Source: Roseivivax isoporae LMG 25204 (GTDB taxonomy: Bacteria; Pseudomonadota; Alphaproteobacteria; Rhodobacterales; Rhodobacteraceae). From it: 64,000 nucleotides of DNA. Shown here in pieces: positions 1 through 64,000 of this stretch. A program made the position numbers and the translations under genes. The notes below the pieces were generated by a model, which had not been told where the DNA came from, did not search any database, and saw nothing but the letters and a program-made list of their open reading frames with translations. The first letter of the stretch is position 1, and each line of letters starts with the position of its first letter. The stretch covers positions 124,001 through 188,000 of the forward strand of contig NZ_JAME01000002.1 of the NCBI RefSeq assembly GCF_000521865.1, written 5' to 3'.

Positions 1-1147
1 GGCCGGACAGGCCGAGGAACTCGAGCACGTTCTCGGAATAGGCGTAGTTGCCGATGATCGAGGTGTAGGCGAAGAACAGGATTGCCACCGCGATGAAGAG
101 CGGCCCGGCCGCGCCGATATGCTCGGCGAGCGCGTTCTGGGTCAGCTCCATGCCGGTGACGCCGTCCGGACCGTAATCGACAGCGCCCGAGAGCAGGATC
201 ATCAGCGCCGTCGCGGTGCAGATGAGGATCGTGTCGATGAAGACGCCGAGCCCCTGCACGAGGCCCTGCGACGAGGGATGGTGCGGCTCGGGCACCGCGA
301 CGGCGGCGATGTGCGGGGCGGAGCCCATGCCCGCCTCGTTCGAGAAGAGGCCGCGCTTCACCCCGTTGAGCAGCGCCGCGGTCATGCCGCCCGCAAATCC
401 GCCGGCCGCCTGGTCGATGCCGAAGGCCGACGTGACGATGGTGGCGAGCGCGCCCGGCACCTCGGTGATGTTCATCACGATGATGGCGAGCGCCACCAGC
501 AGGTAGATGCCGGCCATGAACGGCACGACCTTCTCGGCCACGCGGGCGATCGAGGGGATGCCGCCGAAGATCACCACCGCCACGAGGCCCGCGATGACGA
601 CGCCGGTCGCGAGCTTGGGGATGCCCATGGCGCCCTCGGCCGCGTCGGCGATGGAGTTCGACTGCACCGACACGAAGATCAGCCCGAAGGAGCACAGGAA
701 GAAGAAGCAGAAGACGTAGCCGAGCCACTTGGCGTTCAGGCCGTGCCACATGTAGTAGGCCGGCCCGCCCCGGTAGCGCCCGTCGGCATTGCGCACCTTG
801 TAGAGCTGCGCGAGCGTCGATTCCGCGTAGGCGGTCGCCATGCCGACCAGCGCCACCATCCACATCCAGAAGATCGCGCCGGGGCCGCCGAGATAGATGG
901 CGACCGCGACGCCGGCGAGGTTGCCGGTGCCGACGCGGCTCGCGAGGCTGATGGTCAGCGCCTGCAGCGGCGAGATGCCGTCGGTCCCGGTGTTGCGGGA
1001 GGAGGCGATGACGCGGAAGAATTCGCCGAAATGCCTGAACTGGAGGCCGGACAATCGGATGGTCAGGAAGAGACCCGCACCGAGCAGCCCCCACACCAAC
1101 ACGTAGCCCCACAGGACGGTGTTCAGGAAATCGACGACGGCATTCAT
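1..1147 (-). CDS. Sodium:alanine/glycine symporter (AGCS family), 3' end cut by window
   Basis: The minus-strand frame is open from an ATG at 1147 to the window edge, giving 382 codons without a stop; the family is usually 450-500 residues, so the C-terminus lies outside. The protein is a multi-pass inner-membrane transporter that would import alanine or glycine with Na+. Support: the N-terminus MNAVVDFLNTVLWGYVLVWG followed by a long series of hydrophobic segments, the conserved glycine-rich stretch around SRVGTGNLAGVAVAIYLGGP, and the AGCS signature GVKRGLFSNEAGMGSAPHIA. A purine-rich ribosome site (GAGGGAGAGG) sits 3-12 bases before the ATG and fixes the start. It is divergent from ndk. 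Substrate (alanine versus glycine) cannot be told from sequence. Confidence 0.9.
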   Translation of the reverse strand, partial: MNAVVDFLNTVLWGYVLVWGLLGAGLFLTIRLSGLQFRHFGEFFRVIASSRNTGTDGISPLQALTISLASRVGTGNLAGVAVAIYLGGPGAIFWMWMVALVGMATAYAESTLAQLYKVRNADGRYRGGPAYYMWHGLNAKWLGYVFCFFFLCSFGLIFVSVQSNSIADAAEGAMGIPKLATGVVIAGLVAVVIFGGIPSIARVAEKVVPFMAGIYLLVALAIIVMNITEVPGALATIVTSAFGIDQAAGGFAGGMTAALLNGVKRGLFSNEAGMGSAPHIAAVAVPEPHHPSSQGLVQGLGVFIDTILICTATALMILLSGAVDYGPDGVTGMELTQNALAEHIGAAGPLFIAVAILFFAYTSIIGNYAYSENVLEFLGLSG

Positions 1148-1322
1148 GTGCCTCTCCCTCGCTGGTTATGATTCAACATCTTGAAGACAATTGAGGGGTG
1201 AACGCGGAAGATCCCGCTCCGGGTCCGCAACGAGGGCGGTTTTCAAGCCCCGGGGGCCGTGCTACGGGAGCGCCGATCCGGTCCGCGCGCCGCGCGCGGG
1301 CACGCAAACCGAAAGGCACATC

Positions 1323-1745
1323 ATGGCGACCGAACGCACGCTCTCGATCATCAAACCCGACGCCACCAAGCGCAACCTCACCGGCAAGATCAACGCCAAG
1401 TTCGAGGAAGCGGGCCTGCGCATCGTCGCGCAGAAGCGCATCCAGCTGAGCAAGGAGCAGGCGGGCGAGTTCTACAAGGTGCACGCGGAGCGTCCGTTCT
1501 ACGACGAGCTGTGCACGTTCATGGCCTCCGCCCCGGTGGTGGTGCAGGTCCTCGAGGGCGACGGCGCGATCCAGAAGAACCGCGAAGTCATGGGCGCCAC
1601 GAATCCCGCCGATGCCGCGCCGGGCACCATCCGCGCCGAGTTCGCGGAATCTGTCGGCGAGAACTCGGTCCACGGCTCGGACGCGCCCGAGACCGCCGCC
1701 GAGGAGATCGCGTACTTCTTCTCGGGTCTCGAGCTGGTCGGCTGA
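1323..1745 (+). CDS. ndk: Nucleoside diphosphate kinase
   Basis: A cytoplasmic enzyme that moves the gamma-phosphate between nucleoside tri- and diphosphates through a phosphohistidine. The 140-residue length is normal for the family. Visible motifs: N-terminal [15 protein letters not shown], the Kpn-loop region around residues 90-105, and the active-site signature NSVHGSDAP with His117. The start is the ATG at 1323, where the family N-terminus begins (MATERT...); the upstream in-frame sequence is not protein-like. It is followed after 26 bases by a strong hairpin terminator, so it is probably a single-gene unit. Confidence 0.97.
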
Positions 1746-1771
1746 GCCGGCTCGGGCATCCGCACGACAGG

Positions 1772-1802
1772 AAGGGCGCGCCGGGTGGGCGCGCCCTTTC
1801 TC
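1772..1802 (+). terminator. Intrinsic terminator after ndk
   Basis: Perfect 11-bp stem: 1772-1782 pairs with 1788-1798 around the loop GGGTG. The stem begins AA and ends TT, followed by TCTCGT, so the T-tract is short. It lies between the convergent ndk and DUF4112 genes and may act for both. Confidence 0.75.
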
Positions 1803-1824
1803 GTATCCGGACTGCGGTTCGCCG

Positions 1825-2235
1825 TCACTGGGACGGCGGCACCGCCCCGTGACGCGATTCCAGGTGCCGGCGCAGGAGCGCCGCGTTCTTCGAGTTGGAC
1901 TTGAAACCCACGTCGAAGAGGTCGCCCACCAGCGGCACGAGGCCGATCAGCCAGTCGATGCCGACATTCGCGCCCATCTGCACCAGCGTGGGCGTGGGCA
2001 CGCCCATCCGGTAGGCGCTGTGCAGGATGTAGGCCGCGGGCAGCGCCGCCAGCGTGTCGCCGACGCCGGGCACCAGGCCCACGATGCTGTCCCAGCCGAC
2101 GCGGATGCCGGTGCCCGGCAGGCGGAAGGCGCGATCCATGCGGTGCGCGATCCGCTCGATCCGGTGCAGCCGGGCGATGTCGTCGGTCACGCCGGGCGCG
2201 GCGGCGCCCGGCGGCATGCGGTGCACTTTCTCCAT
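1825..2235 (-). CDS. DUF4112 domain-containing protein
   Basis: A 136-residue protein starting at the ATG at 2235 (MEKVHRMPPGAAAPG). The core has two similar halves, each with a glycine/proline turn: GWDSIVGLVPGVGDTLAALP and DWLIGLVPLVGDLFDVGFKS. This repeat is characteristic of DUF4112. The segments between them are hydrophobic, suggesting a small membrane-associated protein. Molecular function is unknown for the family. It sits 14 bases downstream of a YqaE-type gene on the same strand, so the two are probably co-transcribed. Confidence 0.85.
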   Translation of the reverse strand: MEKVHRMPPGAAAPGVTDDIARLHRIERIAHRMDRAFRLPGTGIRVGWDSIVGLVPGVGDTLAALPAAYILHSAYRMGVPTPTLVQMGANVGIDWLIGLVPLVGDLFDVGFKSNSKNAALLRRHLESRHGAVPPSQ

Positions 2236-2249
2236 GGGCCTGCCTCCGG

Positions 2250-2423
2250 TCACACCGTCCGCGGGCCGGTGCGGGCGATCACCCAAACCGCGTGCACGAT
2301 GCCGGGGATGTAGCCCAGGATGGTGAGGATGATGTTGATCCAGAAATGCTTGCCGATGCCCACCTGAAGGAAGACGCCAAGCGGCGGCAGCAGGATCGCG
2401 AAGATGATGCGGACAAGGTCCAT
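2250..2423 (-). CDS. YqaE/Pmp3 family small membrane protein
   Basis: A 57-residue protein with two hydrophobic segments separated by a short loop: MDLVRIIFAILLPPLGVFLQ and the HFWINIILTILGYIPGIVHA half. The LPPLGVF and LGYIPG motifs are those of the Pmp3/YqaE proteolipid family, which affects membrane potential and salt or cold tolerance in yeast and plants; the bacterial role is poorly known. The ATG at 2423 is preferred because GGAG lies 11 bases upstream. An ATG at 2456 would add 11 residues but has no ribosome site. It precedes the DUF4112 gene in a likely two-gene operon. Confidence 0.88.
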   Translation of the reverse strand: MDLVRIIFAILLPPLGVFLQVGIGKHFWINIILTILGYIPGIVHAVWVIARTGPRTV

Positions 2424-2486
2424 GACGCTTTGCTCCGGACTCGTTGAAGTTGCCATGGCAACGCAGCCGGCCGGGCCGGGGTTCCG

Positions 2487-2831
2487 CTAGCCGTGACGCC
2501 GCGGCGGGCGCAGGCCGATCCGGTCCATGAAGGCCGCGAGATCCGGCGGAGGCAGGCCCGCGCTCTTCGGGCGACGCCTGAGAAGCGCGTCGTAAGCCTT
2601 TCGCATTTCGTCCTTTTCCGCACCCTTCAGGTCGTTCCACGGACGTCCCTGCAGGGCCATGTGCAGCGCGTAGTAGGCGATGAAATGCGGCCGGGCGCCG
2701 ACCGAAAGCATGCGCAGATAGGCCTCGTCGGCGCCGATCCGACGCAGCGTCTCGGCGCTGTCGATGCCGGCTGCGGCGAGGAGGCGTTCCTGCGCGGGTC
2801 CGATGCCGCGGATCGCGGTGACCGGCGTCAC
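2487..2831 (-). CDS. TfoX C-terminal-domain protein
   Basis: A 114-residue protein consisting essentially of the TfoX/Sxy C-terminal domain: an N-terminal helix-hairpin-helix-like stretch AIRGIGPAQERLLAAAGI, then DSAETLRRIGADEAYLRML and the YYALHMALQGRPWNDL segment. The N-terminal TfoX domain of competence regulators is absent, so a role in competence should not be assumed. The start is a GTG at 2831 that overlaps the stop of the upstream aminotransferase gene (GTGA), implying translational coupling. Function beyond the domain name is unknown. Confidence 0.82.
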   Translation of the reverse strand: MTPVTAIRGIGPAQERLLAAAGIDSAETLRRIGADEAYLRMLSVGARPHFIAYYALHMALQGRPWNDLKGAEKDEMRKAYDALLRRRPKSAGLPPPDLAAFMDRIGLRPPRRHG

Positions 2832-4027
2832 GATCGCGCCGCGTGCCGCGGTGCCCGGGCAAGGCTGTCCGCGAAGGCCGCGAGCGTCTCGACCGCGGCG
2901 ACAAGCCTCTCGTCCGGCACGGTGAGCGCCACGCGCACATGTCCTGCCGCCGAGGGGCCGAAGCTCTCGCCGGGCATGACCGCGATCCGGTGCGCGTCGA
3001 GCAGCGCCCCGGCGAAGGCCGCGCCGTCGAGGCCCGTCGCGCGCACGTCGAGCATCACGTACATGGCGCCCTGCGGCGGGACGGCGCGGACCGCCGCGTG
3101 GCCTTCGAGCGCCTCGAGCACCCGCGCGCGGCGACGGCCGAAGGGTTCGGCCACGCGGCCCTCGCGCGCCACGCCCTCCGCCAGCGCGAAGCAGGCGGCA
3201 TCCTGGATGAAGCCCGGCACGCCGTAGGTGGTGACGGTGGCTAGGTCGATCAGGTGTCCGATGACCGCCTCCGGCGCGACGATCCAGCCGATCCGGCTGC
3301 CGGTCATGGCGTGGCTCTTCGACATCGACCCGACGACGAGCGTTCGCGCGGCCATGCCGGGCAGGGCGCGGGGCGACAGGTGCGCACCCTCCCAGACCTG
3401 GCTGTCGTAGACCTCGTCCGAGATCAGCCAGAGGTCGTGCGCCTCGGCGACCTCGGCGACCGCCTCGAGCGTCTGGCGCCCGTAGACCGCGCCGGTCGGG
3501 TTGTTGGGCGTGTTCAGGAGCAGCGACGCGGCGCCGGGCGCGGCCCGCATCAGCGCCGCGCGGTCGGGCAGGAACCCGTCCTCGGGCCGCGTCGGGACCG
3601 GGCGCGGCACGGCACCCGCGCCGCGGATCGTCCCCGGATAGGTGGCGTAATGTGGCTCGACCAGGAGCGCGGGCGCGCCCGGCGGGCAGCAGGCCACGTG
3701 CGCGGCAAAGAGCGCCGACTGTCCGCCCGGCGTCACCAGCACGTTGGCACGCGTGGTCGGCACGCCCGTCCGCTCGGCGACCCGTGCCGCGATGGCGTCG
3801 CGCAGCGTGTCGGTGCCGGGCACGGTGGCATACCCGGTGTGCCCGTCCCGCGCCGCCGCGTGCATCGCGTCGAGGATCGCGGGGTCGGTGCGCTCGTCGT
3901 GTTCGCCGATGGTCAGCTCGGTGACCTCGACGCCCCGGGCGACGAGGGCGCGTGCACGGTAGAACACCTCCCAGCCGTCCGATCCGCCGCCGTTGAGGCC
4001 GGTCAGGCGCGGGGAAAGTTCGGGCAT
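2828..4027 (-). CDS. Pyridoxal-phosphate aminotransferase, class I/II
   Basis: A 399-residue fold-type I PLP enzyme of the cytoplasm. Visible landmarks: the glycine-rich phosphate-binding segment TPGGQSALF (residues 99-107), NTPNNPTGAVY (172-182), the Asp/Tyr pair in LISDEVYD (201-208) that contacts the cofactor, and the Schiff-base lysine in SMSKSHAMTGSRIGW, with Lys237. The subgroup is aspartate-aminotransferase-like; the amino-acid substrate cannot be decided. The ATG at 4027 gives a normal family length. It is translationally coupled by a GTGA overlap to the TfoX_C gene. No pathway neighbours identify the substrate. Confidence 0.9.
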   Translation of the reverse strand: MPELSPRLTGLNGGGSDGWEVFYRARALVARGVEVTELTIGEHDERTDPAILDAMHAAARDGHTGYATVPGTDTLRDAIAARVAERTGVPTTRANVLVTPGGQSALFAAHVACCPPGAPALLVEPHYATYPGTIRGAGAVPRPVPTRPEDGFLPDRAALMRAAPGAASLLLNTPNNPTGAVYGRQTLEAVAEVAEAHDLWLISDEVYDSQVWEGAHLSPRALPGMAARTLVVGSMSKSHAMTGSRIGWIVAPEAVIGHLIDLATVTTYGVPGFIQDAACFALAEGVAREGRVAEPFGRRRARVLEALEGHAAVRAVPPQGAMYVMLDVRATGLDGAAFAGALLDAHRIAVMPGESFGPSAAGHVRVALTVPDERLVAAVETLAAFADSLARAPRHAARS

Positions 4028-4128
4028 GGCTGCGACTCCGTCTTGGTTTCGGCGCCACTCAACAGCGCCGGCGGTCCGGGCTCAACCCCAAGCTGGCGCG
4101 GACACCGGGGATGTGCTATCGGCGGCGC

Positions 4129-4173
4129 ATGAGCAACGCTGCACACCGCATCACCTGCTGCAATACCCGCTGA
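4129..4173 (+). CDS. Candidate cysteine leader peptide upstream of cysS
   Basis: A 14-codon ORF, MSNAAHRITCCNTR, ends 86 bases before the cysS start. Two adjacent TGC codons (4156-4161) sit four codons before its stop, as expected of a peptide that senses charged tRNA-Cys. Upstream, GCTATC at 4115-4120 could be a -10 element about 8 bases before the ATG, so the mRNA could begin at or very near the start codon. No clear ribosome site precedes the ATG, which fits a leaderless start. Cys codons are rare in this genome, so a tandem pair directly before cysteinyl-tRNA synthetase is unlikely to be chance. Translation and regulation are inferred, not shown. Confidence 0.62.
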   Translation: MSNAAHRITCCNTR

Positions 4174-4232
4174 GATTTCCGGCGGGCCGCTCTCCTGTTT
4201 CCCTCATGACATCGAGTTGCTAAAGCCCGCCG
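4166..4232 (+). promoter_or_regulatory. Mutually exclusive RNA pairings in the cysS leader
   Basis: CGGCGGGC at 4180-4187 is perfectly complementary to GCCCGCCG at 4225-4232. The same upstream strand (GCGGG, 4182-4186) can instead pair with CCCGC at 4166-4170, inside the last codons of the leader ORF. A ribosome stalled on the Cys codons would cover the latter and free the former, so the two structures can switch. No T-tract follows 4232, so if this is a switch it more likely acts on translation or on Rho than as an intrinsic terminator. The pairings are read directly; the switch is inference. Confidence 0.45.
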
Positions 4233-4259
4233 CGAGCGACCCCGCGCGCGAGGACCGAC

Positions 4260-5633
4260 ATGGCACCGACGATCAGGCTGACGAACACCCGGACCCGGAC
4301 GAAGGAGGACTTCGCCCCGATCGACCCCGGCAACGTGCGCATGTATGTCTGCGGGCCCACCGTCTACGACCGGGCGCATCTCGGCAATGCGCGGCCCGTC
4401 GTGGTGTTCGACGTGCTCTACCGCCTGCTACGGCACGTCTACGGCACCGACCACGTGACCTACGTGCGCAATTTCACCGACGTCGACGACAAGATCAACG
4501 CGCGCGCCGCTGAGACCGGCCGCGACATCGCCGCGATCACCGAGGAGACCATCGGCTGGTTCCATGAGGACATGGACGCGCTCGGCGCGCTGCGTCCCGA
4601 CCATGCCCCGCGGGCCACGGGATGGATCGCGCAGATGGTCGAGATGATCGCGGACCTGATCGCGCGGGGCCACGCCTACGCGGCCGAGGGGCACGTGCTC
4701 TTCGACGTCAACTCCTATGACGGCTACGGCCGGCTTTCGGGCCGGTCGGTCGAGGACATGATCGCCGGCGCCCGCGTCGAGGTCGCGCCCTACAAGAAGC
4801 ACCCGATGGATTTTGTCCTGTGGAAGCCGTCCGGCCCCGACCTGCCCGGCTGGGACAGCCCGTGGGGCCGCGGCCGGCCCGGCTGGCACATCGAATGCTC
4901 GGCCATGGCCGGCGGCCTCCTGGGCGAGAGCTTCGACATCCACGGTGGCGGCAACGACCTGATGTTTCCCCACCACGAGAACGAGATCGCGCAATCGGCC
5001 TGCGCGCATCCCGAGGGCGATTTCGCCCGCGTCTGGCTGCACAACGAGATGCTGCAGGTCGAGGGCAAGAAGATGTCGAAATCGCTCGGCAACTTCTTCA
5101 CCGTGCGCGACCTGCTCGACGACGGCATCCCGGGCGAGGTGATCCGCTTCGTCCTGTTGTCCGCGCATTACCGCAAGCCCATGGACTGGACCGCGCAGAA
5201 GCGGCAGGAGGCCGAGGCGACCTTGCGGCGCTGGTACGGCCTGGCGGGTGCGGCACCCGATGGCGGTGACGTTTCCGAGGGTGTCGTCAACGCCTTGGCG
5301 GACGACCTGAACACGCCCGCGGCGATTGCCGAACTGCATCGGCTCGCCCATGCCGAAGATGCGCCGACCCTGCGCGCGACGCTGAATTTCCTCGGCTTCA
5401 TGTGCCCGGACCTTCCCGCATGGGCGGTGGAGCCCGCGGCCGATCTCGGGCACTGGCGCGACCGGCTCGCGGCCGAACGCGCGGCCGCGATGCAATCCAA
5501 GGACTTCGCGGGCGTCGACCGGCTGAAGGCGATCCTCAAGGAGGCGGGCGTCGAGGTGCGCATGTCGAAGGAAGGCGTGGACCTGCTGCCCGGGCCCGGC
5601 TTCGACGCGTCGAAGCTCGAGGATCGGGAATGA
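4260..5633 (+). CDS. cysS: Cysteinyl-tRNA synthetase
   Basis: A 457-residue class I aminoacyl-tRNA synthetase that charges tRNA-Cys. Motifs: the zinc-site Cys31 in [11 protein letters not shown], the HIGH-type motif AHLGN (39-43), the second zinc-ligand region [27 protein letters not shown], and KMSKS at 271-275 in [11 protein letters not shown]. Length matches the family (about 460). The ATG at 4260 is preceded by GAGGA. The gene stands alone downstream of a Cys-codon leader ORF, suggesting control by cysteine or charged tRNA-Cys. cimA follows after 51 bases and may be co-transcribed. Confidence 0.97.
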
Positions 5634-5684
5634 CGGGGCTTTCGGGACGAGTCACCGTGACCGGGGCGGTGCAGCGCGGAGAAG

Positions 5685-7316
5685 ATGAAGGCGAAGGTGC
5701 CCATGGCTGAACGGCTCTACCTCTACGACACCACGCTGCGCGACGGGCAGCAGACGCAGGGCGTGCAGTTCTCGACCGCGGAGAAGCGGCGCGTCGCGGC
5801 GGCGCTCGATGCGCTGGGGGTCGACTACATCGAGGGCGGCTGGCCCGGCGCGAACCCCACCGACAGCGCCTTTTTCGAGGACGCGCCGGAGACCCGCGCC
5901 ACCATGACCGCCTTCGGCATGACCAAGCGGTCGGGCCGGTCGGCCGAGAACGACGACGTGCTCGCGGGCGTGCTGAACGCGGGCACGGGCGCGGTCTGCC
6001 TGGTCGGCAAGACGCACGACTACCACGTGGAGCGCGCGCTCGGCATCCCGCTCAAGGAAAACGTCGACAACATCGCGGCCTCGCTCGCGCATTGCGTTAA
6101 GGAAGGCCGGGAAACCCTTTTCGATGCGGAACATTTCTTCGACGGCTACAAGGCGAACCCGGGCTATGCCCTGACCTGCCTCCGGGCGGCGCGGGATGCG
6201 GGCGCGCGCTGGATCGTGCTCTGCGACACCAATGGCGGCACGTTGCCCGACGAGATCGGCCGCATCGTGGCCGAGGTGATCGCGGCGGGGATCCCGTGCG
6301 ACAGGCTCGGCATCCACACCCACAACGACACCGAGACCGCGGTCGCGGGCGCCCTTGCCGCCGTGGCCGCCGGCGCGCGGCAGATCCAGGGCACGCTGAA
6401 CGGGCTCGGCGAGCGCTGCGGAAACGCGAACCTCGTCTCGCTGATCCCGACGCTGGTGCTGAAGGAGCCGTGGGCGAGCCGCTACGACACCGGCGTCAGC
6501 CGCGCCGCTCTCGAGGACCTGACGCGCACCAGCCGGATGCTGGACGACATCCTGAACCGCGTGCCGCTGAAGCAGCTGCCCTATGTCGGCGCCTCGGCCT
6601 TCGCGCACAAGGCGGGGCTGCACGCGAGCGCGATCGAGAAGGACCCCTCGACCTACGAGCACGTGGACCCTTCCGCGGTCGGCAACCGCCGCTTCATCCC
6701 GATGTCGAACCAGGCCGGCCGGTCGAACCTGCGCCGGCGCCTGACCGACATGGGCCTCAGCGTCGCGCCGGACGATCCGGCGCTCGGACGCATCCTCGAC
6801 CGGGTGAAGGCGCGCGAGGCCGAGGGCTATGCCTACGACACCGCGCAGGCGTCGTTCGAGCTGCTCGCCCGCGAGGAGCTGGGGCAGGCCGCGGATTTCT
6901 TCGAGGTCAAGCGCTACCGGGTGACCGTCGAGCGGCGCAAGAACAAGTACAACCGGACGGTGTCGCTGTCCGAGGCGGTCGTGGTGGTGAAGATCGACGG
7001 CGAGAAGAAGCTGTCGGTGAGCGAATCGATGGACGAGTCGGGCGGTGACCGCGGCCCGGTCAACGCGCTCGCCAAGGCGCTGGCCAAGGATCTGGGGCGC
7101 TACCAGGACGTGATCGCCGACATGCGGCTCGTCGACTTCAAGGTGCGCATCACCCAGGGCGGGACCGAGGCGGTGACCCGCGTGATCATCGACAGCGCCG
7201 ACGGGCAGGGGCGGCACTGGTCGACGGTGGGGGTGTCGCCGAACATCGTCGACGCGTCCTTCGAGGCGCTGCTCGACGCGGTGCGCTGGAAGCTCGTCAG
7301 GGACGTGACCGGGTGA
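5685..7316 (+). CDS. cimA: (R)-citramalate synthase
   Basis: A 543-residue enzyme of the isopropylmalate/citramalate synthase family that condenses pyruvate with acetyl-CoA to citramalate, feeding a threonine-independent route to isoleucine. The HMGL-like catalytic domain (about 1-280) opens with LYLYDTTLRDGQQTQGVQFS and contains the metal-ligand region GIHTHNDTETAVAGALAA. The C-terminal third is the LeuA-type regulatory dimer domain. The CimA-specific opening (DTTLRDGQQTQGV, EGGWPGANPTD) separates it from LeuA. ATG at 5685 has GGAG just upstream; ATG at 5703 (MAERLYLYD) is equally plausible. The stop overlaps the GTG of the next gene. Its isoleucine role fits the ilv genes 9 kb away. Confidence 0.93.
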   Translation: MKAKVPMAERLYLYDTTLRDGQQTQGVQFSTAEKRRVAAALDALGVDYIEGGWPGANPTDSAFFEDAPETRATMTAFGMTKRSGRSAENDDVLAGVLNAGTGAVCLVGKTHDYHVERALGIPLKENVDNIAASLAHCVKEGRETLFDAEHFFDGYKANPGYALTCLRAARDAGARWIVLCDTNGGTLPDEIGRIVAEVIAAGIPCDRLGIHTHNDTETAVAGALAAVAAGARQIQGTLNGLGERCGNANLVSLIPTLVLKEPWASRYDTGVSRAALEDLTRTSRMLDDILNRVPLKQLPYVGASAFAHKAGLHASAIEKDPSTYEHVDPSAVGNRRFIPMSNQAGRSNLRRRLTDMGLSVAPDDPALGRILDRVKAREAEGYAYDTAQASFELLAREELGQAADFFEVKRYRVTVERRKNKYNRTVSLSEAVVVVKIDGEKKLSVSESMDESGGDRGPVNALAKALAKDLGRYQDVIADMRLVDFKVRITQGGTEAVTRVIIDSADGQGRHWSTVGVSPNIVDASFEALLDAVRWKLVRDVTG

Positions 7317-8053
7317 GGCGAGGCTTCTGGCGGCTTCATTCGGGGCTCGACCGCGAGGGACCGGGAACGCCCGATGACGTGCTCTGGGCGCTCGATCGGG
7401 CGCGGGTGCGGCCGCGGGCGCGCATCTGCGACGCGGGCTGCGGCCCCGGTGCGGACGCGGTGACGCTGGCCACGGCGCGGCCCATGGGCACGGTCGACGC
7501 GATCGACGCCGCGCCCTCGCTCGTGAACGAGGCCTGGGCGCGGTGCGCGGACCTTTCCAACGTCACGGTGCGGCGCGGCGACATGCGGCTTCTCTCGGGA
7601 CCCTACGACCTCATCTGGAGCGCGGGCGCGATCAGCTTCCTCGGCGTGACGCAGGGCCTGTCCGCGTGGCGCCGGGCGCTCGCCCCCGGCGGCACGGTGG
7701 CGTTCTCGGAGCCCGTGCGTCCGCGGGCGCCCTATCCGGCCGAGGTCGCGCGGTTCTGGGCGGACTATCCCCAGATCACCGACCTCGACGGGATCGCCGC
7801 GCAGGTGGCGGCGGCGAGGTATCGCGTGATCGATCACCGCATCATCGGTGTCGAAGGATGGGACGCCTATTATACCCCGCTCGCGGCGCGCATCGCCGAG
7901 CTGCGGCCCGACGCGGCGGAGGACCCGGACCTGGCCGAGGTGCTCGACGCGGCCGAGGCCGAGATCGCGCTCTGGCGCGCGGCGCGCACGCACGTGACCT
8001 ACGCGCTGATCCTCGCCCGGCCGGTCCCTGTGCCCGGCCGGCCTTCGGGCTAG
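7313..8053 (+). CDS. Class I SAM-dependent methyltransferase
   Basis: A 246-residue Rossmann-fold methyltransferase. Motif I is ICDAGCGPGADAVTLA; the acidic residue that would hold the SAM ribose lies in VDAIDAAP, and motif IV is the YDLIWSAGAISFLG segment. The C-terminal half (GVTQGLSAWRRALAPGGTVAF) is typical of ubiE/small-molecule methyltransferases. The GTG start at 7313 overlaps the cimA stop (GTGA), so translation is probably coupled to cimA. Substrate is unknown, and coupling to cimA does not by itself imply a role in branched-chain synthesis. Confidence 0.85.
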   Translation: MRRGFWRLHSGLDREGPGTPDDVLWALDRARVRPRARICDAGCGPGADAVTLATARPMGTVDAIDAAPSLVNEAWARCADLSNVTVRRGDMRLLSGPYDLIWSAGAISFLGVTQGLSAWRRALAPGGTVAFSEPVRPRAPYPAEVARFWADYPQITDLDGIAAQVAAARYRVIDHRIIGVEGWDAYYTPLAARIAELRPDAAEDPDLAEVLDAAEAEIALWRAARTHVTYALILARPVPVPGRPSG

Positions 8054-8063
8054 GTGCGGCAGC

Positions 8064-8843
8064 ATGCAGTTCGACGACGATCTCAACGCCTGCGCCGCGG
8101 CCGTGGAACGCGGCGATCCCGACCGGTTCCGCGCGGCCATGGCGGCGCCCGTGCCGGCGCGGCGCGTGCTCTTCCCGATCTACGCCTTCAACCTCGAAGT
8201 GGCGCGCGCGCCCTACGTGACGCAGGAGCCCATGATCGCGCAGATGCGCCTGCAATGGTGGGCCGACGCGCTCGACGAGATCGCGTCGGGGGGCATGGTG
8301 CGCCGGCACGAGGTGGCGACGCCGCTTGCGCTGGCGGTCGGTCCCGAGGGCGCGGAGCTGCTGCGACCCGCGGTCGAGGCGCGGCGACGCGACGCGGACG
8401 GCAGCGACCCGGCCGATGCGGAGGACCTCGAGGCCTACCTGTCCGATACCGGCGGTACGCTCATGTGGGCGGCGGCGCGGGCGCTCGGCTCGGCGCGCGA
8501 GGCGCGGGTGCGGGCCTTGGGCACGCATCTCGGCTTCGCGAACTACCTCCTGGCCGTGCCCGAGCTCCTGCGGCGCAACCGCCAGCCGTTTCCGGACATG
8601 TCGCCCGGGGCGATCGGGGCGGCGGTGCGGTCGCGGCTGCCGCTGCGCGCGGATCCCGACCTTGCAGAGAGGCCCGATGCCGGTGCGCGGGTGGCTGAGC
8701 TCTCCGCCTGGCGCGTGCCGGCGATCCTGGCGCGGGCCGCGCGCGATCCGCAGGCGGTCCTCGACGGACGGCTCGGCGGATCCGAGGCCGGGGCACGGCT
8801 GTCGCTGATGCTGACGGCGGCCGGGCTGCGCCGGCTGCCCTGA
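8064..8843 (+). CDS. NDUFAF6-like squalene/phytoene-synthase-fold protein
   Basis: A 259-residue protein with the trans-isoprenyl synthase fold but no catalytic aspartates. Where true squalene/phytoene synthases carry the first DxxxD motif, this protein reads YAFNLEVARAP (40-50), followed by MRLQWWADALDEI (61-73). That pattern matches the complex I assembly factor NDUFAF6, which is also catalytically dead. The YLSDTGGTLMW segment and the later GFANYLLAVPELL region fit the same fold. There are no carotenoid or hopanoid genes nearby. A role in respiratory complex I assembly is inference from family resemblance. The start is the ATG at 8064, ten bases after the previous stop. Confidence 0.72.
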   Translation: MQFDDDLNACAAAVERGDPDRFRAAMAAPVPARRVLFPIYAFNLEVARAPYVTQEPMIAQMRLQWWADALDEIASGGMVRRHEVATPLALAVGPEGAELLRPAVEARRRDADGSDPADAEDLEAYLSDTGGTLMWAAARALGSAREARVRALGTHLGFANYLLAVPELLRRNRQPFPDMSPGAIGAAVRSRLPLRADPDLAERPDAGARVAELSAWRVPAILARAARDPQAVLDGRLGGSEAGARLSLMLTAAGLRRLP

Positions 8844-8844
8844 C

Positions 8845-10062
8845 CTATTCCGCGGGCCGCGCGGCGGGCCGCAGCACGAGCCAGATCAGCGCCGCGCCCG
8901 CAAGGAACAGGAACGGCGCCATCGCGAGGTTGACCGCCGTCCAGCCTTCGACCGCGCTGCCGCCCGAGCAGTTCATGAGCCCGCCCGAGGCGAGCGAGGC
9001 GACCGTCACCCCGCCGAACACGATGAGGTCGTTCATGCCCTGCACGCGGCCGCGTTCGTGCGCGCCGTGCGAGGCGGCGAGCATCGAGGTCGCGCCGATG
9101 AAGCCGAAGTTCCAGCCGAGCCCGAGCAGCACAAGCGCGCCGAAGAAGTTGGCGAGCTCGACACCCGAAAGCGCGACTGCCGCCGCCGCGCCGAGAAGGG
9201 CGAGACCGATGGCGACGATACGTTCGGCGCCGAAGCGGGCGACGAGGTGGCCGGTGAAGAAGGAGGGCGCGAACATGGCAAGGACGTGCGCCGACACGAC
9301 GTCCGCCGCCGCGCCCTTGTCGTAGCCGCAGCCCACGACGGCCAGCGGGGTCGAGGTCATCATGAGGTTCATGAGCGCGTAGGAGACTGTCGCGCAGATC
9401 ACCGCGACGGCGATCCGCGGCGTGGTCAAGAGCTCGCCCCACGACCGCCCGCGCGGCGCGTCGACAGAGGGTTTCGGCGGGCGAGGGATGTCGAGGAAGA
9501 AGAACAGGAGTGCGCCCACGAGGTTCACGCCGATCACCGCCGCGTAGGTACCGAGGAACGGCGCCACGAAGGCGTCCGCCGTCACCTTGACCAGCTGGGG
9601 GCCGATCAGCGCCGAGGCGAGCCCGCCCGCCAGCACGTAGGAGATGGCCTTGGGCCGGAAATCCTCGGACGCGGTGTCGGCGGCGGCGAAGCGGAAGAAG
9701 CCCTGCGAGGCCATGTAGAGGCCGGTCAGCAGGCTGCCCGCGAGGAAGATCGCGAAGGACTGCTCGTAGAGGCCCCAGGCGCCGATGGCGCCGCCCGCGG
9801 CACCCGACGCGGCCCCGAGGAAGAAGCCCGCGCGCCGGCCGAAGCGCTGCATGAAGGCGGAGAGGGGCGTGGCGCTCAGCATGGTGCCGAGCACGATGAG
9901 CGAGATCGGCAGCGTGGCGAAGCAGGGGTTCGGCGCCAGCGACTGGCCGGCGAGCCCGCCGATGGTGAAGATCATCGGCATCTGCGCGCCGAGGATCGCC
10001 TGCGCGCCGACAAGCACGGCGACGTTGCGGCGGGCGCGGGTCTGGGCTGCGGCACTGTCCAT
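8845..10062 (-). CDS. Major facilitator superfamily transporter
   Basis: A 405-residue inner-membrane protein with about 12 hydrophobic segments. It opens with MDSAAAQTRARRNVAVLVGA and carries the MFS loop-2/3 motif as SAFMQRFGRRAGFFLGA and a second copy-like GHLVARFGAERIVAIGLA in the C-half. Substrate unknown; the broad subfamily is drug/sugar exporter-like. The start at 10062 is where homologous-looking transmembrane sequence begins; further upstream in-frame sequence is not protein-like. It converges on the NDUFAF6-like gene with a single base between stops. Confidence 0.85.
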   Translation of the reverse strand: MDSAAAQTRARRNVAVLVGAQAILGAQMPMIFTIGGLAGQSLAPNPCFATLPISLIVLGTMLSATPLSAFMQRFGRRAGFFLGAASGAAGGAIGAWGLYEQSFAIFLAGSLLTGLYMASQGFFRFAAADTASEDFRPKAISYVLAGGLASALIGPQLVKVTADAFVAPFLGTYAAVIGVNLVGALLFFFLDIPRPPKPSVDAPRGRSWGELLTTPRIAVAVICATVSYALMNLMMTSTPLAVVGCGYDKGAAADVVSAHVLAMFAPSFFTGHLVARFGAERIVAIGLALLGAAAAVALSGVELANFFGALVLLGLGWNFGFIGATSMLAASHGAHERGRVQGMNDLIVFGGVTVASLASGGLMNCSGGSAVEGWTAVNLAMAPFLFLAGAALIWLVLRPAARPAE

Positions 10063-10138
10063 GCACCTTGCGTAAGCCGCGGGCGGTGCGGGGGCAAGAC
10101 CCGCCGCTTTGCCATGGTGCAAGGGCGGTGTGCGCGAT

Positions 10139-10852
10139 ATGACGGGAGCCATGTCCTCCGATCCCCGCCGCGCCCCGAGCCTCGCAGAGGCCGCCCGCGA
10201 CGCCCCGCCCGTGCCGGTCGACCCGGTGGGCCGCGTCATCGTGAGCGATGCCTGTGTCGCGGAAGGCGCCGACTGGCTGGCCCGCGCCGAGCCGCGCTTT
10301 GCCCGCGCGCTCGAGCTGACGGGCACGCTGCCGCTCCGGCGCGCGCCCGACGGCTTCGACCAGCTGCTGGCCGCGATCCTCGGGCAGCAGGTGTCGGTCG
10401 CCTCGGCGCGCGCGATCCGCGGCCGGCTCGAGGCGGCGGGCATGACCACGCCCGAGGCGATCCTGTCGGTCGACGAGGCGCACCTGCGCACGCTCGGCCT
10501 GTCGCGGCAGAAGGCGGCCTATGCCCGCGCGCTCGCCGAGGCGCGCATCGACTTCGCGGCGCTGCGCGGCGCGCCGACCGACGAGGTGATCGCGACCCTC
10601 ACGCGGGTGAAGGGGATCGGCATCTGGACCGCCGAGATCTACGCCATGTTCTCGCTCGGGCGCGCGGACGTCTTCGCGCCGGGCGACCTTGCCCTGCAGG
10701 AGGGCGCACGGCACCTCTTCGAGCTCGACGCGCGGCCGACCGAGCGGGTGCTGCGCGGCATGGCCGAGGCGTGGTCGCCCTGGAGATCGGTTGCGGCGCG
10801 CGCGCTCTGGGCCTACTACCGCGTCGCGAAGAACAGGGAGGGCATCGCATGA
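10139..10852 (+). CDS. DNA-3-methyladenine glycosylase (AlkA/HhH-GPD)
   Basis: A base-excision-repair glycosylase of about 237 residues that removes alkylated purines. The helix-hairpin-helix LTRVKGIGIWTAEIYAM (154-170) is followed by the catalytic Asp183 in FAPGDLALQEG. The N-terminal part DGFDQLLAAILGQQVSVASA is the conserved opening of the HhH-GPD domain. ATG at 10139 is chosen; ATG at 10151 would remove four residues, and neither has a perfect ribosome site. The stop overlaps the ATG of the following esterase (ATGA), so the two are probably one translational unit. Confidence 0.92.
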   Translation: MTGAMSSDPRRAPSLAEAARDAPPVPVDPVGRVIVSDACVAEGADWLARAEPRFARALELTGTLPLRRAPDGFDQLLAAILGQQVSVASARAIRGRLEAAGMTTPEAILSVDEAHLRTLGLSRQKAAYARALAEARIDFAALRGAPTDEVIATLTRVKGIGIWTAEIYAMFSLGRADVFAPGDLALQEGARHLFELDARPTERVLRGMAEAWSPWRSVAARALWAYYRVAKNREGIA

Positions 10853-11514
10853 CCCGCGTGCTGCAAGCCGGCCGGCGTGCGCCGGCATCCGGAGAAACCC
10901 GCTCGGCAGTGGTGTTCCTGCACGGCTACGGCGCGAACGGTGCCGATCTCCTGGGCCTCGCCGAGCCCCTGTCCGAGCACCTGCCGGACACGATGTTCGT
11001 GGCGCCCGACGCGCCCGAGGCCTGCGCGGTCAATCCCGGCGGCTACCAGTGGTTCCCGATCCCCTGGATCGACGGGTCGAGCCAGGAGGAGGCCGAGACC
11101 GGCATGCGCGCCGCGGCGAAGGACCTCGACGCCTTCCTCGACGCCTTCATGGTCGACGAGGACCTCCTGCCCGAGCAGGTGGTGCTCTTCGGCTTCAGCC
11201 AGGGCACGATGATGTCGCTGCACGTGGCGCCCCGGCGCGAGGACCCGGTCGCTGGCATCGTCGCCTTTTCGGGCCGGATCCTGCAGCCCGAGCTGCTCGA
11301 GGACGAGACCGTGAGCCGCCCGCCGGTCCTGCTGGTCCACGGCGACCAGGACGACGTGGTGCCGCCGCACTCGATGCCCGAGGCCGCCGAGGCGCTGCAG
11401 AAGGCCGGCTGGAAAGAGGTCTACGCCCATGTCATGAAGGGCACTGCGCACGGCATCGCCCCGGACGGGCTGTCCGTGGCGCTGGCCTTCATGCGCGACA
11501 AGTGCGGGCTCTGA
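10849..11514 (+). CDS. Phospholipase/carboxylesterase (alpha/beta hydrolase)
   Basis: A 221-residue cytoplasmic esterase of the phospholipase/carboxylesterase (LysoPL/APT-like) family. The nucleophile elbow is GFSQGT with Ser117; the other triad members are Asp169 in HGDQDDVVP and His201 in GTAHGI. The oxyanion-hole segment is VVFLHGYGANGADL. Length is normal. Its ATG overlaps the stop of the alkA-type gene, and the pairing is conserved-looking but has no obvious biochemical reason. Natural substrate unknown. Confidence 0.9.
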   Translation: MTRVLQAGRRAPASGETRSAVVFLHGYGANGADLLGLAEPLSEHLPDTMFVAPDAPEACAVNPGGYQWFPIPWIDGSSQEEAETGMRAAAKDLDAFLDAFMVDEDLLPEQVVLFGFSQGTMMSLHVAPRREDPVAGIVAFSGRILQPELLEDETVSRPPVLLVHGDQDDVVPPHSMPEAAEALQKAGWKEVYAHVMKGTAHGIAPDGLSVALAFMRDKCGL

Positions 11515-11580
11515 CCCGCACGTCCTGAGCCTTGTCCGCGGAACCGGACGGGGCCGCGGCCCACCCCCGTGCCGGCGGCG

Positions 11581-11609
11581 TTGCAGGCACCGGGCGGCTC
11601 TTGTATCAC
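11581..11609 (+). promoter_or_regulatory. Candidate sigma-70 promoter of prfB
   Basis: TTGCAG (11581-11586), a 17-base spacer, then TATCAC (11604-11609). Each hexamer matches the consensus at four of six positions. Predicted transcription start is about 20 bases before the prfB ATG. Confidence 0.5.
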
Positions 11610-11637
11610 ACGCCAGTCGGAAAGGCAGGATCACCAG

Positions 11638-12756
11638 ATGCGGGCAGACGTCGAGAACACGGTCGAGCGGATCGAGAAGTCGCTGGAGCTTCTGGCGCAG
11701 CGCATGGACTGGGAGACCGCGCAGCACCGGCTCGAGGAATTCAACGCGCGCGTCGAGGATCCGAATCTCTGGAACGACCCGGCCGCCGCGCAGAAACTCA
11801 TGCGCGACCGCCAGATGCTGGTCGACCAGATCGAGACCTACCGCACGATCAGGCAGGACCTCTCCGACCAGGTCGAGCTGATCGAGCTGGGCGAGATGGA
11901 GGACGACAAGGAGGTCGTCGCCGATGCCGAGGGCGCGCTCAAGGCGCTCGCCGAGAAGGCCGCGACCAAGGAACTCGAGGCGCTGCTCGACGGCGAGGCG
12001 GACGGCAACGACACCTTCCTCGAGATCAACGCGGGCGCGGGCGGCACCGAGGCCTGCGACTGGGCGCAGATGCTGCAGCGCATGTATGTCCGCTGGGCCG
12101 AGAAGAAGGGCTACGAGGTCGAGCTGCAATCCGAGGAAGCGGGCGCCGAGGCGGGCATCAAGTCCTGCGCCTACAAGATCTCGGGGCCGAACGCCTATGG
12201 CTGGCTCAAGACGGAATCGGGCGTGCACCGGCTCGTGCGCATCTCGCCCTTCGGCAAGGGCACGCGCGAGACGTCCTTCGCCAGCGTCTGGGTCTACCCG
12301 GTGGTCGACGACAACATCGAGATCGACATCAATCCCTCCGACATCCGGATCGACACGTTCCGGTCCTCGGGCGCGGGCGGCCAGCACGTGAACACCACCG
12401 ACTCGGCCGTGCGGATCACCCACCACCCGACCGGCATCGTTGTCACCAGTTCCGAGAAGTCGCAGCACCAGAACCGCGACATCGCCATGAAGGCGCTGAA
12501 GTCGCGGCTCTACCAGCTCGAGCTCGAGCGCCGGCATGCCGAGATCAACGCCCAGCACGAGGCCAAGGGCGATGCCGGCTGGGGCAACCAGATCCGCTCC
12601 TACGTGCTGCAGCCCTACCAGATGGTGAAGGACCTGCGCACCCAGGTCGAGACGTCGGACACGCAGGGGGTGCTCGACGGCGCGCTCGACCAGTTCATGG
12701 CGGCGACGCTGGCGCTCAAGGTCTCGGGCAAGAGCCGCGCCGACGCGCGCGACTGA
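11638..12756 (+). CDS. prfB: Peptide chain release factor 2
   Basis: A 372-residue class I release factor that reads UGA and UAA stop codons. The tripeptide anticodon SPF is at 203-205 ([11 protein letters not shown]) and the catalytic GGQ at 247-249 ([16 protein letters not shown]). The N-terminal coiled-coil domain covers about 1-110. The frame is open from the first codon, with no in-frame UGA and no frameshift site near codon 25, so the autoregulatory frameshift known from E. coli is absent. The ATG at 11638 matches the usual N-terminus and follows a candidate promoter. Confidence 0.97.
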
Positions 12757-12768
12757 CGCGCCCGGCGC

Positions 12769-13569
12769 TCAGCCCTCCACCCGGGCGTGCAGCATGCGGT
12801 GGGGGTCGGGCAGGTCGTCGAGCAGGTGCAGGCCCGAGACGCGCATCGAGGGCAGGGCGTCCGCCACGCGCCGCCCCAGGTGTTCGCAGATCAGCGCGAT
12901 GGTCGGCCCCGCCGACAGGACGTCGCGGCCGCTGCGGCTCGTGTGGCCGACCCAGACCCGGACACCCCCCGCGACGACACGGTCGAGATAGCTGAAGGTC
13001 GCGCCCTCTGCATTGCGGCGGCTGCCGAGCGCCGCGATCCCCTTGTCCTGCCGGAACGCCGCCCCGCGATATTCGCGGTCGCGCCGCAGGACCGACCGGC
13101 CCGCCGCCTGCGCCATCGCCACCGGGTCGAAGCCGCGGAAGAAGACGAGCCCGTCGCGCCGGTAGACCCGGAAGACGCGTAGCACGTAGCGCTCGGGCGC
13201 GGGATCCGCGGGATGCGTCATGCGGTAGAACCCCGAGGGGAACGCCGATTCCGTCAGCGTGAGCCCCGCGCCGAGGAACTGCGCGAGCTCGGGATGGCCG
13301 AGGGCGCCGTCGCGCAGGCGCATGACCTCCTCGACCGGCTGCAGCAGGATGCGCGCGTCGACACCGAAATGCGTGCAGATGCGGTGCAGGACGTCGGGAC
13401 GGGGAAAGCTCTCGCCGGCACGGTAGCGGTTGAACTGCGTGCGGTTGATGCCGAGCTCGCGGCAGAGCGCCGACACCGAGCCCTCGGTGCTGTCGGTGAG
13501 CTTCCTCAGGTTGTCGCCGAGGATGTCGCGTAGCTCCGCCGGACTGGGCACGGGCGTTTCGGCAAGCAC
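12769..13569 (-). CDS. XRE-family transcriptional regulator with C-terminal sensing domain
   Basis: A 266-residue protein. Residues about 15-70 form a Cro/C1-type helix-turn-helix: LGDNLRKLTDS, then VSALCRELGINRTQFNRYRA and the wing segment SFPRPDVLHRICTHFGV. The remaining 190 residues have no motif I recognise but contain repeated beta-like segments (RYVLRVFRVYRRDGLVFF). This architecture occurs in Rhodobacteraceae regulators of unknown signal. It is divergent from a 93-residue conserved protein across a 252-base gap, which is a likely place for its operator. Confidence 0.82.
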   Translation of the reverse strand: MLAETPVPSPAELRDILGDNLRKLTDSTEGSVSALCRELGINRTQFNRYRAGESFPRPDVLHRICTHFGVDARILLQPVEEVMRLRDGALGHPELAQFLGAGLTLTESAFPSGFYRMTHPADPAPERYVLRVFRVYRRDGLVFFRGFDPVAMAQAAGRSVLRRDREYRGAAFRQDKGIAALGSRRNAEGATFSYLDRVVAGGVRVWVGHTSRSGRDVLSAGPTIALICEHLGRRVADALPSMRVSGLHLLDDLPDPHRMLHARVEG

Positions 13570-13821
13570 GTCTGGGACTCCTCCGCGTATCGGTGCGGGC
13601 GCTCCCGGACTCGGCTGGGTGAGTGGCCAGATCCCGGCGCAGGCAGCGCCCGGAGATACCGGTCGAGGGGCGGACCGCGATGCCCTCAGTCACACCATTT
13701 CCGCGACGGAATGCAAGCAGGTCCCTTGACGTGCCATGCTACCGCCTTGGTTGCGGCGCAAAATCGTCGCCGTGGCGGGAACACGGTGTCTCCTGACGGA
13801 ATTCTGCCGGAACGGGAGACG

Positions 13822-14103
13822 ATGAAGAGAGCGACCATGCTGGGAGTTGTCCTTCACCGCAACGACGCCCTCGGACAGGCGGTGATCTGGTGCGAGGACC
13901 ACGCCGACCTCGCCTATGCGCCGATCGCCGAGTCGGCGCCGGCCGTGCCGGGCGACCTCGTGAGGTTCCGGCTGCGGCGCGCGGGCGACCGCCGCATCGC
14001 GGGCGAGGTCGAACTGGTCGCGCCCGGCGAATATCCCGACATCGCCCGCGGGCTCGGCCCGGGCGCCGAGCGCCCGGGGAGGCGCCCGGCGCCGGTCGCC
14101 TGA
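13822..14103 (+). CDS. Conserved small protein of unknown function
   Basis: A 93-residue protein, MKRATMLGVVLHRNDALGQA at the N-terminus, followed by VIWCEDHADLAYAPI. The central part alternates hydrophobic and charged residues as in a small beta-barrel, and the last 25 residues are Pro/Arg-rich and probably disordered. I do not recognise a family. ATG at 13822 has GGGAG three bases before it; ATG at 13837 is an alternative. It is divergent from the XRE regulator and its stop is four bases from that of convergent ilvN. Confidence 0.6.
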   Translation: MKRATMLGVVLHRNDALGQAVIWCEDHADLAYAPIAESAPAVPGDLVRFRLRRAGDRRIAGEVELVAPGEYPDIARGLGPGAERPGRRPAPVA

Positions 14104-14107
14104 CCGC

Positions 14108-14668
14108 TCAGAGCCCGCGCGACAGCGCCGCGACGCCGGTGCGGGCGATCTCCACGAGGCCGAGCGGCCGCATGAGCTCTGCGAAGGCGTCGACCTTCTC
14201 CGGCGTCCCGGTGATCTGGAAGACGAAGCTCTCGAGCGTCGAGTCGACCGCCTGCGCGCGGAAGATGTCGGCGAGCCGCAGCGCCTCGACGCGCTTCTCG
14301 CCGGTGCCCTCGACCCGCAGGAGCGCCAGCTCGCGCTCCACCGACCGGCCCTCGGCGGTCAGGTCGTGCACGTCGTGCACCGGGATCATGCGGCCGAGCT
14401 GCGCCTTGATCTGCTCGATCACCTGCGGCGTTCCGGTGGTCACGATGGTGATGCGGCTCTTGTGGCCGGCATGGTCCACCTCGGCCACGGTCAGGCTCTC
14501 GATGTTGTAGCCGCGCCCGGAGAAGAGCCCGATCACCCGCGCGAGCACGCCCGCCTCGTTGTCGACGAGCACGGCCAGCGTGTGGGTCTCGATCGTCTCG
14601 GAAAAGCTCGGGCGCAGGTTGTAGGCCGAATGCTTGGTCGACCCCTTCTTGATGTTCAGAGCGTTCAT
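14108..14668 (-). CDS. ilvN: Acetolactate synthase small (regulatory) subunit
   Basis: A 186-residue regulatory subunit of acetohydroxyacid synthase, the first common step of valine, leucine and isoleucine synthesis. The N-terminal ACT domain reads THTLAVLVDNEAGVLARVIG followed by LFSGRGYNIESLTVAE, the valine-binding fold. The C-terminal half (ELALLRVEGTGEKRVEAL, then the TLESFVFQITGTPEKVDAF segment) is the usual ALS_ss_C domain. The ATG at 14668 gives the family length; upstream in-frame sequence is not conserved-like. It lies 776 bases from ilvB on the same strand but separated by an opposite-strand gene, so it needs its own promoter or a long read-through transcript. Confidence 0.95.
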   Translation of the reverse strand: MNALNIKKGSTKHSAYNLRPSFSETIETHTLAVLVDNEAGVLARVIGLFSGRGYNIESLTVAEVDHAGHKSRITIVTTGTPQVIEQIKAQLGRMIPVHDVHDLTAEGRSVERELALLRVEGTGEKRVEALRLADIFRAQAVDSTLESFVFQITGTPEKVDAFAELMRPLGLVEIARTGVAALSRGL

Positions 14669-14871
14669 GTCCTGTCCTCGGCCTGTGGTCGCAGCGCGCG
14701 GGCTGCAACAATCCATGGGGTGGGACGCGGGGAAACCGCGCCGATTGTTTCAGAAACCGCCCCGCGGCGGGGGCGGGCGCCACGGCTGCGTGAAGCCCGT
14801 TGTTTCCGCGACGTCGGTGCGCAGATTTGCCGCAGCCTAGCCACATGACGTCCAGCACCGGAGACACGACC

Positions 14872-15369
14872 ATGACCGCCGCAACCAACCGCCTGAGGCC
14901 CGCCAGCGATGCCGGCCTCGCCACGCTCGTCCTGAGGATCCTCGTCGCGGGCGCCCTCTCGACCGTCGCCTTCGACTTCTTCGGCCAGAGCGTCAGCCCC
15001 GGCCTCGGCTTCGCGAACCTCGCGCCCGTGCCGCTCGCCAACCAGGTGATCCAGACCCTCTTCGGGGCGCCCTACAGCCCCGGCGCGCAGTTCCTGCACT
15101 ACTTCGCGGGCATGATCGCCTATCCCGCGGGCTGGTTCCTCTTCGTCGAGCCGCTGCGCCGCGCCGTCGCGCCGGGCGTGCCCTGGCTCGCCGCGGCGGT
15201 GCTCTACGGCGTCGTGCTGTGGATCTTCGCGCTCTACGTGATGGCGCACCTGATCGCCGGCAACCCGGCCTTCCTGGGCTTCACCGGCATCACCTGGGTC
15301 GCGCTCGTGGGGCACGTGCTCTTCGCCGTGGTCACGGCGATCGTCGACCGTGCGCGCATCGGGGCGTGA
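14872..15369 (+). CDS. Predicted four-helix membrane protein of unknown function
   Basis: A 165-residue protein with four hydrophobic segments (about residues 14-36, 70-92, 103-128 and 135-157). Distinctive motifs are AFDFFGQSVSPGLGF and FLHYFAGMIAYPAGWFLFV, which resemble a family of uncharacterised Rhodobacteraceae membrane proteins. The ATG at 14872 is preferred over 14845 because GGAG lies ten bases upstream. It is on the plus strand between minus-strand ilvB and ilvN. Function unknown. Confidence 0.7.
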   Translation: MTAATNRLRPASDAGLATLVLRILVAGALSTVAFDFFGQSVSPGLGFANLAPVPLANQVIQTLFGAPYSPGAQFLHYFAGMIAYPAGWFLFVEPLRRAVAPGVPWLAAAVLYGVVLWIFALYVMAHLIAGNPAFLGFTGITWVALVGHVLFAVVTAIVDRARIGA

Positions 15370-15417
15370 CATCGACAGCGCTCCTGCTTCTTCTTGGCGG
15401 AAATATCCTCGGGGGGT

Positions 15418-15440
15418 GCGGGGGGCAGACAGCCCCCCGC
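15418..15440. terminator. Bidirectional hairpin between convergent genes
   Basis: Perfect 9-bp stem GCGGGGGGC (15418-15426) with GCCCCCCGC (15432-15440), loop AGACA. It sits between the stops of the membrane protein and ilvB. The stretch just before it (CGGAAATATCC) plus a G-run/C-run hairpin resembles a terminator-like element I recall as frequent in Rhodobacteraceae intergenic regions. No T-tract follows on either strand. Confidence 0.5.
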
Positions 15441-15444
15441 GGCC

Positions 15445-17199
15445 TCACACGAGGACCGCGCCGCCGGCCTTGATCGCGTCCTTGGTCGACGCCTCGCCCA
15501 GCAGCATCTTGTTGTGCGGCTCGCCCGACGGGATCATGGGGAAGCAGTTCTCGTGCTTCTCCACCAGGCAGTCGAAGATCACCGGCCCGTCGTGGTCGAT
15601 CATCTCCATGATCGCGTCGTCGAGGTCGGCCGGGTCGTCGCACTTGATGCCCTTGGCGCCGAAGGCCTCGGCGAGCTTGACGAAGTCGGGCAGGGCCTCG
15701 GACCAGGAATGCGAGTAGCGCTCGCCGTGCAGCAGTTCCTGCCACTGGCGCACCATGCCGAGCCGCTCGTTGTTCAGGATGAACTGCTTGACCGGCAGTC
15801 GATACTGCACCGCGGTGCCCATCTCCTGCATGTTCATGAGCCATGACGCCTCGCCCGCGACGTTCACGACCAGCGCGCTCGGATGCGCCACCTGCACGCC
15901 GATCGACGCCGGGAAGCCGTAGCCCATGGTCCCGAGCCCGCCCGACGTCATCCAGCGGTTCGGGTCCTCGAAGCCCAGATATTGCGCCGCCCACATCTGG
16001 TGCTGGCCGACCTCGGTGCAGATGTAGCGGTCGCGCCCCTTGGTCAGCGCCTCGAGGCGTGCGAGCGCGTGCTGCGGCTTGATCGAGCCCTCGGAGGGCT
16101 TGAACTTCAGGCAGTCGGTCTTCTTCCAGTCCTCGATCTGCGCCCACCAGCGCTGCAGGCCCTCGCGGTTGACCTTTCGTCCGCGCGCCTTCCACAGGTT
16201 CAGCACGTCCTCGAGCACGTGCGCGACGTCGCCGAGGATCGGCATGTCGGTGTGCACGACCTTGTTGATGGACGACGGGTCGATGTCGATATGCGCCTTG
16301 CGCGAGCGCGGGCTGAACGCGTCGATGCGCCCGGTGATCCGGTCGTCGAAGCGCGCGCCCACGTTCACCATGAGGTCGCAGCCGTGCATCGACAGGTTCG
16401 CCTCGTAGAGCCCGTGCATGCCCAGCATGCCGAGCCAGTTGCGGCCCGAGGCGGGATAGGCGCCGAGCCCCATCAGCGTCGAGGTGATGGGGATGCCGGT
16501 GGCGTCGACGAGCTCGCGCAGCAGCTGGCTCGCCGCCGGCCCCGAATTGATGACGCCGCCGCCGGTGTAGAAGACCGGCCGCTCCGCCGTCTCGATCGCC
16601 TCGACGAGCCGCTCGATCATCTCGGGGTCGCCCTTGACCCGCGGCTGGTAGCGCGCGGTCTTGGCCTTCGCCTTGGGCTGGTATTCCGCGCTGGCGAACT
16701 GGACGTCCTTCGGGATGTCGACCAGGACCGGGCCCGGCCGTCCGGCGGTGGCCACGTGGAACGCCTCGTGGATGGTCGCCGACAGGTTCGCGGTGTCCTT
16801 CACCAGCCAGTTGTGCTTGGTGCAGGGGCGCGTGATGCCGACGGTGTCCGCTTCCTGGAACGCGTCCGAGCCGATCATGAACGTGGGCACCTGCCCGGTG
16901 AGGACGACGATCGGGATCGAATCCATCAGCGCGTCGGTGATGCCCGTGACCGCGTTCGTCGCGCCCGGGCCGCTCGTCACGAGCACGACGCCCGGCTTGC
17001 CGGTGGCGCGGGCATAGCCCTCGGCGGCGTGCACCGCGCCCTGCTCGTGCCGGACGAGGATGTGGCGGATCGCGTTCTGCTGGAAGATCTCGTCGTAGAT
17101 CGGAAGCACCGCACCGCCGGGATAGCCGAATACAACGTCCACACCCTGATCCCTCAGGGCCTGGACCACCATCTTCGCTCCGGTCATCGCCTTGGTCAT
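15445..17199 (-). CDS. ilvB: Acetolactate synthase large (catalytic) subunit
   Basis: A 584-residue thiamine-diphosphate enzyme forming acetolactate and acetohydroxybutyrate. The N-terminal domain has GYPGGAVLPIYDEIF and the catalytic Glu region LVRHEQGAVHAAEGYARATG; the central FAD-binding domain follows, and the C-terminal ThDP motif is VVNVAGEASWLMNMQEMGTA. The classic GDGS of this motif is GEAS here, a variant I associate with alphaproteobacterial IlvB. The C-terminus covers LNNERLGMVRQWQELLHGER. Start at ATG 17199 is standard. It is preceded by a leader peptide and terminator, so expression is probably attenuated by branched-chain aminoacyl-tRNA supply. Confidence 0.96.
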   Translation of the reverse strand: MTKAMTGAKMVVQALRDQGVDVVFGYPGGAVLPIYDEIFQQNAIRHILVRHEQGAVHAAEGYARATGKPGVVLVTSGPGATNAVTGITDALMDSIPIVVLTGQVPTFMIGSDAFQEADTVGITRPCTKHNWLVKDTANLSATIHEAFHVATAGRPGPVLVDIPKDVQFASAEYQPKAKAKTARYQPRVKGDPEMIERLVEAIETAERPVFYTGGGVINSGPAASQLLRELVDATGIPITSTLMGLGAYPASGRNWLGMLGMHGLYEANLSMHGCDLMVNVGARFDDRITGRIDAFSPRSRKAHIDIDPSSINKVVHTDMPILGDVAHVLEDVLNLWKARGRKVNREGLQRWWAQIEDWKKTDCLKFKPSEGSIKPQHALARLEALTKGRDRYICTEVGQHQMWAAQYLGFEDPNRWMTSGGLGTMGYGFPASIGVQVAHPSALVVNVAGEASWLMNMQEMGTAVQYRLPVKQFILNNERLGMVRQWQELLHGERYSHSWSEALPDFVKLAEAFGAKGIKCDDPADLDDAIMEMIDHDGPVIFDCLVEKHENCFPMIPSGEPHNKMLLGEASTKDAIKAGGAVLV

Positions 17200-17240
17200 C
17201 GTCTTGCTCCGTCTCAGGCGTCAGTCAGCAGTCGCGCACG

Positions 17241-17269
17241 AAAAAGCCCCCGAGGGTCAGGTCGGGGGC
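17241..17269 (-). terminator. Attenuator terminator of ilvB
   Basis: On the minus strand, GCCCCCGA (17269-17262) pairs perfectly with TCGGGGGC (17253-17246), followed by five T (17245-17241). It lies between the leader ORF stop (17296) and the ilvB start (17199), the standard position for an intrinsic terminator controlled by leader translation. Confidence 0.85.
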
Positions 17270-17295
17270 GCATGGGGTTCCGTTATGGGGTACCG

Positions 17296-17346
17296 TCACC
17301 GGCCCATGCGCCAAGGTCCTTCGAGAAGTACGAGGAGGGTCGTCAT
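17296..17346 (-). CDS. ilvB leader peptide
   Basis: A 16-residue ORF, MTTLLVLLEGPWRMGR, on the minus strand. Codons 4-8 read Leu-Leu-Val-Leu-Leu, all amino acids whose synthesis ilvB serves. Its stop is 27 bases before an intrinsic terminator that precedes ilvB. This is the arrangement of classical ilv attenuators: scarce charged tRNA-Leu/Val stalls the ribosome and prevents terminator folding. The peptide and terminator are seen directly; the mechanism is established for enteric ilv operons and inferred here. Confidence 0.85.
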   Translation of the reverse strand: MTTLLVLLEGPWRMGR

Positions 17347-17379
17347 CGGCCCAGGGTCCTTATCCGCGTCGTGGCCGGG

Positions 17380-17408
17380 AACCTACGGCGGTCATGGGGG
17401 AGGGTCAA
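17380..17408 (-). promoter_or_regulatory. Candidate promoter of the ilvB leader
   Basis: On the minus strand, TTGACC (17408-17403), a 17-base spacer, then TAGGTT (17385-17380). The -35 element is strong and the -10 weak. Predicted start is about 25-30 bases before the leader ATG. Confidence 0.5.
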
Positions 17409-17424
17409 GCGCGGATTGCCGGAA

Positions 17425-17489
17425 AAAATGTCCGCGGCGGGCAAAAATCTTTCCTGTTCTTGCGTGCCGGGGGTTGCCACGGACATTTT
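17425..17489. repeat. Inverted repeat upstream of the ilvB promoter
   Basis: AAAATGTCCGCGG at 17425-17437 is repeated inverted at 17477-17489 (CCACGGACATTTT), 12 of 13 positions matching, with 39 bases between. TTGCCG precedes the conserved core on each arm's outer side with slightly different spacing. It lies immediately upstream of the candidate -35, an activator or repressor position; an Lrp-type regulator is one possibility but there is no proof. Confidence 0.45.
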
Positions 17490-17641
17490 CGGCAAGAACC
17501 GCGCGTCCGGCGCGACCGTTTGCGCCGGCAGCGGCCCGATCCGTCCTCCGGGCGCACGCAAGTGTGAGGACCGCGCGGGCTGACGCGCGGGGCGGCATGC
17601 GACACATCCCACCACGAACGACACCGAGCAGGACGACCCGC

Positions 17642-18607
17642 ATGCGCCAGAACCGCCGCCATTTCATCGCCGCAGGGACGGCCGCGCTCTTGTCCGCGCC
17701 CCGGCTCGCCGCGCAGCCGGCCGATCCGGCCTATGCCGCGGAGGCGGACGCGCTCGGCCAGCTGCACGCGCTGGTCGTGCGGCGCGACGGCGCCGAGGAA
17801 TTCGCGCGCGCCTTCCGCGGTCGCGGGCTCGACCGGGTGGCGAACGTCAAGTCGGTGTCGAAGACGCTCCTCGCGCTCATGACCGGCATCGCCATCGACC
17901 GCGGCGTGCTCGAGGGCGTCGACCAGAGGGTGGTGCCGCTGCTCGGCCGCGGGCCGTTCGACGATGCGCGCGACGCGATCACGGTGGGGGACCTCCTGTC
18001 CATGCGCGCGGGCCTCGACAGCGTGTCGGGCGGCGATTACGGCGCGTGGGTGTCGTCGGGCGACTGGGTGGGCTACGCGCTCGACCGGCCGCTCGTGTCC
18101 GATCCGGGCGGACGTTTCATCTACTCGACAGGCGGCTGGCACCTTCTCGGCGTGGCGCTCGCGCGCGCGGCGGACCGCAGCCTCCTGGCGCTTGCCCGGG
18201 ACTGGCTGGGCCAGCCGCTCGGCGTCGACTTTGCGCCCTGGGTCGCCGATCCGCAGGGCAACTACCTGGGTGGCAACGACATGGCGCTGACGCCGCGGGG
18301 ACTTGCCCGCGTGGGGCAGGCGGTGCTCGACGGCGAGGGCGAGGTGATCCCGCGCGACTGGATCGACGCGTCGTGGGAGCCGCGGGCCCGCTCGCCGTTC
18401 TCGGGCGACCGCTACGGCTACGGCTGGTTCCTCACGACGCTCGCCGGGACGCCCGTGCGGTATGGCCGCGGCTATGGCGGGCAGGTCCTGGCCGTGGCCC
18501 CCGAGCGGGGAACGGTGATCGCCATCACCTCGGATCCGACCGAACCCGCGCGGTCCGGCGGCTATTTCGGCGAGCTCAAGACGCTCATGGAAAGCATCCT
18601 CGCCTGA
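17642..18607 (+). CDS. Exported serine hydrolase, beta-lactamase/DD-peptidase fold
   Basis: A 321-residue protein with a twin-arginine signal: NRRHFIAAGTAALLSAPRLA at the N-terminus, so it is probably folded before export to the periplasm. The nucleophile motif SxxK is SVSK in NVKSVSKTLLAL, and the second motif is YST in GRFIYSTGGWHLLG. The C-terminal KTG-like position is in YGRGYGGQVLAVAPE. This is the Beta-lactamase (PF00144) family of esterases and DD-peptidases, not evidence for antibiotic resistance. The ATG at 17642 starts the Tat signal. Substrate unknown. Confidence 0.85.
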   Translation: MRQNRRHFIAAGTAALLSAPRLAAQPADPAYAAEADALGQLHALVVRRDGAEEFARAFRGRGLDRVANVKSVSKTLLALMTGIAIDRGVLEGVDQRVVPLLGRGPFDDARDAITVGDLLSMRAGLDSVSGGDYGAWVSSGDWVGYALDRPLVSDPGGRFIYSTGGWHLLGVALARAADRSLLALARDWLGQPLGVDFAPWVADPQGNYLGGNDMALTPRGLARVGQAVLDGEGEVIPRDWIDASWEPRARSPFSGDRYGYGWFLTTLAGTPVRYGRGYGGQVLAVAPERGTVIAITSDPTEPARSGGYFGELKTLMESILA

Positions 18608-18700
18608 GCGATCGGCGCGCTTCCGCGTGCGCCGTCATCCCGCTGTTGCTTTACCCTGCGTTAATGCGAACATAGAGTGAACATAGCGGAGGGAATCGCC

Positions 18701-19072
18701 ATGGACGTGAAGACGATCGCAAGCGAACTGGTGGCCGGCTGCCGCGAGGGCCGGACGACCGAGAACCTGGGCAGGCTCTATGCCGACACGGCGGTGTCGG
18801 TGGAACCGATGCCCATGCCGGGCAGCGCCAGCCGCGAGACCCGCGGGCTCGAGGGCATCCGCGGCAAGCACGCATGGTGGGACGGCGCGATGGAGGTGCA
18901 TGCGCAGGAGGTCGACGGGCCGTTCCTGCACGGCGACGACCGGTTCGCGGTAATCTTCGCGGTCGACGCGACCGACAGGTCGAGCGGCCAGCGCATGAAG
19001 ATGCGCGAGGTGGGCGTCTACCACGTGGCCGACGGGCGGATCGTGCGCGAGGAGTTCTACTACATGTCCTGA
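18701..19072 (+). CDS. SnoaL-like/NTF2-fold protein
   Basis: A 123-residue single-domain protein of the NTF2-like superfamily. It begins MDVKTIASELVAGCREGRT, then LGRLYADTAVSVEPMPMPG, and ends with the paired strands VGVYHVADGRIVREEFYYMS. The ATG at 18701 is preceded by GGAGGGA. The superfamily includes cyclases, isomerases and binding proteins, so no reaction can be assigned. It stands alone between the serine hydrolase and the Hint-domain gene. Confidence 0.8.
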   Translation: MDVKTIASELVAGCREGRTTENLGRLYADTAVSVEPMPMPGSASRETRGLEGIRGKHAWWDGAMEVHAQEVDGPFLHGDDRFAVIFAVDATDRSSGQRMKMREVGVYHVADGRIVREEFYYMS

Positions 19073-19090
19073 GGCCGGCGGCGAAACCGC

Positions 19091-20092
19091 TCAGCCCCCG
19101 GAGGACTTGCGCAGCAGGTCCGCCGCGTCGGCGCGCCGCAACAGCGCCTCCTGCACCTCGAGGTCGCGGTGCCAGCTGTCGCCGTGGTCGAGCGCGCCGT
19201 CCATGTCCTCGGGCAGCGCGGCGCGCGTCCGGGTGTCGAGAAGCATGGATTCCGCCGCGATGCCCTCGGCATAGACGATCTGGTGCTGGTCGAAGAGCAG
19301 CTGGAAATAGTCCACGAAGCCGCCTTCGCGGCGGATCACGCTGTCGCCGTTCACGAGATGCCGCGCCTTGACCAGGAGCTCCGAGCGGCCCGCGCCCAGC
19401 CGGTCTGTGCGCTGGTAGATGAACAGCCGGTGGTCGGGGCTGACGACGAGGTCGCGGGCGTTGTGCAGGACGCCCGCGCGGATGACGATGGGCGCGAACG
19501 CGCCCACCGCGCGCGTGGTCGTGTGCCCGATCCAGCGGATCTCCTGCGGGCCGTCGTCGCGGGTCAGCACCCGGTCGCCCACGCGAAGGTCCTCGACCGG
19601 GCATTGCGCGCCCGAGGCGAGCGTGATCGCCGTGCCGCGGCTGAAGGAGACGCAGGCCACCTGAGCGAAGGCCCGCAGCGCGCGGTCGCGGTCGATGCCG
19701 ACGAGCGCGTAGTCGACGCGGGCCGCCATGGGCGCGAGCGGCAGCAGCCAGACCGCGTCGATGTCGCCCTGCGCATCGGTCTCGACCAGCACCAGCGCCT
19801 CGGTCGTGCTGCCGTCGCCCGACATGAAGGTGAGCGCGCAGTCGAGATGGATATCCGCGCCGGGGCGCGCCGCCTCTGAGGCGGGTCCGACGACGAAGGG
19901 GGGCGTGTCGCGCACCACGAGGGACAGCCGCAGGGGTGCTGCCACCGGCGACAGCCGGTAGATGTCGTCGAGCATCAGGTCGTCGGCGACGGACACCCCG
20001 TCGCCCAGGTTGGCCCCGTTCGCCACGCGGAAATGGTCCGCGCGGTAGACCGCGACGCTCTGCGCGGGGCGATGCTGTGGGTCGTCCGTCAT
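19091..20092 (-). CDS. Hint (hedgehog/intein-type) domain protein
   Basis: A 333-residue protein. Residues 1-140 are an uncharacterised beta-rich N-terminal region. A Hint_2-type module follows from about 147: SFSRGTAITLASGAQCPVED, then LRVGDRVLTRDDGPQEIRWI and the LVVSPDHRLFIYQ segment with the conserved block-B-like His. In most Roseobacter Hint_2 proteins the first residue is Cys (CFxxGTxI); here that position is Ser149, with a Cys two residues earlier (Cys147). Whether it still self-splices or cleaves is open. Such proteins are often exported adhesin-like factors, but no signal peptide is seen. Start at ATG 20092 is tentative. Confidence 0.82.
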   Translation of the reverse strand: MTDDPQHRPAQSVAVYRADHFRVANGANLGDGVSVADDLMLDDIYRLSPVAAPLRLSLVVRDTPPFVVGPASEAARPGADIHLDCALTFMSGDGSTTEALVLVETDAQGDIDAVWLLPLAPMAARVDYALVGIDRDRALRAFAQVACVSFSRGTAITLASGAQCPVEDLRVGDRVLTRDDGPQEIRWIGHTTTRAVGAFAPIVIRAGVLHNARDLVVSPDHRLFIYQRTDRLGAGRSELLVKARHLVNGDSVIRREGGFVDYFQLLFDQHQIVYAEGIAAESMLLDTRTRAALPEDMDGALDHGDSWHRDLEVQEALLRRADAADLLRKSSGG

Positions 20093-20290
20093 CAGGTCCC
20101 GTATCCGTGGCGTTGCGGTGGTCGCGGCGCCGTGCGGCGCGCTGTTGCCCGCAGGGCATGGCCCGCGCCGCATCCTGCCAGTATAGGTGCACAACATGAA
20201 GAAGGAATATGTCATCATCTGGCGGCGGGACGGGCGCTTTTCCGGCACCGCCGGCGGCCGGTGACGGCACCAACGGCGGGAGAAAAGGAC

Positions 20291-21070
20291 ATGGACCTCG
20301 GCATTCGCGGCAAGCGCGCACTCATCACCGCATCGTCGAAGGGGCTCGGGCGCGGCTGTGCCGCGGCGCTGGCCGAGGCGGGCGTCGACCTCGTCCTGAA
20401 CGCCCGCGGCGCCGAGGCGCTCGAGGCGACGGCGGCGGAGCTGCGCGACAGGTTCGGCGTGGCGGTGACCGCGATCGCGGCCGACATCGTGACCGGGGAC
20501 GGCCGCGCCCGGGTGCTCGACGCCGCGGGCGATGTCGACATCCTCGTGACCAATGCCGGCGGGCCGCCGCCGGGCGTCTGGTCGGATTGGGACCGCGGCG
20601 ATTTCATCGCGGCGCTCGACGCGAACATGCTGACGCCCATCGCGCTGATGACCGCGCTCCTTCCAGGGATGATCGAGCGCGGCTGGGGCAGGGTGGTCAA
20701 CATCACCTCGCAATCGGTCAAGGCGCCGATCCCGCAGCTCGGGCTGTCGAACGCCGCGCGCACGGGTCTCACAGGCTACGTCGCAGGGACCGCGCGGCAG
20801 GTGGCGCCGCACGGCGTCACGATCAACAATCTGCTGCCCGGCATCCACGACACCGACCGCGCGGCGGCGCTCGACGGGGCGGTGGTCGACCGCGAGGGCA
20901 TCACGCCCGACGAGGCGCGGGCGCGCCGCGCCGCGACCATTCCCGCGCGACGCTACGGCACCGCCGAGGAGTTCGGGCAGGCCTGCGCGTTCCTCTGCTC
21001 GCAGCATGCGGGCTTCGTCGTCGGGCAGAACTGGCTGCTGGACGGCGGCGCCACCAACGCGACGATCTGA
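20291..21070 (+). CDS. SDR-family protein with altered catalytic residues
   Basis: A 259-residue short-chain dehydrogenase/reductase. The cofactor motif is TASSKGLGRG (13-22) and the NAG motif is at 88-90. The catalytic Ser140 (NITSQS) is present, but the YxxxK positions 13 and 17 residues later read Ser153 and Arg157 (GLSNAARTGLTG). This LSNxxR pattern marks a distinct FabG-like SDR subgroup. The rest of the fold is intact (HGVTINNLLPGIHDTDR; FVVGQNWLLDGG). The ATG at 20291 follows AAAAGGAC. Whether it catalyses a redox reaction is uncertain. An AlkD-like gene starts four bases after the stop. Confidence 0.85.
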   Translation: MDLGIRGKRALITASSKGLGRGCAAALAEAGVDLVLNARGAEALEATAAELRDRFGVAVTAIAADIVTGDGRARVLDAAGDVDILVTNAGGPPPGVWSDWDRGDFIAALDANMLTPIALMTALLPGMIERGWGRVVNITSQSVKAPIPQLGLSNAARTGLTGYVAGTARQVAPHGVTINNLLPGIHDTDRAAALDGAVVDREGITPDEARARRAATIPARRYGTAEEFGQACAFLCSQHAGFVVGQNWLLDGGATNATI

Positions 21071-21074
21071 CCCC

Positions 21075-22220
21075 GTGGCGCGCGGTCCGGACGGAACGGG
21101 CGGCGGCAGCGGGTTCTCGCTGGCCGACCGCCTCTTCAACGCCGAAAGCGTCGGGCAGCTCGCCGCCGAACACGCGGTGCTGCCCGGCTTCGACGCCGAC
21201 AGGTTCCGGCAGGAGGCGCTGGCGGGCCTGCCCGGCCGCGGGCTGCTCGAGCGGCTCGACTGGCTTGCCACCTGCCTCGAGGCACAGCTGCCGCGGGACT
21301 TCCCCGCCATGGCCGAGGCGCTCGAGGCGGCGATGCCGCCGCCGCTCGATCCCACGCGCGACGACGACGATTTCGGCCGGTTCATCCACGCGGTGCCGGG
21401 CATCCTCGCGGTGCGCCACGGGCTCGAGAATCATCGCGACCGCGCGCTCGACCTGCTGCACGCGGCGACGCGGCGGTTCTCGATGGAGTTCTACATCCGC
21501 CCGTTCCTGAACCGCTGGCCGGACGCGACGCTGGCCCGGCTCGACGCGTGGACCCATGACCCGAACTACCACGTGCGCCGCCTCGTCAGCGAGGGCACGC
21601 GGCCGCGGTTGCCCTGGGCCGCCAACGTGACGCTCGATCCGCTGGTGCCGCTGCGCTTCCTCGACGTGCTGCACGCCGATCCCACGCGCTACGTGACGCG
21701 GTCGGTCGCGAACCACCTGAACGACCTGTCGAAGCGGGTGCCGGACGCGGTGACCGAGCGCCTCTCCGCCTGGGCCGCTGACGGGCGGCAGGATCGGACG
21801 GAGCTCGACTGGATCACGCGGCACGCGCTGCGCACGGCGGTGAAGCGGGGCGAACCCGGCGCACTGGCGCTTCTCGGCTACGATCCCGACGCCGACGTCG
21901 AGGTCGACCTGTCGGTGCCCGCGGCGGTGCAGGTCGGCGACAGCCTCGCCCTGCGGGTCGGGATCGCCGGCGCGGGCCCCGCCAAGGTGGTCGTCGACTA
22001 CCGCGTGCGGTTCTTCCGTCCGGGCGGCCGCGTCGGCGAGAAGGTGTTCAAGCTCGGCCGAGGCACCGTGTGTCCGGACCGGCCGCTGGTCCTGTCCAAG
22101 GCGCACCGGATCAAGGGCGACGCCACCACCTTCACCTGGCATCCCGGGCCGCATGTCCTGATCGTGCAGGTGAACGGCCGCGACCGCGCGCAGGCGGAGT
22201 TCGACGTGCAGGGCGCCTGA
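21075..22220 (+). CDS. DNA alkylation repair protein, AlkD-like HEAT-repeat
   Basis: A 381-residue protein with the AlkD fold of helical HEAT-like repeats. Recognisable segments are FIRPFLNRWPDATLARLDAW (with the preceding EFY), THDPNYHVRRLVSEGTRPRL and RYVTRSVANHLNDLSKRVPD. The last 110 residues form a separate beta-rich extension (VDLSVPAAVQVGDSLALRVG onward). AlkD-type glycosylases excise positively charged alkyl purines; this larger subfamily is less studied. The GTG at 21075 lies four bases after the SDR stop, so the two are probably co-transcribed. Confidence 0.85.
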   Translation: MARGPDGTGGGSGFSLADRLFNAESVGQLAAEHAVLPGFDADRFRQEALAGLPGRGLLERLDWLATCLEAQLPRDFPAMAEALEAAMPPPLDPTRDDDDFGRFIHAVPGILAVRHGLENHRDRALDLLHAATRRFSMEFYIRPFLNRWPDATLARLDAWTHDPNYHVRRLVSEGTRPRLPWAANVTLDPLVPLRFLDVLHADPTRYVTRSVANHLNDLSKRVPDAVTERLSAWAADGRQDRTELDWITRHALRTAVKRGEPGALALLGYDPDADVEVDLSVPAAVQVGDSLALRVGIAGAGPAKVVVDYRVRFFRPGGRVGEKVFKLGRGTVCPDRPLVLSKAHRIKGDATTFTWHPGPHVLIVQVNGRDRAQAEFDVQGA

Positions 22221-22224
22221 GCGC

Positions 22225-22911
22225 TCAGGCCCTCGACCAGCGTGCCTCGAGCGCCTCGAGCGCCGCGATGCGCTCGGTGGTCTTCGGGTGGCTCATGAGC
22301 CAGGCGGGCGCCCCCTTGCCACCCGAACGCGTCAGCGCGTCGAGCTTGGTAAAGAGCGATTTCTGCGGGCCGATGCCGATGCCCGCGCGGCTCAGGAGGG
22401 CCGCGGCATAGGCGTCGGCCTCGTATTCGTCGCCCCGGGACAGCCGTGCGGCGAGCAGCGTCATCAGGCCGTTGGCGATGGCGACGCCCACGCCCGGCAG
22501 GAACCGGTTCAGCACCATGGCGAGCGCCGTGCGGATCGCGTTCTGGCCGGAGAAGTCGATCATCCGCCGCCGCGCATGCCCGAGCGCCACGTGGCCCAGC
22601 TCATGCGCGATGACGCTCGCGAGTTCCTCCGCCGTCACCTCGCCCGCGCGGTATTTCCGGTAGAAGCCGCGGGTGATGAAGATGCGCCCGTCCGGCGCAG
22701 CGAGCCCGTTCACCGGGTCGATCTCGTAGATGTTCACGCGGATGCGCTCGAGGTCGAGCGCGCGGGCCATCCGGTCGGTCAGCTTGCGCAGCGCCGGATC
22801 GGCAAGCTCGGTCGAGCGCGCGTCAAGCTCCCGCGCCGTGCGCCAGGCCGAGAAGCGGTACATGGCGAGCGCGTAGAGGATCGCGAGGAGGATCGGCGTG
22901 AACTTGAGCAT
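22225..22911 (-). CDS. M48-family zinc metalloprotease
   Basis: A 228-residue protease. The N-terminal hydrophobic stretch MLKFTPILLAILYALAMYRF is a membrane anchor or signal. The zinc site is HELGH at 103-107 (SVIAHELGHVALGHARRR) with the third ligand Glu164 in DEYEADAYAAALL. The family includes HtpX and Oma1/BepA-like quality-control proteases of the envelope. The start at ATG 22911 gives the usual compact M48 architecture. It converges on the AlkD-like gene with four bases between. Confidence 0.9.
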   Translation of the reverse strand: MLKFTPILLAILYALAMYRFSAWRTARELDARSTELADPALRKLTDRMARALDLERIRVNIYEIDPVNGLAAPDGRIFITRGFYRKYRAGEVTAEELASVIAHELGHVALGHARRRMIDFSGQNAIRTALAMVLNRFLPGVGVAIANGLMTLLAARLSRGDEYEADAYAAALLSRAGIGIGPQKSLFTKLDALTRSGGKGAPAWLMSHPKTTERIAALEALEARWSRA

Positions 22912-22963
22912 GCGGGAAATATGGGGTGGGGGCGGCGCCGCGCCAAGCGGGAAACGCCGCGCA

Positions 22964-22988
22964 CCGGGGCCCGGTCGAGGGGCCCCGG
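22964..22988 (-). terminator. Hairpin between osmC-like and M48 protease genes
   Basis: A 9-bp G+C stem (22964-22972 with 22980-22988, loop GGTCGAG) downstream of the minus-strand OsmC gene. No T-tract, so termination is uncertain. Confidence 0.35.
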
Positions 22989-23008
22989 CAAGGTCGCGAG
23001 GGCCGGGG

Positions 23009-23443
23009 TCAGGCCAGCTTCGCGTCCATGGTGATCTCGGCGGTGCCGCCGGCATAGAGCTTGGAGATCGGGCAGCCTTCCTTGGCGGCGTTCGCGGCCT
23101 TGGCAAAATCCTCCTCGGACATGCCCGGCACCTTCGCCGTCACGTCGAGATGGATCTTGGTCACGGAGAAGCCGCCGTCGACCTGCTCGAGCGACACGGT
23201 CGCCTTGGTCGCGATCTCGTCCGGTGTCGCGTCGTGCTGGCCGAGGATCATCGACAGCGCCATCGAGTAGCAGGCCGCGTGCGCCGCGCCCACGAGCTCC
23301 TCGGGGTTCGAGCCCGCCTGGCCCTCGAAGCGCGTGTTGAAGCCGTAGGGCGTGTCGTTCAGCACGCCCGACTCGGTCGAGACATGGCCCTTGCCGGACT
23401 TGAGGTCGCCCGACCACTTCGCGGAACCGCTCTTGTTGATCAT
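23009..23443 (-). CDS. OsmC-family peroxiredoxin
   Basis: A 144-residue thiol peroxidase that reduces organic hydroperoxides. The two conserved cysteines are Cys58 in AAHAACYSMALSM and Cys124 in AKEGCPISKLYAG. The first strand reads GSAKWSGDLKSGKGHVSTES, typical of OsmC rather than Ohr. The ATG at 23443 has GAAAGGAG about nine bases upstream on the minus strand. It is a single-gene unit. Confidence 0.95.
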   Translation of the reverse strand: MINKSGSAKWSGDLKSGKGHVSTESGVLNDTPYGFNTRFEGQAGSNPEELVGAAHAACYSMALSMILGQHDATPDEIATKATVSLEQVDGGFSVTKIHLDVTAKVPGMSEEDFAKAANAAKEGCPISKLYAGGTAEITMDAKLA

Positions 23444-23517
23444 GTGCCGTCTCCTTTCAGGAAATTGGTGGCTTTCGGCGGGCGACCTAATCCGCGGCAA
23501 CCGCAAGTCCACAGCGG

Positions 23518-24702
23518 TCAGCGGCTGAGCATCCGCATCCCGCGGTCGATCCCGTCGAGCGTCATCGGCACCATCCGGTCGTCGAAGATCTCGCGGATCA
23601 TGCCGATCGACTGGGTGTAGTCCCAGTACTGCTCGGGGACCGGGTTGATCCAGAGGTGGTCGGGCCATTGCGTCCGCGCGCGGTCGAGCCAGACCTGTCC
23701 TGCCTCGGCGTTCCAGTGCTCGTTCGCGCCGCCGGCATAGGCGATCTCGTAGGGCGACATCGACGCGTCGCCGACGAAGATGCACCGGTAGTCGCCGCCA
23801 TAGGTCCTGAGCAACTCGGCGGTCGGGGTCTGCGCGTCCCATCGGCGGCGGTTGTCGGTCCAGACACCCTCGTAGAGGCAGTTGTGGAAGTAGTAGGCGC
23901 GCAGGTGCTTGAACTCGGCGCGCGCGGCCGAGAACAGCTCCTCCACGACCTTCACGTGCGGGTCCATCGATCCGCCCACGTCGAGGAACAGCAGGACCTT
24001 GACCGCGTTGCGCCGCTCGGGCCGCGTCTGCACGTCGAGATAGCCGTGCTCGGCCGTGGCGCGGATCGTGCCATCGAGGTCGAGCTCCTCTGCCGCGCCG
24101 TCGCGGGCCCACTTGCGCAGGCGCTTGAGGGCGACCTTGATGTTGCGCGTGCCGATCTCGACCTGGTCGTCGAAGTCGCGGAACTCGCGCCGGTCCCAGA
24201 CCTTTACCGCGCGCCGGTGCCGCGAGCGGTCCTGTCCGATGCGCACGCCCTCGGGATTGTAGCCGTAAGCGCCGAAGGGCGAGGTTCCGGCGGTGCCGAT
24301 CCATTTCGAGCCGCCCTGGTGGCGGCCCTGCTGTTCGCGCAGCCGCTCCTTCAGCGTCTCCATCAGCTTGTCGAAGCCGCCCAGCGCCTCGATCTCGGCC
24401 TGTTCCTCCGGCGTCAGGTGCTTTTCTGCCATGCGCCGCAGCCAGTCCTCGGGCAGGTCCACGGCCTGCATCACCGCCTCGGCCGGGATGTCCTCGAGCC
24501 CCTGGAAGCAGTGCGCGAAGGCCCGGTCGAACCGGTCCATGTGCCGCTCGTCCTTGACCATCGACGTGCGGGCGAGGTGATAGAACGCCTCGATGTCGTA
24601 GGTTGCGAGCCCCGCGCGCACGGCCTCGAGAAAGGTGAGGTACTCGCGCAGCGAGACCGGGACGCCCGCGGTGCGGAGGGTATCGAAGAAGGGCACGAAC
24701 AT
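23518..24702 (-). CDS. CoxE-like VWA domain protein
   Basis: A 394-residue protein with an N-terminal helical region and a C-terminal von Willebrand A domain. The metal-ion-dependent adhesion site reads LFLDVGGSMDPHVKVVEEL, with DxGxS at 241-245; a later acidic motif lies in CIFVGDASMSPYEI. The family (VWA_CoxE, often paired with MoxR-type AAA ATPases) acts in protein or metal-cofactor maturation. No MoxR gene is in this window, so the partner must be elsewhere. Function otherwise unknown. Start ATG 24702 matches the family N-terminus MFVPFFDTLR. Confidence 0.88.
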   Translation of the reverse strand: MFVPFFDTLRTAGVPVSLREYLTFLEAVRAGLATYDIEAFYHLARTSMVKDERHMDRFDRAFAHCFQGLEDIPAEAVMQAVDLPEDWLRRMAEKHLTPEEQAEIEALGGFDKLMETLKERLREQQGRHQGGSKWIGTAGTSPFGAYGYNPEGVRIGQDRSRHRRAVKVWDRREFRDFDDQVEIGTRNIKVALKRLRKWARDGAAEELDLDGTIRATAEHGYLDVQTRPERRNAVKVLLFLDVGGSMDPHVKVVEELFSAARAEFKHLRAYYFHNCLYEGVWTDNRRRWDAQTPTAELLRTYGGDYRCIFVGDASMSPYEIAYAGGANEHWNAEAGQVWLDRARTQWPDHLWINPVPEQYWDYTQSIGMIREIFDDRMVPMTLDGIDRGMRMLSR

Positions 24703-24750
24703 GGCCCGGTTCTAGCGCAAGCGGCGGCCCCTGGCGATGGGGCGGCGGCC

Positions 24751-24918
24751 TCAGGCCAGGGTCTTTTCCAGCGCGATGGTGGCGACGAGCCCGACCAGCG
24801 CGAAGAGGATCGCGTAGCCGGCCGCGTATTGGGCGATGTCGAGCCGGTTGCCCTTGCGCCGCTTGGCGGTCATCCCGCCGATGACGGCGCCGAGGAGCGC
24901 GCCCAGAATGACGATCAT
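24751..24918 (-). CDS. Small two-helix membrane protein
   Basis: A 55-residue protein: MIVILGALLGAVIGGMTAKR, a charged loop (RKGNRLD), then a second hydrophobic helix ending ATIALEKTLA. The basic loop after helix 1 suggests both termini are periplasmic. The ATG overlaps the stop of the upstream DUF2927 gene (ATGA), and GGAAGGATCG lies upstream, so it is very likely translated and coupled. No family recognised. Confidence 0.75.
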   Translation of the reverse strand: MIVILGALLGAVIGGMTAKRRKGNRLDIAQYAAGYAILFALVGLVATIALEKTLA

Positions 24919-26297
24919 GTGCGCCCGATCCTTCCGTCCAGCGTGCCGTTGAGCGGGTTGAGCGCGCCGATCTCGCGCATCTTCGCGCGCACCGCCCAGT
25001 CCGCGCCGAACCCGTATCGTGCCCAGCCGAGGCTGTCCAGACGCACCGCCTGGCCCTCGGCCACGCGCCCGTCGAGGTCGAGCGCCTCGGCCCTGAGCAG
25101 CATGAGCGTCGACAGGAGCGCGGCGTTCTCGTGGCGCGCCGCCACCTCGAGATGCGGGCGCAGGAGCGCCAGCGCCTCGTCCGGGCGGTTGCGGGTGATG
25201 GCGTAGGCGGCCAGTTGCGAGGCCACGTAGGCGCGGTGGAGCGTGGTGTAGGGGCTCGTCGCGAAGATGCGGTCGGCGCGCTCGAACTCGGTCTTCGCCG
25301 CCTCCGGGTTCTCGTCGAGCAGGATGCGCCCGACCGCGTAGTGCGAGAAGCCCCGCCGGTGGTCCCGCCAGCCCGCCTCCGCGGCGATGCGGAGCGCGCG
25401 CAGCGCCGCCGCGCGCCGGTCGCCGTCGCCCGCACCGGGGCCGAGCGCGGTCTGGATCGCGTCGATCCATGTCCGCGGCGTTGCCGAGACGGCCCGCGGC
25501 GCCACCCGCTCGCCCGCCGGGTTGAGGCGGGCGAGGATGGCGGGCAGGCGCGCGGCCACCTCCTCGCGCGTCATGCCCGAGGCAAGCGCCGGGTCGTTGT
25601 AGGCGCGCAGGACCAGCATGTCGAAGCCGGTGAGCACCGTGTGCACGTTGTCGTCGTTGAAGACCGAGTCGGGCAGCCGGTAGAGGTCGTTGAGCGGCCC
25701 GATGGCCTGTGCGAGCTCCTCGTGCAGGCAGTCGCGCACCTCCTGCGGCGGGGCGTCGGCGGGGACGAAGATCGCGGCGGTCTCGCGCCGCTCGAGCTTC
25801 GACCAGGATACGCGGGACGACCGGCGCGCGGCGCGGTATTCCGCGAGCGACGCGACGCCCGGCACGACGAAGCAGGCGGCCTGCGGCAGGTTCGCGCGGA
25901 TCTCGGAGCGCGGCACCGCCTCGACCACGAGTTGCGCGCGTCCGCTGGTGCGCGCGATGTCGATGCCGGCCTCGGTGCGCAGCCGCTGCAGCAGGCGCGC
26001 GAGGTCGGGGCCGAGGGTGGGCGGCGGCGTGCCGGCGACGCGCACGCGGATCGGCTCCTCGAACCGGGTGAGCCGGGGCAGCGCGCGGCCCGATTCGAGC
26101 GTGAAGGACAGATCGAGGAAGTCCCGCGCGATGTCGGCGTTCGAGAGCCCGGGCGCGTCCGGGCGCGGGGCGGGAAAGACCTTCATCGCCGGCAGGGTGC
26201 TGTTCTCCACCGTCGCGGCGCGGGTGGCCACGTCCTGCGGCACGGCCGGCACGCAGGCGGTGGCGAGCAACACGAGCGGAAGGATCAGCCGGCGCAT
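24915..26297 (-). CDS. DUF2927 lipoprotein
   Basis: A 460-residue probable lipoprotein. The N-terminus MRRLILPLVLLATACVPAVP is a signal sequence with a lipobox-like LATAC, so Cys15 would be the lipidated residue. The central part matches DUF2927: LDLSFTLESGRALPRLTRFE, then CLHEELAQAIGPLNDLYRLP and DSVFNDDNVHTVLTGFDMLV. The C-terminal 150 residues are helical, TPR-like (AAKTEFERADRIFATSPYTT). Function unknown; surface or periplasmic location is inferred. The ATG overlaps the upstream GNAT stop by one base (TGATG). Confidence 0.85.
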   Translation of the reverse strand: MRRLILPLVLLATACVPAVPQDVATRAATVENSTLPAMKVFPAPRPDAPGLSNADIARDFLDLSFTLESGRALPRLTRFEEPIRVRVAGTPPPTLGPDLARLLQRLRTEAGIDIARTSGRAQLVVEAVPRSEIRANLPQAACFVVPGVASLAEYRAARRSSRVSWSKLERRETAAIFVPADAPPQEVRDCLHEELAQAIGPLNDLYRLPDSVFNDDNVHTVLTGFDMLVLRAYNDPALASGMTREEVAARLPAILARLNPAGERVAPRAVSATPRTWIDAIQTALGPGAGDGDRRAAALRALRIAAEAGWRDHRRGFSHYAVGRILLDENPEAAKTEFERADRIFATSPYTTLHRAYVASQLAAYAITRNRPDEALALLRPHLEVAARHENAALLSTLMLLRAEALDLDGRVAEGQAVRLDSLGWARYGFGADWAVRAKMREIGALNPLNGTLDGRIGRT

Positions 26298-26752
26298 CAC
26301 GACCGCTGGTACTTCAGGAACGGGGTTTCCACGCCGACCCGGTCGTAGAGCCGGCGCGCCGTCGCGTTGAAGCTCTGCGTCAGCCAGTAGACCTGTCCTG
26401 CGCCCGCGCGGTCCGCCTCGGCATACACGGCCTCGATCAGCGCCCGGCCGACGCCGGTGCCGCGCCTCTCGGGCACCGCGTAGAGATCCTGCAGGTAGCA
26501 CACCTCCTCGACCCGCCAGGCGTGGCGGTGGAAGAGGAAGTGCACGAGCCCCACGAGCCGGCCGTCCGCCTCGGCCACGAGCGCGCGGTGGCTCCGCGGG
26601 TCGTCGTCGAGAAGGCGGGCAAAGGTCGTGCGGTAGACCTCCTCGGAGACCTGCGTCTCGTAGAAGTCGAGATAGGCCGTCCAGAGGTCGCGCCAGCAGG
26701 GCTGGTCCTCGGGTACGAGCGGGCGCACCGCCGGGAGGGATGTGTCGGTCAC
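26297..26752 (-). CDS. GNAT-family N-acetyltransferase
   Basis: A 151-residue acetyltransferase. The acetyl-CoA-binding motif A reads LQDLYAVPERRGTGVGRALI, followed by the beta-strand/helix region VYWLTQSFNATARRLYDRVG. The GTG at 26752 is chosen because AGGCAGGA lies upstream and the domain begins here (AVRPLVPEDQPCWRDLW); in-frame sequence further upstream is low-complexity. First gene of a coupled unit with the DUF2927 lipoprotein and the small membrane protein. Substrate unknown. Confidence 0.87.
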   Translation of the reverse strand: MTDTSLPAVRPLVPEDQPCWRDLWTAYLDFYETQVSEEVYRTTFARLLDDDPRSHRALVAEADGRLVGLVHFLFHRHAWRVEEVCYLQDLYAVPERRGTGVGRALIEAVYAEADRAGAGQVYWLTQSFNATARRLYDRVGVETPFLKYQRS

Positions 26753-26982
26753 GTCGGTCCTGCCTGCCTTGTCGGGCGGCCGCGGGGGGCCATGCCGCTC
26801 TTCTTGTCGTTTCTCGCGCCAGCATAGGACAATCCTTCGCCGCTTGGCCATCGCCGCGGCGCCGGGCACGGCGAAACCGGCGGAACCTGTCGCAGCGCCG
26901 CCGCAGCCGGCGCCGTTGACCGGGGCCGACGGGCCCTATGTCCTGCCCGGACCGACCGCACCGACCTGCCGCAGGAGAGCCC

Positions 26983-28401
26983 ATGCCCGACGCCCCGACG
27001 CTTTTGTGGATGCGCCGCGACCTGCGGCTCAGCGACCACCCGGCGCTCGCCGCCGCCCTCGACCGGGGCGGGCCGGTGATCCCGGTCTTCATCCGCGACG
27101 GGCTCGTGGACGCGCTCGGGACCGCACCCGCCTGGCGCCTGGGTCTCGGCATAGGCCATCTCGACGGGGCGCTGCGGGACAAGGGAAGCCGCCTGACCCT
27201 GCGCAGCGGCAACGCCGCCGAGGTGCTGCTGGAGCTCGTCGAGGAGACGGGTGCCCGCGCGGTCCACTGGATGCGCGCCTACGATCCCGACAGCGTCGAC
27301 CGCGACACCCGGGTGAAGGAGGCGCTGAAGGCGCGGGGCATCGCCGCCGAAAGCTTTGCCGGGCACCTGATGTTCGAGCCGTGGACGGTCGAGACCGGGC
27401 AGGGCGGCTACTACAAGGTCTACACGCCCTTCTGGCGCGCGGTGAAGGAGCGCGATGTCGCCGCGCCGCTCGCCGCGCCGTCGGACCTTGCCGCGCCGGA
27501 CAGCTGGCCCGGGAGCGAGACGCTCGGGGATTGGGGGCTCGGCCGCTTCATGGACCGCGGCGCGGAGGTCGTGCGCCCCTACGTGCGGCTCGGCGAGGAT
27601 GCCGCGCAGGGGAGGCTCGGCGCCTTCATGGCGTCGAAGGTGGCGGCGTACGACACGGCCCGCGACATCCCCTCCGAGGACGGGACCTCGGGGCTGTCCG
27701 AGAACCTGAGCCTCGGCGAGATCACCCCGCGCCAGTGCTGGCACGCGGGCCTGCGCGCCCGCGAGGAGGGCAAGACCGGTGCCGAGACCTTCCTGCAGGA
27801 GCTCGTCTGGCGCGAGTTCGCCTACCACCTCATGTGGCACACCCCGCGGCTCTTGACCGGGAACTGGCGCGAGGAATGGGACGGCTTTCCCTGGAACGAG
27901 GACCGCCGGCGCGCCGAGGTCCGCGCGTGGGAACGCGGGCGCACCGGCGTGGCCTTCGTCGACGCGGCCATGCGCGAGATGTACGTGACCGGCCGCATGC
28001 ACAATCGCGGCCGCATGATCGTCGCAAGCTACCTGACCAAGCACCTGATGACGCATTGGCGCATCGGCTGCGACTGGTTCGAGGACTGCCTCATCGACTG
28101 GGATCCGGCGTCGAACGCGCTTGGCTGGCAATGGTCGGCGGGCTCCGGCCCGGACGCCACGCCCTATTTCCGGGTGTTCAACCCCGAGACGCAGCTCGAC
28201 CGCTTCGACAAGGGGCGCACCTATGTCCGGCGCTGGATTGCGGAAGGGCAGAAATCGCCGCCCAAGGAGGCGCTGAGCTATTTCGACGCGATCCCGCGGT
28301 CGTGGAAGATGTCGGCGCAGGACGATTACCCCGCGCCGGTCGTCGGCCCCAAGGAAGGCCGCAAGCGCGCGCTCGAAGCCTATGAAAATCGCGACTTCTG
28401 A
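26983..28401 (+). CDS. phr: Deoxyribodipyrimidine photolyase (cryptochrome/photolyase family)
   Basis: A 472-residue FAD enzyme that repairs UV-induced pyrimidine dimers with light. The N-terminal alpha/beta antenna domain begins PTLLWMRRDLRLSDHPALAA. The FAD-binding helical domain contains LGEITPRQCWHAG, TFLQELVWREFAYHLMWHTP and the signature DAAMREMYVTGRMHNRGRMI plus WQWSAGSGPDATPYFRVFNP. Length is right for a class I CPD photolyase. The ATG at 26983 follows GCAGGAG. It is divergent from the GNAT gene. Confidence 0.95.
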   Translation: MPDAPTLLWMRRDLRLSDHPALAAALDRGGPVIPVFIRDGLVDALGTAPAWRLGLGIGHLDGALRDKGSRLTLRSGNAAEVLLELVEETGARAVHWMRAYDPDSVDRDTRVKEALKARGIAAESFAGHLMFEPWTVETGQGGYYKVYTPFWRAVKERDVAAPLAAPSDLAAPDSWPGSETLGDWGLGRFMDRGAEVVRPYVRLGEDAAQGRLGAFMASKVAAYDTARDIPSEDGTSGLSENLSLGEITPRQCWHAGLRAREEGKTGAETFLQELVWREFAYHLMWHTPRLLTGNWREEWDGFPWNEDRRRAEVRAWERGRTGVAFVDAAMREMYVTGRMHNRGRMIVASYLTKHLMTHWRIGCDWFEDCLIDWDPASNALGWQWSAGSGPDATPYFRVFNPETQLDRFDKGRTYVRRWIAEGQKSPPKEALSYFDAIPRSWKMSAQDDYPAPVVGPKEGRKRALEAYENRDF

Positions 28402-28433
28402 GCGCAGGACGCGCGGTCCGGGCGGCCATGCGC

Positions 28434-28461
28434 TTGCCTGTGCGAAGCGCCCCGCTATAGC
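28434..28461 (+). promoter_or_regulatory. Candidate promoter of the cyclopropane synthase gene
   Basis: TTGCCT (28434-28439), 16-base spacer, TATAGC (28456-28461). Predicted start is about 55 bases before the ATG at 28525. Confidence 0.5.
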
Positions 28462-28524
28462 GTCTGGTGAAACCGGGCCCGCGGCATCGACGTGGCTTGG
28501 ACACGGACAACGGGGAAACCGGAC

Positions 28525-29754
28525 ATGACTGCGACCCTTCCGCGACGGACGACGCCGCTGGCGGAGCTGCGCGACGCGCCGCCATACTTCCTGCGCGCCG
28601 CCGAGGCCGCCGGCCCGCTGGTGCCCGGCAAGCTCTATGTCACGCTGCCCTCGGGCGACTGCGTGCTGCTGTCGAACGGCCGGCCGGGGCCGGTGAGCGA
28701 GATCGTCGTGCACGACCCGGAGGTGTTCCGCACGCTTTTCCGCGACGGCTGGCTCGCCTTCGCCGAGGCCTATCTCGAGGGCGGCTGGTCCTCGCCCGAC
28801 CTGCAGGCGTTCCAGGATCACACCTACGCGATCGACTTCGACCTCTACGACACGCATTTCGCGGGCGCGGCGCTCGTGCGCGCCTTCGAGAAGCTGCGGT
28901 TCTGGCTGCAGTCGAACACGAAGCGGCAGGCGCGGCGCAACATCGCCTACCATTACGATCTCGGGAACGAGTTCTACCGGCTCTGGCTCGACGACACGAT
29001 GACCTATTCCTCGGCGCTCTTCCGCACCGGGCAGGAGAGCCTCGAGAAGGCGCAGACCGCGAAATACGATTCGATGATCGATCGGATGGGCGCGCGCCCG
29101 GGCGACCACGTGCTCGAGATCGGCTGCGGCTGGGGCGGGTTCGCCGAACACGCGGCGGGCCAGCGCGGGCTCCGGGTCACGGGCGTCACCATCAGCCGCG
29201 CGCAGCTCGACTACGCGCAGGCGCGGATCGCGCGGGCGGGGCTGTCGGACCGGGTGGACCTGCGGCTGCAGGACTACCGCGACGTGCAGGGCACCTTCGA
29301 CGGCATCGCCTCGATCGAGATGTTCGAGGCGGTCGGCGAACGCTACTGGCCGACCTACTTCCGCACCGTCCGCGAGCGGCTCAAGCCCGGCGCCAACGCC
29401 ACGCTGCAGATCATCACCGTCGATCACGGCCGCTGGGACGCCTACCGCAAGGGCGTGGATTTCATCCAGAAATACATCTTTCCGGGCGGTATGCTGCCGT
29501 CGCCGGTAGTGCTGCGCGACGAGGTCCGGCGCGCGGGCCTCGACGTGGCGGGGTCTGTGGAGTTCGGCGAGAGCTACAGCCAGACGCTCCGTCGCTGGCA
29601 CGACACATTCAACGAGAAATGGGACGAGGTCAGCCGGCTGGGGTTTGACGAGACCTTCCGCAGGATGTGGAACTTCTACCTGACGTCCTGCGCCGCGACC
29701 TTCGCCAGCGGGAACTGCGACGTCACCCAGATCACCGTGACGAGGCCAAGCTGA
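28525..29754 (+). CDS. cfa: Cyclopropane-fatty-acyl-phospholipid synthase
   Basis: A 409-residue SAM-dependent enzyme that adds a methylene group across the double bond of membrane phospholipid acyl chains. SAM motif I is HVLEIGCGWGGFAEHAAG; the family-specific block is NIAYHYDLGNEFYRLWLDDT and MTYSSALFRTGQESLEKAQ. The C-terminal YIFPGGMLPSPVVLRDEV and the Cys-rich tail TSCAATFASGNCDVTQITV are also typical. The ATG at 28525 follows CGGGGAAACC; an upstream in-frame GTG at 28492 would add 11 residues without a ribosome site. It precedes trgA by six bases. Confidence 0.95.
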   Translation: MTATLPRRTTPLAELRDAPPYFLRAAEAAGPLVPGKLYVTLPSGDCVLLSNGRPGPVSEIVVHDPEVFRTLFRDGWLAFAEAYLEGGWSSPDLQAFQDHTYAIDFDLYDTHFAGAALVRAFEKLRFWLQSNTKRQARRNIAYHYDLGNEFYRLWLDDTMTYSSALFRTGQESLEKAQTAKYDSMIDRMGARPGDHVLEIGCGWGGFAEHAAGQRGLRVTGVTISRAQLDYAQARIARAGLSDRVDLRLQDYRDVQGTFDGIASIEMFEAVGERYWPTYFRTVRERLKPGANATLQIITVDHGRWDAYRKGVDFIQKYIFPGGMLPSPVVLRDEVRRAGLDVAGSVEFGESYSQTLRRWHDTFNEKWDEVSRLGFDETFRRMWNFYLTSCAATFASGNCDVTQITVTRPS

Positions 29755-29760
29755 CCTGCC

Positions 29761-30201
29761 ATGCCCACCGCCGCCAAACTGGTCGCAGCGCTGTCGCTGG
29801 CGGCGCTCGGCTATCTGGCCTCCGAGATGGTCAAGACGTTGATGACGGAACGCACCGCGTTCGGGAGCTTCTCTCTCCTGAACGCGGGCCTCGGGTTCCT
29901 CTGCGGCTGGATCGTGATCGGCAGCCGCGCCGGGCGCGGGATGGCGGCTGCCGTGTCGAACGGGCTGACCGGGGTCGTGGCGCTGGTCTTCTGGGCGCTC
30001 TTCATCCAGTCGGTGGCCGAGATGGTGCGGCTCTCGCTGGCGCGGCGTTACGATTCCCCGGTCGAGGCCTTCGCGGCGATCTTCGAGATCATGGTGTCGT
30101 ACGGCACGGTCCTGCTGAACGGATCGCTGATCGTGCTGCTGCTCGTCGGCGCGCTGGTCTGCGGGCTTCTGGCGGAGATCGGCGCGCGGCGCTGGCGCTA
30201 G
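29761..30201 (+). CDS. trgA: TrgA-type tellurite resistance membrane protein
   Basis: A 146-residue protein with four hydrophobic segments (about 5-25, 37-55, 66-86, 114-140). Opening MPTAAKLVAALSLAALGYLA and the block LLNAGLGFLCGWIVIGSRAG match TrgA of Rhodobacter sphaeroides, where trgA-trgB confer resistance to tellurite. The downstream order trgB then cysK is the same as in that organism, which supports the assignment beyond sequence feel. The ATG is six bases after the cfa stop, so the unit may start at cfa. Confidence 0.85.
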   Translation: MPTAAKLVAALSLAALGYLASEMVKTLMTERTAFGSFSLLNAGLGFLCGWIVIGSRAGRGMAAAVSNGLTGVVALVFWALFIQSVAEMVRLSLARRYDSPVEAFAAIFEIMVSYGTVLLNGSLIVLLLVGALVCGLLAEIGARRWR

Positions 30202-30211
30202 GCCGCCCGCG

Positions 30212-31333
30212 ATGACCGCGCTTTTCCTGTTCGGCACGCTGCGGCACCTGCCGCTCCTCGCGCGCGTTCTGGGCCGCGAGGAGACCGACATCGCCACGCG
30301 CCCGGCGGCCCTGCCGGACCACCGCGTCGCCGCCGTCGCCGGCGAGGATTTCCCCATGCTGGCCGAGGCGCCGGGCCGGCGCGCGGAGGGCATGCTGGTC
30401 GAGGGGCTGGGCGCCGGGGACGTGGCGCGCATCGACCATTACGAGGACGGCTTCGGCTACGCGCTCGCCCCGGTCACGGTCGAGACCGAGCAGGGTCCCG
30501 TCGCGGCGCGGGCCTACATGGCGGACCCCGCCCAGTGGAGCCCCGGCGAGGACTGGTCGTTCGACGCCTGGCGCGACCGCTGGGGCGAGATCGCGACCCG
30601 CGCGGCGGACGAGGCGATGCTGAACCTCGGCACCGGGGCGGAAGGCCCGCCGCGGTTTGCGCGGCTGGCCCGCGCCTGGGCGCGCATGATGGCGGCCGCG
30701 CCCGCGCCGCAGACCCTGCGCACCCGCATGACCGCGGCCTCCGACGTGGCGCTGCGCCGCTGGCTGCCGGGTCATGACGGCTTTTTCCGGCTGCGGCGGT
30801 TCGAGCTGTCGCACCGCACCTTCGCGGGCGGCTGGACCGATCCCGTGCGGCGCGAGGCGTTCGTGGCCTTCGACGCGGCCCTCGTGCTGCCCTACGACCC
30901 GGTGGCGGATCTCGTGCTCGTGATCGAGCAGCTGCGCTACGGGCCCATCGCGCGCGGCGACCCGGCGCCCTGGGTGCTCGAGCCCGTGGCGGGCCTCGTG
31001 GATGCGGGCGAGTCGCCCGAGGACACCGCGCGCCGCGAGGCGGTGGAGGAGGCGCATCTCGCGCTGGACCGGCTTGAGCCCATCGCGCGGGTTTATGCCT
31101 CGCCCGGCTATTCGAGCGAGTTCTTCCACTGCTTCCTCGGCCTGTGCGATCTGTCGGACCGCGGCACCATCGTCGCGGGCCTCGACGAGGAGAACGAGGA
31201 CATCCGCAGCCACGTGCTGCCCTTCGACGAGGCCATGGCGCTCGTGGACTCGGGCGAGGTCAACGCGGGCCCGCTCGCCATGATGCTCCTGTGGCTGGCG
31301 CGGGCACGGCCACGCCTGCGCGAGGCTTCTTGA
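30212..31333 (+). CDS. trgB: TrgB-type protein: cyclotransferase-like N-terminus plus NUDIX domain
   Basis: A 373-residue two-domain protein. The N-terminal half opens LFLFGTLRHLPLLARVLG, with the FGTL motif of the gamma-glutamylcyclotransferase-like fold. The C-terminal half is a NUDIX hydrolase of the ADP-ribose pyrophosphatase type: the box begins at Gly261 and reads GLVDAGESPEDTARREAVEE, complete except that the final Gly of GX5EX7REUXEEXGU is His282. ADP-ribose or a related nucleotide diphosphate is the likely substrate. With trgA it forms the tellurite-resistance pair of Rhodobacter; the link between NUDIX activity and tellurite is not understood. Confidence 0.85.
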   Translation: MTALFLFGTLRHLPLLARVLGREETDIATRPAALPDHRVAAVAGEDFPMLAEAPGRRAEGMLVEGLGAGDVARIDHYEDGFGYALAPVTVETEQGPVAARAYMADPAQWSPGEDWSFDAWRDRWGEIATRAADEAMLNLGTGAEGPPRFARLARAWARMMAAAPAPQTLRTRMTAASDVALRRWLPGHDGFFRLRRFELSHRTFAGGWTDPVRREAFVAFDAALVLPYDPVADLVLVIEQLRYGPIARGDPAPWVLEPVAGLVDAGESPEDTARREAVEEAHLALDRLEPIARVYASPGYSSEFFHCFLGLCDLSDRGTIVAGLDEENEDIRSHVLPFDEAMALVDSGEVNAGPLAMMLLWLARARPRLREAS

Positions 31334-31388
31334 GATCCGGAACCGGGCAGCCTAAACCGGGGGCCCAAGCCATCTGAAGGGCTGCCAC

Positions 31389-32417
31389 ATGCGCATCGCG
31401 AGCGACCTGGCCGACGCGGTCGGCCGAACCCCCCTGATCCGGCTTCGCAAGGCCTCGGAACTGACCGGCTGCGAGATCCTCGGCAAGGCGGAATTCATGA
31501 ATCCCGGCCAGTCGGTGAAGGATCGCGCCGCCCTCTTCATCATCCGCGACGCGGTCGAGAAGGGTCTCCTCGAACCGGGCGGCACCATCGTCGAGGGCAC
31601 CGCCGGCAATACCGGCATCGGCCTCGCGCTCGTGGGCGCGTCGATGGGGTTCCGGACGGTCATCGTCATCCCCGAGACGCAGAGCCAGGAAAAGAAGGAC
31701 ATGATCCGCCTCGCCGGGGCGGAGCTCGTCCAGGTGCCCGCGGCGCCCTACAAGAACCCCAACAACTATGTGCGCTATTCCGGCCGTCTGGCCGAGGAGC
31801 TGGCGAAGTCCGAACCGCACGGCGCGATCTGGGCCAACCAGTTCGACAACGTCGCGAACCGCCGCGCGCATGTCGAGACGACCGGCCCCGAGATCTGGGA
31901 ACAGACCGAGGGCCGGGTCGACGGCTTCATCTGCGCCGCGGGCTCGGGCGGCACGGTCGCCGGGGTCGCCGAGTACCTCAAGCCCAAGGGCGTGAAGGTC
32001 GGTCTTGCCGATCCCGAGGGCGCGGGGCTCCTCAAGCTCTATACCGGGCAGGACAATCCGGGCGATTCCATCACAGAGGGGATCGGGCAGGGGCGCATCA
32101 CCGCGAACCTCGAAGGGTTCGAGCCCGATTTCGTCACCCGCATCGCCGATGCCGAGGCGCTGCCGGTGGTCTACGACCTGCTGCAGCACGAGGGGCTCGT
32201 GATGGGCGGCTCGACCGGCGTGAACGTTGCCGGCGCGATCCGCATGGCGCAGGAGATGGGACCGGGTCATACGATCGTGACGATCCTGTGCGATTTCGGC
32301 AACCGCTACCAGTCCAAGCTCTTCAATCCGGACTTCCTGCGCGGCAAGGGACTGCCGCCGCCGCCATGGCTCGAGCGGGCGCCGGCCTCGATCCCCGGCG
32401 TGTTCGAGGACGTGTGA
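31389..32417 (+). CDS. cysK: Cysteine synthase A (O-acetylserine sulfhydrylase)
   Basis: A 342-residue PLP enzyme that makes cysteine from O-acetylserine and sulfide. The Schiff-base lysine is Lys44 in NPGQSVKDRAALFII; the substrate loop TAGNTGIG is at 71-78; the phosphate-binding glycine loop is AAGSGGTVAGVAEYL. The C-terminal GLVMGGSTGVNVAGAIRMAQ is normal. It follows trgA-trgB as in R. sphaeroides, where cysK itself also contributes to tellurite resistance. The ATG at 31389 is conventional; a 55-base gap separates it from trgB. Confidence 0.95.
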   Translation: MRIASDLADAVGRTPLIRLRKASELTGCEILGKAEFMNPGQSVKDRAALFIIRDAVEKGLLEPGGTIVEGTAGNTGIGLALVGASMGFRTVIVIPETQSQEKKDMIRLAGAELVQVPAAPYKNPNNYVRYSGRLAEELAKSEPHGAIWANQFDNVANRRAHVETTGPEIWEQTEGRVDGFICAAGSGGTVAGVAEYLKPKGVKVGLADPEGAGLLKLYTGQDNPGDSITEGIGQGRITANLEGFEPDFVTRIADAEALPVVYDLLQHEGLVMGGSTGVNVAGAIRMAQEMGPGHTIVTILCDFGNRYQSKLFNPDFLRGKGLPPPPWLERAPASIPGVFEDV

Positions 32418-32427
32418 GGCCACCGCC

Positions 32428-34836
32428 ATGCGCACCCTCCGGCTCTGCCTGACGCTCCTGTGCCTCGTGCTGGGCGGCGCCGCGGCGGCGCAGCAGCAGG
32501 ACGGGGGCTTCGACTACGGGCCGTGGGAAGGCACCGCCGAGCGCGCCGAGGAGGCGCTGCAATCGGGACAGGTATCGGTGCCCACGCTCGAGGCGCTGCG
32601 GACCGAGATCGCGGGCTTCCGCCAGCGGTTCATCGAACTGCAGGACACAGAGGCCGCGCGGATCCAGACCCTGCGCAACCAGATCGACGCGCTGGGGCCC
32701 CCGCCCGAGGACGGTGACGAGCCTGCCGAGATCGCGCAGCGGCGCGCGGAGCTGAACCGCCAGCTGCAGCAGACCAGCGCGCCCGCCGTTGCCGCGGGCG
32801 AGGCCTATCGCCGGGCCGACGGGCTCATCCGAGAGATCGGCGCGCAGATCCGCGAGCGCACGGCGGCCGAACTGCTGTCGCGCGGCCCGCCGCCGGTGAA
32901 CCCGGTCCTCTGGCCGGGCGCGGTGCAGGACATGATGTCCTCGCTGCGCGCGCTCTTCGTGGAGGTGGACGACGCCTGGCTCAGCCCGGCGCGGCGCGGC
33001 GCGTTCCTGTCGAACCTGCCGGCGGTGATCCTGCTGAGCGCCCTCGGCATCCTGCTCGTGGCGCGGGGCGGCGCCTGGGCGGAAAGCGGCACCAACTGGC
33101 TGCGCGAACGTACCCGGCGGGGCACCGGCATCTGGCGCTTCATGGTCTCGCTCGGCCAGATCTTCCTGCCGCTTCTCGGGGTGATCGCGCTGCTCTATGC
33201 GGCGCAGACCAGCGGGCTCGTGTTCGGGCGCATCCAGGCCCTGCTGGTCCAGGTGCCGATCTGGCTCACGATCTTCTTCTACGTCCGGTGGCTCGCGGGG
33301 CAGACGTTCTCGCGCGACGACGACGTGGCGACCCTGCCGATCGAGACGCCGCGCCGGGCCGAGGCACGCGCCTACCTGAGCGTGCTGGCGCTGCTCCTCG
33401 TGCTCCGCCGCGTCCGCATCGAGCTGTCGACCTTCGACGCCCACGGCCCCGAGACGGTGGCGGTCCTGAGCTTTCCGCTGATCCTGCTGACCGGGATCGT
33501 CATGTTCCGGCTGGGCCAGATCCTGTCGCGCGCCCGGTTCGACGGCGAGGGCGAGGAGGCGCTGCAGCGGCAGGACGCCATGCACCTGCGCCTGCGGGTC
33601 GCGCGCTTCCTTGGCAAGCTCGTGATGTTCGTGTCGGCGGGCGCGCCGGTCATGGCCGCGGCGGGCTACGACGGCATCGCCATGGCCACGCTCTACCCGA
33701 TGGTGGCGACGCTGATCCTGTCGGGCACGGTGCTGGTGCTGCTGCGGGTCAACGGCGACCTCTACCGGCTAATCACCGACCGTCCGGTGAGCGAGGCGCA
33801 GTCGCTGATCCCGGTTCTCGTGGGCTTTCTCATCGTCCTCTCCGCGCTGCCGCTCCTGGCCCTGGCCTGGGGCGCGCGCGTCGCGGACCTGACCGAACTC
33901 TGGACCATCTTCACCACGGGCTTCGAGCTCGGCGAGACGCGGGTGTCGCCGGGCGTGTTCCTGACGCTGGTCGCGGTCTTCGTCATCGGCTTCGTGCTGA
34001 CGCGGCTCCTGCAGAGCAGTCTGCGCTCGGCGGTCCTGCCCAAGACCAAGATGGACATCGGCGGGCGCAACGCGGTGGTGGCGGGCACCGGCTATCTGGG
34101 CATCTTCCTCGCCGCGCTCGCGGCCTTCGGCGCTGCGGGCATCGACATGTCCTCGCTCGCGCTTGTCGCGGGCGCGCTGTCGGTCGGCATCGGTTTCGGC
34201 CTGCAGAACATCGTGCAGAACTTCGTCTCGGGCATCATCCTGCTGATCGAGCGGCCGATCTCCGAGGGCGACTGGGTCAAGGTCGGCGACAACATGGGTT
34301 TCGTGAAGGACATCTCGGTCCGCTCGACCCGGATCGAGACCTTCGACCATTTCGACGTCATCGTGCCGAACGGCGACTTCATCTCGGGCGTCGTGACCAA
34401 CTACACGCGCGGCAACACGATCGGCCGCCTGATCGTGCCGATCTCGGTCGCCTACGGGTCAGACACCCGCAAGGTGGAATCGATCCTGCTCGGGATCGCG
34501 CGGGAACATCCGCTGGTCATGATGAACCCCGCGCCGTTCATCTATTTCTCGGGATACCAGAATTCCGCGCTGAACTTCGAGATCCGCGTCTACCTCATCG
34601 ACGTGCTCGAGATCCTCGCGGTGCAGACCGAGATGAACCACCAGATCGCCGAACGCTTCGCGGCCGAGGGGATCGAGATCCCGTTCCCGCAGCGCGACAT
34701 CTGGCTCCGCAATCCCGAGACGCTGGTGGGTCACGGCGAGCCCGCCCACCGCGCCTTCGCCGGCGAGGGGCAGGACGTGCGGGCCATGCCGCAGACGCTG
34801 CAGCGTCGCCGCGGCGTCGCCGGGGATCCGGAGTGA
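32428..34836 (+). CDS. Large MscS-type mechanosensitive channel with DUF3772 N-terminal region
   Basis: An 802-residue inner-membrane protein. It has a signal-like N-terminus (MRTLRLCLTLLCLVLGGAAA), a periplasmic DUF3772/coiled-coil region (about 30-180), several transmembrane segments, and a C-terminal MscS domain: VGIGFGLQNIVQNFVSGIIL (the pore helix region) followed by IERPISEGDWVKVGDNMGFV and the beta domain ISVRSTRIETFDHFDVIVPN. This layout is MscK/YbdG-like rather than the short MscS. It would open under membrane tension. It is the last gene before the coupled molybdoenzyme, whose start overlaps its stop. Confidence 0.9.
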   Translation: MRTLRLCLTLLCLVLGGAAAAQQQDGGFDYGPWEGTAERAEEALQSGQVSVPTLEALRTEIAGFRQRFIELQDTEAARIQTLRNQIDALGPPPEDGDEPAEIAQRRAELNRQLQQTSAPAVAAGEAYRRADGLIREIGAQIRERTAAELLSRGPPPVNPVLWPGAVQDMMSSLRALFVEVDDAWLSPARRGAFLSNLPAVILLSALGILLVARGGAWAESGTNWLRERTRRGTGIWRFMVSLGQIFLPLLGVIALLYAAQTSGLVFGRIQALLVQVPIWLTIFFYVRWLAGQTFSRDDDVATLPIETPRRAEARAYLSVLALLLVLRRVRIELSTFDAHGPETVAVLSFPLILLTGIVMFRLGQILSRARFDGEGEEALQRQDAMHLRLRVARFLGKLVMFVSAGAPVMAAAGYDGIAMATLYPMVATLILSGTVLVLLRVNGDLYRLITDRPVSEAQSLIPVLVGFLIVLSALPLLALAWGARVADLTELWTIFTTGFELGETRVSPGVFLTLVAVFVIGFVLTRLLQSSLRSAVLPKTKMDIGGRNAVVAGTGYLGIFLAALAAFGAAGIDMSSLALVAGALSVGIGFGLQNIVQNFVSGIILLIERPISEGDWVKVGDNMGFVKDISVRSTRIETFDHFDVIVPNGDFISGVVTNYTRGNTIGRLIVPISVAYGSDTRKVESILLGIAREHPLVMMNPAPFIYFSGYQNSALNFEIRVYLIDVLEILAVQTEMNHQIAERFAAEGIEIPFPQRDIWLRNPETLVGHGEPAHRAFAGEGQDVRAMPQTLQRRRGVAGDPE

Positions 34837-37211
34837 GCCCGCGGGGCAGGCTGACAGCGAACCACTGGGGCACGGGCGTCGTGACGGTGCGGGACGGCCG
34901 CATCGTCGAGGTTGCCGCGCACCCCGCCGACCCCGATCCCTCGCCCATCAACGGCAACCTCGCGGGCAGCCTGAACGGCCGCGCGCGCATCCTGCGACCC
35001 GCGGTGCGGCTGGACTGGCTCGAGGACGGGCCGGCGCCCGCGCGCGGGCGGCGGGGGCCCGATCCCTTCGTCGAGGTGACGTGGGACACCGCGCTCGACC
35101 TCCTTGCGGCCGAGATCGCGCGCTTGCGGCAGAGCCACGGCAACGACGGCATCTATGCCGGCTCCTATGGCTGGGCCAGCGCCGGGCGGTTCCACCACGC
35201 GCAGGGCCAGCTCAGGCGGTTCCTGAACGGGCAGGGCGGCTTCGTCGCCTCCGAGGGGAACTACAGCTACAACGCCGCGCTCGGGATCCTGCCGCACGTG
35301 GTCGGGCCCTACATGCGGCAGGTGGTGGACGCCACGCGCTGGTCCGTCATCGCCGCCGAAAGCGACCTCGTGGTGATGTTCGGCGGACTGCCCGACCGCA
35401 ACGCGCAGGTCTCGGACGGGGGACTCGGGCTGCACCGGATGGCGGGCAACCTCGCGGCCTGCCGCGCCGCCGGCGTGCGCTTCGTCAACCTGAGTCCGCT
35501 CAGGTCGGATGCGGCCGAGGGCATCGGCGCGGAATGGCTGGCACCGCGTCCCGGCACCGATGTCGCCGTGATGCTGGGCCTCGCCCACACGCTTCTGGCC
35601 GAGGGCCTGGCCGACCGCGGCTTCCTCGACCGCTACACGACCGGCTTCGACCGCTTCGCCCGCTACGTGACCGGCGAGGCCGACGATGTGCCCAAGGATG
35701 CGGGCTGGGCCGCCGCGGTCTCGGGACTGCCGGCCGGGCGCATCGCGCGGCTTGCGCGCGAGATGGCGGCGGGACGCACGATGATCACCTGCGCCGCGGG
35801 CCTGCAGCGGGCGGACCACGGCGAGCAGCCGCTCTGGATGACCGTGACGCTGGCCGCGATGCTGGGACAGATCGGCCTGCCGGGCGGCGGCTACGGCATC
35901 GGCTACGGCGTCAACGCCACGATCGGCAACACGCAGCGGCCGTTCCGCGCCGGCGCGCTGCCGCAGGGCCGGAACCCGGTGCGCCGCGCGATCCCCGTGG
36001 CCATGGTCGCCGACATGCTTCTAGACCCGGGCGGCAGCTACGCCCACCAGGGCGCGACCCATCTGTTTCCCGACATCCGCATGGTCTGGTGGGCCGGGGG
36101 CAACCCGTTCCACCACCACCAGGACCTGAACCGCCTGCGGCGCGCCTCCCAGGTCCCCGAGACGGTGGTGGTGAACGAGATCAACTGGACCGCCACCGCG
36201 CGGCATGCCGACATCGTCCTGCCTGTGGCCGCGGCGCAGGAACGCGACGATTTCGCCGCCGGCAATTCCGACAACGCGCTGATCCCGATGCCCGCCTGCG
36301 CCCCGCCGCCCGGCGCGGCGCGGACCGAGTTCTCGATCTACGCCGCGCTCGCCGCCCGCCTCGGCGGGGCGGAGGCGTTCACGGAGGGGCTCGACGAGGA
36401 CGGCTGGCTGCGCAGGCTCTGGGACGAGACCCGCGCCGCGGCCGGGCGCACGGGCGTGGACCTGCCGGACTGGGACGATTTCCTCGCGGGCGACGTGATC
36501 GCGCTGCCCGATCCCGCGCCCGACCGGGTGTTCCTGTCGGGCTTCCGCGACAATCCGGACGCGCGGCCCCTGCCGACCCCGAGTGGCCGGATCGAGATCT
36601 TCTCGGAGCGTGTCGCGGCGATGGACCTGCCCGACTGCCCGGGCCACGCGACCTTCCTGCCGGTGCGCGACGCCGTCGCCCCAGACGCCGCGGCGCATCC
36701 CTTCCACCTTCTGTCCGGCCAGCCCGCGACGCGCCTGCACAGCCAGCTCGACAACGGCGCGCTGTCGCGGGCGCACAAGGTCGGAGGACGCGAGCCGGTG
36801 CTGATCCACCCGGACGACGCGGCGGCGCTCGGCATCCGCGACGGCGACGTGGTCGAACTGTCGAACGCGCGCGGCCGCTGCCTTGCCGGGGCGCGGATCA
36901 CCGACGAGGTGCGGCAAGGCTGCCTCTTCCTCTGGACCGGGGCGTGGTACGATCCGGACTTCGACGATCCGCACCACCGCTGCCGGCACGGGAACCCGAA
37001 CGTGCTTACCCACGACCTGCGGACCTCGGCGCTGACGCAGAGCCCGGCGGCCCATTCCGCGCGCGTCGCGCTGCGCCGCGTGGACGGCGCGGTGCCGCCG
37101 GTGCGCGCGCACGAGCCGCCGGTCTTCGTGCCGTGGCCGCGCGCCCGAGGAAGCGTCACGTCCGGGGCGGCACCGTCTCGACCGGGCCGCCCTGCGCCAC
37201 CCAGTCGGTGA
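34833..37211 (+). CDS. Cytoplasmic molybdopterin oxidoreductase, BisC/DMSO-reductase type
   Basis: A 792-residue bis-MGD molybdoenzyme. Residues 111-116 (SYGWAS) carry the Tyr/Trp pair seen in DMSO and TMAO reductases. The region that supplies the molybdenum Ser ligand in that group reads GFVASEGNYSYNAA, with Ser140 a candidate. Also visible: NEINWTATARHADIVLPVAA, LLSGQPATRLHSQLDNGALS and the tail GNPNVLTHDLRTSALTQSPA. There is no Tat signal and no Cys-rich iron-sulfur motif, so it is cytoplasmic, like BisC, which reduces biotin and methionine sulfoxides. The GTG start overlaps the mscS-type stop (GTGA), and its 3' end overlaps the rhodanese gene by 56 bp. Confidence 0.88.
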   Translation: MSPRGRLTANHWGTGVVTVRDGRIVEVAAHPADPDPSPINGNLAGSLNGRARILRPAVRLDWLEDGPAPARGRRGPDPFVEVTWDTALDLLAAEIARLRQSHGNDGIYAGSYGWASAGRFHHAQGQLRRFLNGQGGFVASEGNYSYNAALGILPHVVGPYMRQVVDATRWSVIAAESDLVVMFGGLPDRNAQVSDGGLGLHRMAGNLAACRAAGVRFVNLSPLRSDAAEGIGAEWLAPRPGTDVAVMLGLAHTLLAEGLADRGFLDRYTTGFDRFARYVTGEADDVPKDAGWAAAVSGLPAGRIARLAREMAAGRTMITCAAGLQRADHGEQPLWMTVTLAAMLGQIGLPGGGYGIGYGVNATIGNTQRPFRAGALPQGRNPVRRAIPVAMVADMLLDPGGSYAHQGATHLFPDIRMVWWAGGNPFHHHQDLNRLRRASQVPETVVVNEINWTATARHADIVLPVAAAQERDDFAAGNSDNALIPMPACAPPPGAARTEFSIYAALAARLGGAEAFTEGLDEDGWLRRLWDETRAAAGRTGVDLPDWDDFLAGDVIALPDPAPDRVFLSGFRDNPDARPLPTPSGRIEIFSERVAAMDLPDCPGHATFLPVRDAVAPDAAAHPFHLLSGQPATRLHSQLDNGALSRAHKVGGREPVLIHPDDAAALGIRDGDVVELSNARGRCLAGARITDEVRQGCLFLWTGAWYDPDFDDPHHRCRHGNPNVLTHDLRTSALTQSPAAHSARVALRRVDGAVPPVRAHEPPVFVPWPRARGSVTSGAAPSRPGRPAPPSR

Positions 37212-37554
37212 AGCCGTCCTTTAGGTGCGCCGCCTCGAAGCCCATGTCGCCGAGCGCCGCGGTCGCCAGCGCCGACCGCCAGCCCGAGGCGCAGTGCAGC
37301 ACGTAGGTCTTGCCCTCCTGGGCGAAGACCGGCCGGTGATAGGGGCTCTCGGGGTCGACCCAGAACTCGAGCATGCCGCGCGGCGCGTGCACCGAGCCCG
37401 GGATGGCGCCCGACCGCTCGCGTTCGCGGATGTCGCGGATGTCGACGATCACCACGTCGTCGCGGCCGTGCATGTCGATCAGCTCGGCTGTGCCGATCTC
37501 GCGGATGCGCGTGCGCGCGGCGGCGACGAGGTCTGCTGACGAGGTCTTGAGCAT
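37156..37554 (-). CDS. Rhodanese-like sulfurtransferase
   Basis: A 132-residue single-domain rhodanese. The active-site loop is VLHCASGWRSALA with Cys88; other landmarks are DVVIVDIRDIRERERSGAIP at the N-side and HLKDGFTDWVAQGGPV near the end. The Cys loop of six residues fits a sulfurtransferase rather than a Cdc25-like phosphatase. The ATG at 37554 begins at MLKTSSADLV. It converges on the molybdoenzyme gene with a 56-bp overlap of the coding ends, which is unusual but not disabling. Sulfur metabolism neighbours (cysK, sulfoxide-reductase-like enzyme) are consistent with a sulfur role. Confidence 0.9.
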   Translation of the reverse strand: MLKTSSADLVAAARTRIREIGTAELIDMHGRDDVVIVDIRDIRERERSGAIPGSVHAPRGMLEFWVDPESPYHRPVFAQEGKTYVLHCASGWRSALATAALGDMGFEAAHLKDGFTDWVAQGGPVETVPPRT

Positions 37555-37645
37555 GCGCGGGTCCCATCCGTCCTGTTCGCGCCGATGTTGACGCGCCGCG
37601 CGCCGCCCCGCAAGGTCGCCGCCTGACGACAGGGAGGCACCGGGC

Positions 37646-38938
37646 ATGACGCATCAGGACGCGCCGGAGCGGCCGCGCATCTCGCTCTGGGACGTCTCGG
37701 CCGACGAGGCGGGGCCGCCCGCCGAGGGGCTGTCGCGCGACCGCGTGGACGTGGCGGTCGTGGGCGGCGGATATACCGGCCTCTCGACCGCGCTGCATGC
37801 GGCCGGGGCGGGGCTGTCGGTGCAGGTGATCGAGGCCGCGCGCGTCGGGCACGGCGGGTCGGGGCGGAACGTGGGCCTCGTGAACGCGGGTGTCTGGCTG
37901 TCGCCTGGCGCGGTGCGCCGCGTGCTGGGGCCCGAACGGGGCGGGCGGTTCCTCGACTGGTTCGGCGACGGCCCCCGGCGTGTCTTCGACCTGATCGAAG
38001 CGCACCAGATGCGGTGCGCGCCGACGCGCGCGGGCACGATCCACGCCGCCCATGCCCCCCGCGCCATGACCGACCTGCGCGCGCGTCACGCGGCATGGGC
38101 GGCGCTCGACGCGCCGGTCGAACTGCTAGACCGCGACGCGGTGCGCGCGCTGACGGGGTCCTCCGCCTTCCATGGCGGGCTGCTCGACCGGCGGGCGGGC
38201 ACGGTCAACCCGATGGGCTATTGCCGGGGGCTGGCGCGGGCCGCGCGCGGCGCGGGCGCGCGGATCGCCGAGGGTGTGCGCGCCATGGGCCTCCGGCCCG
38301 ATCCGGGCGGCGGCTGGGTCCTGGCGACCGACGCGGGCAGCCTGCGCGCCGGTGCCGTGGTTCTCGCGACGAACGGGTATTCGGATGCGCTCTGGCCCGG
38401 GCTCGCGCGGGTCTTCACGCCGATCCGCTTCGTCCAGTTCGCGACGCGCCCGCTCGACGGGCGCGCGCCCCGCGTCCTCAAGGACGGGCAGGGCGTCTGG
38501 GACACCGGGCGCATCATGGTGTCGCTGCGCCGGGACGCGCACGACCGGATCGTGATCGGCTCCATGGGGCGGCTGCACGGCACGGTCGCCGGCGGTCTCT
38601 CGCGCCGCTGGGCCGACCGGCAGATCGCGCGGCTGTTTCCCGACCTCGCGGGCATCGGTTTCGAGGACGCGTGGGATGGCGTGATCGCCATGACCCCGGA
38701 CCACCTGCCGCGGATCGCGACGCCCGCGCCCAACCTCTTCGTGCCCGTGGGCTACAACGGGCGGGGGATCACCACCGGCACGCTTTTCGGACAGGCGATC
38801 GCGGAATTCCTGACCGGGCGGGACCCGGCGCGCCTGCCGCTGCCCGCGGGCAACCTCGCGCCTGCCCGGGGGGGCCGGATCGCGGCCGCCGTCTACGACA
38901 TGGCCTTCACCGCGAACCAGGCGCTGCGCGGGTTCTGA
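37646..38938 (+). CDS. FAD-dependent amine/amino-acid oxidase (DAO family, PuuB-like)
   Basis: A 430-residue flavoprotein. The dinucleotide-binding motif is VAVVGGGYTGLSTALHAAGA followed by the acidic VIEAARVGHGGSGRN. The FAD-covering segment near the C-terminus is VGYNGRGITTGTLFGQAIAE. The opening LWDVSADEAGPP and this pattern match gamma-glutamylputrescine oxidoreductase-like proteins in the DAO family. The exact amine is unknown, and no other putrescine-pathway gene is nearby. ATG at 37646 is preceded by GGGAGG. An SDR follows after 90 bases. Confidence 0.87.
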   Translation: MTHQDAPERPRISLWDVSADEAGPPAEGLSRDRVDVAVVGGGYTGLSTALHAAGAGLSVQVIEAARVGHGGSGRNVGLVNAGVWLSPGAVRRVLGPERGGRFLDWFGDGPRRVFDLIEAHQMRCAPTRAGTIHAAHAPRAMTDLRARHAAWAALDAPVELLDRDAVRALTGSSAFHGGLLDRRAGTVNPMGYCRGLARAARGAGARIAEGVRAMGLRPDPGGGWVLATDAGSLRAGAVVLATNGYSDALWPGLARVFTPIRFVQFATRPLDGRAPRVLKDGQGVWDTGRIMVSLRRDAHDRIVIGSMGRLHGTVAGGLSRRWADRQIARLFPDLAGIGFEDAWDGVIAMTPDHLPRIATPAPNLFVPVGYNGRGITTGTLFGQAIAEFLTGRDPARLPLPAGNLAPARGGRIAAAVYDMAFTANQALRGF

Positions 38939-39028
38939 GGTTCGGGGGCTGTCGCTTCGCCGCCGCGCGCGCTAGGCAGGGAGCTGCCGGCCGCGCGCCG
39001 GCGAGATACCAAGGGAGAGACAGACGAC

Positions 39029-39775
39029 ATGGCGGACAAACCTCTGGCGCTCGTGACGGGGGCCGCTCAGGGCATCGGGCTCGCCTGTGCCGAGGCGCTG
39101 GCCGAGGACGGGGCGTCGGTGATCCTGGCGGACATCAAGGGCGAGGCGGTGATGGCCGAGGCCGCGCGGCTCGGCGGGCACGGCTATGCCTGCGACCTGG
39201 GCAAGCCTGCCGAGATCGCGGTGCTTTTCGACCGGATCGAGGCCGAGCACGGGCCGGTGTCCGTCCTCGTGAACAACGCGGGCATCGCCCGGCCGGGCGA
39301 TTTCCTGGAGCTGTCGCTCGAGGACTGGCAGGCGGTGCTCGACGTGAACCTGAACGGCACGTTCCTCGCCACGCAGCGCGCCGCGCGCGGCATGGTCGCG
39401 CACGGCATCCGCGGCTCGATCGTGAACATGTCCTCGATCAACGCGCAGGTGGCGATCCCGGCGATCGCGTCCTATTGCGCGTCGAAGGGCGGCGTGATGC
39501 AGCTGACCAAGGCCGCGGCGCTTGCGCTCGCGCCCCACGGCATCCGGGTGAACGCCGTGGGCCCGGGCTCCATCGACACGGACATGATGGCGGGCGTGAA
39601 CGCCAATCCCGAGGCGATGGCGCGGGTCCTGTCGCGCACGCCGCTCGGCCGCGTCGGCACCGCGCGCGAGATCGGCGACGTCGTCGCGTTCCTCGCCGGG
39701 CCGAAGTCGAGCTACGTCACCGGCGAGACGATCTACGTGGACGGCGGCCGGCTTGGCCTGAACTACACGGTGTGA
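39029..39775 (+). CDS. SDR-family oxidoreductase, classical
   Basis: A 248-residue NAD(P)-dependent dehydrogenase. All canonical elements are present: TGAAQGIG (10-17), the NNAG motif (82-85), catalytic Ser136 and Tyr149/Lys153 (SYCASKGGVMQL), and the C-terminal SYVTGETIYVDGGRLG. The nearest named relatives are FabG/3-hydroxybutyrate dehydrogenase-like enzymes, but the substrate is open. The ATG follows GGGAGAG. It may be co-transcribed with the flavoprotein and the small membrane protein behind it. Confidence 0.9.
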   Translation: MADKPLALVTGAAQGIGLACAEALAEDGASVILADIKGEAVMAEAARLGGHGYACDLGKPAEIAVLFDRIEAEHGPVSVLVNNAGIARPGDFLELSLEDWQAVLDVNLNGTFLATQRAARGMVAHGIRGSIVNMSSINAQVAIPAIASYCASKGGVMQLTKAAALALAPHGIRVNAVGPGSIDTDMMAGVNANPEAMARVLSRTPLGRVGTAREIGDVVAFLAGPKSSYVTGETIYVDGGRLGLNYTV

Positions 39776-39806
39776 GGACGGCTGGGCCGCCACGCGGAGG
39801 ACGACC

Positions 39807-40043
39807 ATGAAATCCCTTTTCGACCTGCAGAGCCCGCGGATGCGTCCGCTCTGGCTCCGGATCGCGATCACCGGGCTGACGCTCGCCTGGGCGCTGGTGG
39901 AGCTGTCGAACGGCGCGATCGGCTGGGCCATCCTGTTCGGGGCCGCGGGGCTCTGGTGCGCCTGGCAGTTCTTTGTGGTCTGGGACCCGGACAAGGCCGC
40001 GCCGCCGCGCGACGGGCAGGACGAGGGGCCGCGGTCCGACTAG
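39807..40043 (+). CDS. Small membrane protein of unknown function
   Basis: A 78-residue protein with two hydrophobic segments: [18 protein letters not shown] and [20 protein letters not shown], then an acidic, Pro-rich tail. The ATG at 39807 follows GGAGGACG. No family recognised. It lies 31 bases after the SDR. Confidence 0.7.
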
Positions 40044-40061
40044 CGCGGGCGCCCCGTGTCG

Positions 40062-40088
40062 CCGCGCGCCGCGTGCAGCGGCGCGCGG
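40062..40088. terminator. Bidirectional hairpin between small membrane gene and ssb
   Basis: Perfect 11-bp G+C stem (40062-40072 with 40078-40088, loop GTGCA) between the two convergent stops. No T-tract, but the stem strength and position make termination likely. Confidence 0.55.
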
Positions 40089-40098
40089 GGAAGCATCC

Positions 40099-40629
40099 TC
40101 AGAACGGGATCTCGTCGTCGATGTCGCGGGAGGGAGCGCGCGAGCTGCCGCCGCCCGCGCCACCGCCGCCACTGCTGCCGCCGCCGTAATCGCGGTCGCC
40201 ACCGTAGCCGCCGCCGTAATCGTCGGAGTAGCCGCCGCCGCCTCCGCCGCCCGAATAGCCGCCGCCGCCGCTGTCGCCACGGCCGTCGAGCAGGGTCAGC
40301 TCGCCGCGATAGGGCCGCAGCACGATCTCGGTCGAATAGCGGTCCTGGCCGGACTGGTCCTGCCACTTGCGGGTTTCGAGCTGGCCCTCGATGTACACCT
40401 TCGAGCCCTTCTTCAGGTACTGCTCGGCGATGCGCGCGAGGGGCTCCGAAAAGATGGCGACCGAATGCCATTCGGTCTTTTCGCGCCGCTCGCCGGTGTT
40501 GCGGTCCTTCCAGTTCTCCGAGGTGGCGATGCGCAGGTTGCACACCTTGCCGCCGTTCTGGAACGTCCGCGTCTCGGGGTCGCGCCCGAGGTTGCCGACG
40601 AGGATGACCTTGTTCACGGAGCCTGCCAT
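40099..40629 (-). CDS. ssb: Single-stranded DNA-binding protein
   Basis: A 176-residue SSB. The OB fold opens [20 protein letters not shown] and continues [20 protein letters not shown] and [20 protein letters not shown]. Residues about 115-165 are a Gly/Ser-rich linker with several tyrosines and aspartates ([20 protein letters not shown]), and the tail ends DIDDEIPF, the conserved acidic tip that recruits repair and replication partners. Length and both ends are intact. Divergent from the lytic transglycosylase. Confidence 0.97.
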
Positions 40630-40761
40630 GACGTCCTCTCGTTGTCCGATTCTGTTGCCGCGCGCGGCGTCCGCCGGAGACTACACCAGCCCTCCGGGCA
40701 TCGAAACCGGATATGGTTAACCACCCGTTTCCGCGCGGGGGCCCGCATCCGGTCAAGGGGG

Positions 40762-40790
40762 CTGTTCCGAAAGCGCCGTTCGGGTATAGT
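40762..40790 (+). promoter_or_regulatory. Candidate promoter of the lytic transglycosylase gene
   Basis: CTGTTC (40762-40767), 17-base spacer, TATAGT (40785-40790). The -10 matches five of six consensus positions; the -35 is weak. Start codon at 40825. Confidence 0.45.
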
Positions 40791-40824
40791 GGCGCAAAAT
40801 TTCGCCAATGCGCATCGAGGGACA

Positions 40825-41436
40825 ATGATTGGGACGAAGCGTTTGATCGGCGCGCTGGCCATGGTGCTGGCCATCGCGCCGCTGGCGGCAACGGCCGACG
40901 TGCTTTCGACGAAGAATCGTACGCGGCTGTTCTCCTCCCAGACCCGCGTGCTCGATACCCGGGCCGCGCGGCAGTACAACAACTCCGTCCGCCTGCAGCC
41001 GCCGACCGTCGTGACGCCGACGAAGTGGGACAGTGCCGGCGCCGAGACCGCGCCGGCCTATCGCGGCCGCTACCGCGGTGTCTATCTCGAGGTGGCGCGG
41101 GCCGCCGCGCGTCGTCACGGCGTGCCCGAGGACATGTTCCTGAGGCTCGTCCAGCAGGAATCCGGCTGGAACCCCACGGCGCGCTCGCACAAGGGCGCGC
41201 TCGGGCTCGCGCAGCTCATGCCGCAGACCGCCGCGCTCCTGCGGGTCGACCCGAACGATCCGCACCAGAATCTCGAGGGGGGCGCGCGCTACCTCAAGGC
41301 GCAGTACGTGAAGTTCCGGTCGTGGCGGCTGGCGCTTGCGGCCTACAACGCGGGTCCCGGCGCGGTCGAGAAGCATGACGGCATCCCGCCCTATGCCGAG
41401 ACGCAGAACTACGTGCGCGCCATCCTCGGCGGCTGA
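40825..41436 (+). CDS. Lytic transglycosylase, SLT type
   Basis: A 203-residue exported muramidase. Signal peptide [20 protein letters not shown] with cleavage likely after the ATA at 22-24. The catalytic glutamate is Glu112 in [20 protein letters not shown], followed by the SLT signature [13 protein letters not shown] and [20 protein letters not shown]. It cleaves peptidoglycan glycan strands in the periplasm. The ATG at 40825 follows CGAGGGAC and starts the signal peptide. Confidence 0.93.
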
Positions 41437-41454
41437 GACCGGGCGGACTGCCGC

Positions 41455-43113
41455 TCAGGCGGCGAAGCCCAGCGCGTAGAGGTGGATCTCGAAGGAGGGA
41501 TGCATCTCCGCGCCGACGACCTCGGGCCGGAAATGGCGGTAGAGCGAACGCCAGTAGGGCTGCACGATCACCGCGTCCTCGCGCAGGAGGCCCTGCAGCC
41601 TCGCCATGATCCGCGACCGCTCGGCCGGGTCCGACAGCGTCAGCGCCTCGGCGAGCGCCGCGTCGAAGGCGGGGTTGGCATAGCCCGTCTCGTTCCAGAC
41701 GGCGCCGGTGCGGTAGGCGAGCGCCATGGTCTGCACCCCGAGCGGCCGATGATTCCACTCGGTCACCGACAGCGGGTAGCTCATCCATTCCGACCAGAAC
41801 CGGAAGCCGGGCAGGATGGTCTGCCGCGCACGGATGCCGGCATCGAGCAGCAGCGCCTCGAACGCCTCGCCGGTGCGGCGGGCCACGCCGTCGTCCAGCG
41901 TGACGATCTCGTGGGTGAAGTCGGAATACCCCGCCTCCTCGATCAGGGCGGCGGCGCGATCGGGATCGAAGGGCGCGGGCCCGAGGTCGGCATGGTCGGG
42001 CTGGATCGGCGCCACGTGGTCGTTCGCGGCGAGCGTGCCGCGCCCGCCATAGCCGAGCTCGAGGCAGATCGCGTTGTCGGTGGCGAGCACCAGTGCCTGG
42101 CGCACGCGCTGATCCGCGTAGGGCCGCCGGCCGTCCACCTCGGCCTCCTGGTTGCCGCGCAGGACGACGGTCGCCGAGGTCTGCACCTCCGACTTCTCCC
42201 AGCCGAGCGCGTCGGCGGCGTCGATGAACCGGCCCACGTTCTCGTAGAGCATGTCGACGCGGCCCGTCTCGATCGCCGCGACCCAGCTCGCGGGGTCGGT
42301 GCCGATGTCCACGAACTCGATCCGGTCGAGCGTCACCGGACCCCAGCCGGGCAGGTCGGCCCCCCACCAGGCATGCGCGTCGTTGCGCACGAGGACGGCG
42401 CCGCTGCCGGGCGTCACGCTTTCGGGCAGGAAGGGCCCGGTGCCGACGGGCGCCTCGAGCATCGTCGCCGGATCGAAGCCCGGCGGCACCACGGCGGCGG
42501 GATAATCCGAGAGCGCGACGACGAGCGTCGCGTCGGGTCGCAGCAGGCGGAGCCGCACCCTGCCGTCCTCGACGCTGACCGCGCCCGCGCGCAGGCGCCG
42601 CGTGTCCGGATCGACGAGGCTCGACAGGCTTTCGGCCATGACGTTGCCTTCGACCTCGGCGTCGCACCAGTAGTCGAACATGCGCGCGACATCCTCGGCG
42701 GTGAAGGGCGTGCCGTCGTTCCAGGTCACGCCCGCGCGCGGCACGAGGAGGTATTCGCTCGCGTCCTCGTTGACCTCCCAGCTGTCGAGCAGCATGCCGC
42801 GCAGGCTGCCGTCGCGGCGGTATTCCACCAGATATTCGAGCCAGCCGCGCGTGACGTTCGCGATCTCGGACCAGTCGAAGGTGCGCGGGTCCTTGAGCGC
42901 GCGCACCTCCTGCTGGATGCGGAGCGTGCCGCCCGGGCGGCGTTCGCGCTGCGCTGCGGCCGCCGCTGGCAGAGGCAGGCCGCCGAGCGCCGCCGCGGCG
43001 GTTGCGGAAAGCCCGAGCGCCGTCGCCTCGGTCAGGAACTCGCGCCGCGACAGATGTCCGCGGTCCAGCGCGCGGGCGAGCGTGCGGGCATGGGGATGGG
43101 GCGTGCGGCTCAT
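41455..43113 (-). CDS. ABC transporter substrate-binding protein, family 5 (oligopeptide/nickel type)
   Basis: A 552-residue periplasmic binding protein. A twin-arginine motif lies at 22-27 (SRREFLTEATALGLS), so export through Tat is likely. The SBP_bac_5 domain shows TWNDGTPFTAEDVARMFDYW and the C-terminal NETGYANPAFDAALAEALTL. No permease or ATPase gene accompanies it. Its ATG overlaps the stop of an AraC-type regulator (ATGA), which in turn follows miaA. Ligand unknown; a peptide, sugar or metal chelate are all possible. Confidence 0.9.
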   Translation of the reverse strand: MSRTPHPHARTLARALDRGHLSRREFLTEATALGLSATAAAALGGLPLPAAAAAQRERRPGGTLRIQQEVRALKDPRTFDWSEIANVTRGWLEYLVEYRRDGSLRGMLLDSWEVNEDASEYLLVPRAGVTWNDGTPFTAEDVARMFDYWCDAEVEGNVMAESLSSLVDPDTRRLRAGAVSVEDGRVRLRLLRPDATLVVALSDYPAAVVPPGFDPATMLEAPVGTGPFLPESVTPGSGAVLVRNDAHAWWGADLPGWGPVTLDRIEFVDIGTDPASWVAAIETGRVDMLYENVGRFIDAADALGWEKSEVQTSATVVLRGNQEAEVDGRRPYADQRVRQALVLATDNAICLELGYGGRGTLAANDHVAPIQPDHADLGPAPFDPDRAAALIEEAGYSDFTHEIVTLDDGVARRTGEAFEALLLDAGIRARQTILPGFRFWSEWMSYPLSVTEWNHRPLGVQTMALAYRTGAVWNETGYANPAFDAALAEALTLSDPAERSRIMARLQGLLREDAVIVQPYWRSLYRHFRPEVVGAEMHPSFEIHLYALGFAA

Positions 43114-43988
43114 CCGCGGCGCAGGGCCGAGGGGGCGCCGGGGCGCGGTTTCGTGCCCTCGGCGCGGAGCGCGGTCGGGGTCATGCCGGTGTGGGAGTGC
43201 ACGAAGCGCGTGAAATAGGCCGGGCTCGAAAAGCCGAGCGCCGCGGCGATCTCGTTCACCGCCGGTTCGGGGCGGGCCAGCATCTCGCGCGCGGCGTGCA
43301 CCACGCGTTCGGTCAGCATGTCGGCCGCCGTCCGCCCGCAGGCGGCGCGCGCGACGCGCGTCAGGTGCGTCGGCGTCACGTCGAGCCGTTCGGCATAGTC
43401 GGCCATGACCATGGGGCTGCGGAAATGCTCCGTCACGAGGCGCGCGTAGCGGCGGATCAGCCGGGGCGCCGCCGTCTCGCGCGGGGCATCGACGGCGCCG
43501 TGGTCGCGCTGCCGCGCGAGCCAGACCGACACGAGCGCCAGATGCGCGCCGAGCGCTTCCTGCACCAGCGGGCGGTCGCGCTGCAACTCGCGCTGCATCG
43601 CCTCGATCTCGGCGGTGAGCTCGGCCTGGGCGAGCGAATCGCGCGGCCGCAGGTGCACCGGCGTCCGCGGCAGCGAGGGCACGAGCCCCGGCGGGCTCTG
43701 GATGACCTGCGCGTAGCTCTGGGGTCCGAGCTCCACCGCCATCAGCGTGCCCGCCGGAAGGAAGATCGCGTTGTGGGTGCCGAGCCCCCGGCGCACGCCG
43801 TCGATGATGATGCGGCCCTGGCCGCGGGTGACCCAGAGCAGGAGGTCGTCGGGCCGGTCGTGCAGCAGCGTCATGCGCCAGGGCGCGCCCGCGACCACCT
43901 GCGCGAAGGGGGTGCAGCGGATCGCGGCGATCTGCGGCGCCGGTTCGTGGATGCGCGAGGGTTTGCGCAGGAAGGCCGGTCCGGTCAT
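43110..43988 (-). CDS. AraC-family transcriptional regulator
   Basis: A 292-residue regulator. The N-terminal half is a cupin-like ligand domain (DDLLLWVTRGQGRIIIDGVR). The C-terminal double helix-turn-helix reads MADYAERLDVTPTHLTRVAR and VNEIAAALGFSSPAYFTRFV, followed by the conserved HTGMTPTALR. It is one base downstream of miaA and overlaps the binding-protein start, so all three are read together. The obvious hypothesis is control of the binding protein. The inducer is unknown. Confidence 0.93.
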   Translation of the reverse strand: MTGPAFLRKPSRIHEPAPQIAAIRCTPFAQVVAGAPWRMTLLHDRPDDLLLWVTRGQGRIIIDGVRRGLGTHNAIFLPAGTLMAVELGPQSYAQVIQSPPGLVPSLPRTPVHLRPRDSLAQAELTAEIEAMQRELQRDRPLVQEALGAHLALVSVWLARQRDHGAVDAPRETAAPRLIRRYARLVTEHFRSPMVMADYAERLDVTPTHLTRVARAACGRTAADMLTERVVHAAREMLARPEPAVNEIAAALGFSSPAYFTRFVHSHTGMTPTALRAEGTKPRPGAPSALRRG

Positions 43989-43989
43989 G

Positions 43990-44877
43990 TCACACGCCCT
44001 CTGCCGCGGGGTGAAGGTGCCGCCAAGCCCCCATGCGCGCGCGGAACCAGGTGCGCTGGCGCTTGGCGAACTGGCGCGTCTGGATCACGGCGCGCTCGAT
44101 CGCCGTGTCGCGGTCGAGGCGGCCCTCCACGTGCGCGACGAGCTCTGTCGCGCCGATCGCCTTCGACGACGGTCGCGCAGGGTCGAAGCCCGGAGCATTG
44201 GCGCGCGCCTCGTCGAGCGCGCCCTCGTCCAGCATGGCGCGGAAGCGTCGCGCGATCCGCGGCCCGAGCCAGTCCTTCGGCGCGTCGATCACCAGCGGCT
44301 GCGCGGCGGCGAGCGGAAGGAGCGGCGGTGCGGGGTCGTCCTGCCACGCCGCGATGCCGCGTCCGGTAAGCTGCAGCACCTCCCACGCGCGCTGGACGCG
44401 GACGGGGTTCGCGAGGTCGATCCGCGCGCGGCTCTCGGGGTCGAGCTCGGCCACCATCGGCGCGAGCCCGGCCTCCTCGAGGCGCGCGCCCGAATGCGCG
44501 CGCAGCTCTGGCGGGGTCTCGGGAATGTCGGCCAGCCCCTCGGTCAGCGCGGTGAAGTAGAGCCCGGTGCCGCCGACGATGATCGGCCGGTCGGGCCCGT
44601 CGAGGATGCGACCCAGATCGCGCAGCCAGCGGCCGACCGAATAGGGTTCGTCCCCGGGCAGGAAGCCGTAGAGCGCGTGCGGCGCGCGTGCCTCGTCGTC
44701 GGGCGAGGGGCGTGCGGTCAGAACGCGCCAGTCGCCGTGCACCTGGATCGCGTCGGCGTTCACCACGACGCCGCCCTGCGCCTCGGCGAGGGCGAGGGCG
44801 AGCCCCGACTTGCCGCTGGCGGTCGGACCCGCGATCAGCACGGGGCAGTCCGGTGAGAGGCGGTCGAGATCGATCAT
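43990..44877 (-). CDS. miaA: tRNA dimethylallyltransferase
   Basis: A 295-residue enzyme that adds dimethylallyl to A37 of tRNAs reading UNN codons. The P-loop is GPTASGKS (17-24), followed by [20 protein letters not shown], the [14 protein letters not shown] segment, and [18 protein letters not shown] near the C-terminus. Length is normal. The ATG at 44877 follows AAAGGATCG. It leads a tight unit with the AraC regulator and binding protein, and is divergent from frr across 276 bases. Confidence 0.95.
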
Positions 44878-45153
44878 CCGGCGATCCTTTCGGCACGGGC
44901 CGAGGCCGCGCGCTGCGGCATCGCTGCATCCGGTCGCGGCAAAGCCCCGCCGGCGCCATTGTCCTGCCGGCGTTTTTCCGACATCAACGCGGAGGATTCT
45001 AGACCCGCCGCGGGGACATGCGCAACACGTCGCCGGTCCGGGCGGCGGCATGGGCATCGCGGTCGCGCACGTTCCGCGGGCAGTGCATCTATACAAGGGA
45101 CGCCGCTTGCCGATAATGTGCGCGCGGGCAGGCGAGAAGGACAGAACGGAACC

Positions 45154-45714
45154 ATGGCTGACGATTTCGAACTCGATGTGGACGACCTCAGGCGCCGGAT
45201 GGAAGGTGCGATGAGCAACCTGCGCACGGAATTCGCCTCCCTCCGCACCGGGCGCGCATCGGCCTCGATGCTGGAACCGGTACAGGTCGAGGCTTACGGG
45301 CAGATGACGCCGATCAACCAGGTGGGCACGGTCAACGTTCCCGAGCCGCGGATGGTCACCATCAACGTCTGGGACAAGGGCCTCGTCGGCAAGGTCGAGA
45401 AGGCGATCCGCGATTCCGGCCTCGGCATCAACCCGCAGCTCAACGGCACCATCATCATGCTGCCGATCCCCGAGCTGAACGAGGAGCGCCGCCGCGAGCT
45501 GGGCAAGGTCGCCGGCCAGTACGCCGAGGGTGCGCGGGTGTCGATTCGCAACGTGCGCCGCGACGGCATGGAGCAGATCAAGAAGAACAAGGACAGCATG
45601 TCGGAAGACGACGCGAAGTTCTGGGAATCCGAGGTCCAGGACCTGACGGACCAGTTCATCGCGAAGGTCGACAAGGCGCTCGAGACCAAGCAAGAAGAGA
45701 TCATGCAGGTCTGA
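45154..45714 (+). CDS. frr: Ribosome recycling factor
   Basis: A 186-residue factor that, with EF-G, splits post-termination ribosomes. The family signature runs [20 protein letters not shown] and [20 protein letters not shown], and the C-terminal helix ends [20 protein letters not shown]. Length is canonical (185). The ATG at 45154 follows GAAGGAC with ordinary spacing. In many alphaproteobacteria pyrH precedes frr; here the upstream gene is divergent miaA. It begins the envelope-biogenesis operon. Confidence 0.97.
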
Positions 45715-45755
45715 TCCTGCGACCGACCGGGCGGGGGCTCGAAGGAGGGTAGGCG

Positions 45756-46481
45756 ATGGCCAAACCGATCCGCGGCAGCGCAGGCCCGCGCCATGTCGCT
45801 ATCATCATGGACGGCAACGGGCGGTGGGCGACGCAGCGCGGCAAGCCGCGGCTCTTCGGCCACCAGGCCGGCGCGCGCCGCGTGCGCGAGATCGTGGAAG
45901 CCTGCCCCGAATGCGGGGTGTCCTACCTCACGATCTTCGCGTTCTCGACCGAGAACTGGAAGCGGACACAGACCGAGGTGGCGGGGCTCATGAGCCTCTT
46001 CCGCCGCTACATCCAGAAGGAGGCGCGCGCCCTCCGCGAGAACGACGTCCGCGTGCGCTTCATCGGCGATCGCGTGAAGCTCGACGTCAAGCTGCGCATG
46101 CTGATGGACGAACTCGAGGCGGCCACCGCGCATTGTTCGGGCGTGAACCTGACCGTGGCGCTGAACTACGGCGGCCGCGACGAGGTGGCCCGTGCCACCC
46201 GCAGGCTGGCCGAGGACGTGGCCGCAGGCAGGCTCGATCCCTCCGGCGTGAACGAGGAGACGCTGCCGCGCTACCTCGACACCTGCCTTCTGCCCGATCC
46301 CGACCTCGTGATCCGCACCAGCGGCGAGGCGCGGATCTCGAACTTCCTCCTCTGGCAGTCGGCCTACGCGGAATACGAGTTCGTCGACACGCTCTGGCCC
46401 GACTTCACCGCCGCGGAATTCATGCGGCTGACCGAAAGCTTCGGCGGACGCGAACGGCGGTTCGGTGCCGTGCCGGCATGA
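45756..46481 (+). CDS. uppS: Undecaprenyl pyrophosphate synthase
   Basis: A 241-residue cis-prenyltransferase that builds the C55 lipid carrier for peptidoglycan and LPS. The catalytic Asp19 is in [19 protein letters not shown]; the second block is [18 protein letters not shown] and the third [20 protein letters not shown], followed by [16 protein letters not shown]. The ATG at 45756 follows GGAGGG. Its stop overlaps the cdsA ATG (ATGA). Confidence 0.97.
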
Positions 46482-47287
46482 GCCAGCGCCTGCGTTCCAA
46501 ATGGGATGACCTGGGCGAGCGGCTTCTGTCCGGTGCGGTGCTCGTCGGGCTGGGCAGCGTCTGCGTCTGGATCGGCGGCACCGTCTTCCACCTGCTGGTG
46601 GCCGCGGTCTGCGGGATGATGGTCTGGGAACTGGTGTCGATGCTCGACACGCGGCGCGAACGCTCGCCGCTGATCCTGGGGGTCGCGGCGGCGGCGGCGA
46701 TGCTCGTCGCCTCCGAGGTCCCGGCCTCGTTCGCGCTGCCGCTCGTGCTGGCGCCCTCGATGCTGGGGCTCGGGCAGATGGAACGCGGCGGCGTCACCTA
46801 CGCGAGCTTTGCCGCGCTGATCCTGCTCGCGGGCTACGGCATGATCGTCCTGCGCGACGTCTACGGGGCGCAGTGGCTCCTGTGGCTCATCCTCGTGGTG
46901 GTGACCACCGACGTCGCCGGCTACTTCGCCGGACGGTCGATCGGCGGCAAGCTGCTCTGGCCGCGGGTCAGTCCCAAGAAGACTTGGGCGGGCGCCATCG
47001 CCGGCTGGGTCGCCGCGGGCGGCGTGGGCGTGGCCTATGCCATGCTGACGCCGGCGCATGCGGGGCTCATGGGCCTCAGCATCGCGGCCTCCATGGCCAG
47101 CCAGATCGGCGACATCGCCGAGAGCGCCGTCAAGCGGCGCGCGGGCGTCAAGGACAGCTCGAACCTGATCCCGGGCCATGGCGGCCTCTTCGACCGGTTC
47201 GACGGCATGCTCGGCGCCTCGGTCTTCATCCTGATCGCGGGCCAGATCACCGGCTTTCCCCCAGGCATAGGGCCCGCCCTGCCGTGA
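46478..47287 (+). CDS. cdsA: Phosphatidate cytidylyltransferase
   Basis: A 269-residue integral membrane enzyme making CDP-diacylglycerol, the precursor of all phospholipids. The family signature is complete: SAVKRRAGVKDSSNLIPGHG then GLFDRFD. About eight hydrophobic segments precede and surround it. The start overlaps uppS by four bases and the stop overlaps dxr (GTGA), so translation of uppS-cdsA-dxr is coupled throughout. Confidence 0.95.
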   Translation: MSQRLRSKWDDLGERLLSGAVLVGLGSVCVWIGGTVFHLLVAAVCGMMVWELVSMLDTRRERSPLILGVAAAAAMLVASEVPASFALPLVLAPSMLGLGQMERGGVTYASFAALILLAGYGMIVLRDVYGAQWLLWLILVVVTTDVAGYFAGRSIGGKLLWPRVSPKKTWAGAIAGWVAAGGVGVAYAMLTPAHAGLMGLSIAASMASQIGDIAESAVKRRAGVKDSSNLIPGHGGLFDRFDGMLGASVFILIAGQITGFPPGIGPALP

Positions 47288-48459
47288 CGCAGCCGCGCCG
47301 GATCTCGATCCTCGGCGCCACCGGGTCGATCGGTCAGAACACCATCGACCTCGTGGCGCGCGATCCCGACGCCTATGATGTCGTGGCGCTGACCGGCGGG
47401 CGCAACATCGCGCGGCTCGCGGCGGACGCGCTTGCCCTGCATGCCGAGGTGGCGGTGACCTGCCACGAGGACGCGCTGCCCGAGCTGCGCGCGGCGCTCG
47501 CGGGATCGTCGGTCGAGGCGGCGGCGGGCGACGCCGCCCTGGTCGAGGCCGCGCGCCGTCCGGCGGACTGGGTCATGTCGGCGATCGTGGGCTATGCCGG
47601 CCTCGCGCCGGGGCTCGCGGCGCTCGAGGGCGGCGCGACGCTCGCGCTTGCGAACAAGGAAAGCATGGTCTGCGCCGGTGCGCTGATGCTCGAGACCGCG
47701 CGCCGCAGCGGCGGGCGCATCCTTCCCGTGGACAGCGAACATTCGGCGGTGTTCCAGGCGCTGATCGGCGAGGACATCTCGGCGGTCGAGCGCGTGGTCA
47801 TCACCGCCTCGGGCGGCGCCTTCCGCGACTGGCCGATCGAGAGGCTGGCGGGTGCCACGCCGGAACAGGCATCGACGCATCCCAACTGGGCGATGGGGCA
47901 GCGGATCACCATCGACAGCGCGTCGATGTTCAACAAGGCGCTGGAACTCATTGAAACACGGGAATTCTTCGGCCTCGACCCCGACCGGATCGAAACCGTC
48001 GTGCACCCCGAATCGCTGATCCACGCGCTCGTGGGCTTCACCGACGGTGCGTTCATGGCCCATGTGGGGCCACCCGACATGCGCCATGCGATCGGCTTCG
48101 CGCTGCACCATCCGCAGCGCCGGGCGCTGCCGGTCGCGCGGCTGGACCTCGCCGCCATCGGCACGCTGACCTTCCGCCCCGCGGACGAGACGCGCTGGCC
48201 CGCGCTCCGGCTCGCCCGGGAGGTGATGCACCGGCGCGGGCTTTCCGGCGCGGTGTTCAATGCCGCGAAGGAGGCCGCGCTCGACGCCTTCATCGAACGG
48301 CAGATCGGTTTCCAGCAGATGTCGCAGGTGGTCGAACACGTGCTCGACCGGGTTTCCGCACAGGCGGGACTTGATGATGCCGTGATCGATCTTGATAAGG
48401 TGCGCGCAGCGGACCATCTGGCACGGCAACTCGCCGCCGAATTCATCTCGCAGCAATAG
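47284..48459 (+). CDS. dxr: 1-deoxy-D-xylulose 5-phosphate reductoisomerase
   Basis: A 391-residue NADPH enzyme that commits carbon to the MEP isoprenoid pathway, supplying UppS upstream. The NADPH motif is ISILGATGSIGQNTIDLV; the metal/substrate region is LPVDSEHSAVFQAL, with ALANKESMVCAG before it, and PNWAMGQRITIDSASMFNKA. The GTG start at 47284 overlaps the cdsA stop. Length and C-terminal domain are intact. Confidence 0.97.
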   Translation: MTQPRRISILGATGSIGQNTIDLVARDPDAYDVVALTGGRNIARLAADALALHAEVAVTCHEDALPELRAALAGSSVEAAAGDAALVEAARRPADWVMSAIVGYAGLAPGLAALEGGATLALANKESMVCAGALMLETARRSGGRILPVDSEHSAVFQALIGEDISAVERVVITASGGAFRDWPIERLAGATPEQASTHPNWAMGQRITIDSASMFNKALELIETREFFGLDPDRIETVVHPESLIHALVGFTDGAFMAHVGPPDMRHAIGFALHHPQRRALPVARLDLAAIGTLTFRPADETRWPALRLAREVMHRRGLSGAVFNAAKEAALDAFIERQIGFQQMSQVVEHVLDRVSAQAGLDDAVIDLDKVRAADHLARQLAAEFISQQ

Positions 48460-48471
48460 GGGCACGGAGCT

Positions 48472-49815
48472 TTGGACATCGTGACGCTTGTGCCGCAGTT
48501 CGGCGGATTGCTCTGGACGCTCCTGGCTTTCGTTGTCGCGCTGTCGATCATCGTCGCGATCCACGAATACGGCCACTACATCGTCGGCCGCTGGTCCGGG
48601 ATCGACGCGGAGGTGTTCAGCCTCGGCTTCGGGCCGGTGCTGTTCTCGCGCACCGACCGGCGCGGCACGCAATGGCAGTTCGCGCTCCTGCCGCTCGGCG
48701 GCTACGTGAAGTTCCGCGGCGACGCGAACCCCTCGGGCGGCACCGACGCCGAGGCCATGACCGGCCTGACCGAGGCGGAGCGGCGGCGCACCATGACCGG
48801 GGCGCCGCTCTGGGCGCGGGCGGCGACCGTTGCCGCGGGCCCGATCTTCAACTTCATCCTGTCCATACTGATCTTCGCGGGCGTGTTCCTCGCGCGGGGC
48901 ACGGTGTCCGAGCCGCTGACCGTGGGCGAGATCTACCCGCTGCCGGTGCAGAACGAACTGCGCGTGGGCGACGAGATCCTCGGGATCGAGGGGCAGCCGC
49001 TGCCGCCCTATGACGATCCCGTGGCGTTCGAGGAATACCTCGACGCGCTGCCGGTCGCGCCGCAACTCGACTATACCGTGCGCCGAGACGGATCCGAGAC
49101 GGTGGTGCCGGGGCCCTACGTGCACCCGCCGCTCGCCACGCAGGTGCTGCCGCTCTCGGCCGCGTCCGAGGCCGGGCTCGAGGAGGGCGACGTGATCCTC
49201 GCCATCGACGGCACCCCGATCACCGGATTCGAGGACCTGCGGGACATCGTCGAGGGGTCCGAGGGCGCGCCGCTGGCGCTGTCGGTCTGGCGCGGCGGCG
49301 AGGAGGTCGCGCTGACGCTCGAGCCGCGCCGCGTCGACGAGCCCCAGCCGGGCGGCGCGTTCCGCACCGTCTACCGCATCGGCGTGGCGGGCGGGCTGTT
49401 CTTCGCTCCCGCGACCGAGACACCGGGCGTCGGGCAGGCGGTGGGCTCTGCCGTGGGACAGGTGGGCGAGATCATCCGCGGGTCGATCTCTGGCCTCTGG
49501 CACATGGTCACCGGTGCCATCTCGACCTGCAACCTCTCGGGTCCGATCGGAATCGCCGAGACCTCGGGCGCGATGGCGAGCGAGGGCACGCAGAGCTTCA
49601 TCTGGTTCATCGCGGTCCTGTCGACCGCGGTGGGGCTCCTGAACCTCTTTCCGGTGCCGGTGCTCGACGGCGGACACCTGTGTTTCCACGCCTACGAGGC
49701 CGTATCGGGGCGACCGCCCTCGGACAAGGCGCTGCGCGTCCTGATGTCCATCGGGCTGACGCTGGTGCTGGGTCTCATGGTGTTCGCGCTGACGAACGAC
49801 ATCTTCTGCCCCTGA
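48472..49815 (+). CDS. rseP: Site-2 intramembrane metalloprotease RseP
   Basis: A 447-residue inner-membrane zinc protease. The zinc site HEYGH lies in the first membrane helix (LSIIVAIHEYGHYIVGRWSG), the third ligand motif is PVLDGGHLCFHAYEAVSG, and PDZ domains occupy the middle (TQVLPLSAASEAGLEEGDVI). It would release envelope-stress sigma factors from anti-sigma factors. The start is a TTG at 48472, chosen because family members begin MDxxxLIPQFGG; a GTG at 48481 is the alternative. The HExxH is close to the N-terminus as usual. Confidence 0.95.
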   Translation: MDIVTLVPQFGGLLWTLLAFVVALSIIVAIHEYGHYIVGRWSGIDAEVFSLGFGPVLFSRTDRRGTQWQFALLPLGGYVKFRGDANPSGGTDAEAMTGLTEAERRRTMTGAPLWARAATVAAGPIFNFILSILIFAGVFLARGTVSEPLTVGEIYPLPVQNELRVGDEILGIEGQPLPPYDDPVAFEEYLDALPVAPQLDYTVRRDGSETVVPGPYVHPPLATQVLPLSAASEAGLEEGDVILAIDGTPITGFEDLRDIVEGSEGAPLALSVWRGGEEVALTLEPRRVDEPQPGGAFRTVYRIGVAGGLFFAPATETPGVGQAVGSAVGQVGEIIRGSISGLWHMVTGAISTCNLSGPIGIAETSGAMASEGTQSFIWFIAVLSTAVGLLNLFPVPVLDGGHLCFHAYEAVSGRPPSDKALRVLMSIGLTLVLGLMVFALTNDIFCP

Positions 49816-49823
49816 CACGTCCC

Positions 49824-49844
49824 GGCCCGGCGCCACGCCGGGCC
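49824..49844 (+). terminator. Hairpin between rseP and the small ORF before bamA
   Basis: 8-bp stem 49824-49831 with 49837-49844 (loop GCCAC), nine bases after the rseP stop. No T-tract; a weak or Rho-assisted terminator at best. A promoter-like TTGACA follows further downstream, so bamA may be partly independent of rseP. Confidence 0.4.
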
Positions 49845-49914
49845 TCCGTCGCGCCAAATTGATGCCTCAATCGGACGATACCCGGCCTCGGTCGATCTCG
49901 ACCGGAGCGAGGGA

Positions 49915-50040
49915 ATGCAGACGATCCGAAGCGGTGCACGCGGCCTGTGGCTGATCTGGAACCTGAACTGGGACCGGCTTCTCTATGCCGTGACGATCCT
50001 CGTCTCGCTCTGGATCGGGGCCTTCATCGGCACGCTCTGA
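49915..50040 (+). CDS. 41-residue membrane protein between rseP and bamA
   Basis: The ORF at 49915-50040 starts MQTIRSGARGLWLIWNLNWD and continues with one hydrophobic helix (LYAVTILVSLWIGAFIGTL) and a TGA stop. GAGCGAGGGA lies immediately upstream as a ribosome site. The basic N-terminus and single helix suggest a cytoplasm-in, one-pass protein with an unusual Trp-rich juxtamembrane segment (WLIWNLNW). It is too short for common ORF callers. Family not recognised; conservation of the rseP-sORF-bamA order in relatives would be the test. Confidence 0.6.
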   Translation: MQTIRSGARGLWLIWNLNWDRLLYAVTILVSLWIGAFIGTL

Positions 50041-50115
50041 CCGGCATGCGGCACGCCCCGGCGTGGCCTCCGCGCCGCGCCCGGCGAAAGGCGCGCCGGA
50101 CCTCTTTCCAAGCTT

Positions 50116-50142
50116 TTGACAAGTCTCCACCGGACCGATACT
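50116..50142 (+). promoter_or_regulatory. Candidate promoter of bamA
   Basis: A perfect -35 TTGACA (50116-50121). GATACT (50137-50142) follows after 15 bases, slightly short; TACTCA at 17 bases is the alternative -10. It lies 40-60 bases before the bamA start. Confidence 0.45.
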
Positions 50143-50162
50143 CACGTCCCAACGAGGGATAG

Positions 50163-50183
50163 ATGACGGGGTGGGCGGCATGA
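50163..50183 (+). CDS. Six-codon upstream ORF overlapping the bamA start
   Basis: ATG ACG GGG TGG GCG GCA TGA encodes MTGWAA. GAGGGAT lies four to ten bases upstream, a better ribosome site than the one for bamA. Its TGA overlaps the bamA ATG at 50180 (ATGA), which would couple bamA translation to termination on this mini-ORF. Whether it is translated is inference. Confidence 0.4.
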   Translation: MTGWAA

Positions 50184-52537
50184 CCGAGACCAACAGGACG
50201 GGTCGCCGGAACGCGAAGGGATTGCGGCCGCTGCTGGCTTCGGGGGCCGCGGTCCTCGCGCTGGCGATGTCGGCGGGCGTCGCCACGGTTCCGACGCCGG
50301 TGGTCGCACAGAGCTACACGTTCACGAATGTCGCGATCGAGGGGAACCGGCGCATCGAGGCCGGAACGATCCTCAGCTATGCGGGCATCGCCCGCGGCCA
50401 GACGGTCAGCGGCGCGGACCTCAACGACGCCTTCCAGCGGATCCAGGGTTCCGGCCTCTTCGAATCCGTCGAGATCGTGCCGCAGGGCTCGACGCTCGTC
50501 ATCCGCGTCGTGGAATATCCCACGATCAACACCATCGCCATCGAGGGCAACCGCCGCATCGATGACGAGGACCTGTTGCCCATCATCGACAGCCAGTCGC
50601 GCCGCGTCTTCAGCCCGACGCAGGCCGAGGCCGATGCCGACGCCATCACCGACGCCTACCTGCAGCAGGGCCGGATCGCCGCCCGCGTGCAGCCACGGGT
50701 GATCCGCCGCACGGAGAACCGCGTCGACCTCGTCTTCGAGGTCTTCGAGGGCGGCGTGACCGAAATCGAGCGCATCGGCTTCGTCGGCAACGACGCCTAT
50801 TCCGACCGCCGCCTGCGCCGCGTGGTGCAGACCAAGCAGGCGGGCCTGCTGCGCGCGCTGATCGGGTCCGACACGTTCATCGAGGACCGCATCCAGTTCG
50901 ACCGCCAGCTGCTGCAGGACTTCTACTCGTCGCGCGGCTACGTCGATTTCCGCATCACCGGCGTGAACGCCGAGCTCGCGAACGAGCGCGACGCCTACTT
51001 CCTGACCTTCAACGTCGAGGAAGGCCAGCAATTCGCCTTCGGCACCGTGTCCGTGTCCTCGGACCTGCCGGAGGTCGACACCGACACCTTCCGTGGAGCG
51101 GTGCAGGCGCGGGGCGGCGAGACCTATTCGCCGCTGCGGGTCGAGCGCGACATCGCGCGGCTCGAGCGGCTGGCGATCCGCGAGGGCCTCGACTTCGTGC
51201 GGGTCGAGCCGCGGGTGACGCGCAACGACCGCGCGCTGACGCTCGACGTCGATTACGTGCTGACGCGCGGCCCGCGCATCTTCGTCGAACGCATCGACAT
51301 CGAGGGCAACACCACCACGCTCGACCGGGTGATCCGGCGCCAGTTCAACACGGTCGAGGGCGATCCGTTCAACCCGCGCGAGATCCGCGAGGCGGCCGAA
51401 CGCATCCGCGCGCTCGGCTTCTTCTCCGACGCAGAGGTCGAGGCGCGCGAGGGCTCCTCGCCGCAGGAGGTCATCGTCGACGTGAACGTCGAGGAGCAGC
51501 CCACGGGCTCGATCAGCTTCGGCGGCTCCTACTCGACCTCGTCGGGCTTCGGCATCGCCGCGGGCTTCAGCGAGACGAACTTCCTCGGCCGCGGCCAGCG
51601 GCTGTCGTTCAACATCGCCACGGGTGTCGACAACCAGCGTTACAGCTTCTCCTTCACCGAGCCGGCGCTGCTCGGGCGGGACCTCTCCTTCGGCCTCGGA
51701 CTGAGCTATGCCGAGACGAACCAGGACAACAGCGAGTACAACACTGCGACCGGCACGTTCGAGCCGTCGCTGACCTTCCCGATCTCCGAGAGCACCCGGC
51801 TGCAGGTGCGCTACACGCTGCAATACACCGACCTGTCGATCCCCGACGAGAGCGAGGTGGGCGGCATCGTGCGCGCCGAGGCCGAGCGCGGCGAGCTCTA
51901 CGAAAGCTCGGTGGGCTACACGCTCAGCTACGATTCTCGGCGCAACGGGCTCGACCCGAACTCGGGCGTCCTGCTCGAATTCGGCCAGGATTTCGGCGGC
52001 CTCGGCGGCGACACCACCTTCATCAAGACCTCGGCGCGCGCGGTCGCGCAGAAGCTCGTGATGAACGAGGAGGTCACGCTGCGCGCCACGGTCGAGGCGG
52101 GCGCGCTCAACTACGACGGCGACGGCAGCCGCGTGACCGACCGCTACTTCCTCGGCTCCTCGCGCATGCGCGGCTTCGCCCCGGGCGGCATCGGTCCGCG
52201 CGAGGTGGGCGGGCCCGACGACGTCGATGACGCGCTCGGCGGCAACTACTACGCCGTGGCGCGCTTCGAGGCGGAATTCCCGCTGGGCCTGCCGGACGAA
52301 TACGGCATCTCCGGCGGCGTCTTCTACGACGTGGGCAACCTCTGGGGCCTCGACAACACCGACAGCGCCACCGGCGACGTGCTCTACGAGGATGGATCGT
52401 TCCGGCACGTGGTCGGCGTGTCGCTGTTCTGGGATACCCCGCTCGGGCCGCTGCGCTTCAACTTCTCCGAAGCAGTGCGCAAGGAATCCGAGGACGAGGA
52501 GCAGAACTTCGAGCTGACGATCTCGACGCAGTTCTGA
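50180..52537 (+). CDS. bamA: Outer membrane protein assembly factor BamA
   Basis: A 785-residue Omp85 protein that folds beta-barrels into the outer membrane. After a signal peptide ending near PTPVVAQS come five POTRA domains (about 40-420; repeats such as YTFTNVAIEGNRRIEAGTIL and TINTIAIEGNRRIDDEDLLP), then a 16-strand barrel ending LRFNFSEAVRKE and a C-terminal Phe (ISTQF). The barrel-lid motif is SSRMRGFAPGGIGPREVGGP, with MRGF in place of VRGF. ATG at 50180 is chosen; GTG at 50171 would add MGG. It is followed at once by skp (TGATG). Confidence 0.95.
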   Translation: MTETNRTGRRNAKGLRPLLASGAAVLALAMSAGVATVPTPVVAQSYTFTNVAIEGNRRIEAGTILSYAGIARGQTVSGADLNDAFQRIQGSGLFESVEIVPQGSTLVIRVVEYPTINTIAIEGNRRIDDEDLLPIIDSQSRRVFSPTQAEADADAITDAYLQQGRIAARVQPRVIRRTENRVDLVFEVFEGGVTEIERIGFVGNDAYSDRRLRRVVQTKQAGLLRALIGSDTFIEDRIQFDRQLLQDFYSSRGYVDFRITGVNAELANERDAYFLTFNVEEGQQFAFGTVSVSSDLPEVDTDTFRGAVQARGGETYSPLRVERDIARLERLAIREGLDFVRVEPRVTRNDRALTLDVDYVLTRGPRIFVERIDIEGNTTTLDRVIRRQFNTVEGDPFNPREIREAAERIRALGFFSDAEVEAREGSSPQEVIVDVNVEEQPTGSISFGGSYSTSSGFGIAAGFSETNFLGRGQRLSFNIATGVDNQRYSFSFTEPALLGRDLSFGLGLSYAETNQDNSEYNTATGTFEPSLTFPISESTRLQVRYTLQYTDLSIPDESEVGGIVRAEAERGELYESSVGYTLSYDSRRNGLDPNSGVLLEFGQDFGGLGGDTTFIKTSARAVAQKLVMNEEVTLRATVEAGALNYDGDGSRVTDRYFLGSSRMRGFAPGGIGPREVGGPDDVDDALGGNYYAVARFEAEFPLGLPDEYGISGGVFYDVGNLWGLDNTDSATGDVLYEDGSFRHVVGVSLFWDTPLGPLRFNFSEAVRKESEDEEQNFELTISTQF

Positions 52538-53106
52538 TGCGGCGGCTCCGCGCGATCGCCCTCGCGCTGGCATTCGCCGGCGCGCCCTTCGCGGCCGGTG
52601 CCCAGGAAGGCGCGCAGGCGCCCGTGGTGCGCAGCGCCATCCTCACGGTCGAGACCGAGAGGCTCTTTGCCGAAAGTGCTTTCGGCATGCGGGTCGAGCG
52701 CGAGATCGAGGAGGCTGGACAGGCGCTCGCCTCCGAGAACCGCGAGATCGAGGCGGAGCTTACCGCCGAGGAGCAGCGGCTGACCGAGCAGCGCGCGAGC
52801 ATGGACCCGGCCGCGTTCCGCGCGGCCGCCGACGCCTTCGACGTGCGCGTGCAGGAGCTGCGTCAGCAGCAGGACGCCAAGGCGCGCGCCCTGTCGCAGC
52901 GTACCGAGCAGGCGCGCCGGCGGTTCCTTTCGGCGGTGCAGCCGGTCCTCGCGGACATCATGCGCGAGGCGGGCGCGGCGGTCATCCTCGAGCGGCGGGC
53001 GGTTCTGGTCAGTCTCGACGCGACCGACATCACCGGACTTGCCATCGAGCGGATCGACGCGGCCATCGGTGACGGCAGCGACCTTGAGCCCCTCGACGAC
53101 GAGTGA
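52537..53106 (+). CDS. skp: Periplasmic chaperone, OmpH/Skp family
   Basis: A 189-residue periplasmic protein. The signal peptide is MRRLRAIALALAFAGAPFAA with cleavage near GAQ. The body is the long coiled-coil hairpin of Skp (EIEEAGQALASENREIEAEL and SQRTEQARRRFLSAVQPVLA) and ends with the beta strands around VILERRAVLVSLDATDIT. It delivers unfolded outer-membrane proteins to BamA, encoded just upstream with a one-base overlap. The acidic tail SDLEPLDDE is an extension. Confidence 0.92.
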   Translation: MRRLRAIALALAFAGAPFAAGAQEGAQAPVVRSAILTVETERLFAESAFGMRVEREIEEAGQALASENREIEAELTAEEQRLTEQRASMDPAAFRAAADAFDVRVQELRQQQDAKARALSQRTEQARRRFLSAVQPVLADIMREAGAAVILERRAVLVSLDATDITGLAIERIDAAIGDGSDLEPLDDE

Positions 53107-53198
53107 CGGCGCGCGGGCGCTGAGCGTCCTCCGCGCGCTTGCCCCCCGGGGCGGGCGTTGCTAGGGCTTCGTCCACCAGACAGGCCGAAGGACAGCCC

Positions 53199-53660
53199 AT
53201 GACCGACACCCCCACGCGCGCAGACATCCAGCTGATCCAGCGGATCCTTCCGCATCGCTACCCGTTCCTGCTGGTGGACCGGGTCGAGGACATCGAGGGC
53301 ACGTCGCGCGCCGTGGGGATCAAGAACGTCACCATGAACGAGCCGCATTTCCAGGGCCATTTCCCGGGAACGCCGATCATGCCGGGCGTCACCATCGTGG
53401 AGGCGATGGCGCAGACCGCGGCGGTGATGGTGGGCACCACCATGGGTCTCGCGGACCGCGAGATGCTGATCTATTTCATGGGCATCGACAACTGCAAGTT
53501 CCGCCGCAAGGTCGTGCCGGGCGACGTGCTGCGCATGACGCTGGAGACGGTGCGCGGCAAGCCCGGCGGCAAGGTCTGGAAGTTCCGCGGCGTGGCCGAG
53601 GTCGACGGCGAGATGGCCTGCGAGGCCGAGTTCACCGCGATGATGGACCTGCCGGCGTGA
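53199..53660 (+). CDS. fabZ: 3-hydroxyacyl-ACP dehydratase FabZ
   Basis: A 153-residue hot-dog-fold dehydratase of fatty-acid synthesis that also competes with lipid A synthesis for hydroxyacyl-ACP. Catalytic His54 and Glu68 lie in [20 protein letters not shown]. The start ATG 53199 follows CGAAGGAC. It directly follows skp, in the place where lpxD is found in many proteobacteria, and its stop overlaps the lpxA start (GTGA). Confidence 0.97.
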
Positions 53661-54445
53661 CCGACGCGATCGTGCATCCCTCCGCCGTGGTCGAGGACGG
53701 CGCGACGCTCGGTGCGGGCGTGCGCATCGGTCCGTTCTGCCACGTGGGTCCCGACGTGGTGCTCGGCGACCGCGTCGAGCTGAAGAGCCACGTGGTCGTC
53801 ACCGGCGACACGCAGGTCGGCGAGGACACGATCATCTTCTCCTTCGCGGTGATCGGGGAGATCCCGCAGGACCTGAAGTTCCGGGGCGAGAAGACCCGGC
53901 TCGAGATCGGCGCGCGCAACCGGATCCGCGAACATGTCACGATGAACTCCGGCACCGAGGGCGGCGGCGGCGTCACCCGCGTGGGCGATGACGGGCTCTT
54001 CATGGCGGGCTGCCACGTGGCGCACGACGTGCAGGTGGGCAACCGCTGCATCCTCGTCAACAATTCCGCGCTGGCCGGGCATTGCGTGCTCGAGGACGAG
54101 GTGATCGTCGGCGGGCTTTCGGGCGTGCACCAATGGGTCCGGATCGGCCGCGGCGCCATCATCGGCGCGGTGACCATGGTGACGAACGACGTCATCCCGT
54201 ACGGCCTGGTGCAGGCGCCCCGCGGCAAGCTCGACGGGCTGAACCTCGTCGGGCTGAAGCGCCGGGGCGTCGCGCGGTCGGACATCACCGCGCTGCGCGC
54301 GGCGTTCCAGATGCTGGCGCAGGGCGAGGGCGCCTTTGCCGACCGCGCCCGGCGGCTCGGCGACGAGACACAGTCGGATTACGTGCGCGAGATCGTTGCC
54401 TTCATCCTCGCCGACACCGACCGCCATTTCCTGACCCCGGGCTGA
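53657..54445 (+). CDS. lpxA: UDP-N-acetylglucosamine O-acyltransferase
   Basis: A 262-residue left-handed beta-helix enzyme, the first step of lipid A synthesis. Hexapeptide repeats run from [20 protein letters not shown] through the middle. The catalytic His123 is in [20 protein letters not shown], and [20 protein letters not shown] is the later coil. The helical C-terminus ([20 protein letters not shown]) is normal. The GTG start overlaps the fabZ stop. Confidence 0.97.
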
Positions 54446-54450
54446 ACCCC

Positions 54451-55242
54451 ATGGGCCTCGCGCTCATCACAGGGCGGGGAGCGCTGCCGCGCGCGGTGGC
54501 CGAGGCGCAGACGGTGCCGCCGCTCGTCTGCGCGCTGTCCGGACACGCGCCCGAGGGGCTCGTGCCCGACATCGTCTTCCGGCTCGAGCGGCTGGGCGGG
54601 CTCATGGCGCGGCTGCGCCGGCGCGGGGTCGACCGCATCTGCCTCTGCGGCGGCATCGACCGGCCGCGGCTTTCACCCTTCGCCTTCGACCTCGCCACGC
54701 TGCGGCTCCTGCCGACGATCCGCCGCGCGCTGCGGCGGGGCGACGACGGCGCGCTGCGGCTGACCGTCGCGCTGTTCGAGACGGCGGGGTTCACGGTGGT
54801 GGGCGCGCACGAGGCCGCGCCGGGCCTGCTGCCGCCGGCGGGCGTGCCGACCGCGGCGGAGCCGGACGGGGCAACCCGCGCGGATGTACGCGCCGGCGAC
54901 GCGATCCTTGCCGAGATGGGGCGCGCCGATCTCGGCCAAGCCTGCATCCTGCGGGACGGGCAGGCCCTCGCGCGCGAACGGGACAGCGGCACCGACGCGA
55001 TGATCGCGGGCCTCGGCACCGCGGGCAGGGGCGCGATCCTCTTCAAGGCGCCGAAGCCCGGCCAGGACCGGCGCGTGGACCTGCCGACCATCGGTCCCGC
55101 GACCGCCGCGGCGGCGGTCGCGGCGGGCCTCCGCGGCATCGTGATCGAGGCCGGCGGCGTCATCGTGCTCGACCGCGACGAGGTCGTGCGCCGGCTCGAC
55201 GCGGCGGGGCTGTTCCTCTGGCTCAGGGAAAGGCAGGGCTGA
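54451..55242 (+). CDS. lpxI: UDP-2,3-diacylglucosamine pyrophosphatase LpxI
   Basis: A 263-residue enzyme that makes lipid X. Alphaproteobacteria use LpxI (DUF1009) in place of LpxH. Support: the domain opening LALITGRGALPRAVAEAQ, the KAPKPGQDRRVDLPTIGPAT block, and GLRGIVIEAGGVIVLDRDEV; and its fixed place between lpxA and lpxB. The ATG at 54451 is five bases after lpxA. The stop overlaps lpxB by one base. Confidence 0.93.
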   Translation: MGLALITGRGALPRAVAEAQTVPPLVCALSGHAPEGLVPDIVFRLERLGGLMARLRRRGVDRICLCGGIDRPRLSPFAFDLATLRLLPTIRRALRRGDDGALRLTVALFETAGFTVVGAHEAAPGLLPPAGVPTAAEPDGATRADVRAGDAILAEMGRADLGQACILRDGQALARERDSGTDAMIAGLGTAGRGAILFKAPKPGQDRRVDLPTIGPATAAAAVAAGLRGIVIEAGGVIVLDRDEVVRRLDAAGLFLWLRERQG

Positions 55243-56423
55243 TGCGGGTCTTCATCACGGCGGGCGAACCCTCCGGCGACCGGCTGGGCGCCGCGCTGAT
55301 GGCCGGTCTCAACGACCTGACCGGCGGCGAGGTCAGCTTTACCGGTATCGGCGGCCCGCTGATGGAGGCGCAGGGCCTCGCCTCGATCTTTCCCATGGAC
55401 GAGATCTCGATCATGGGCATCGGCGAGATCCTGGCGCAGTACCGCAGCCTGAAGCGCCGCATCCGCGAGACCGCCGAGGCGGCGATCGCCGAGGCCCCCG
55501 ACGTGCTGATCAGCGTGGACCTGCCCGAGTTCTCGCTGCGCGTGGCCAAGATCGTCAAGGCGCGGTCGGACATCCGAACCGTGCACTACGTCGCGCCGAC
55601 CGTGTGGGCGTGGCGGCCCGGACGTGCGCGGCGCATGGCGCGCCACATCGACCAGGTGCTGGCGCTCCTGCCGTTCGAGCCGCCCTACATGGAAGCGCAC
55701 GGCATGCGCTGCGACTTCGTCGGTCACCCGGTCGTGACCGAGCCGCGGGCGAGCGACGCCGATGCTGCCGCCTTCCGCGCCGGACACGGGATCGACGACG
55801 CGCCCCTCGCGCTGATCCTGCCGGGCTCGCGCCGCTCCGAGGTCGCGCGCCTCGGTCCCGTCTTCGGCGAGGTGGTGACGCGGCTCGTGGCCGACCGCCC
55901 GGACCTGCGCTTCGTGGTGCCGGCGGCGCCCGCGGTCTCGGAGGCGGTGCACGCCATGGCGTCCGGCTGGCCCGGCGCGCCGGTGGTGCTCGACCCGCGC
56001 GGCCGCGACGCCGCCGTCGCCCTCGACGACAAGCGCGCGGCCTTCGCCGCCGCCGACGTGGCGCTCGCGGCCTCGGGCACCGTCTCGCTGGAACTTGCCG
56101 CCGCGGCGACACCCATGGTCATCGCCTACGACATGGCATGGCTCTCGCGGCAGATCATCGGGCGGATGCTCCTGACCGACACCGTGACGCTCGTGAACCT
56201 CGTCTCGGACACCCGCGTCGTGCCCGAGTTCATCGGCAGCGACTGCCGCCCCGAGCCCATCGCGCGCGCCGTCCTGTCGGTCCTCGACGCACCCGAGGCG
56301 CAGCGGGACGCGATGGCGCTGACGATGGCGCGCCTCGGCCTCGACGGCCCACCGCCCGGCGAGCGCGCCGCGCGCGCGGTGCTCGAGGGGATCGGCCGCC
56401 CGGCGCCGGAGCCGCGGGCATAA
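55242..56423 (+). CDS. lpxB: Lipid-A-disaccharide synthase
   Basis: A 393-residue GT19 glycosyltransferase joining UDP-diacylglucosamine and lipid X. It opens MRVFITAGEPSGDRLGAALM, has SVDLPEFSLRVAKIVKARSD and the HYVAPTVWAWRPGRARRMAR block, and the C-terminal VALAASGTVSLELAAAATPM. The stop TAA (56421-56423) is the first three bases of the 8-bp target duplicated by the adjacent IS element, so the gene end survived the insertion unchanged. Last gene of the envelope operon. Confidence 0.97.
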   Translation: MRVFITAGEPSGDRLGAALMAGLNDLTGGEVSFTGIGGPLMEAQGLASIFPMDEISIMGIGEILAQYRSLKRRIRETAEAAIAEAPDVLISVDLPEFSLRVAKIVKARSDIRTVHYVAPTVWAWRPGRARRMARHIDQVLALLPFEPPYMEAHGMRCDFVGHPVVTEPRASDADAAAFRAGHGIDDAPLALILPGSRRSEVARLGPVFGEVVTRLVADRPDLRFVVPAAPAVSEAVHAMASGWPGAPVVLDPRGRDAAVALDDKRAAFAAADVALAASGTVSLELAAAATPMVIAYDMAWLSRQIIGRMLLTDTVTLVNLVSDTRVVPEFIGSDCRPEPIARAVLSVLDAPEAQRDAMALTMARLGLDGPPPGERAARAVLEGIGRPAPEPRA

Positions 56424-56428
56424 AAAAA
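56421..56428. repeat. Left target-site duplication of the IS element
   Basis: TAAAAAAA, identical to 58168-58175. Includes the lpxB stop codon. Confidence 0.9.
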
Positions 56429-56452
56429 GGGGGTGTCCGCAAACCGTGTTGG
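56429..56452 (+). repeat. Left terminal inverted repeat of the IS
   Basis: 24 bp, perfect inverse complement of 58144-58167. Confidence 0.93.
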
Positions 56453-56473
56453 CGCGCTTCGTGATTGCTTGGA

Positions 56474-57505
56474 ATGGCTTATATCTCTCCGCTTTGCCCG
56501 CGGAGGATGCCCTTGCTACACCATGATTTTCGCCGATTTCTCGACGCCCTCGACCGCCTGAACCCGGCCCAGATCGAGGATGCTCAAACGAAGATCCGGG
56601 ATCTCCGGCGCAAGACGGAAGCGATCTCGGAGATCGAAGCACGGACAAACCAAGAACACAAGTGTCCATTCTGCGCCGACGAGCGGCGCCAGAAATGGGG
56701 CCGCACACGAACCAAGATCCAGCGCTACCGATGCTCCGGCTGCAAGAAGACCTATTCCGGCCGCACTGGCAGCGCACTTGGCCGCATTCATCGCCCGGAC
56801 CTGTTCATGGTCGCGCTGCGGGATATGCTGGGCACCTCTGCGCCCAAGTCGGTGCGCAAGCTCGCCAAGCAACTCGACGTCAACAAATATACGGTCTGGC
56901 GCTGGCGGATGCTCGTATTCTCGATCATCCGGAACAGCAACGTGGCGGCGAGTTTCTCGGGAATCATCGAGGCGGACGAGACCTACCAGCGAGAGTCGCG
57001 CAAGGGTTCTCGCGAATGGGTCCGTCACTTTGCAGATCCCAAGAATGTCGCGGCGCCGCCCCGTCCCAGGTGGGAGGATTACACGACAAAAGGGCTGAAG
57101 ATGATGCGGGGACTCTCCAGATGGCAGCTCCCCATTCTCACGGTCGCAGACCGTGGAGGCGCGCGCCTCTTCCGACGCCTTCCGAACCGCAAGGGCATAA
57201 CGCTCGAGCGTGCAATGAAGCCGCTGGTGCCCGTCGATGCCGTGCTCTGTTCGGATGGCGCCAATGGCTACATGAATCTGGCGACCGCAGTCGGCCTGGA
57301 GCATTTCGTTGTCGGCAGCAAGCCAGGCAAGCGCGTGACCGCAGGATGCTATCACATCCAGAACGTGAACTCGCTCCATGCCCGCTACAAGAGGTTCATC
57401 AAGCCATTCTGCGGACCGGCCACGAAGAACCTTGCCGGCTACATCCGCTGGCTGGAGGTGCGGCTGGCGGGCACGCGCGCAGCGGATGTCATAAGGTCTT
57501 CATAG
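56474..57505 (+). CDS. IS1595-family (ISXO2-like) transposase
   Basis: A transposase of 343 residues from the ATG at 56474. In the numbering from a TTG three codons earlier, an N-terminal zinc ribbon has Cys67/Cys70 and Cys90/Cys93 (KCPFCADERRQKWGR, YRCSGCKKTYSGRTG), then a helix-turn-helix (VRKLAKQLDVNKYTVWRWRM). The catalytic acidic residues are Asp171 (IIEADETY) and Asp264 (LCSDGANGY), and the DDN-type third position is Asn302 in HIQNVNSLHARYKRF. This DDN(K) pattern is the IS1595 hallmark. An internal ATG at 56507 (MPLLHHDFRRFLDAL) may be the true start. The frame is intact. Confidence 0.9.
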   Translation: MAYISPLCPRRMPLLHHDFRRFLDALDRLNPAQIEDAQTKIRDLRRKTEAISEIEARTNQEHKCPFCADERRQKWGRTRTKIQRYRCSGCKKTYSGRTGSALGRIHRPDLFMVALRDMLGTSAPKSVRKLAKQLDVNKYTVWRWRMLVFSIIRNSNVAASFSGIIEADETYQRESRKGSREWVRHFADPKNVAAPPRPRWEDYTTKGLKMMRGLSRWQLPILTVADRGGARLFRRLPNRKGITLERAMKPLVPVDAVLCSDGANGYMNLATAVGLEHFVVGSKPGKRVTAGCYHIQNVNSLHARYKRFIKPFCGPATKNLAGYIRWLEVRLAGTRAADVIRSS

Positions 57506-57592
57506 CCAATCGCTGTGACGAGCTCCGAGCACCATTGCGAACGCTTGGAGCCGCAGATAGCAAGATACGAAGCAACGGTCGGAATAGTGCAG

Positions 57593-58117
57593 ATGCGAAA
57601 GCTCATTCTCGTCCTGATTGGGATCGCCGCGACTGGCTGCAACCTGGAGACCCATCGCGCCCAGGTTGAGGTCGAAGATGGTGCCTCTGTTGCGCTCGTA
57701 ATCAGCCCCATGTTCAGCTTGCAAAGCGATTGGCATCGGAAGCTATCGATTGAGACACCGGCGGGCGCGCTGGTGAGTGATCTTTTCGAAGATACCGGCT
57801 GGTGGAGAGGGAGTAATCTGTATCGCCATTCGTCAGGTGCTTATGTTCTGCACGAGGGGCAAGCTGGGTGTGTTCTCTTCCGCGTCTCCCCTCCTGAGCT
57901 GATTAGCGACCCAGCCATTTCGTGCAATAAGACCGAGCGGACTTCCGACGGTGACATGGTTCAGACGCGAACTTCACCGGAGGAGCTTCCGCCATCGAAA
58001 TTCTATAAAGACTTCGAATATATCGGTCGCTTCGAGGAAACCTCGCGAAGACAAGAGCCGATCATCTTCATCGGTGCCGATGAGAAGACTGAAGCAGAAC
58101 TGCCCGAAATACTATAG
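57593..58117 (+). CDS. Passenger lipoprotein gene inside the IS element
   Basis: A 174-residue protein lying entirely between the transposase and the right inverted repeat, so it moves with the element. The N-terminus MRKLILVLIGIAATGCNLET is a signal peptide with a lipobox-like ATGC, making Cys16 the likely lipidated residue. The rest has GAYVLHEGQAGCVLFRVSPP and SKFYKDFEYIGRFEETSRRQ, mixed alpha/beta, with a Cys pair that could form a disulfide. I do not recognise a family. Not a known resistance gene. The ribosome site is weak. Confidence 0.75.
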   Translation: MRKLILVLIGIAATGCNLETHRAQVEVEDGASVALVISPMFSLQSDWHRKLSIETPAGALVSDLFEDTGWWRGSNLYRHSSGAYVLHEGQAGCVLFRVSPPELISDPAISCNKTERTSDGDMVQTRTSPEELPPSKFYKDFEYIGRFEETSRRQEPIIFIGADEKTEAELPEIL

Positions 58118-58143
58118 ATGCGCGCTTCGCTCCATCTAACTGA

Positions 58144-58167
58144 CCAACACGGTTTGCGGACACCCCC
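58144..58167 (-). repeat. Right terminal inverted repeat of the IS
   Basis: 24 bp, perfect inverse complement of 56429-56452. Confidence 0.93.
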
Positions 58168-58175
58168 TAAAAAAA
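58168..58175. repeat. Right target-site duplication of the IS element
   Basis: TAAAAAAA, identical to 56421-56428. Its A-run is the T-tract of the minus-strand terminator next to it. Confidence 0.9.
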
Positions 58176-58197
58176 GGCCGGGCATGCGGCCCGGCCT
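58169..58197 (-). terminator. Intrinsic terminator of the IalB-like gene
   Basis: On the minus strand, a 9-bp stem (58197-58189 with 58183-58175, loop CGCAT) is followed by seven T (to 58169). Strong intrinsic terminator. The T-tract comes from the IS target duplication. Confidence 0.85.
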
Positions 58198-58237
58198 GAC
58201 GGAGTCCGGGGCGATGAGGCCCCGGATCGTGCTGCGA

Positions 58238-58936
58238 TCACTGCGTCTGGATCGGCTCCAGCGCGTCGAAGCCCGCGGTGAAGCCCGACAGCGACATCTC
58301 GGTCACGACCTGCTGGTCCGGCGCGAGGGCGGGAACGATCGACACGCGTGCGACGGCGCCGCGGCGGAACTGGTTCACGTCCTCCTGCGTGAAGCCGATC
58401 CGCGCAATGCAGCCGATCTGCGTGCAGAAGGCGAAGTCGTAGCGCTTGGCCTGGCCGTTGTCGACGGCGATGGTCAGCTTCTGGGTCAGCAGGGTCTCGA
58501 GCGGCACGATCATGTTCGCGCCGGCGACGACCTGGCCGCCACCCTCGACCTTGAAGATGCGGGCCTCGGCGACGGGGTTGCCCTCGGCCGCCTCGAGCAG
58601 CTGGAACAGCTGGCACGGCCCCTCGGAGCCGTCGGGCAGCCGCACGCATTCCACCTGCCACTCGCCCTCTTCGGACTTGATGAAGGTCCGGTCCTGATCG
58701 GGCTGGGCGTTCACCGCCTCGCCGGTGTCGAGCGCGTTCTGCACGCCCTCGTCCGCGTCGCCGGTCTGCGCCTCGGGAGCGGCGGTCTCGCCGGCGGGGG
58801 CCTCCGTGCCCTGGTCCTGCGCGGCCCCGGCGGGCGCTTCGGCCTCGGGAGTGGTGCCGGTCGTCGCGTCCTGGGCAAAGGCGGGCGCCGCGGACATCGC
58901 CGCGATCAGGGCAAGGTGGGTCAGTCGCATGGTCAT
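58238..58936 (-). CDS. IalB-like (invasion-associated locus B) periplasmic protein
   Basis: A 232-residue exported protein. Signal peptide MTMRLTHLALIAAMSAAPAF with cleavage near AQD. A low-complexity linker rich in Ala, Pro, Glu and Thr follows (about 25-80), then the IalB domain: WQVECVRLPDGSEGPCQLFQ, PVAEARIFKVEGGGQVVAGA, FAFCTQIGCIARIGFTQEDV. The four cysteines in two pairs are typical. The name comes from Bartonella, but in environmental bacteria no invasion role is implied. The ATG at 58936 follows GGAGGAGCC. Confidence 0.88.
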   Translation of the reverse strand: MTMRLTHLALIAAMSAAPAFAQDATTGTTPEAEAPAGAAQDQGTEAPAGETAAPEAQTGDADEGVQNALDTGEAVNAQPDQDRTFIKSEEGEWQVECVRLPDGSEGPCQLFQLLEAAEGNPVAEARIFKVEGGGQVVAGANMIVPLETLLTQKLTIAVDNGQAKRYDFAFCTQIGCIARIGFTQEDVNQFRRGAVARVSIVPALAPDQQVVTEMSLSGFTAGFDALEPIQTQ

Positions 58937-58975
58937 ATGGCTCCTCCGAGCGGTCGTCGTCGTGTGGTCGCGCCC

Positions 58976-59004
58976 GCGATAGCATGCGGACCGGCAAGTG
59001 TCAG
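58976..59004 (-). promoter_or_regulatory. Candidate promoter of the IalB-like gene
   Basis: On the minus strand, CTGACA (59004-58999), 17-base spacer, TATCGC (58981-58976). Predicted start is about 33 bases before the ATG. Confidence 0.5.
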
Positions 59005-59059
59005 GGGGCAAAGCGGCAGCCCGGGGCGAGGGCCTGCGGCGGCTCCGCGCCGACCATAG

Positions 59060-59126
59060 AAAAAGGGGCCGCACCGGGCCCCTTTTTCCCTTGTATCTCC
59101 CCGTCGGACCGGCCGACTTTGTCATT
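59060..59126 (-). ncRNA. Candidate small RNA B (minus strand)
   Basis: A TTGACC -35 (59162-59157) with an 18-base spacer to TAGCGT (59138-59133) predicts a start near 59126. The following 67 bases fold as a short hairpin (GTCGG...CCGAC around 59116-59102) and end in an 11-bp intrinsic terminator (59087-59077 with 59070-59060, loop CGGTGC) carrying five T in the stem. The promoter of the IalB-like gene lies further on, so the transcript would not be its mRNA. No protein-like ORF lies inside. The terminator is symmetrical and could serve the plus strand too. Confidence 0.38.
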
Positions 59127-59202
59127 GGCGTGACGCTACGACGCGGCCATGCCATCGGTCAACAGGCAAAAACGTGCCGGTTTCGGCATGTGAGGCCCGC
59201 GG

Positions 59203-59290
59203 AAAAAAGCCGCGCCCGGGGGCGCGGCCAGTCAGACAGGGAGGAGACCCGGGGAAGAAGAGGAAGACACCCGGGCCGCCCTCGGTATGA
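59203..59290 (-). ncRNA. Candidate small RNA A (minus strand) with anti-Shine-Dalgarno loops
   Basis: On the minus strand: a hairpin with arms CCCGGG (59275-59270 and 59253-59248) and a pyrimidine loop TGTCTTCCTCTTCTTC; then single-stranded TCTCCTCCCTGTC; then an intrinsic terminator (stem 59228-59221 with 59216-59209, followed by six T to 59203). The UCUCCUCCC segment resembles the anti-Shine-Dalgarno loops of CcsR-type RNAs of Rhodobacter. The 5' end is not defined and no good promoter was seen. Not matched to a known family. Confidence 0.42.
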
Positions 59291-59345
59291 CGCAGAAAGG
59301 TTAACCAGTGGTGGCCGGACCGGTCGCCGAAGCGAGGAACGGACG

Positions 59346-60884
59346 ATGCAAGAAGGTGTCTTCGTGGGGGGCGCGGGCGAGGGCTACGCCGAGAAGCAGT
59401 TCCTGCCGCTGGGCTATGCCAACCGGCACGGGCTGATCGCCGGTGCGACCGGCACCGGCAAGACGGTCACGCTGCAAATCCTTGCGGAGGGCTTTTCCGC
59501 CGCGGGCGTGCCGGTCGTCCTGTCCGACGTCAAGGGCGACCTGTCGGGCCTCGCGGCGCCGGGATCGGTGGACCACAAGCTCCATGGCGCCTTCGCCGAA
59601 CGCGCGCGGCGGATCGGGTTCGACGACTACGCCTATGCCGGCTTCCCGGTGACGTTCTGGGATCTCTTCGGCGTGCAGGGCCATCCGGTGCGCACGACGG
59701 TGGCCGAGATGGGCCCTCTCCTGCTGTCGCGGCTCCTCGACCTGACCGAGGCGCAGGAGGGCGTGCTGAACGTGGCCTTCCGCGTGGCCGACGAGGAGGG
59801 GCTGCCGCTTCTCGACCTGAAGGATCTGCAGGCGCTGCTCGTCTGGGTCGGCGAGACCCGCGAGGCGCTGTCGCTGCGCTATGGAAATGTGGCGGTGCAG
59901 ACCGTGGGTGCGATCCTGCGGCGGCTCCTCGTCCTCGAGACCGAGGGGGCCGCGGATTTCTTCGGCGAGCCGGCGCTCGAACTCGGCGACCTGATGCGGA
60001 CGGCGCCGGACGGGCGCGGGCAGGTCAACGTGATCGCCGCCGACCGGCTGATGGCGGCGCCGCGGCTCTACGCGACCTTCCTGCTGTGGCTCCTGTCCGA
60101 GCTTTTCGAGGAGCTGCCCGAGGTGGGCGACCCCGAGAAGCCGCGGCTCGTCTTCTTCTTCGACGAGGCGCACCTGCTCTTCGACGACGCGCCGCGTGCG
60201 CTGATCGACAAGGTGGAACAGGTTGCTCGGCTGATCCGGTCCAAGGGCGTCGGCGTCTACTTCGTCACGCAGAACCCCGACGACGTGCCGCAGGACATCC
60301 TGGCCCAGCTCGGCAACCGGGTGCAGCACGCGTTGCGCGCCTTCACCGCGCGCGACCAGAAGGCGCTGAGGATGGCGGCCGAGACCTATCGCACCAACCC
60401 CGCCTTCGACACCGAGGCGGCGATCCGCGAGGTCGGGACGGGCGAGGCGGTGACCTCGTTCCTCGAGCGCAAGGGGGCCCCCGGCATGGTGCAGCGCACG
60501 CTGGTACGGCCGCCGTCCTCGCGCCTTGGCCCGCTGCCGCCGGAGGAGCGCGCGCGCCTTCTCGCGGCCTCGGAACTCGCGGCGAAATATGCCGCCGCGC
60601 TGGACCGCGTGTCGGCCCACGAGATCCTCGCCGAACGGGCCGCCGCCGCCGCGCGCGCCGCCGAGGCCGCGGCGCCGGAGGAGGACCCCGCGCCCGAAGG
60701 CCGGCGCGCGGGCGGGGGGCGGCGCTATTCCGGCCCGCGGTCGGGCGGGGGAGCATCGCCGGCCCCGCGCGAGGACGGGGGCCTCGGGGCCGCGCTCGCG
60801 CAGGCACTGGTCAAGGAACTGAGCGGCACGACAGGCCGGCGGATCGTGCGCGGCGTCCTCGGCGGACTTTTCCGAGGACGCTGA
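59346..60884 (+). CDS. HerA/DUF853-type ATPase (YjgR-like)
   Basis: A 512-residue P-loop ATPase. Walker A is GATGTGKT (33-40) and Walker B lies in KPRLVFFFDEAHLLFDDAPR; the sensor-like VYFVTQNPDDVPQDILAQLG follows. This is the DUF853 family, related to the HerA/FtsK translocases; the biochemical role in bacteria is unknown. The C-terminal 100 residues are Ala/Glu/Gly-rich and probably flexible. The ATG at 59346 follows GAGGAACGG; upstream sequence in frame is not conserved-like. Confidence 0.87.
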   Translation: MQEGVFVGGAGEGYAEKQFLPLGYANRHGLIAGATGTGKTVTLQILAEGFSAAGVPVVLSDVKGDLSGLAAPGSVDHKLHGAFAERARRIGFDDYAYAGFPVTFWDLFGVQGHPVRTTVAEMGPLLLSRLLDLTEAQEGVLNVAFRVADEEGLPLLDLKDLQALLVWVGETREALSLRYGNVAVQTVGAILRRLLVLETEGAADFFGEPALELGDLMRTAPDGRGQVNVIAADRLMAAPRLYATFLLWLLSELFEELPEVGDPEKPRLVFFFDEAHLLFDDAPRALIDKVEQVARLIRSKGVGVYFVTQNPDDVPQDILAQLGNRVQHALRAFTARDQKALRMAAETYRTNPAFDTEAAIREVGTGEAVTSFLERKGAPGMVQRTLVRPPSSRLGPLPPEERARLLAASELAAKYAAALDRVSAHEILAERAAAAARAAEAAAPEEDPAPEGRRAGGGRRYSGPRSGGGASPAPREDGGLGAALAQALVKELSGTTGRRIVRGVLGGLFRGR

Positions 60885-60897
60885 CATCTCATGAAAG

Positions 60898-60927
60898 TTG
60901 CATTTGAATTGTTCTAAGGTCGATACA
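60898..60927 (+). promoter_or_regulatory. Candidate promoter and AT-rich region upstream of the acetyltransferase
   Basis: TTGCAT (60898-60903) with an 18-base spacer to GATACA (60922-60927), in the only clearly AT-rich stretch of the 249-base gap. The start codon of the next gene is about 200 bases away. Confidence 0.38.
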
Positions 60928-60948
60928 TCTGGGCCTGCGTAACGCAAT

Positions 60949-61019
60949 CTCCCGGCGTCGGGACCGGGAGACGAAGACAATAGGGACGGTCCGGCCGAAT
61001 GCCCGACGGCGCCGGACCG
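60949..61019 (+). promoter_or_regulatory. Two tandem hairpins in the long 5' leader of the acetyltransferase gene
   Basis: Hairpin 1: 60949-60955 with 60964-60970 (7 bp). Hairpin 2: 60987-60995 with 61011-61019 (9 bp). Neither has a T-tract. They may structure a long untranslated leader; no riboswitch class is recognised. Confidence 0.35.
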
Positions 61020-61133
61020 GAAAAGTTCAGGGTCACCGCATTTGAAACGATCGATCTGCAGGATTCCGGGTCCGCGCCCGGCCCATCGTGCGTCCCCGGA
61101 TCATCCGGGCCGCGCCATCCGGGGAGCGGCGCC

Positions 61134-61625
61134 ATGAGCGTGCGCGACGCGCGGGTGGACGACGCCGCCGAGATCGTGGCGCTCGTCAATCCGGTCATCG
61201 CGCTCACCACCGTCACCTTCACCTCGTCGCTGCGGGACGAGAACAGCATGCGCGCCACCATCGCCGCGCGGCCCGGCGCCTTTCTCGTGGCCGAATACGA
61301 GGGGCGCGTCGCTGGCTTTGCCACCTATTTCCAGTTCCGCGTCGGCAACGGATACGCCTCGACGATGGAGCACACGATCAACGTGGGGCCGGGCGCCCGG
61401 CGCATGGGGTTCGGCCGGCTCCTGATGGCGGAACTCGAGGGGCGCGCGCGGCAGAACGGCGTCGGCAGCCTGATCGCGGCGATCAGCGGCGAGAATCCCG
61501 AGGCCATGCGCTTTCACGCCGCGATCGGCTTCGTCGAGGCCGGCCGCCTGCAGGCCGCGGGGCGCAAGTTCGACCGCTGGATCGATCTGGTGCTGATGCA
61601 GAAAATGCTCGTGACCTGTGCCTGA
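61134..61625 (+). CDS. GNAT acetyltransferase, phosphinothricin-N-acetyltransferase-like
   Basis: A 163-residue GNAT enzyme. Motif A reads NVGPGARRMGFGRLLMAELE and the C-terminal part is ENPEAMRFHAAIGFVEAGRL. This pattern (FTSSLRDENSM, GFATYFQFRVGNGYASTMEH) is that of phosphinothricin/MnaT-type acetyltransferases, which acylate amino acids or their analogues. The ATG at 61134 follows GGGGAG. Resistance in the wild is not implied. The next gene starts 31 bases after the stop. Confidence 0.87.
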   Translation: MSVRDARVDDAAEIVALVNPVIALTTVTFTSSLRDENSMRATIAARPGAFLVAEYEGRVAGFATYFQFRVGNGYASTMEHTINVGPGARRMGFGRLLMAELEGRARQNGVGSLIAAISGENPEAMRFHAAIGFVEAGRLQAAGRKFDRWIDLVLMQKMLVTCA

Positions 61626-61656
61626 CAAGCCGAGGGCCGTGCCCTACACTTCCCCC

Positions 61657-62340
61657 ATGTCCCTCTGGTCGCGCATAACCGAGGCGCTTGCCGCCCTCGC
61701 AAACGGCGAATCGCTCGCCACGGTGTTCGACCGGCTGCGCACGCCGCCCGAACGCTCGGTCGCCTTCGCCATCGCGGTGATCGCGCTGTCGGCCAAGATG
61801 GCCAAGGCGGACGGCCTCGTGACCCGCGACGAGGTCACCGCGTTCCGCGAGGTGTTCCACATCGCGCCCGGCGACGAACCGGGCGCCGCGCGCGTCTTCA
61901 ACCTCGCCCGGCAGGACGTGGCGGGCTACGAGGACTATGCCGCGCGCATCAAGCGCATGTTCGGCGACGAGACCGCGACCCTCTGCGACCTGCTCGAGGG
62001 GCTTTTCCACATCGCGCTTGCGGACGGGGACTATCACCCTGCCGAGGACGCGTTCCTGTCGCGGGTGGCCGAGATTTTCGGTATCGAGGAGACGCGGTTC
62101 CGCGCGCTGCGCTCGCGCTACGTGCCCGATGCCGATCCCGATCCCTACGCCATCCTCGGCGTGGACCCGGGCATGACCCTGCCCGAGATCCGCAAAGTCT
62201 GGCGCGGCCTGGTGCGCGAGAGCCATCCCGACCGGATGGTGGCGCGCGGCCTGCCGCAGGAGGCGGTCAAGATGTCCGAGAAGCGGCTCGTCGCCATCAA
62301 CCGCGCCTGGGAGGAGATCTCGGGCCGCCACGCGGCCTGA
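61657..62340 (+). CDS. TerB-domain and J-domain protein (DjlA-like)
   Basis: A 227-residue cytoplasmic protein. An N-terminal TerB-like helical domain (about 30-150; SAKMAKADGLVTRDEVTAFR, LALADGDYHPAEDAFLSRV type repeats) is followed by a short J domain with the HPD motif in VRESHPDRMVARGLPQEAVK. The J domain would stimulate DnaK. DjlA of E. coli is membrane-anchored; no anchor is seen here. The ATG at 61657 starts MSLWSRITEALAALANGESL; an upstream GTG overlapping the previous stop is not preferred. Followed after three bases by the nuclease-like gene. Confidence 0.87.
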   Translation: MSLWSRITEALAALANGESLATVFDRLRTPPERSVAFAIAVIALSAKMAKADGLVTRDEVTAFREVFHIAPGDEPGAARVFNLARQDVAGYEDYAARIKRMFGDETATLCDLLEGLFHIALADGDYHPAEDAFLSRVAEIFGIEETRFRALRSRYVPDADPDPYAILGVDPGMTLPEIRKVWRGLVRESHPDRMVARGLPQEAVKMSEKRLVAINRAWEEISGRHAA

Positions 62341-62343
62341 CGC

Positions 62344-63351
62344 GTGCTGCGGCTCGCCACGTGGAACGTCGAGTGGTTCGACGCGCTCTTCGACGACGAC
62401 GGCAAGCTCCTCCCCGGGGACGCACCGTCGCGGCGCCACGGGGTCAGCCGGGCCGAACAGGCCTCTGCGGTGGCGCACGTCCTGAACGCGCTCGACGCCG
62501 ACGCGGTGCTGGTCGTCGAGGCGCCCGACACCGGGTCGCGCCGGTCGACGCGGCTCGCGCTCGAGGGCTTCGCGGACCGCCACGATCTGCGCCAGCGCGC
62601 GGCGCTCATCGGCTTTGCCAACGAGACGCAGCAGGAGATCGCTCTCCTGCATGATCCCACCCGCATCGTCGCGCGCCACGACCCGCGCGCGAGCGCGGAG
62701 GCGCCGCGCTTCGACGGGCGCTTCGCCATGGACCTCGACATCGACGCGGCGCCCGAGGACGTCAGCTTCTCGAAGCCGCCGCTCGAGGTCGCGCTGTCGC
62801 GTCCCGATGGCAGCACCCTGCCGCGCCTCATCGGCGTGCACCTCAAGTCCAAGGCGCCGCATGGCGCGCGCGGCCCCGATGACGTGATGCGCCTGTCGAT
62901 CGCGAACCGCCGCAAGCAGCTGGCGCAGGCCGTCTGGCTGCGCGCGCGGATCGACGACCATCTCGCGGCGGGCGAGCCGCTGATCGTCGCGGGCGATCTC
63001 AACGACGGCCCGGGGCTCGACGCGTTCGAGGCGCTCTTCGGCCGCTCGTCGATCGAGATCGTGCGCGGCGCGGGCGCGGGCGTCCTGCACGATCCCCATG
63101 CCGAGGCCGCGATGCAGGGCCGGTTCGGCGCGCGGGCGACCACCGCGCGGTTCTACATCGCCGAGGAGCGGCGCTACCTGCAGGCATTGCTCGACTACCT
63201 CTTCGTCTCTCCGGAGCTCGTGCCGGTGGCCCGCGGCTGGCGGATCTGGCACCCTTTCGACGATCCCGAATGCTGGCACGACGTGCCCCTGCGCGCGGCG
63301 CTCCTGGCGGCGTCCGACCACTACCCGGTGACGCTCGACCTCGACCTGTGA
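62344..63351 (+). CDS. Endonuclease/exonuclease/phosphatase family protein
   Basis: A 335-residue metal-dependent hydrolase of the EEP superfamily. It opens LRLATWNVEWFDALFDDDGK with the metal-binding Asn, has VLVVEAPDTGSRRSTRLALE, IGVHLKSKAPHGARGPDDVM, and the catalytic Asp/Asn block PLIVAGDLNDGPGLDAFEAL, ending ASDHYPVTLDLDL. Substrate could be DNA, RNA, lipid or inositol phosphate. The start is a GTG at 62344, three bases after the upstream stop. Confidence 0.9.
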   Translation: MLRLATWNVEWFDALFDDDGKLLPGDAPSRRHGVSRAEQASAVAHVLNALDADAVLVVEAPDTGSRRSTRLALEGFADRHDLRQRAALIGFANETQQEIALLHDPTRIVARHDPRASAEAPRFDGRFAMDLDIDAAPEDVSFSKPPLEVALSRPDGSTLPRLIGVHLKSKAPHGARGPDDVMRLSIANRRKQLAQAVWLRARIDDHLAAGEPLIVAGDLNDGPGLDAFEALFGRSSIEIVRGAGAGVLHDPHAEAAMQGRFGARATTARFYIAEERRYLQALLDYLFVSPELVPVARGWRIWHPFDDPECWHDVPLRAALLAASDHYPVTLDLDL

Positions 63352-63395
63352 CCGCGCACCTTTCGCGGATGCTCGCGGCTCCCTATATTCGGGCC

Positions 63396-63788
63396 ATGAC
63401 ACGTCTCGCCGCCGCCACTCTTGTCCTGTCGCTCGCCGCGGCCCCGCTGGCCGCGCAGGAGGACGGCGCGGAGGAGGGCGGGGGCTTCGGCCTCATGGAG
63501 CGGGGGATCGAGCTGTTCTTCCGCGGCATGATGGACGAGATGCAGCCGGCATTCCGCGAGTTCCGGCAGCTGGCCGAGGAGGCGGGCCCGGCGCTCAACG
63601 ATTTCCTGACGCAGATGGGACCGGCGCTGCGCGACCTTCTGGCCGAGGTCGAGGACTGGTCGGTCTACGAGGCGCCCGAAATCCTGCCGAACGGCGACAT
63701 AATCATCCGCCGCAAGCCCGAGGCGCCGGATGCGCCCAAGCCGGAGGAGCTGCCCGAGGCGGGCGAGGACGGCGCCGTCGACATCTGA
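63396..63788 (+). CDS. Small exported protein of unknown function
   Basis: A 130-residue protein. Signal peptide MTRLAAATLVLSLAAAPLAA with cleavage before QEDG. The body is helical (ERGIELFFRGMMDEMQPAFR, FRQLAEEAGPALNDFLTQMG), followed by YEAPEILPNGDIIIRRKPEA and an acidic Pro-rich tail. This pattern is common as an uncharacterised periplasmic protein in Rhodobacteraceae. Function unknown. Confidence 0.72.
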   Translation: MTRLAAATLVLSLAAAPLAAQEDGAEEGGGFGLMERGIELFFRGMMDEMQPAFREFRQLAEEAGPALNDFLTQMGPALRDLLAEVEDWSVYEAPEILPNGDIIIRRKPEAPDAPKPEELPEAGEDGAVDI

Positions 63789-63889
63789 CGTGTCACATGC
63801 GCGCCATATGGCCGGTACACATGGCTAAATTGAGCGGCCCGTGGTTTCGTGCCATATATTCCAACGGTGCAATGTGGGGGTTTTCGCCC

Positions 63890-64000
63890 ATGGCGAAGAA
63901 AACGGTGTCCCGGATACGGGGCGGCGTCCGGCCGGCGCGTGCCTCCGCGGAGGCGGCGGTCGAGACGCTCTGGCTGAGCGATGACGGGGGCATTCCGAAC
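63890..64000 (+). CDS. Truncated ORF at the window edge
   Basis: Open from ATG 63890 (MAKKTVSRIRGG) to the window end, 37 codons. An in-frame ATG at 63872 would add six residues; neither has a convincing ribosome site. The visible end, TLWLSDDGGIPN, is weakly like the opening of some small cupin proteins, but too little is present to assign. Confidence 0.4.
   Translation, partial: MAKKTVSRIRGGVRPARASAEAAVETLWLSDDGGIPN

Follow-up and report, generated by a model that had tools for sequence, protein, structure and literature searches.

Does the short open reading frame ahead of cysS at this locus sense cysteine, and if so, cysteine only? In the window (the whole stretch of 64,000 nucleotides that was analysed), the plus strand carries a 14-codon ORF, MSNAAHRITCCNTR, which runs from the ATG at 4129 to the TGA at 4173 and has tandem Cys codons, TGC TGC, at leader positions 10–11 (4156..4161). 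The cysS gene for cysteine–tRNA ligase follows at 4260..5633 (plus strand; 457 amino acids; TIGR00435 at 418.8 bits, cut-off 340), its ATG (4260) lying 86 nt after the leader stop and behind a Shine–Dalgarno sequence, GAGGA, read from the sequence at 4250..4254. Coordinates and sequence bear out an earlier note on this DNA, which had described a 14-codon ORF with adjacent TGC codons at this distance from cysS. Because 5 of the 196 ATG ORFs of 10–20 codons in the window hold a Cys–Cys pair (CC), two of these being the leader frame itself, finding one with CC is by itself weak evidence; over its full length, the leader RNA was no more stable than its shuffles (z 0.41). Judged from sequence, the case for a leader is weak within the window alone and rests on conservation across relatives.

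The earlier note knew of no established cysS system of this type in the group, but one had already been published. The section on uORFC-8-2 (PMC8632094, RNA Biol 2021) describes 145 examples from Rhodobacterales, found solely ahead of cysS and characterized by two tandem Cys codons; ribosome stalling and an intrinsic terminator are proposed there, with no experiment in that section. An AUG uORF with tandem Cys codons directly before cysS in Rhodobacterales is also what the window contains, and this element is a member of uORFC-8-2, a published candidate attenuator. The published Cys pair is usually at positions 14–15, whereas here the first Cys is at 9 or 10 in 57 of 63 leaders, and the section takes a U-run as the mark of a terminator, whereas here the T-run coincides with the probable −35 element of a second promoter, P2. 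Isoleucine, cimA, a leaderless start and a second promoter do not appear in that section; the link to isoleucine and cimA, the leaderless geometry and the second promoter are new relative to it. No other report on the leader, or on its link to isoleucine or cimA, was found among the matches listed in the open-licence literature, and of the three Rfam matches at E 5 or better, none came close to its gathering score.

We compared 90 cysS upstream regions: that of the window, nine from eight genomes of its genus and 80 from named loci, almost all of them with Rhodobacteraceae in the title. In 81 of the 90 there was an ATG-initiated leader with Cys towards its end; most of these leaders were 13–15 codons long. 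Such an alignment had been suggested in the earlier note as a check on the Cys pair, and the pair was kept in 63 of the 81 leaders; 76 had at least two Cys and five a single Cys. The nine regions without a leader, as judged from ORF lists and promoter geometry, were L011, L038, L043, L046, L064, L070, L073, L092 and L050, the last of which is cut upstream and was set aside from leader and cimA counts. L079 and L104 look like one locus. At L092 the cysS gene is a second copy (55% identity) carried by a genome of the window's genus, and the genome of L046 has cimA, but not within 1500 nt after that cysS.

When 149 genomes of the window's order were searched with a covariance model built from 72 of the leaders, 131 matched, and all 131 best matches sat immediately upstream of cysS when positions were compared by eye. 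Among the 18 genomes without a match, 17 were retrieved, of which six had a short Cys leader all the same (L095, L101, L102, L104, L105 and L111) and eleven were judged to have none. At L097 (G030), an ORF of 12 codons that includes two Cys and one Ile was rejected by eye, as it lies inside the frame of the upstream gene without the promoter geometry; G021, also in the order sample, had no cysS match. When one genome was taken from each of 20 genera, picked from the model-positive ones, the leader was found in 20 of 20. Among 289 genomes across the class, 11 matched the model at E 0.01; the four strong matches were all in the same family, and the seven weak ones (24–29 bits) were discounted, since they and cysS lie on different contigs or hundreds of kilobases apart, so that with this model no spread beyond the family was found among the 289. 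The window's own genome has one strong match. Its runner-up (17.9 bits, E 0.56) is not taken for a second copy, as it lies wholly within an open frame of at least 160 codons, and the same holds for four weak second matches among the order genomes; a weak second match at L114 falls on a 24-codon ATG ORF with CCC, which we take for chance.

The leader RNA probably begins on the AUG itself. Upstream of it lie a −35-like CTGGCG (4093..4098, plus strand), where 73 of 81 loci have T at −35 once aligned at the leader ATG, and a −10-like GCTATC (4115..4120), which together form a candidate promoter, P1, with a predicted RNA 5′ end at A4129. In three sets of loci, a −10 TA was found 11–14 nt ahead of the leader ATG (79 of 81, 18 of 20 and 20 of 20), and in the same sets an SD-like motif ahead of this ATG was found in just 4 of 81, 1 of 20 and 1 of 20; C stands at −1 in 65 of 81 loci. 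The TA at −12/−11 places +1 on the A of the leader AUG, which is how we read the leader mRNA as probably leaderless. A strict consensus scan of the window returned no sigma-70 site at P1. The leaderless start, which the earlier note proposed along with the GCTATC at 4115, gains comparative support from the promoter geometry of the three sets.

Isoleucine content was counted in the 81 leaders, 20 validation genomes and fetched loci. In the 81 leaders Ile is the commonest residue, at 299 of the 1007 residues after Met (about 30%) versus 228 for Cys. Among CC leaders at named loci, Ile occupies the two codons before the pair in 43 of 55 and 47 of 55 and the codon after it in 49 of 55; farther from the pair it is rarer (24 of 55 and 21 of 54). 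Ahead of the pair both ATT and ATC are in use, and this mix suggests that these Ile codons are selected as an amino acid. The Ile codon right after the pair is ATT in 47 of 49, whereas the cysS genes there prefer ATC (906 versus 251).

The gene behind cysS offers a counterpart to these codons. In the window cimA, for citramalate synthase of isoleucine biosynthesis, lies at 5685..7316 (plus strand; TIGR00977 at 584.2 bits, cut-off 450), 51 nt behind cysS. Adjacency was scripted for named loci, whereas the 20 validation genomes and six that lack the leader were inspected by eye. Where the flank of a leader locus extends 600 nt or more, cimA is directly behind cysS in 65 of 68; at L058, L074, L080 and L083 the sequence ends too soon after cysS to show it. 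The three exceptions (MDWICCLCRA, MEWICCPC and MTETATLRCICRLR) have one Ile each, versus two to six in the other 65, and their genomes gave no cimA match at 1e-50. At two of them, L021 and L031, cysS is followed by a gene that by eye resembles window 8064–8843, which in the window lies past cimA and a methyltransferase-like gene; because this gene is now directly behind cysS, cimA and the methyltransferase-like gene seem to have been deleted from the locus.

We extended the comparison to genomes lacking cimA. The gene is absent in 5 of the 149 order genomes, none of which was judged to have a Cys leader, and in 17 of 395 genomes family-wide. The set of 16 cimA-less genomes includes G756 (whose cysS place is the same as that of L021), L031, L051 and the five order genomes; the L031 and L051 genomes are metagenome assemblies. 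Excluded from it were genomes with contigs ending near cysS or with no cysS match (G582 and G725), among them G541, G566 and G660, which have Ile-rich leaders on contigs ending near cysS, and G531, an 870-contig assembly with an Ile-rich leader (MGTAIRICGICITV) and no cimA match, whose contig ends about 640 nt after cysS. A Cys leader with at least two Ile was found at 65 of 71 named cimA-adjacent loci versus 0 of 16 cimA-less genomes (Fisher, 6e-13, uncorrected for kinship). Of these 16, four retain a single-Ile Cys leader (G534, G756, L031 and L051), eleven have no leader and one, G702, has a doubtful ORF that holds one Cys but lacks Ile. This ORF, at L159, is a possible decayed leader (MTKQPASAQSFCSRR) behind a promoter-like CTTGAC. 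By a rough count made without a tree, cimA was lost independently perhaps nine times.

Genus g7 includes two cimA-bearing genomes, both with a Cys leader, and four cimA-less ones, judged to have no leader. Two other genus-matched controls with cimA in the genome told us little: G494 has only MIWRC, as read from sequence, and G482 has no leader. Counting against the link, G531 pairs an Ile-rich leader with no cimA match, albeit in a fragmented assembly, and six order-sample genomes and six named loci have an adjacent cimA yet were judged to lack the leader. The window leader has one Ile despite its adjacent cimA, as does that of G014, whereas in the eight relatives from the window's genus that carry a leader the number is three to five; the window copy is an Ile-poor member of the leader group. 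The earlier note's reading of a cysteine leader is thus supported by comparison but incomplete, given relatives richer in Ile and cimA behind cysS.

The end of the leader can enter either of two pairings. Arm A, CCCGCTG (4166..4172), covers the last leader codons and the start of the stop codon and is complementary to CGGCGGG; arm B, CGGCGGGC (4180..4187), can pair with A or with arm C, GCCCGCCG (4225..4232). The earlier note had proposed the CGGCGGGC/GCCCGCCG pair and a rival pairing over the last leader codons. Both are present and complementary, and comparison lends support to their competition: as pairing potential, A:B and B:C are mutually exclusive through their common arm. The minimum-energy fold of the window takes A:B. 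As for the first stem of uORFC-8-2, described as including the Cys codons, a stem of this kind appears in the minimum-energy fold but is absent from the consensus fold. In an alignment of 72 of the 81 leaders (A1), which omits nine whose arms could not be placed, so that the invariance of B and C is partly selected, 90.5% of A:B cells were paired, with no excess of two-sided changes. The A:B energy had a median of −7.9 kcal/mol and beat 95% of shuffles at 34 of 78 loci.

For B:C, 93.8% of cells in A1 were paired and 10 had changed on both sides, a count reached in 0 of 500 shuffles. All of these changes fall at one pair, 73:127, which ranks first in a scan of all column pairs, although 19 of the 72 rows are unpaired there. 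A control with a +3-column slide had 63.1% of cells paired, yet 14 two-sided cells versus 10 and a covariation of 0.082 versus 0.064, and consensus folding returned five B:C pairs only, with no two-sided changes. We also predicted how masking A, as a stalled ribosome would, affects the cysS SD and AUG. Of 100 loci, 81 were scorable and 19 were not. Openness rose by more than 0.1 in 22 of the 81, fell in 2 and showed no such change in 57, whereas with a control mask it rose in 10 and fell in 6; in the window it went from 0.33 to 0.56 (control mask, 0.34). The predicted freeing of the SD upon stalling is a modest trend.

The T-run beyond arm B probably belongs to a promoter. Its TTTCCC (4198..4203, plus strand) is the probable −35 of P2, and GCTAAAGC (4219..4226, plus strand) the probable −10; an RNA from P2 would start at about 4233. 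Measured from the T-run to the GCTAAG next to arm C, the length is constant (17-nt spacer) in 70 of 72 rows, with a poorly conserved middle (mean identity 0.43) and neighbouring stretches that vary in length. Where no leader was judged to be present, a profile of both ends still picked out this arrangement in 11 of 19 cysS upstream regions, versus 2.9% of shuffled ones. These patterns in the DNA indicate that the T-run and GCTAAG are probably the −35/−10 pair of P2, and because C adjoins the probable −10, its conservation would not reflect RNA pairing alone. Nonetheless, a CCCGC-like arm follows P2 at 86 of 89 leader loci versus 4 of 11 without a leader (Fisher, 2e-6, uncorrected for kinship and with A1 rows partly selected for the arm), by which C seems tied to the leader.

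One clade separates the leader from the T-run. The 20 genomes of g37 (L101, L102, L104, L105 and L137–L152) have a leader mostly with a CIICI core and a strong A:B hairpin; the T-run is absent and P2 was found in 0 of 20. Over the 16 nt that follow B, the share of T is 46% at the 77 loci of the main group versus 12% in g37. Because g37 keeps the leader and A:B without the T-run, the terminator reading does not appear to be general, and the T-poor clade favours an effect of A:B other than intrinsic termination. An adjacent arm in g37, C′, was considered as covarying with B and rejected, being no better than shuffles in most of the 20 sequences. In the window, the tail after the A:B stem has 6 T in 18, and a terminator scan gave no terminator here.

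The leader is probably a ribosome-mediated attenuator of a cysS–cimA operon that senses both cysteine and isoleucine, as the operon would pair a Cys-tRNA synthetase gene with that of the first enzyme of citramalate-dependent isoleucine synthesis. As in an attenuator, the Cys codons match cysS and, in relatives, the Ile codons match cimA. From what sequence comparison provides (the leader, its Cys and Ile conservation, the promoter geometry, the potential for A:B and B:C and the link to cimA), we infer that cysS and cimA are transcribed together and that ribosomes translate the leader and stall on it, and likewise the direction of the switch. P1 would start the RNA at the leader AUG, on which a ribosome would load without a Shine–Dalgarno sequence to reach Cys codons, and in nearly all relatives also Ile codons, directly preceding the A:B hairpin. 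With charged tRNA-Cys and tRNA-Ile ample, the ribosome would depart and A:B would form, keeping expression low; were either scarce, it would stall at the Cys or Ile codons and cover A, so that B:C could pair and cysS–cimA be expressed. P2, near cysS, would supply basal expression that bypasses the leader. On balance we favour a leaderless peptide that gauges both amino acids and, where cimA was lost, shed its Ile codons while keeping Cys or disappeared altogether. The window leader may be chiefly a cysteine sensor, since its Cys pair is kept and it has one Ile only. Against a model based on stalling, a ribosome at the leader stop codon would likewise cover A.

We weighed this dual-input reading against others. 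The published one, a Cys-only attenuator with an intrinsic terminator, would make Ile incidental, a product of low structure or of a hydrophobic nascent chain. It has the uORFC-8-2 description (PMC8632094, in the section cited above) and the T-rich stretch of the main group behind it, and the preference for ATT over cysS usage is what a constraint at the base level would produce. We nevertheless consider it unlikely: all 20 g37 genomes retain the leader and A:B in a T-poor context, the stem and T-run are 4–5 nt apart, the T-run doubles as the probable −35 of P2, and the four Cys leaders of cimA-less genomes have one Ile while retaining Cys. A possible reading, less likely than dual sensing in general but compatible with it, is translational attenuation, in which C, left unpaired by A:B, would hinder the cysS ribosome-binding site until stalling lets B capture C and free the SD. 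The excess of loci opened by masking A points this way, and the T-poor clade is consistent with it, but the 57 scored loci without such a change, the 19 that could not be scored and the chance-level B:C′ pairing in most g37 sequences weigh against it.

The downstream arm and T-run might instead be P2 and nothing else, the B:C pairing being accidental. The constant 17-nt spacer and the persistence of P2 in 11 of 19 regions without a leader speak for this, yet the CCCGC-like arm goes with the leader, pair 73:127 changes on both sides and several leader loci that lack P2 keep a CCCGC-like arm, although this may be chance in GC-rich DNA; we hold the reading to be rather improbable, a little more so than the Cys-only terminator. 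Finally, by analogy with what is reported for peTrpL of Sinorhizobium, the peptide could act in trans. It is short, conserved and probably leaderless like trpL, but nothing points to a target and conservation centres on the Cys and Ile codons and the RNA arms, which makes such a role very improbable.

Leaders that read several amino acids have precedents: in Escherichia coli, thrL (Thr and Ile) and ilvL each read those matching the products of their operon. Those operons make the amino acids that are sensed, whereas at this locus the product of cysS charges Cys and that of cimA begins Ile synthesis. We know of no isoleucine component in the polycysteine ORFs of mycobacteria. As summarized in PMC9094748 (citing Canestrari 2020), those leaderless short ORFs with Cys codons are described as cysteine-responsive attenuators, but in another phylum and with other genes. 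Closer in geometry is trpL/rnTrpL of Sinorhizobium meliloti, which PMC7298713 presents as an alphaproteobacterial leader, also of 14 residues, whose RNA starts at the leader ATG and likewise adopts two exclusive structures; it differs in having Trp codons and a trpE operon, and in that paper terminator attenuation counts as established.

Control of cimA would matter to these bacteria, because in Roseobacter denitrificans grown on pyruvate about 80% of isoleucine flux was reported to run via citramalate, the cimA gene then being unannotated (PMC2749216). If the dual-input reading holds, a published cysteine-only candidate becomes a switch with two inputs, and its terminator reading is called into question. 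Leader codon content would then have tracked gene content in evolution, a natural experiment on the rewiring of attenuators, and the use of cysteine in protein synthesis would be tied to isoleucine supply in a widespread group.

Elsewhere in the window, the plus-strand ORF at 1323–1745 resembles what we take to be a nucleoside diphosphate kinase. The gene divergent from cysS, at 2828–4027 on the minus strand, is like those for PLP-dependent aminotransferases, with matches below curated cut-offs. The 232-nt gap between it and cysS contains the leader and both probable promoters.
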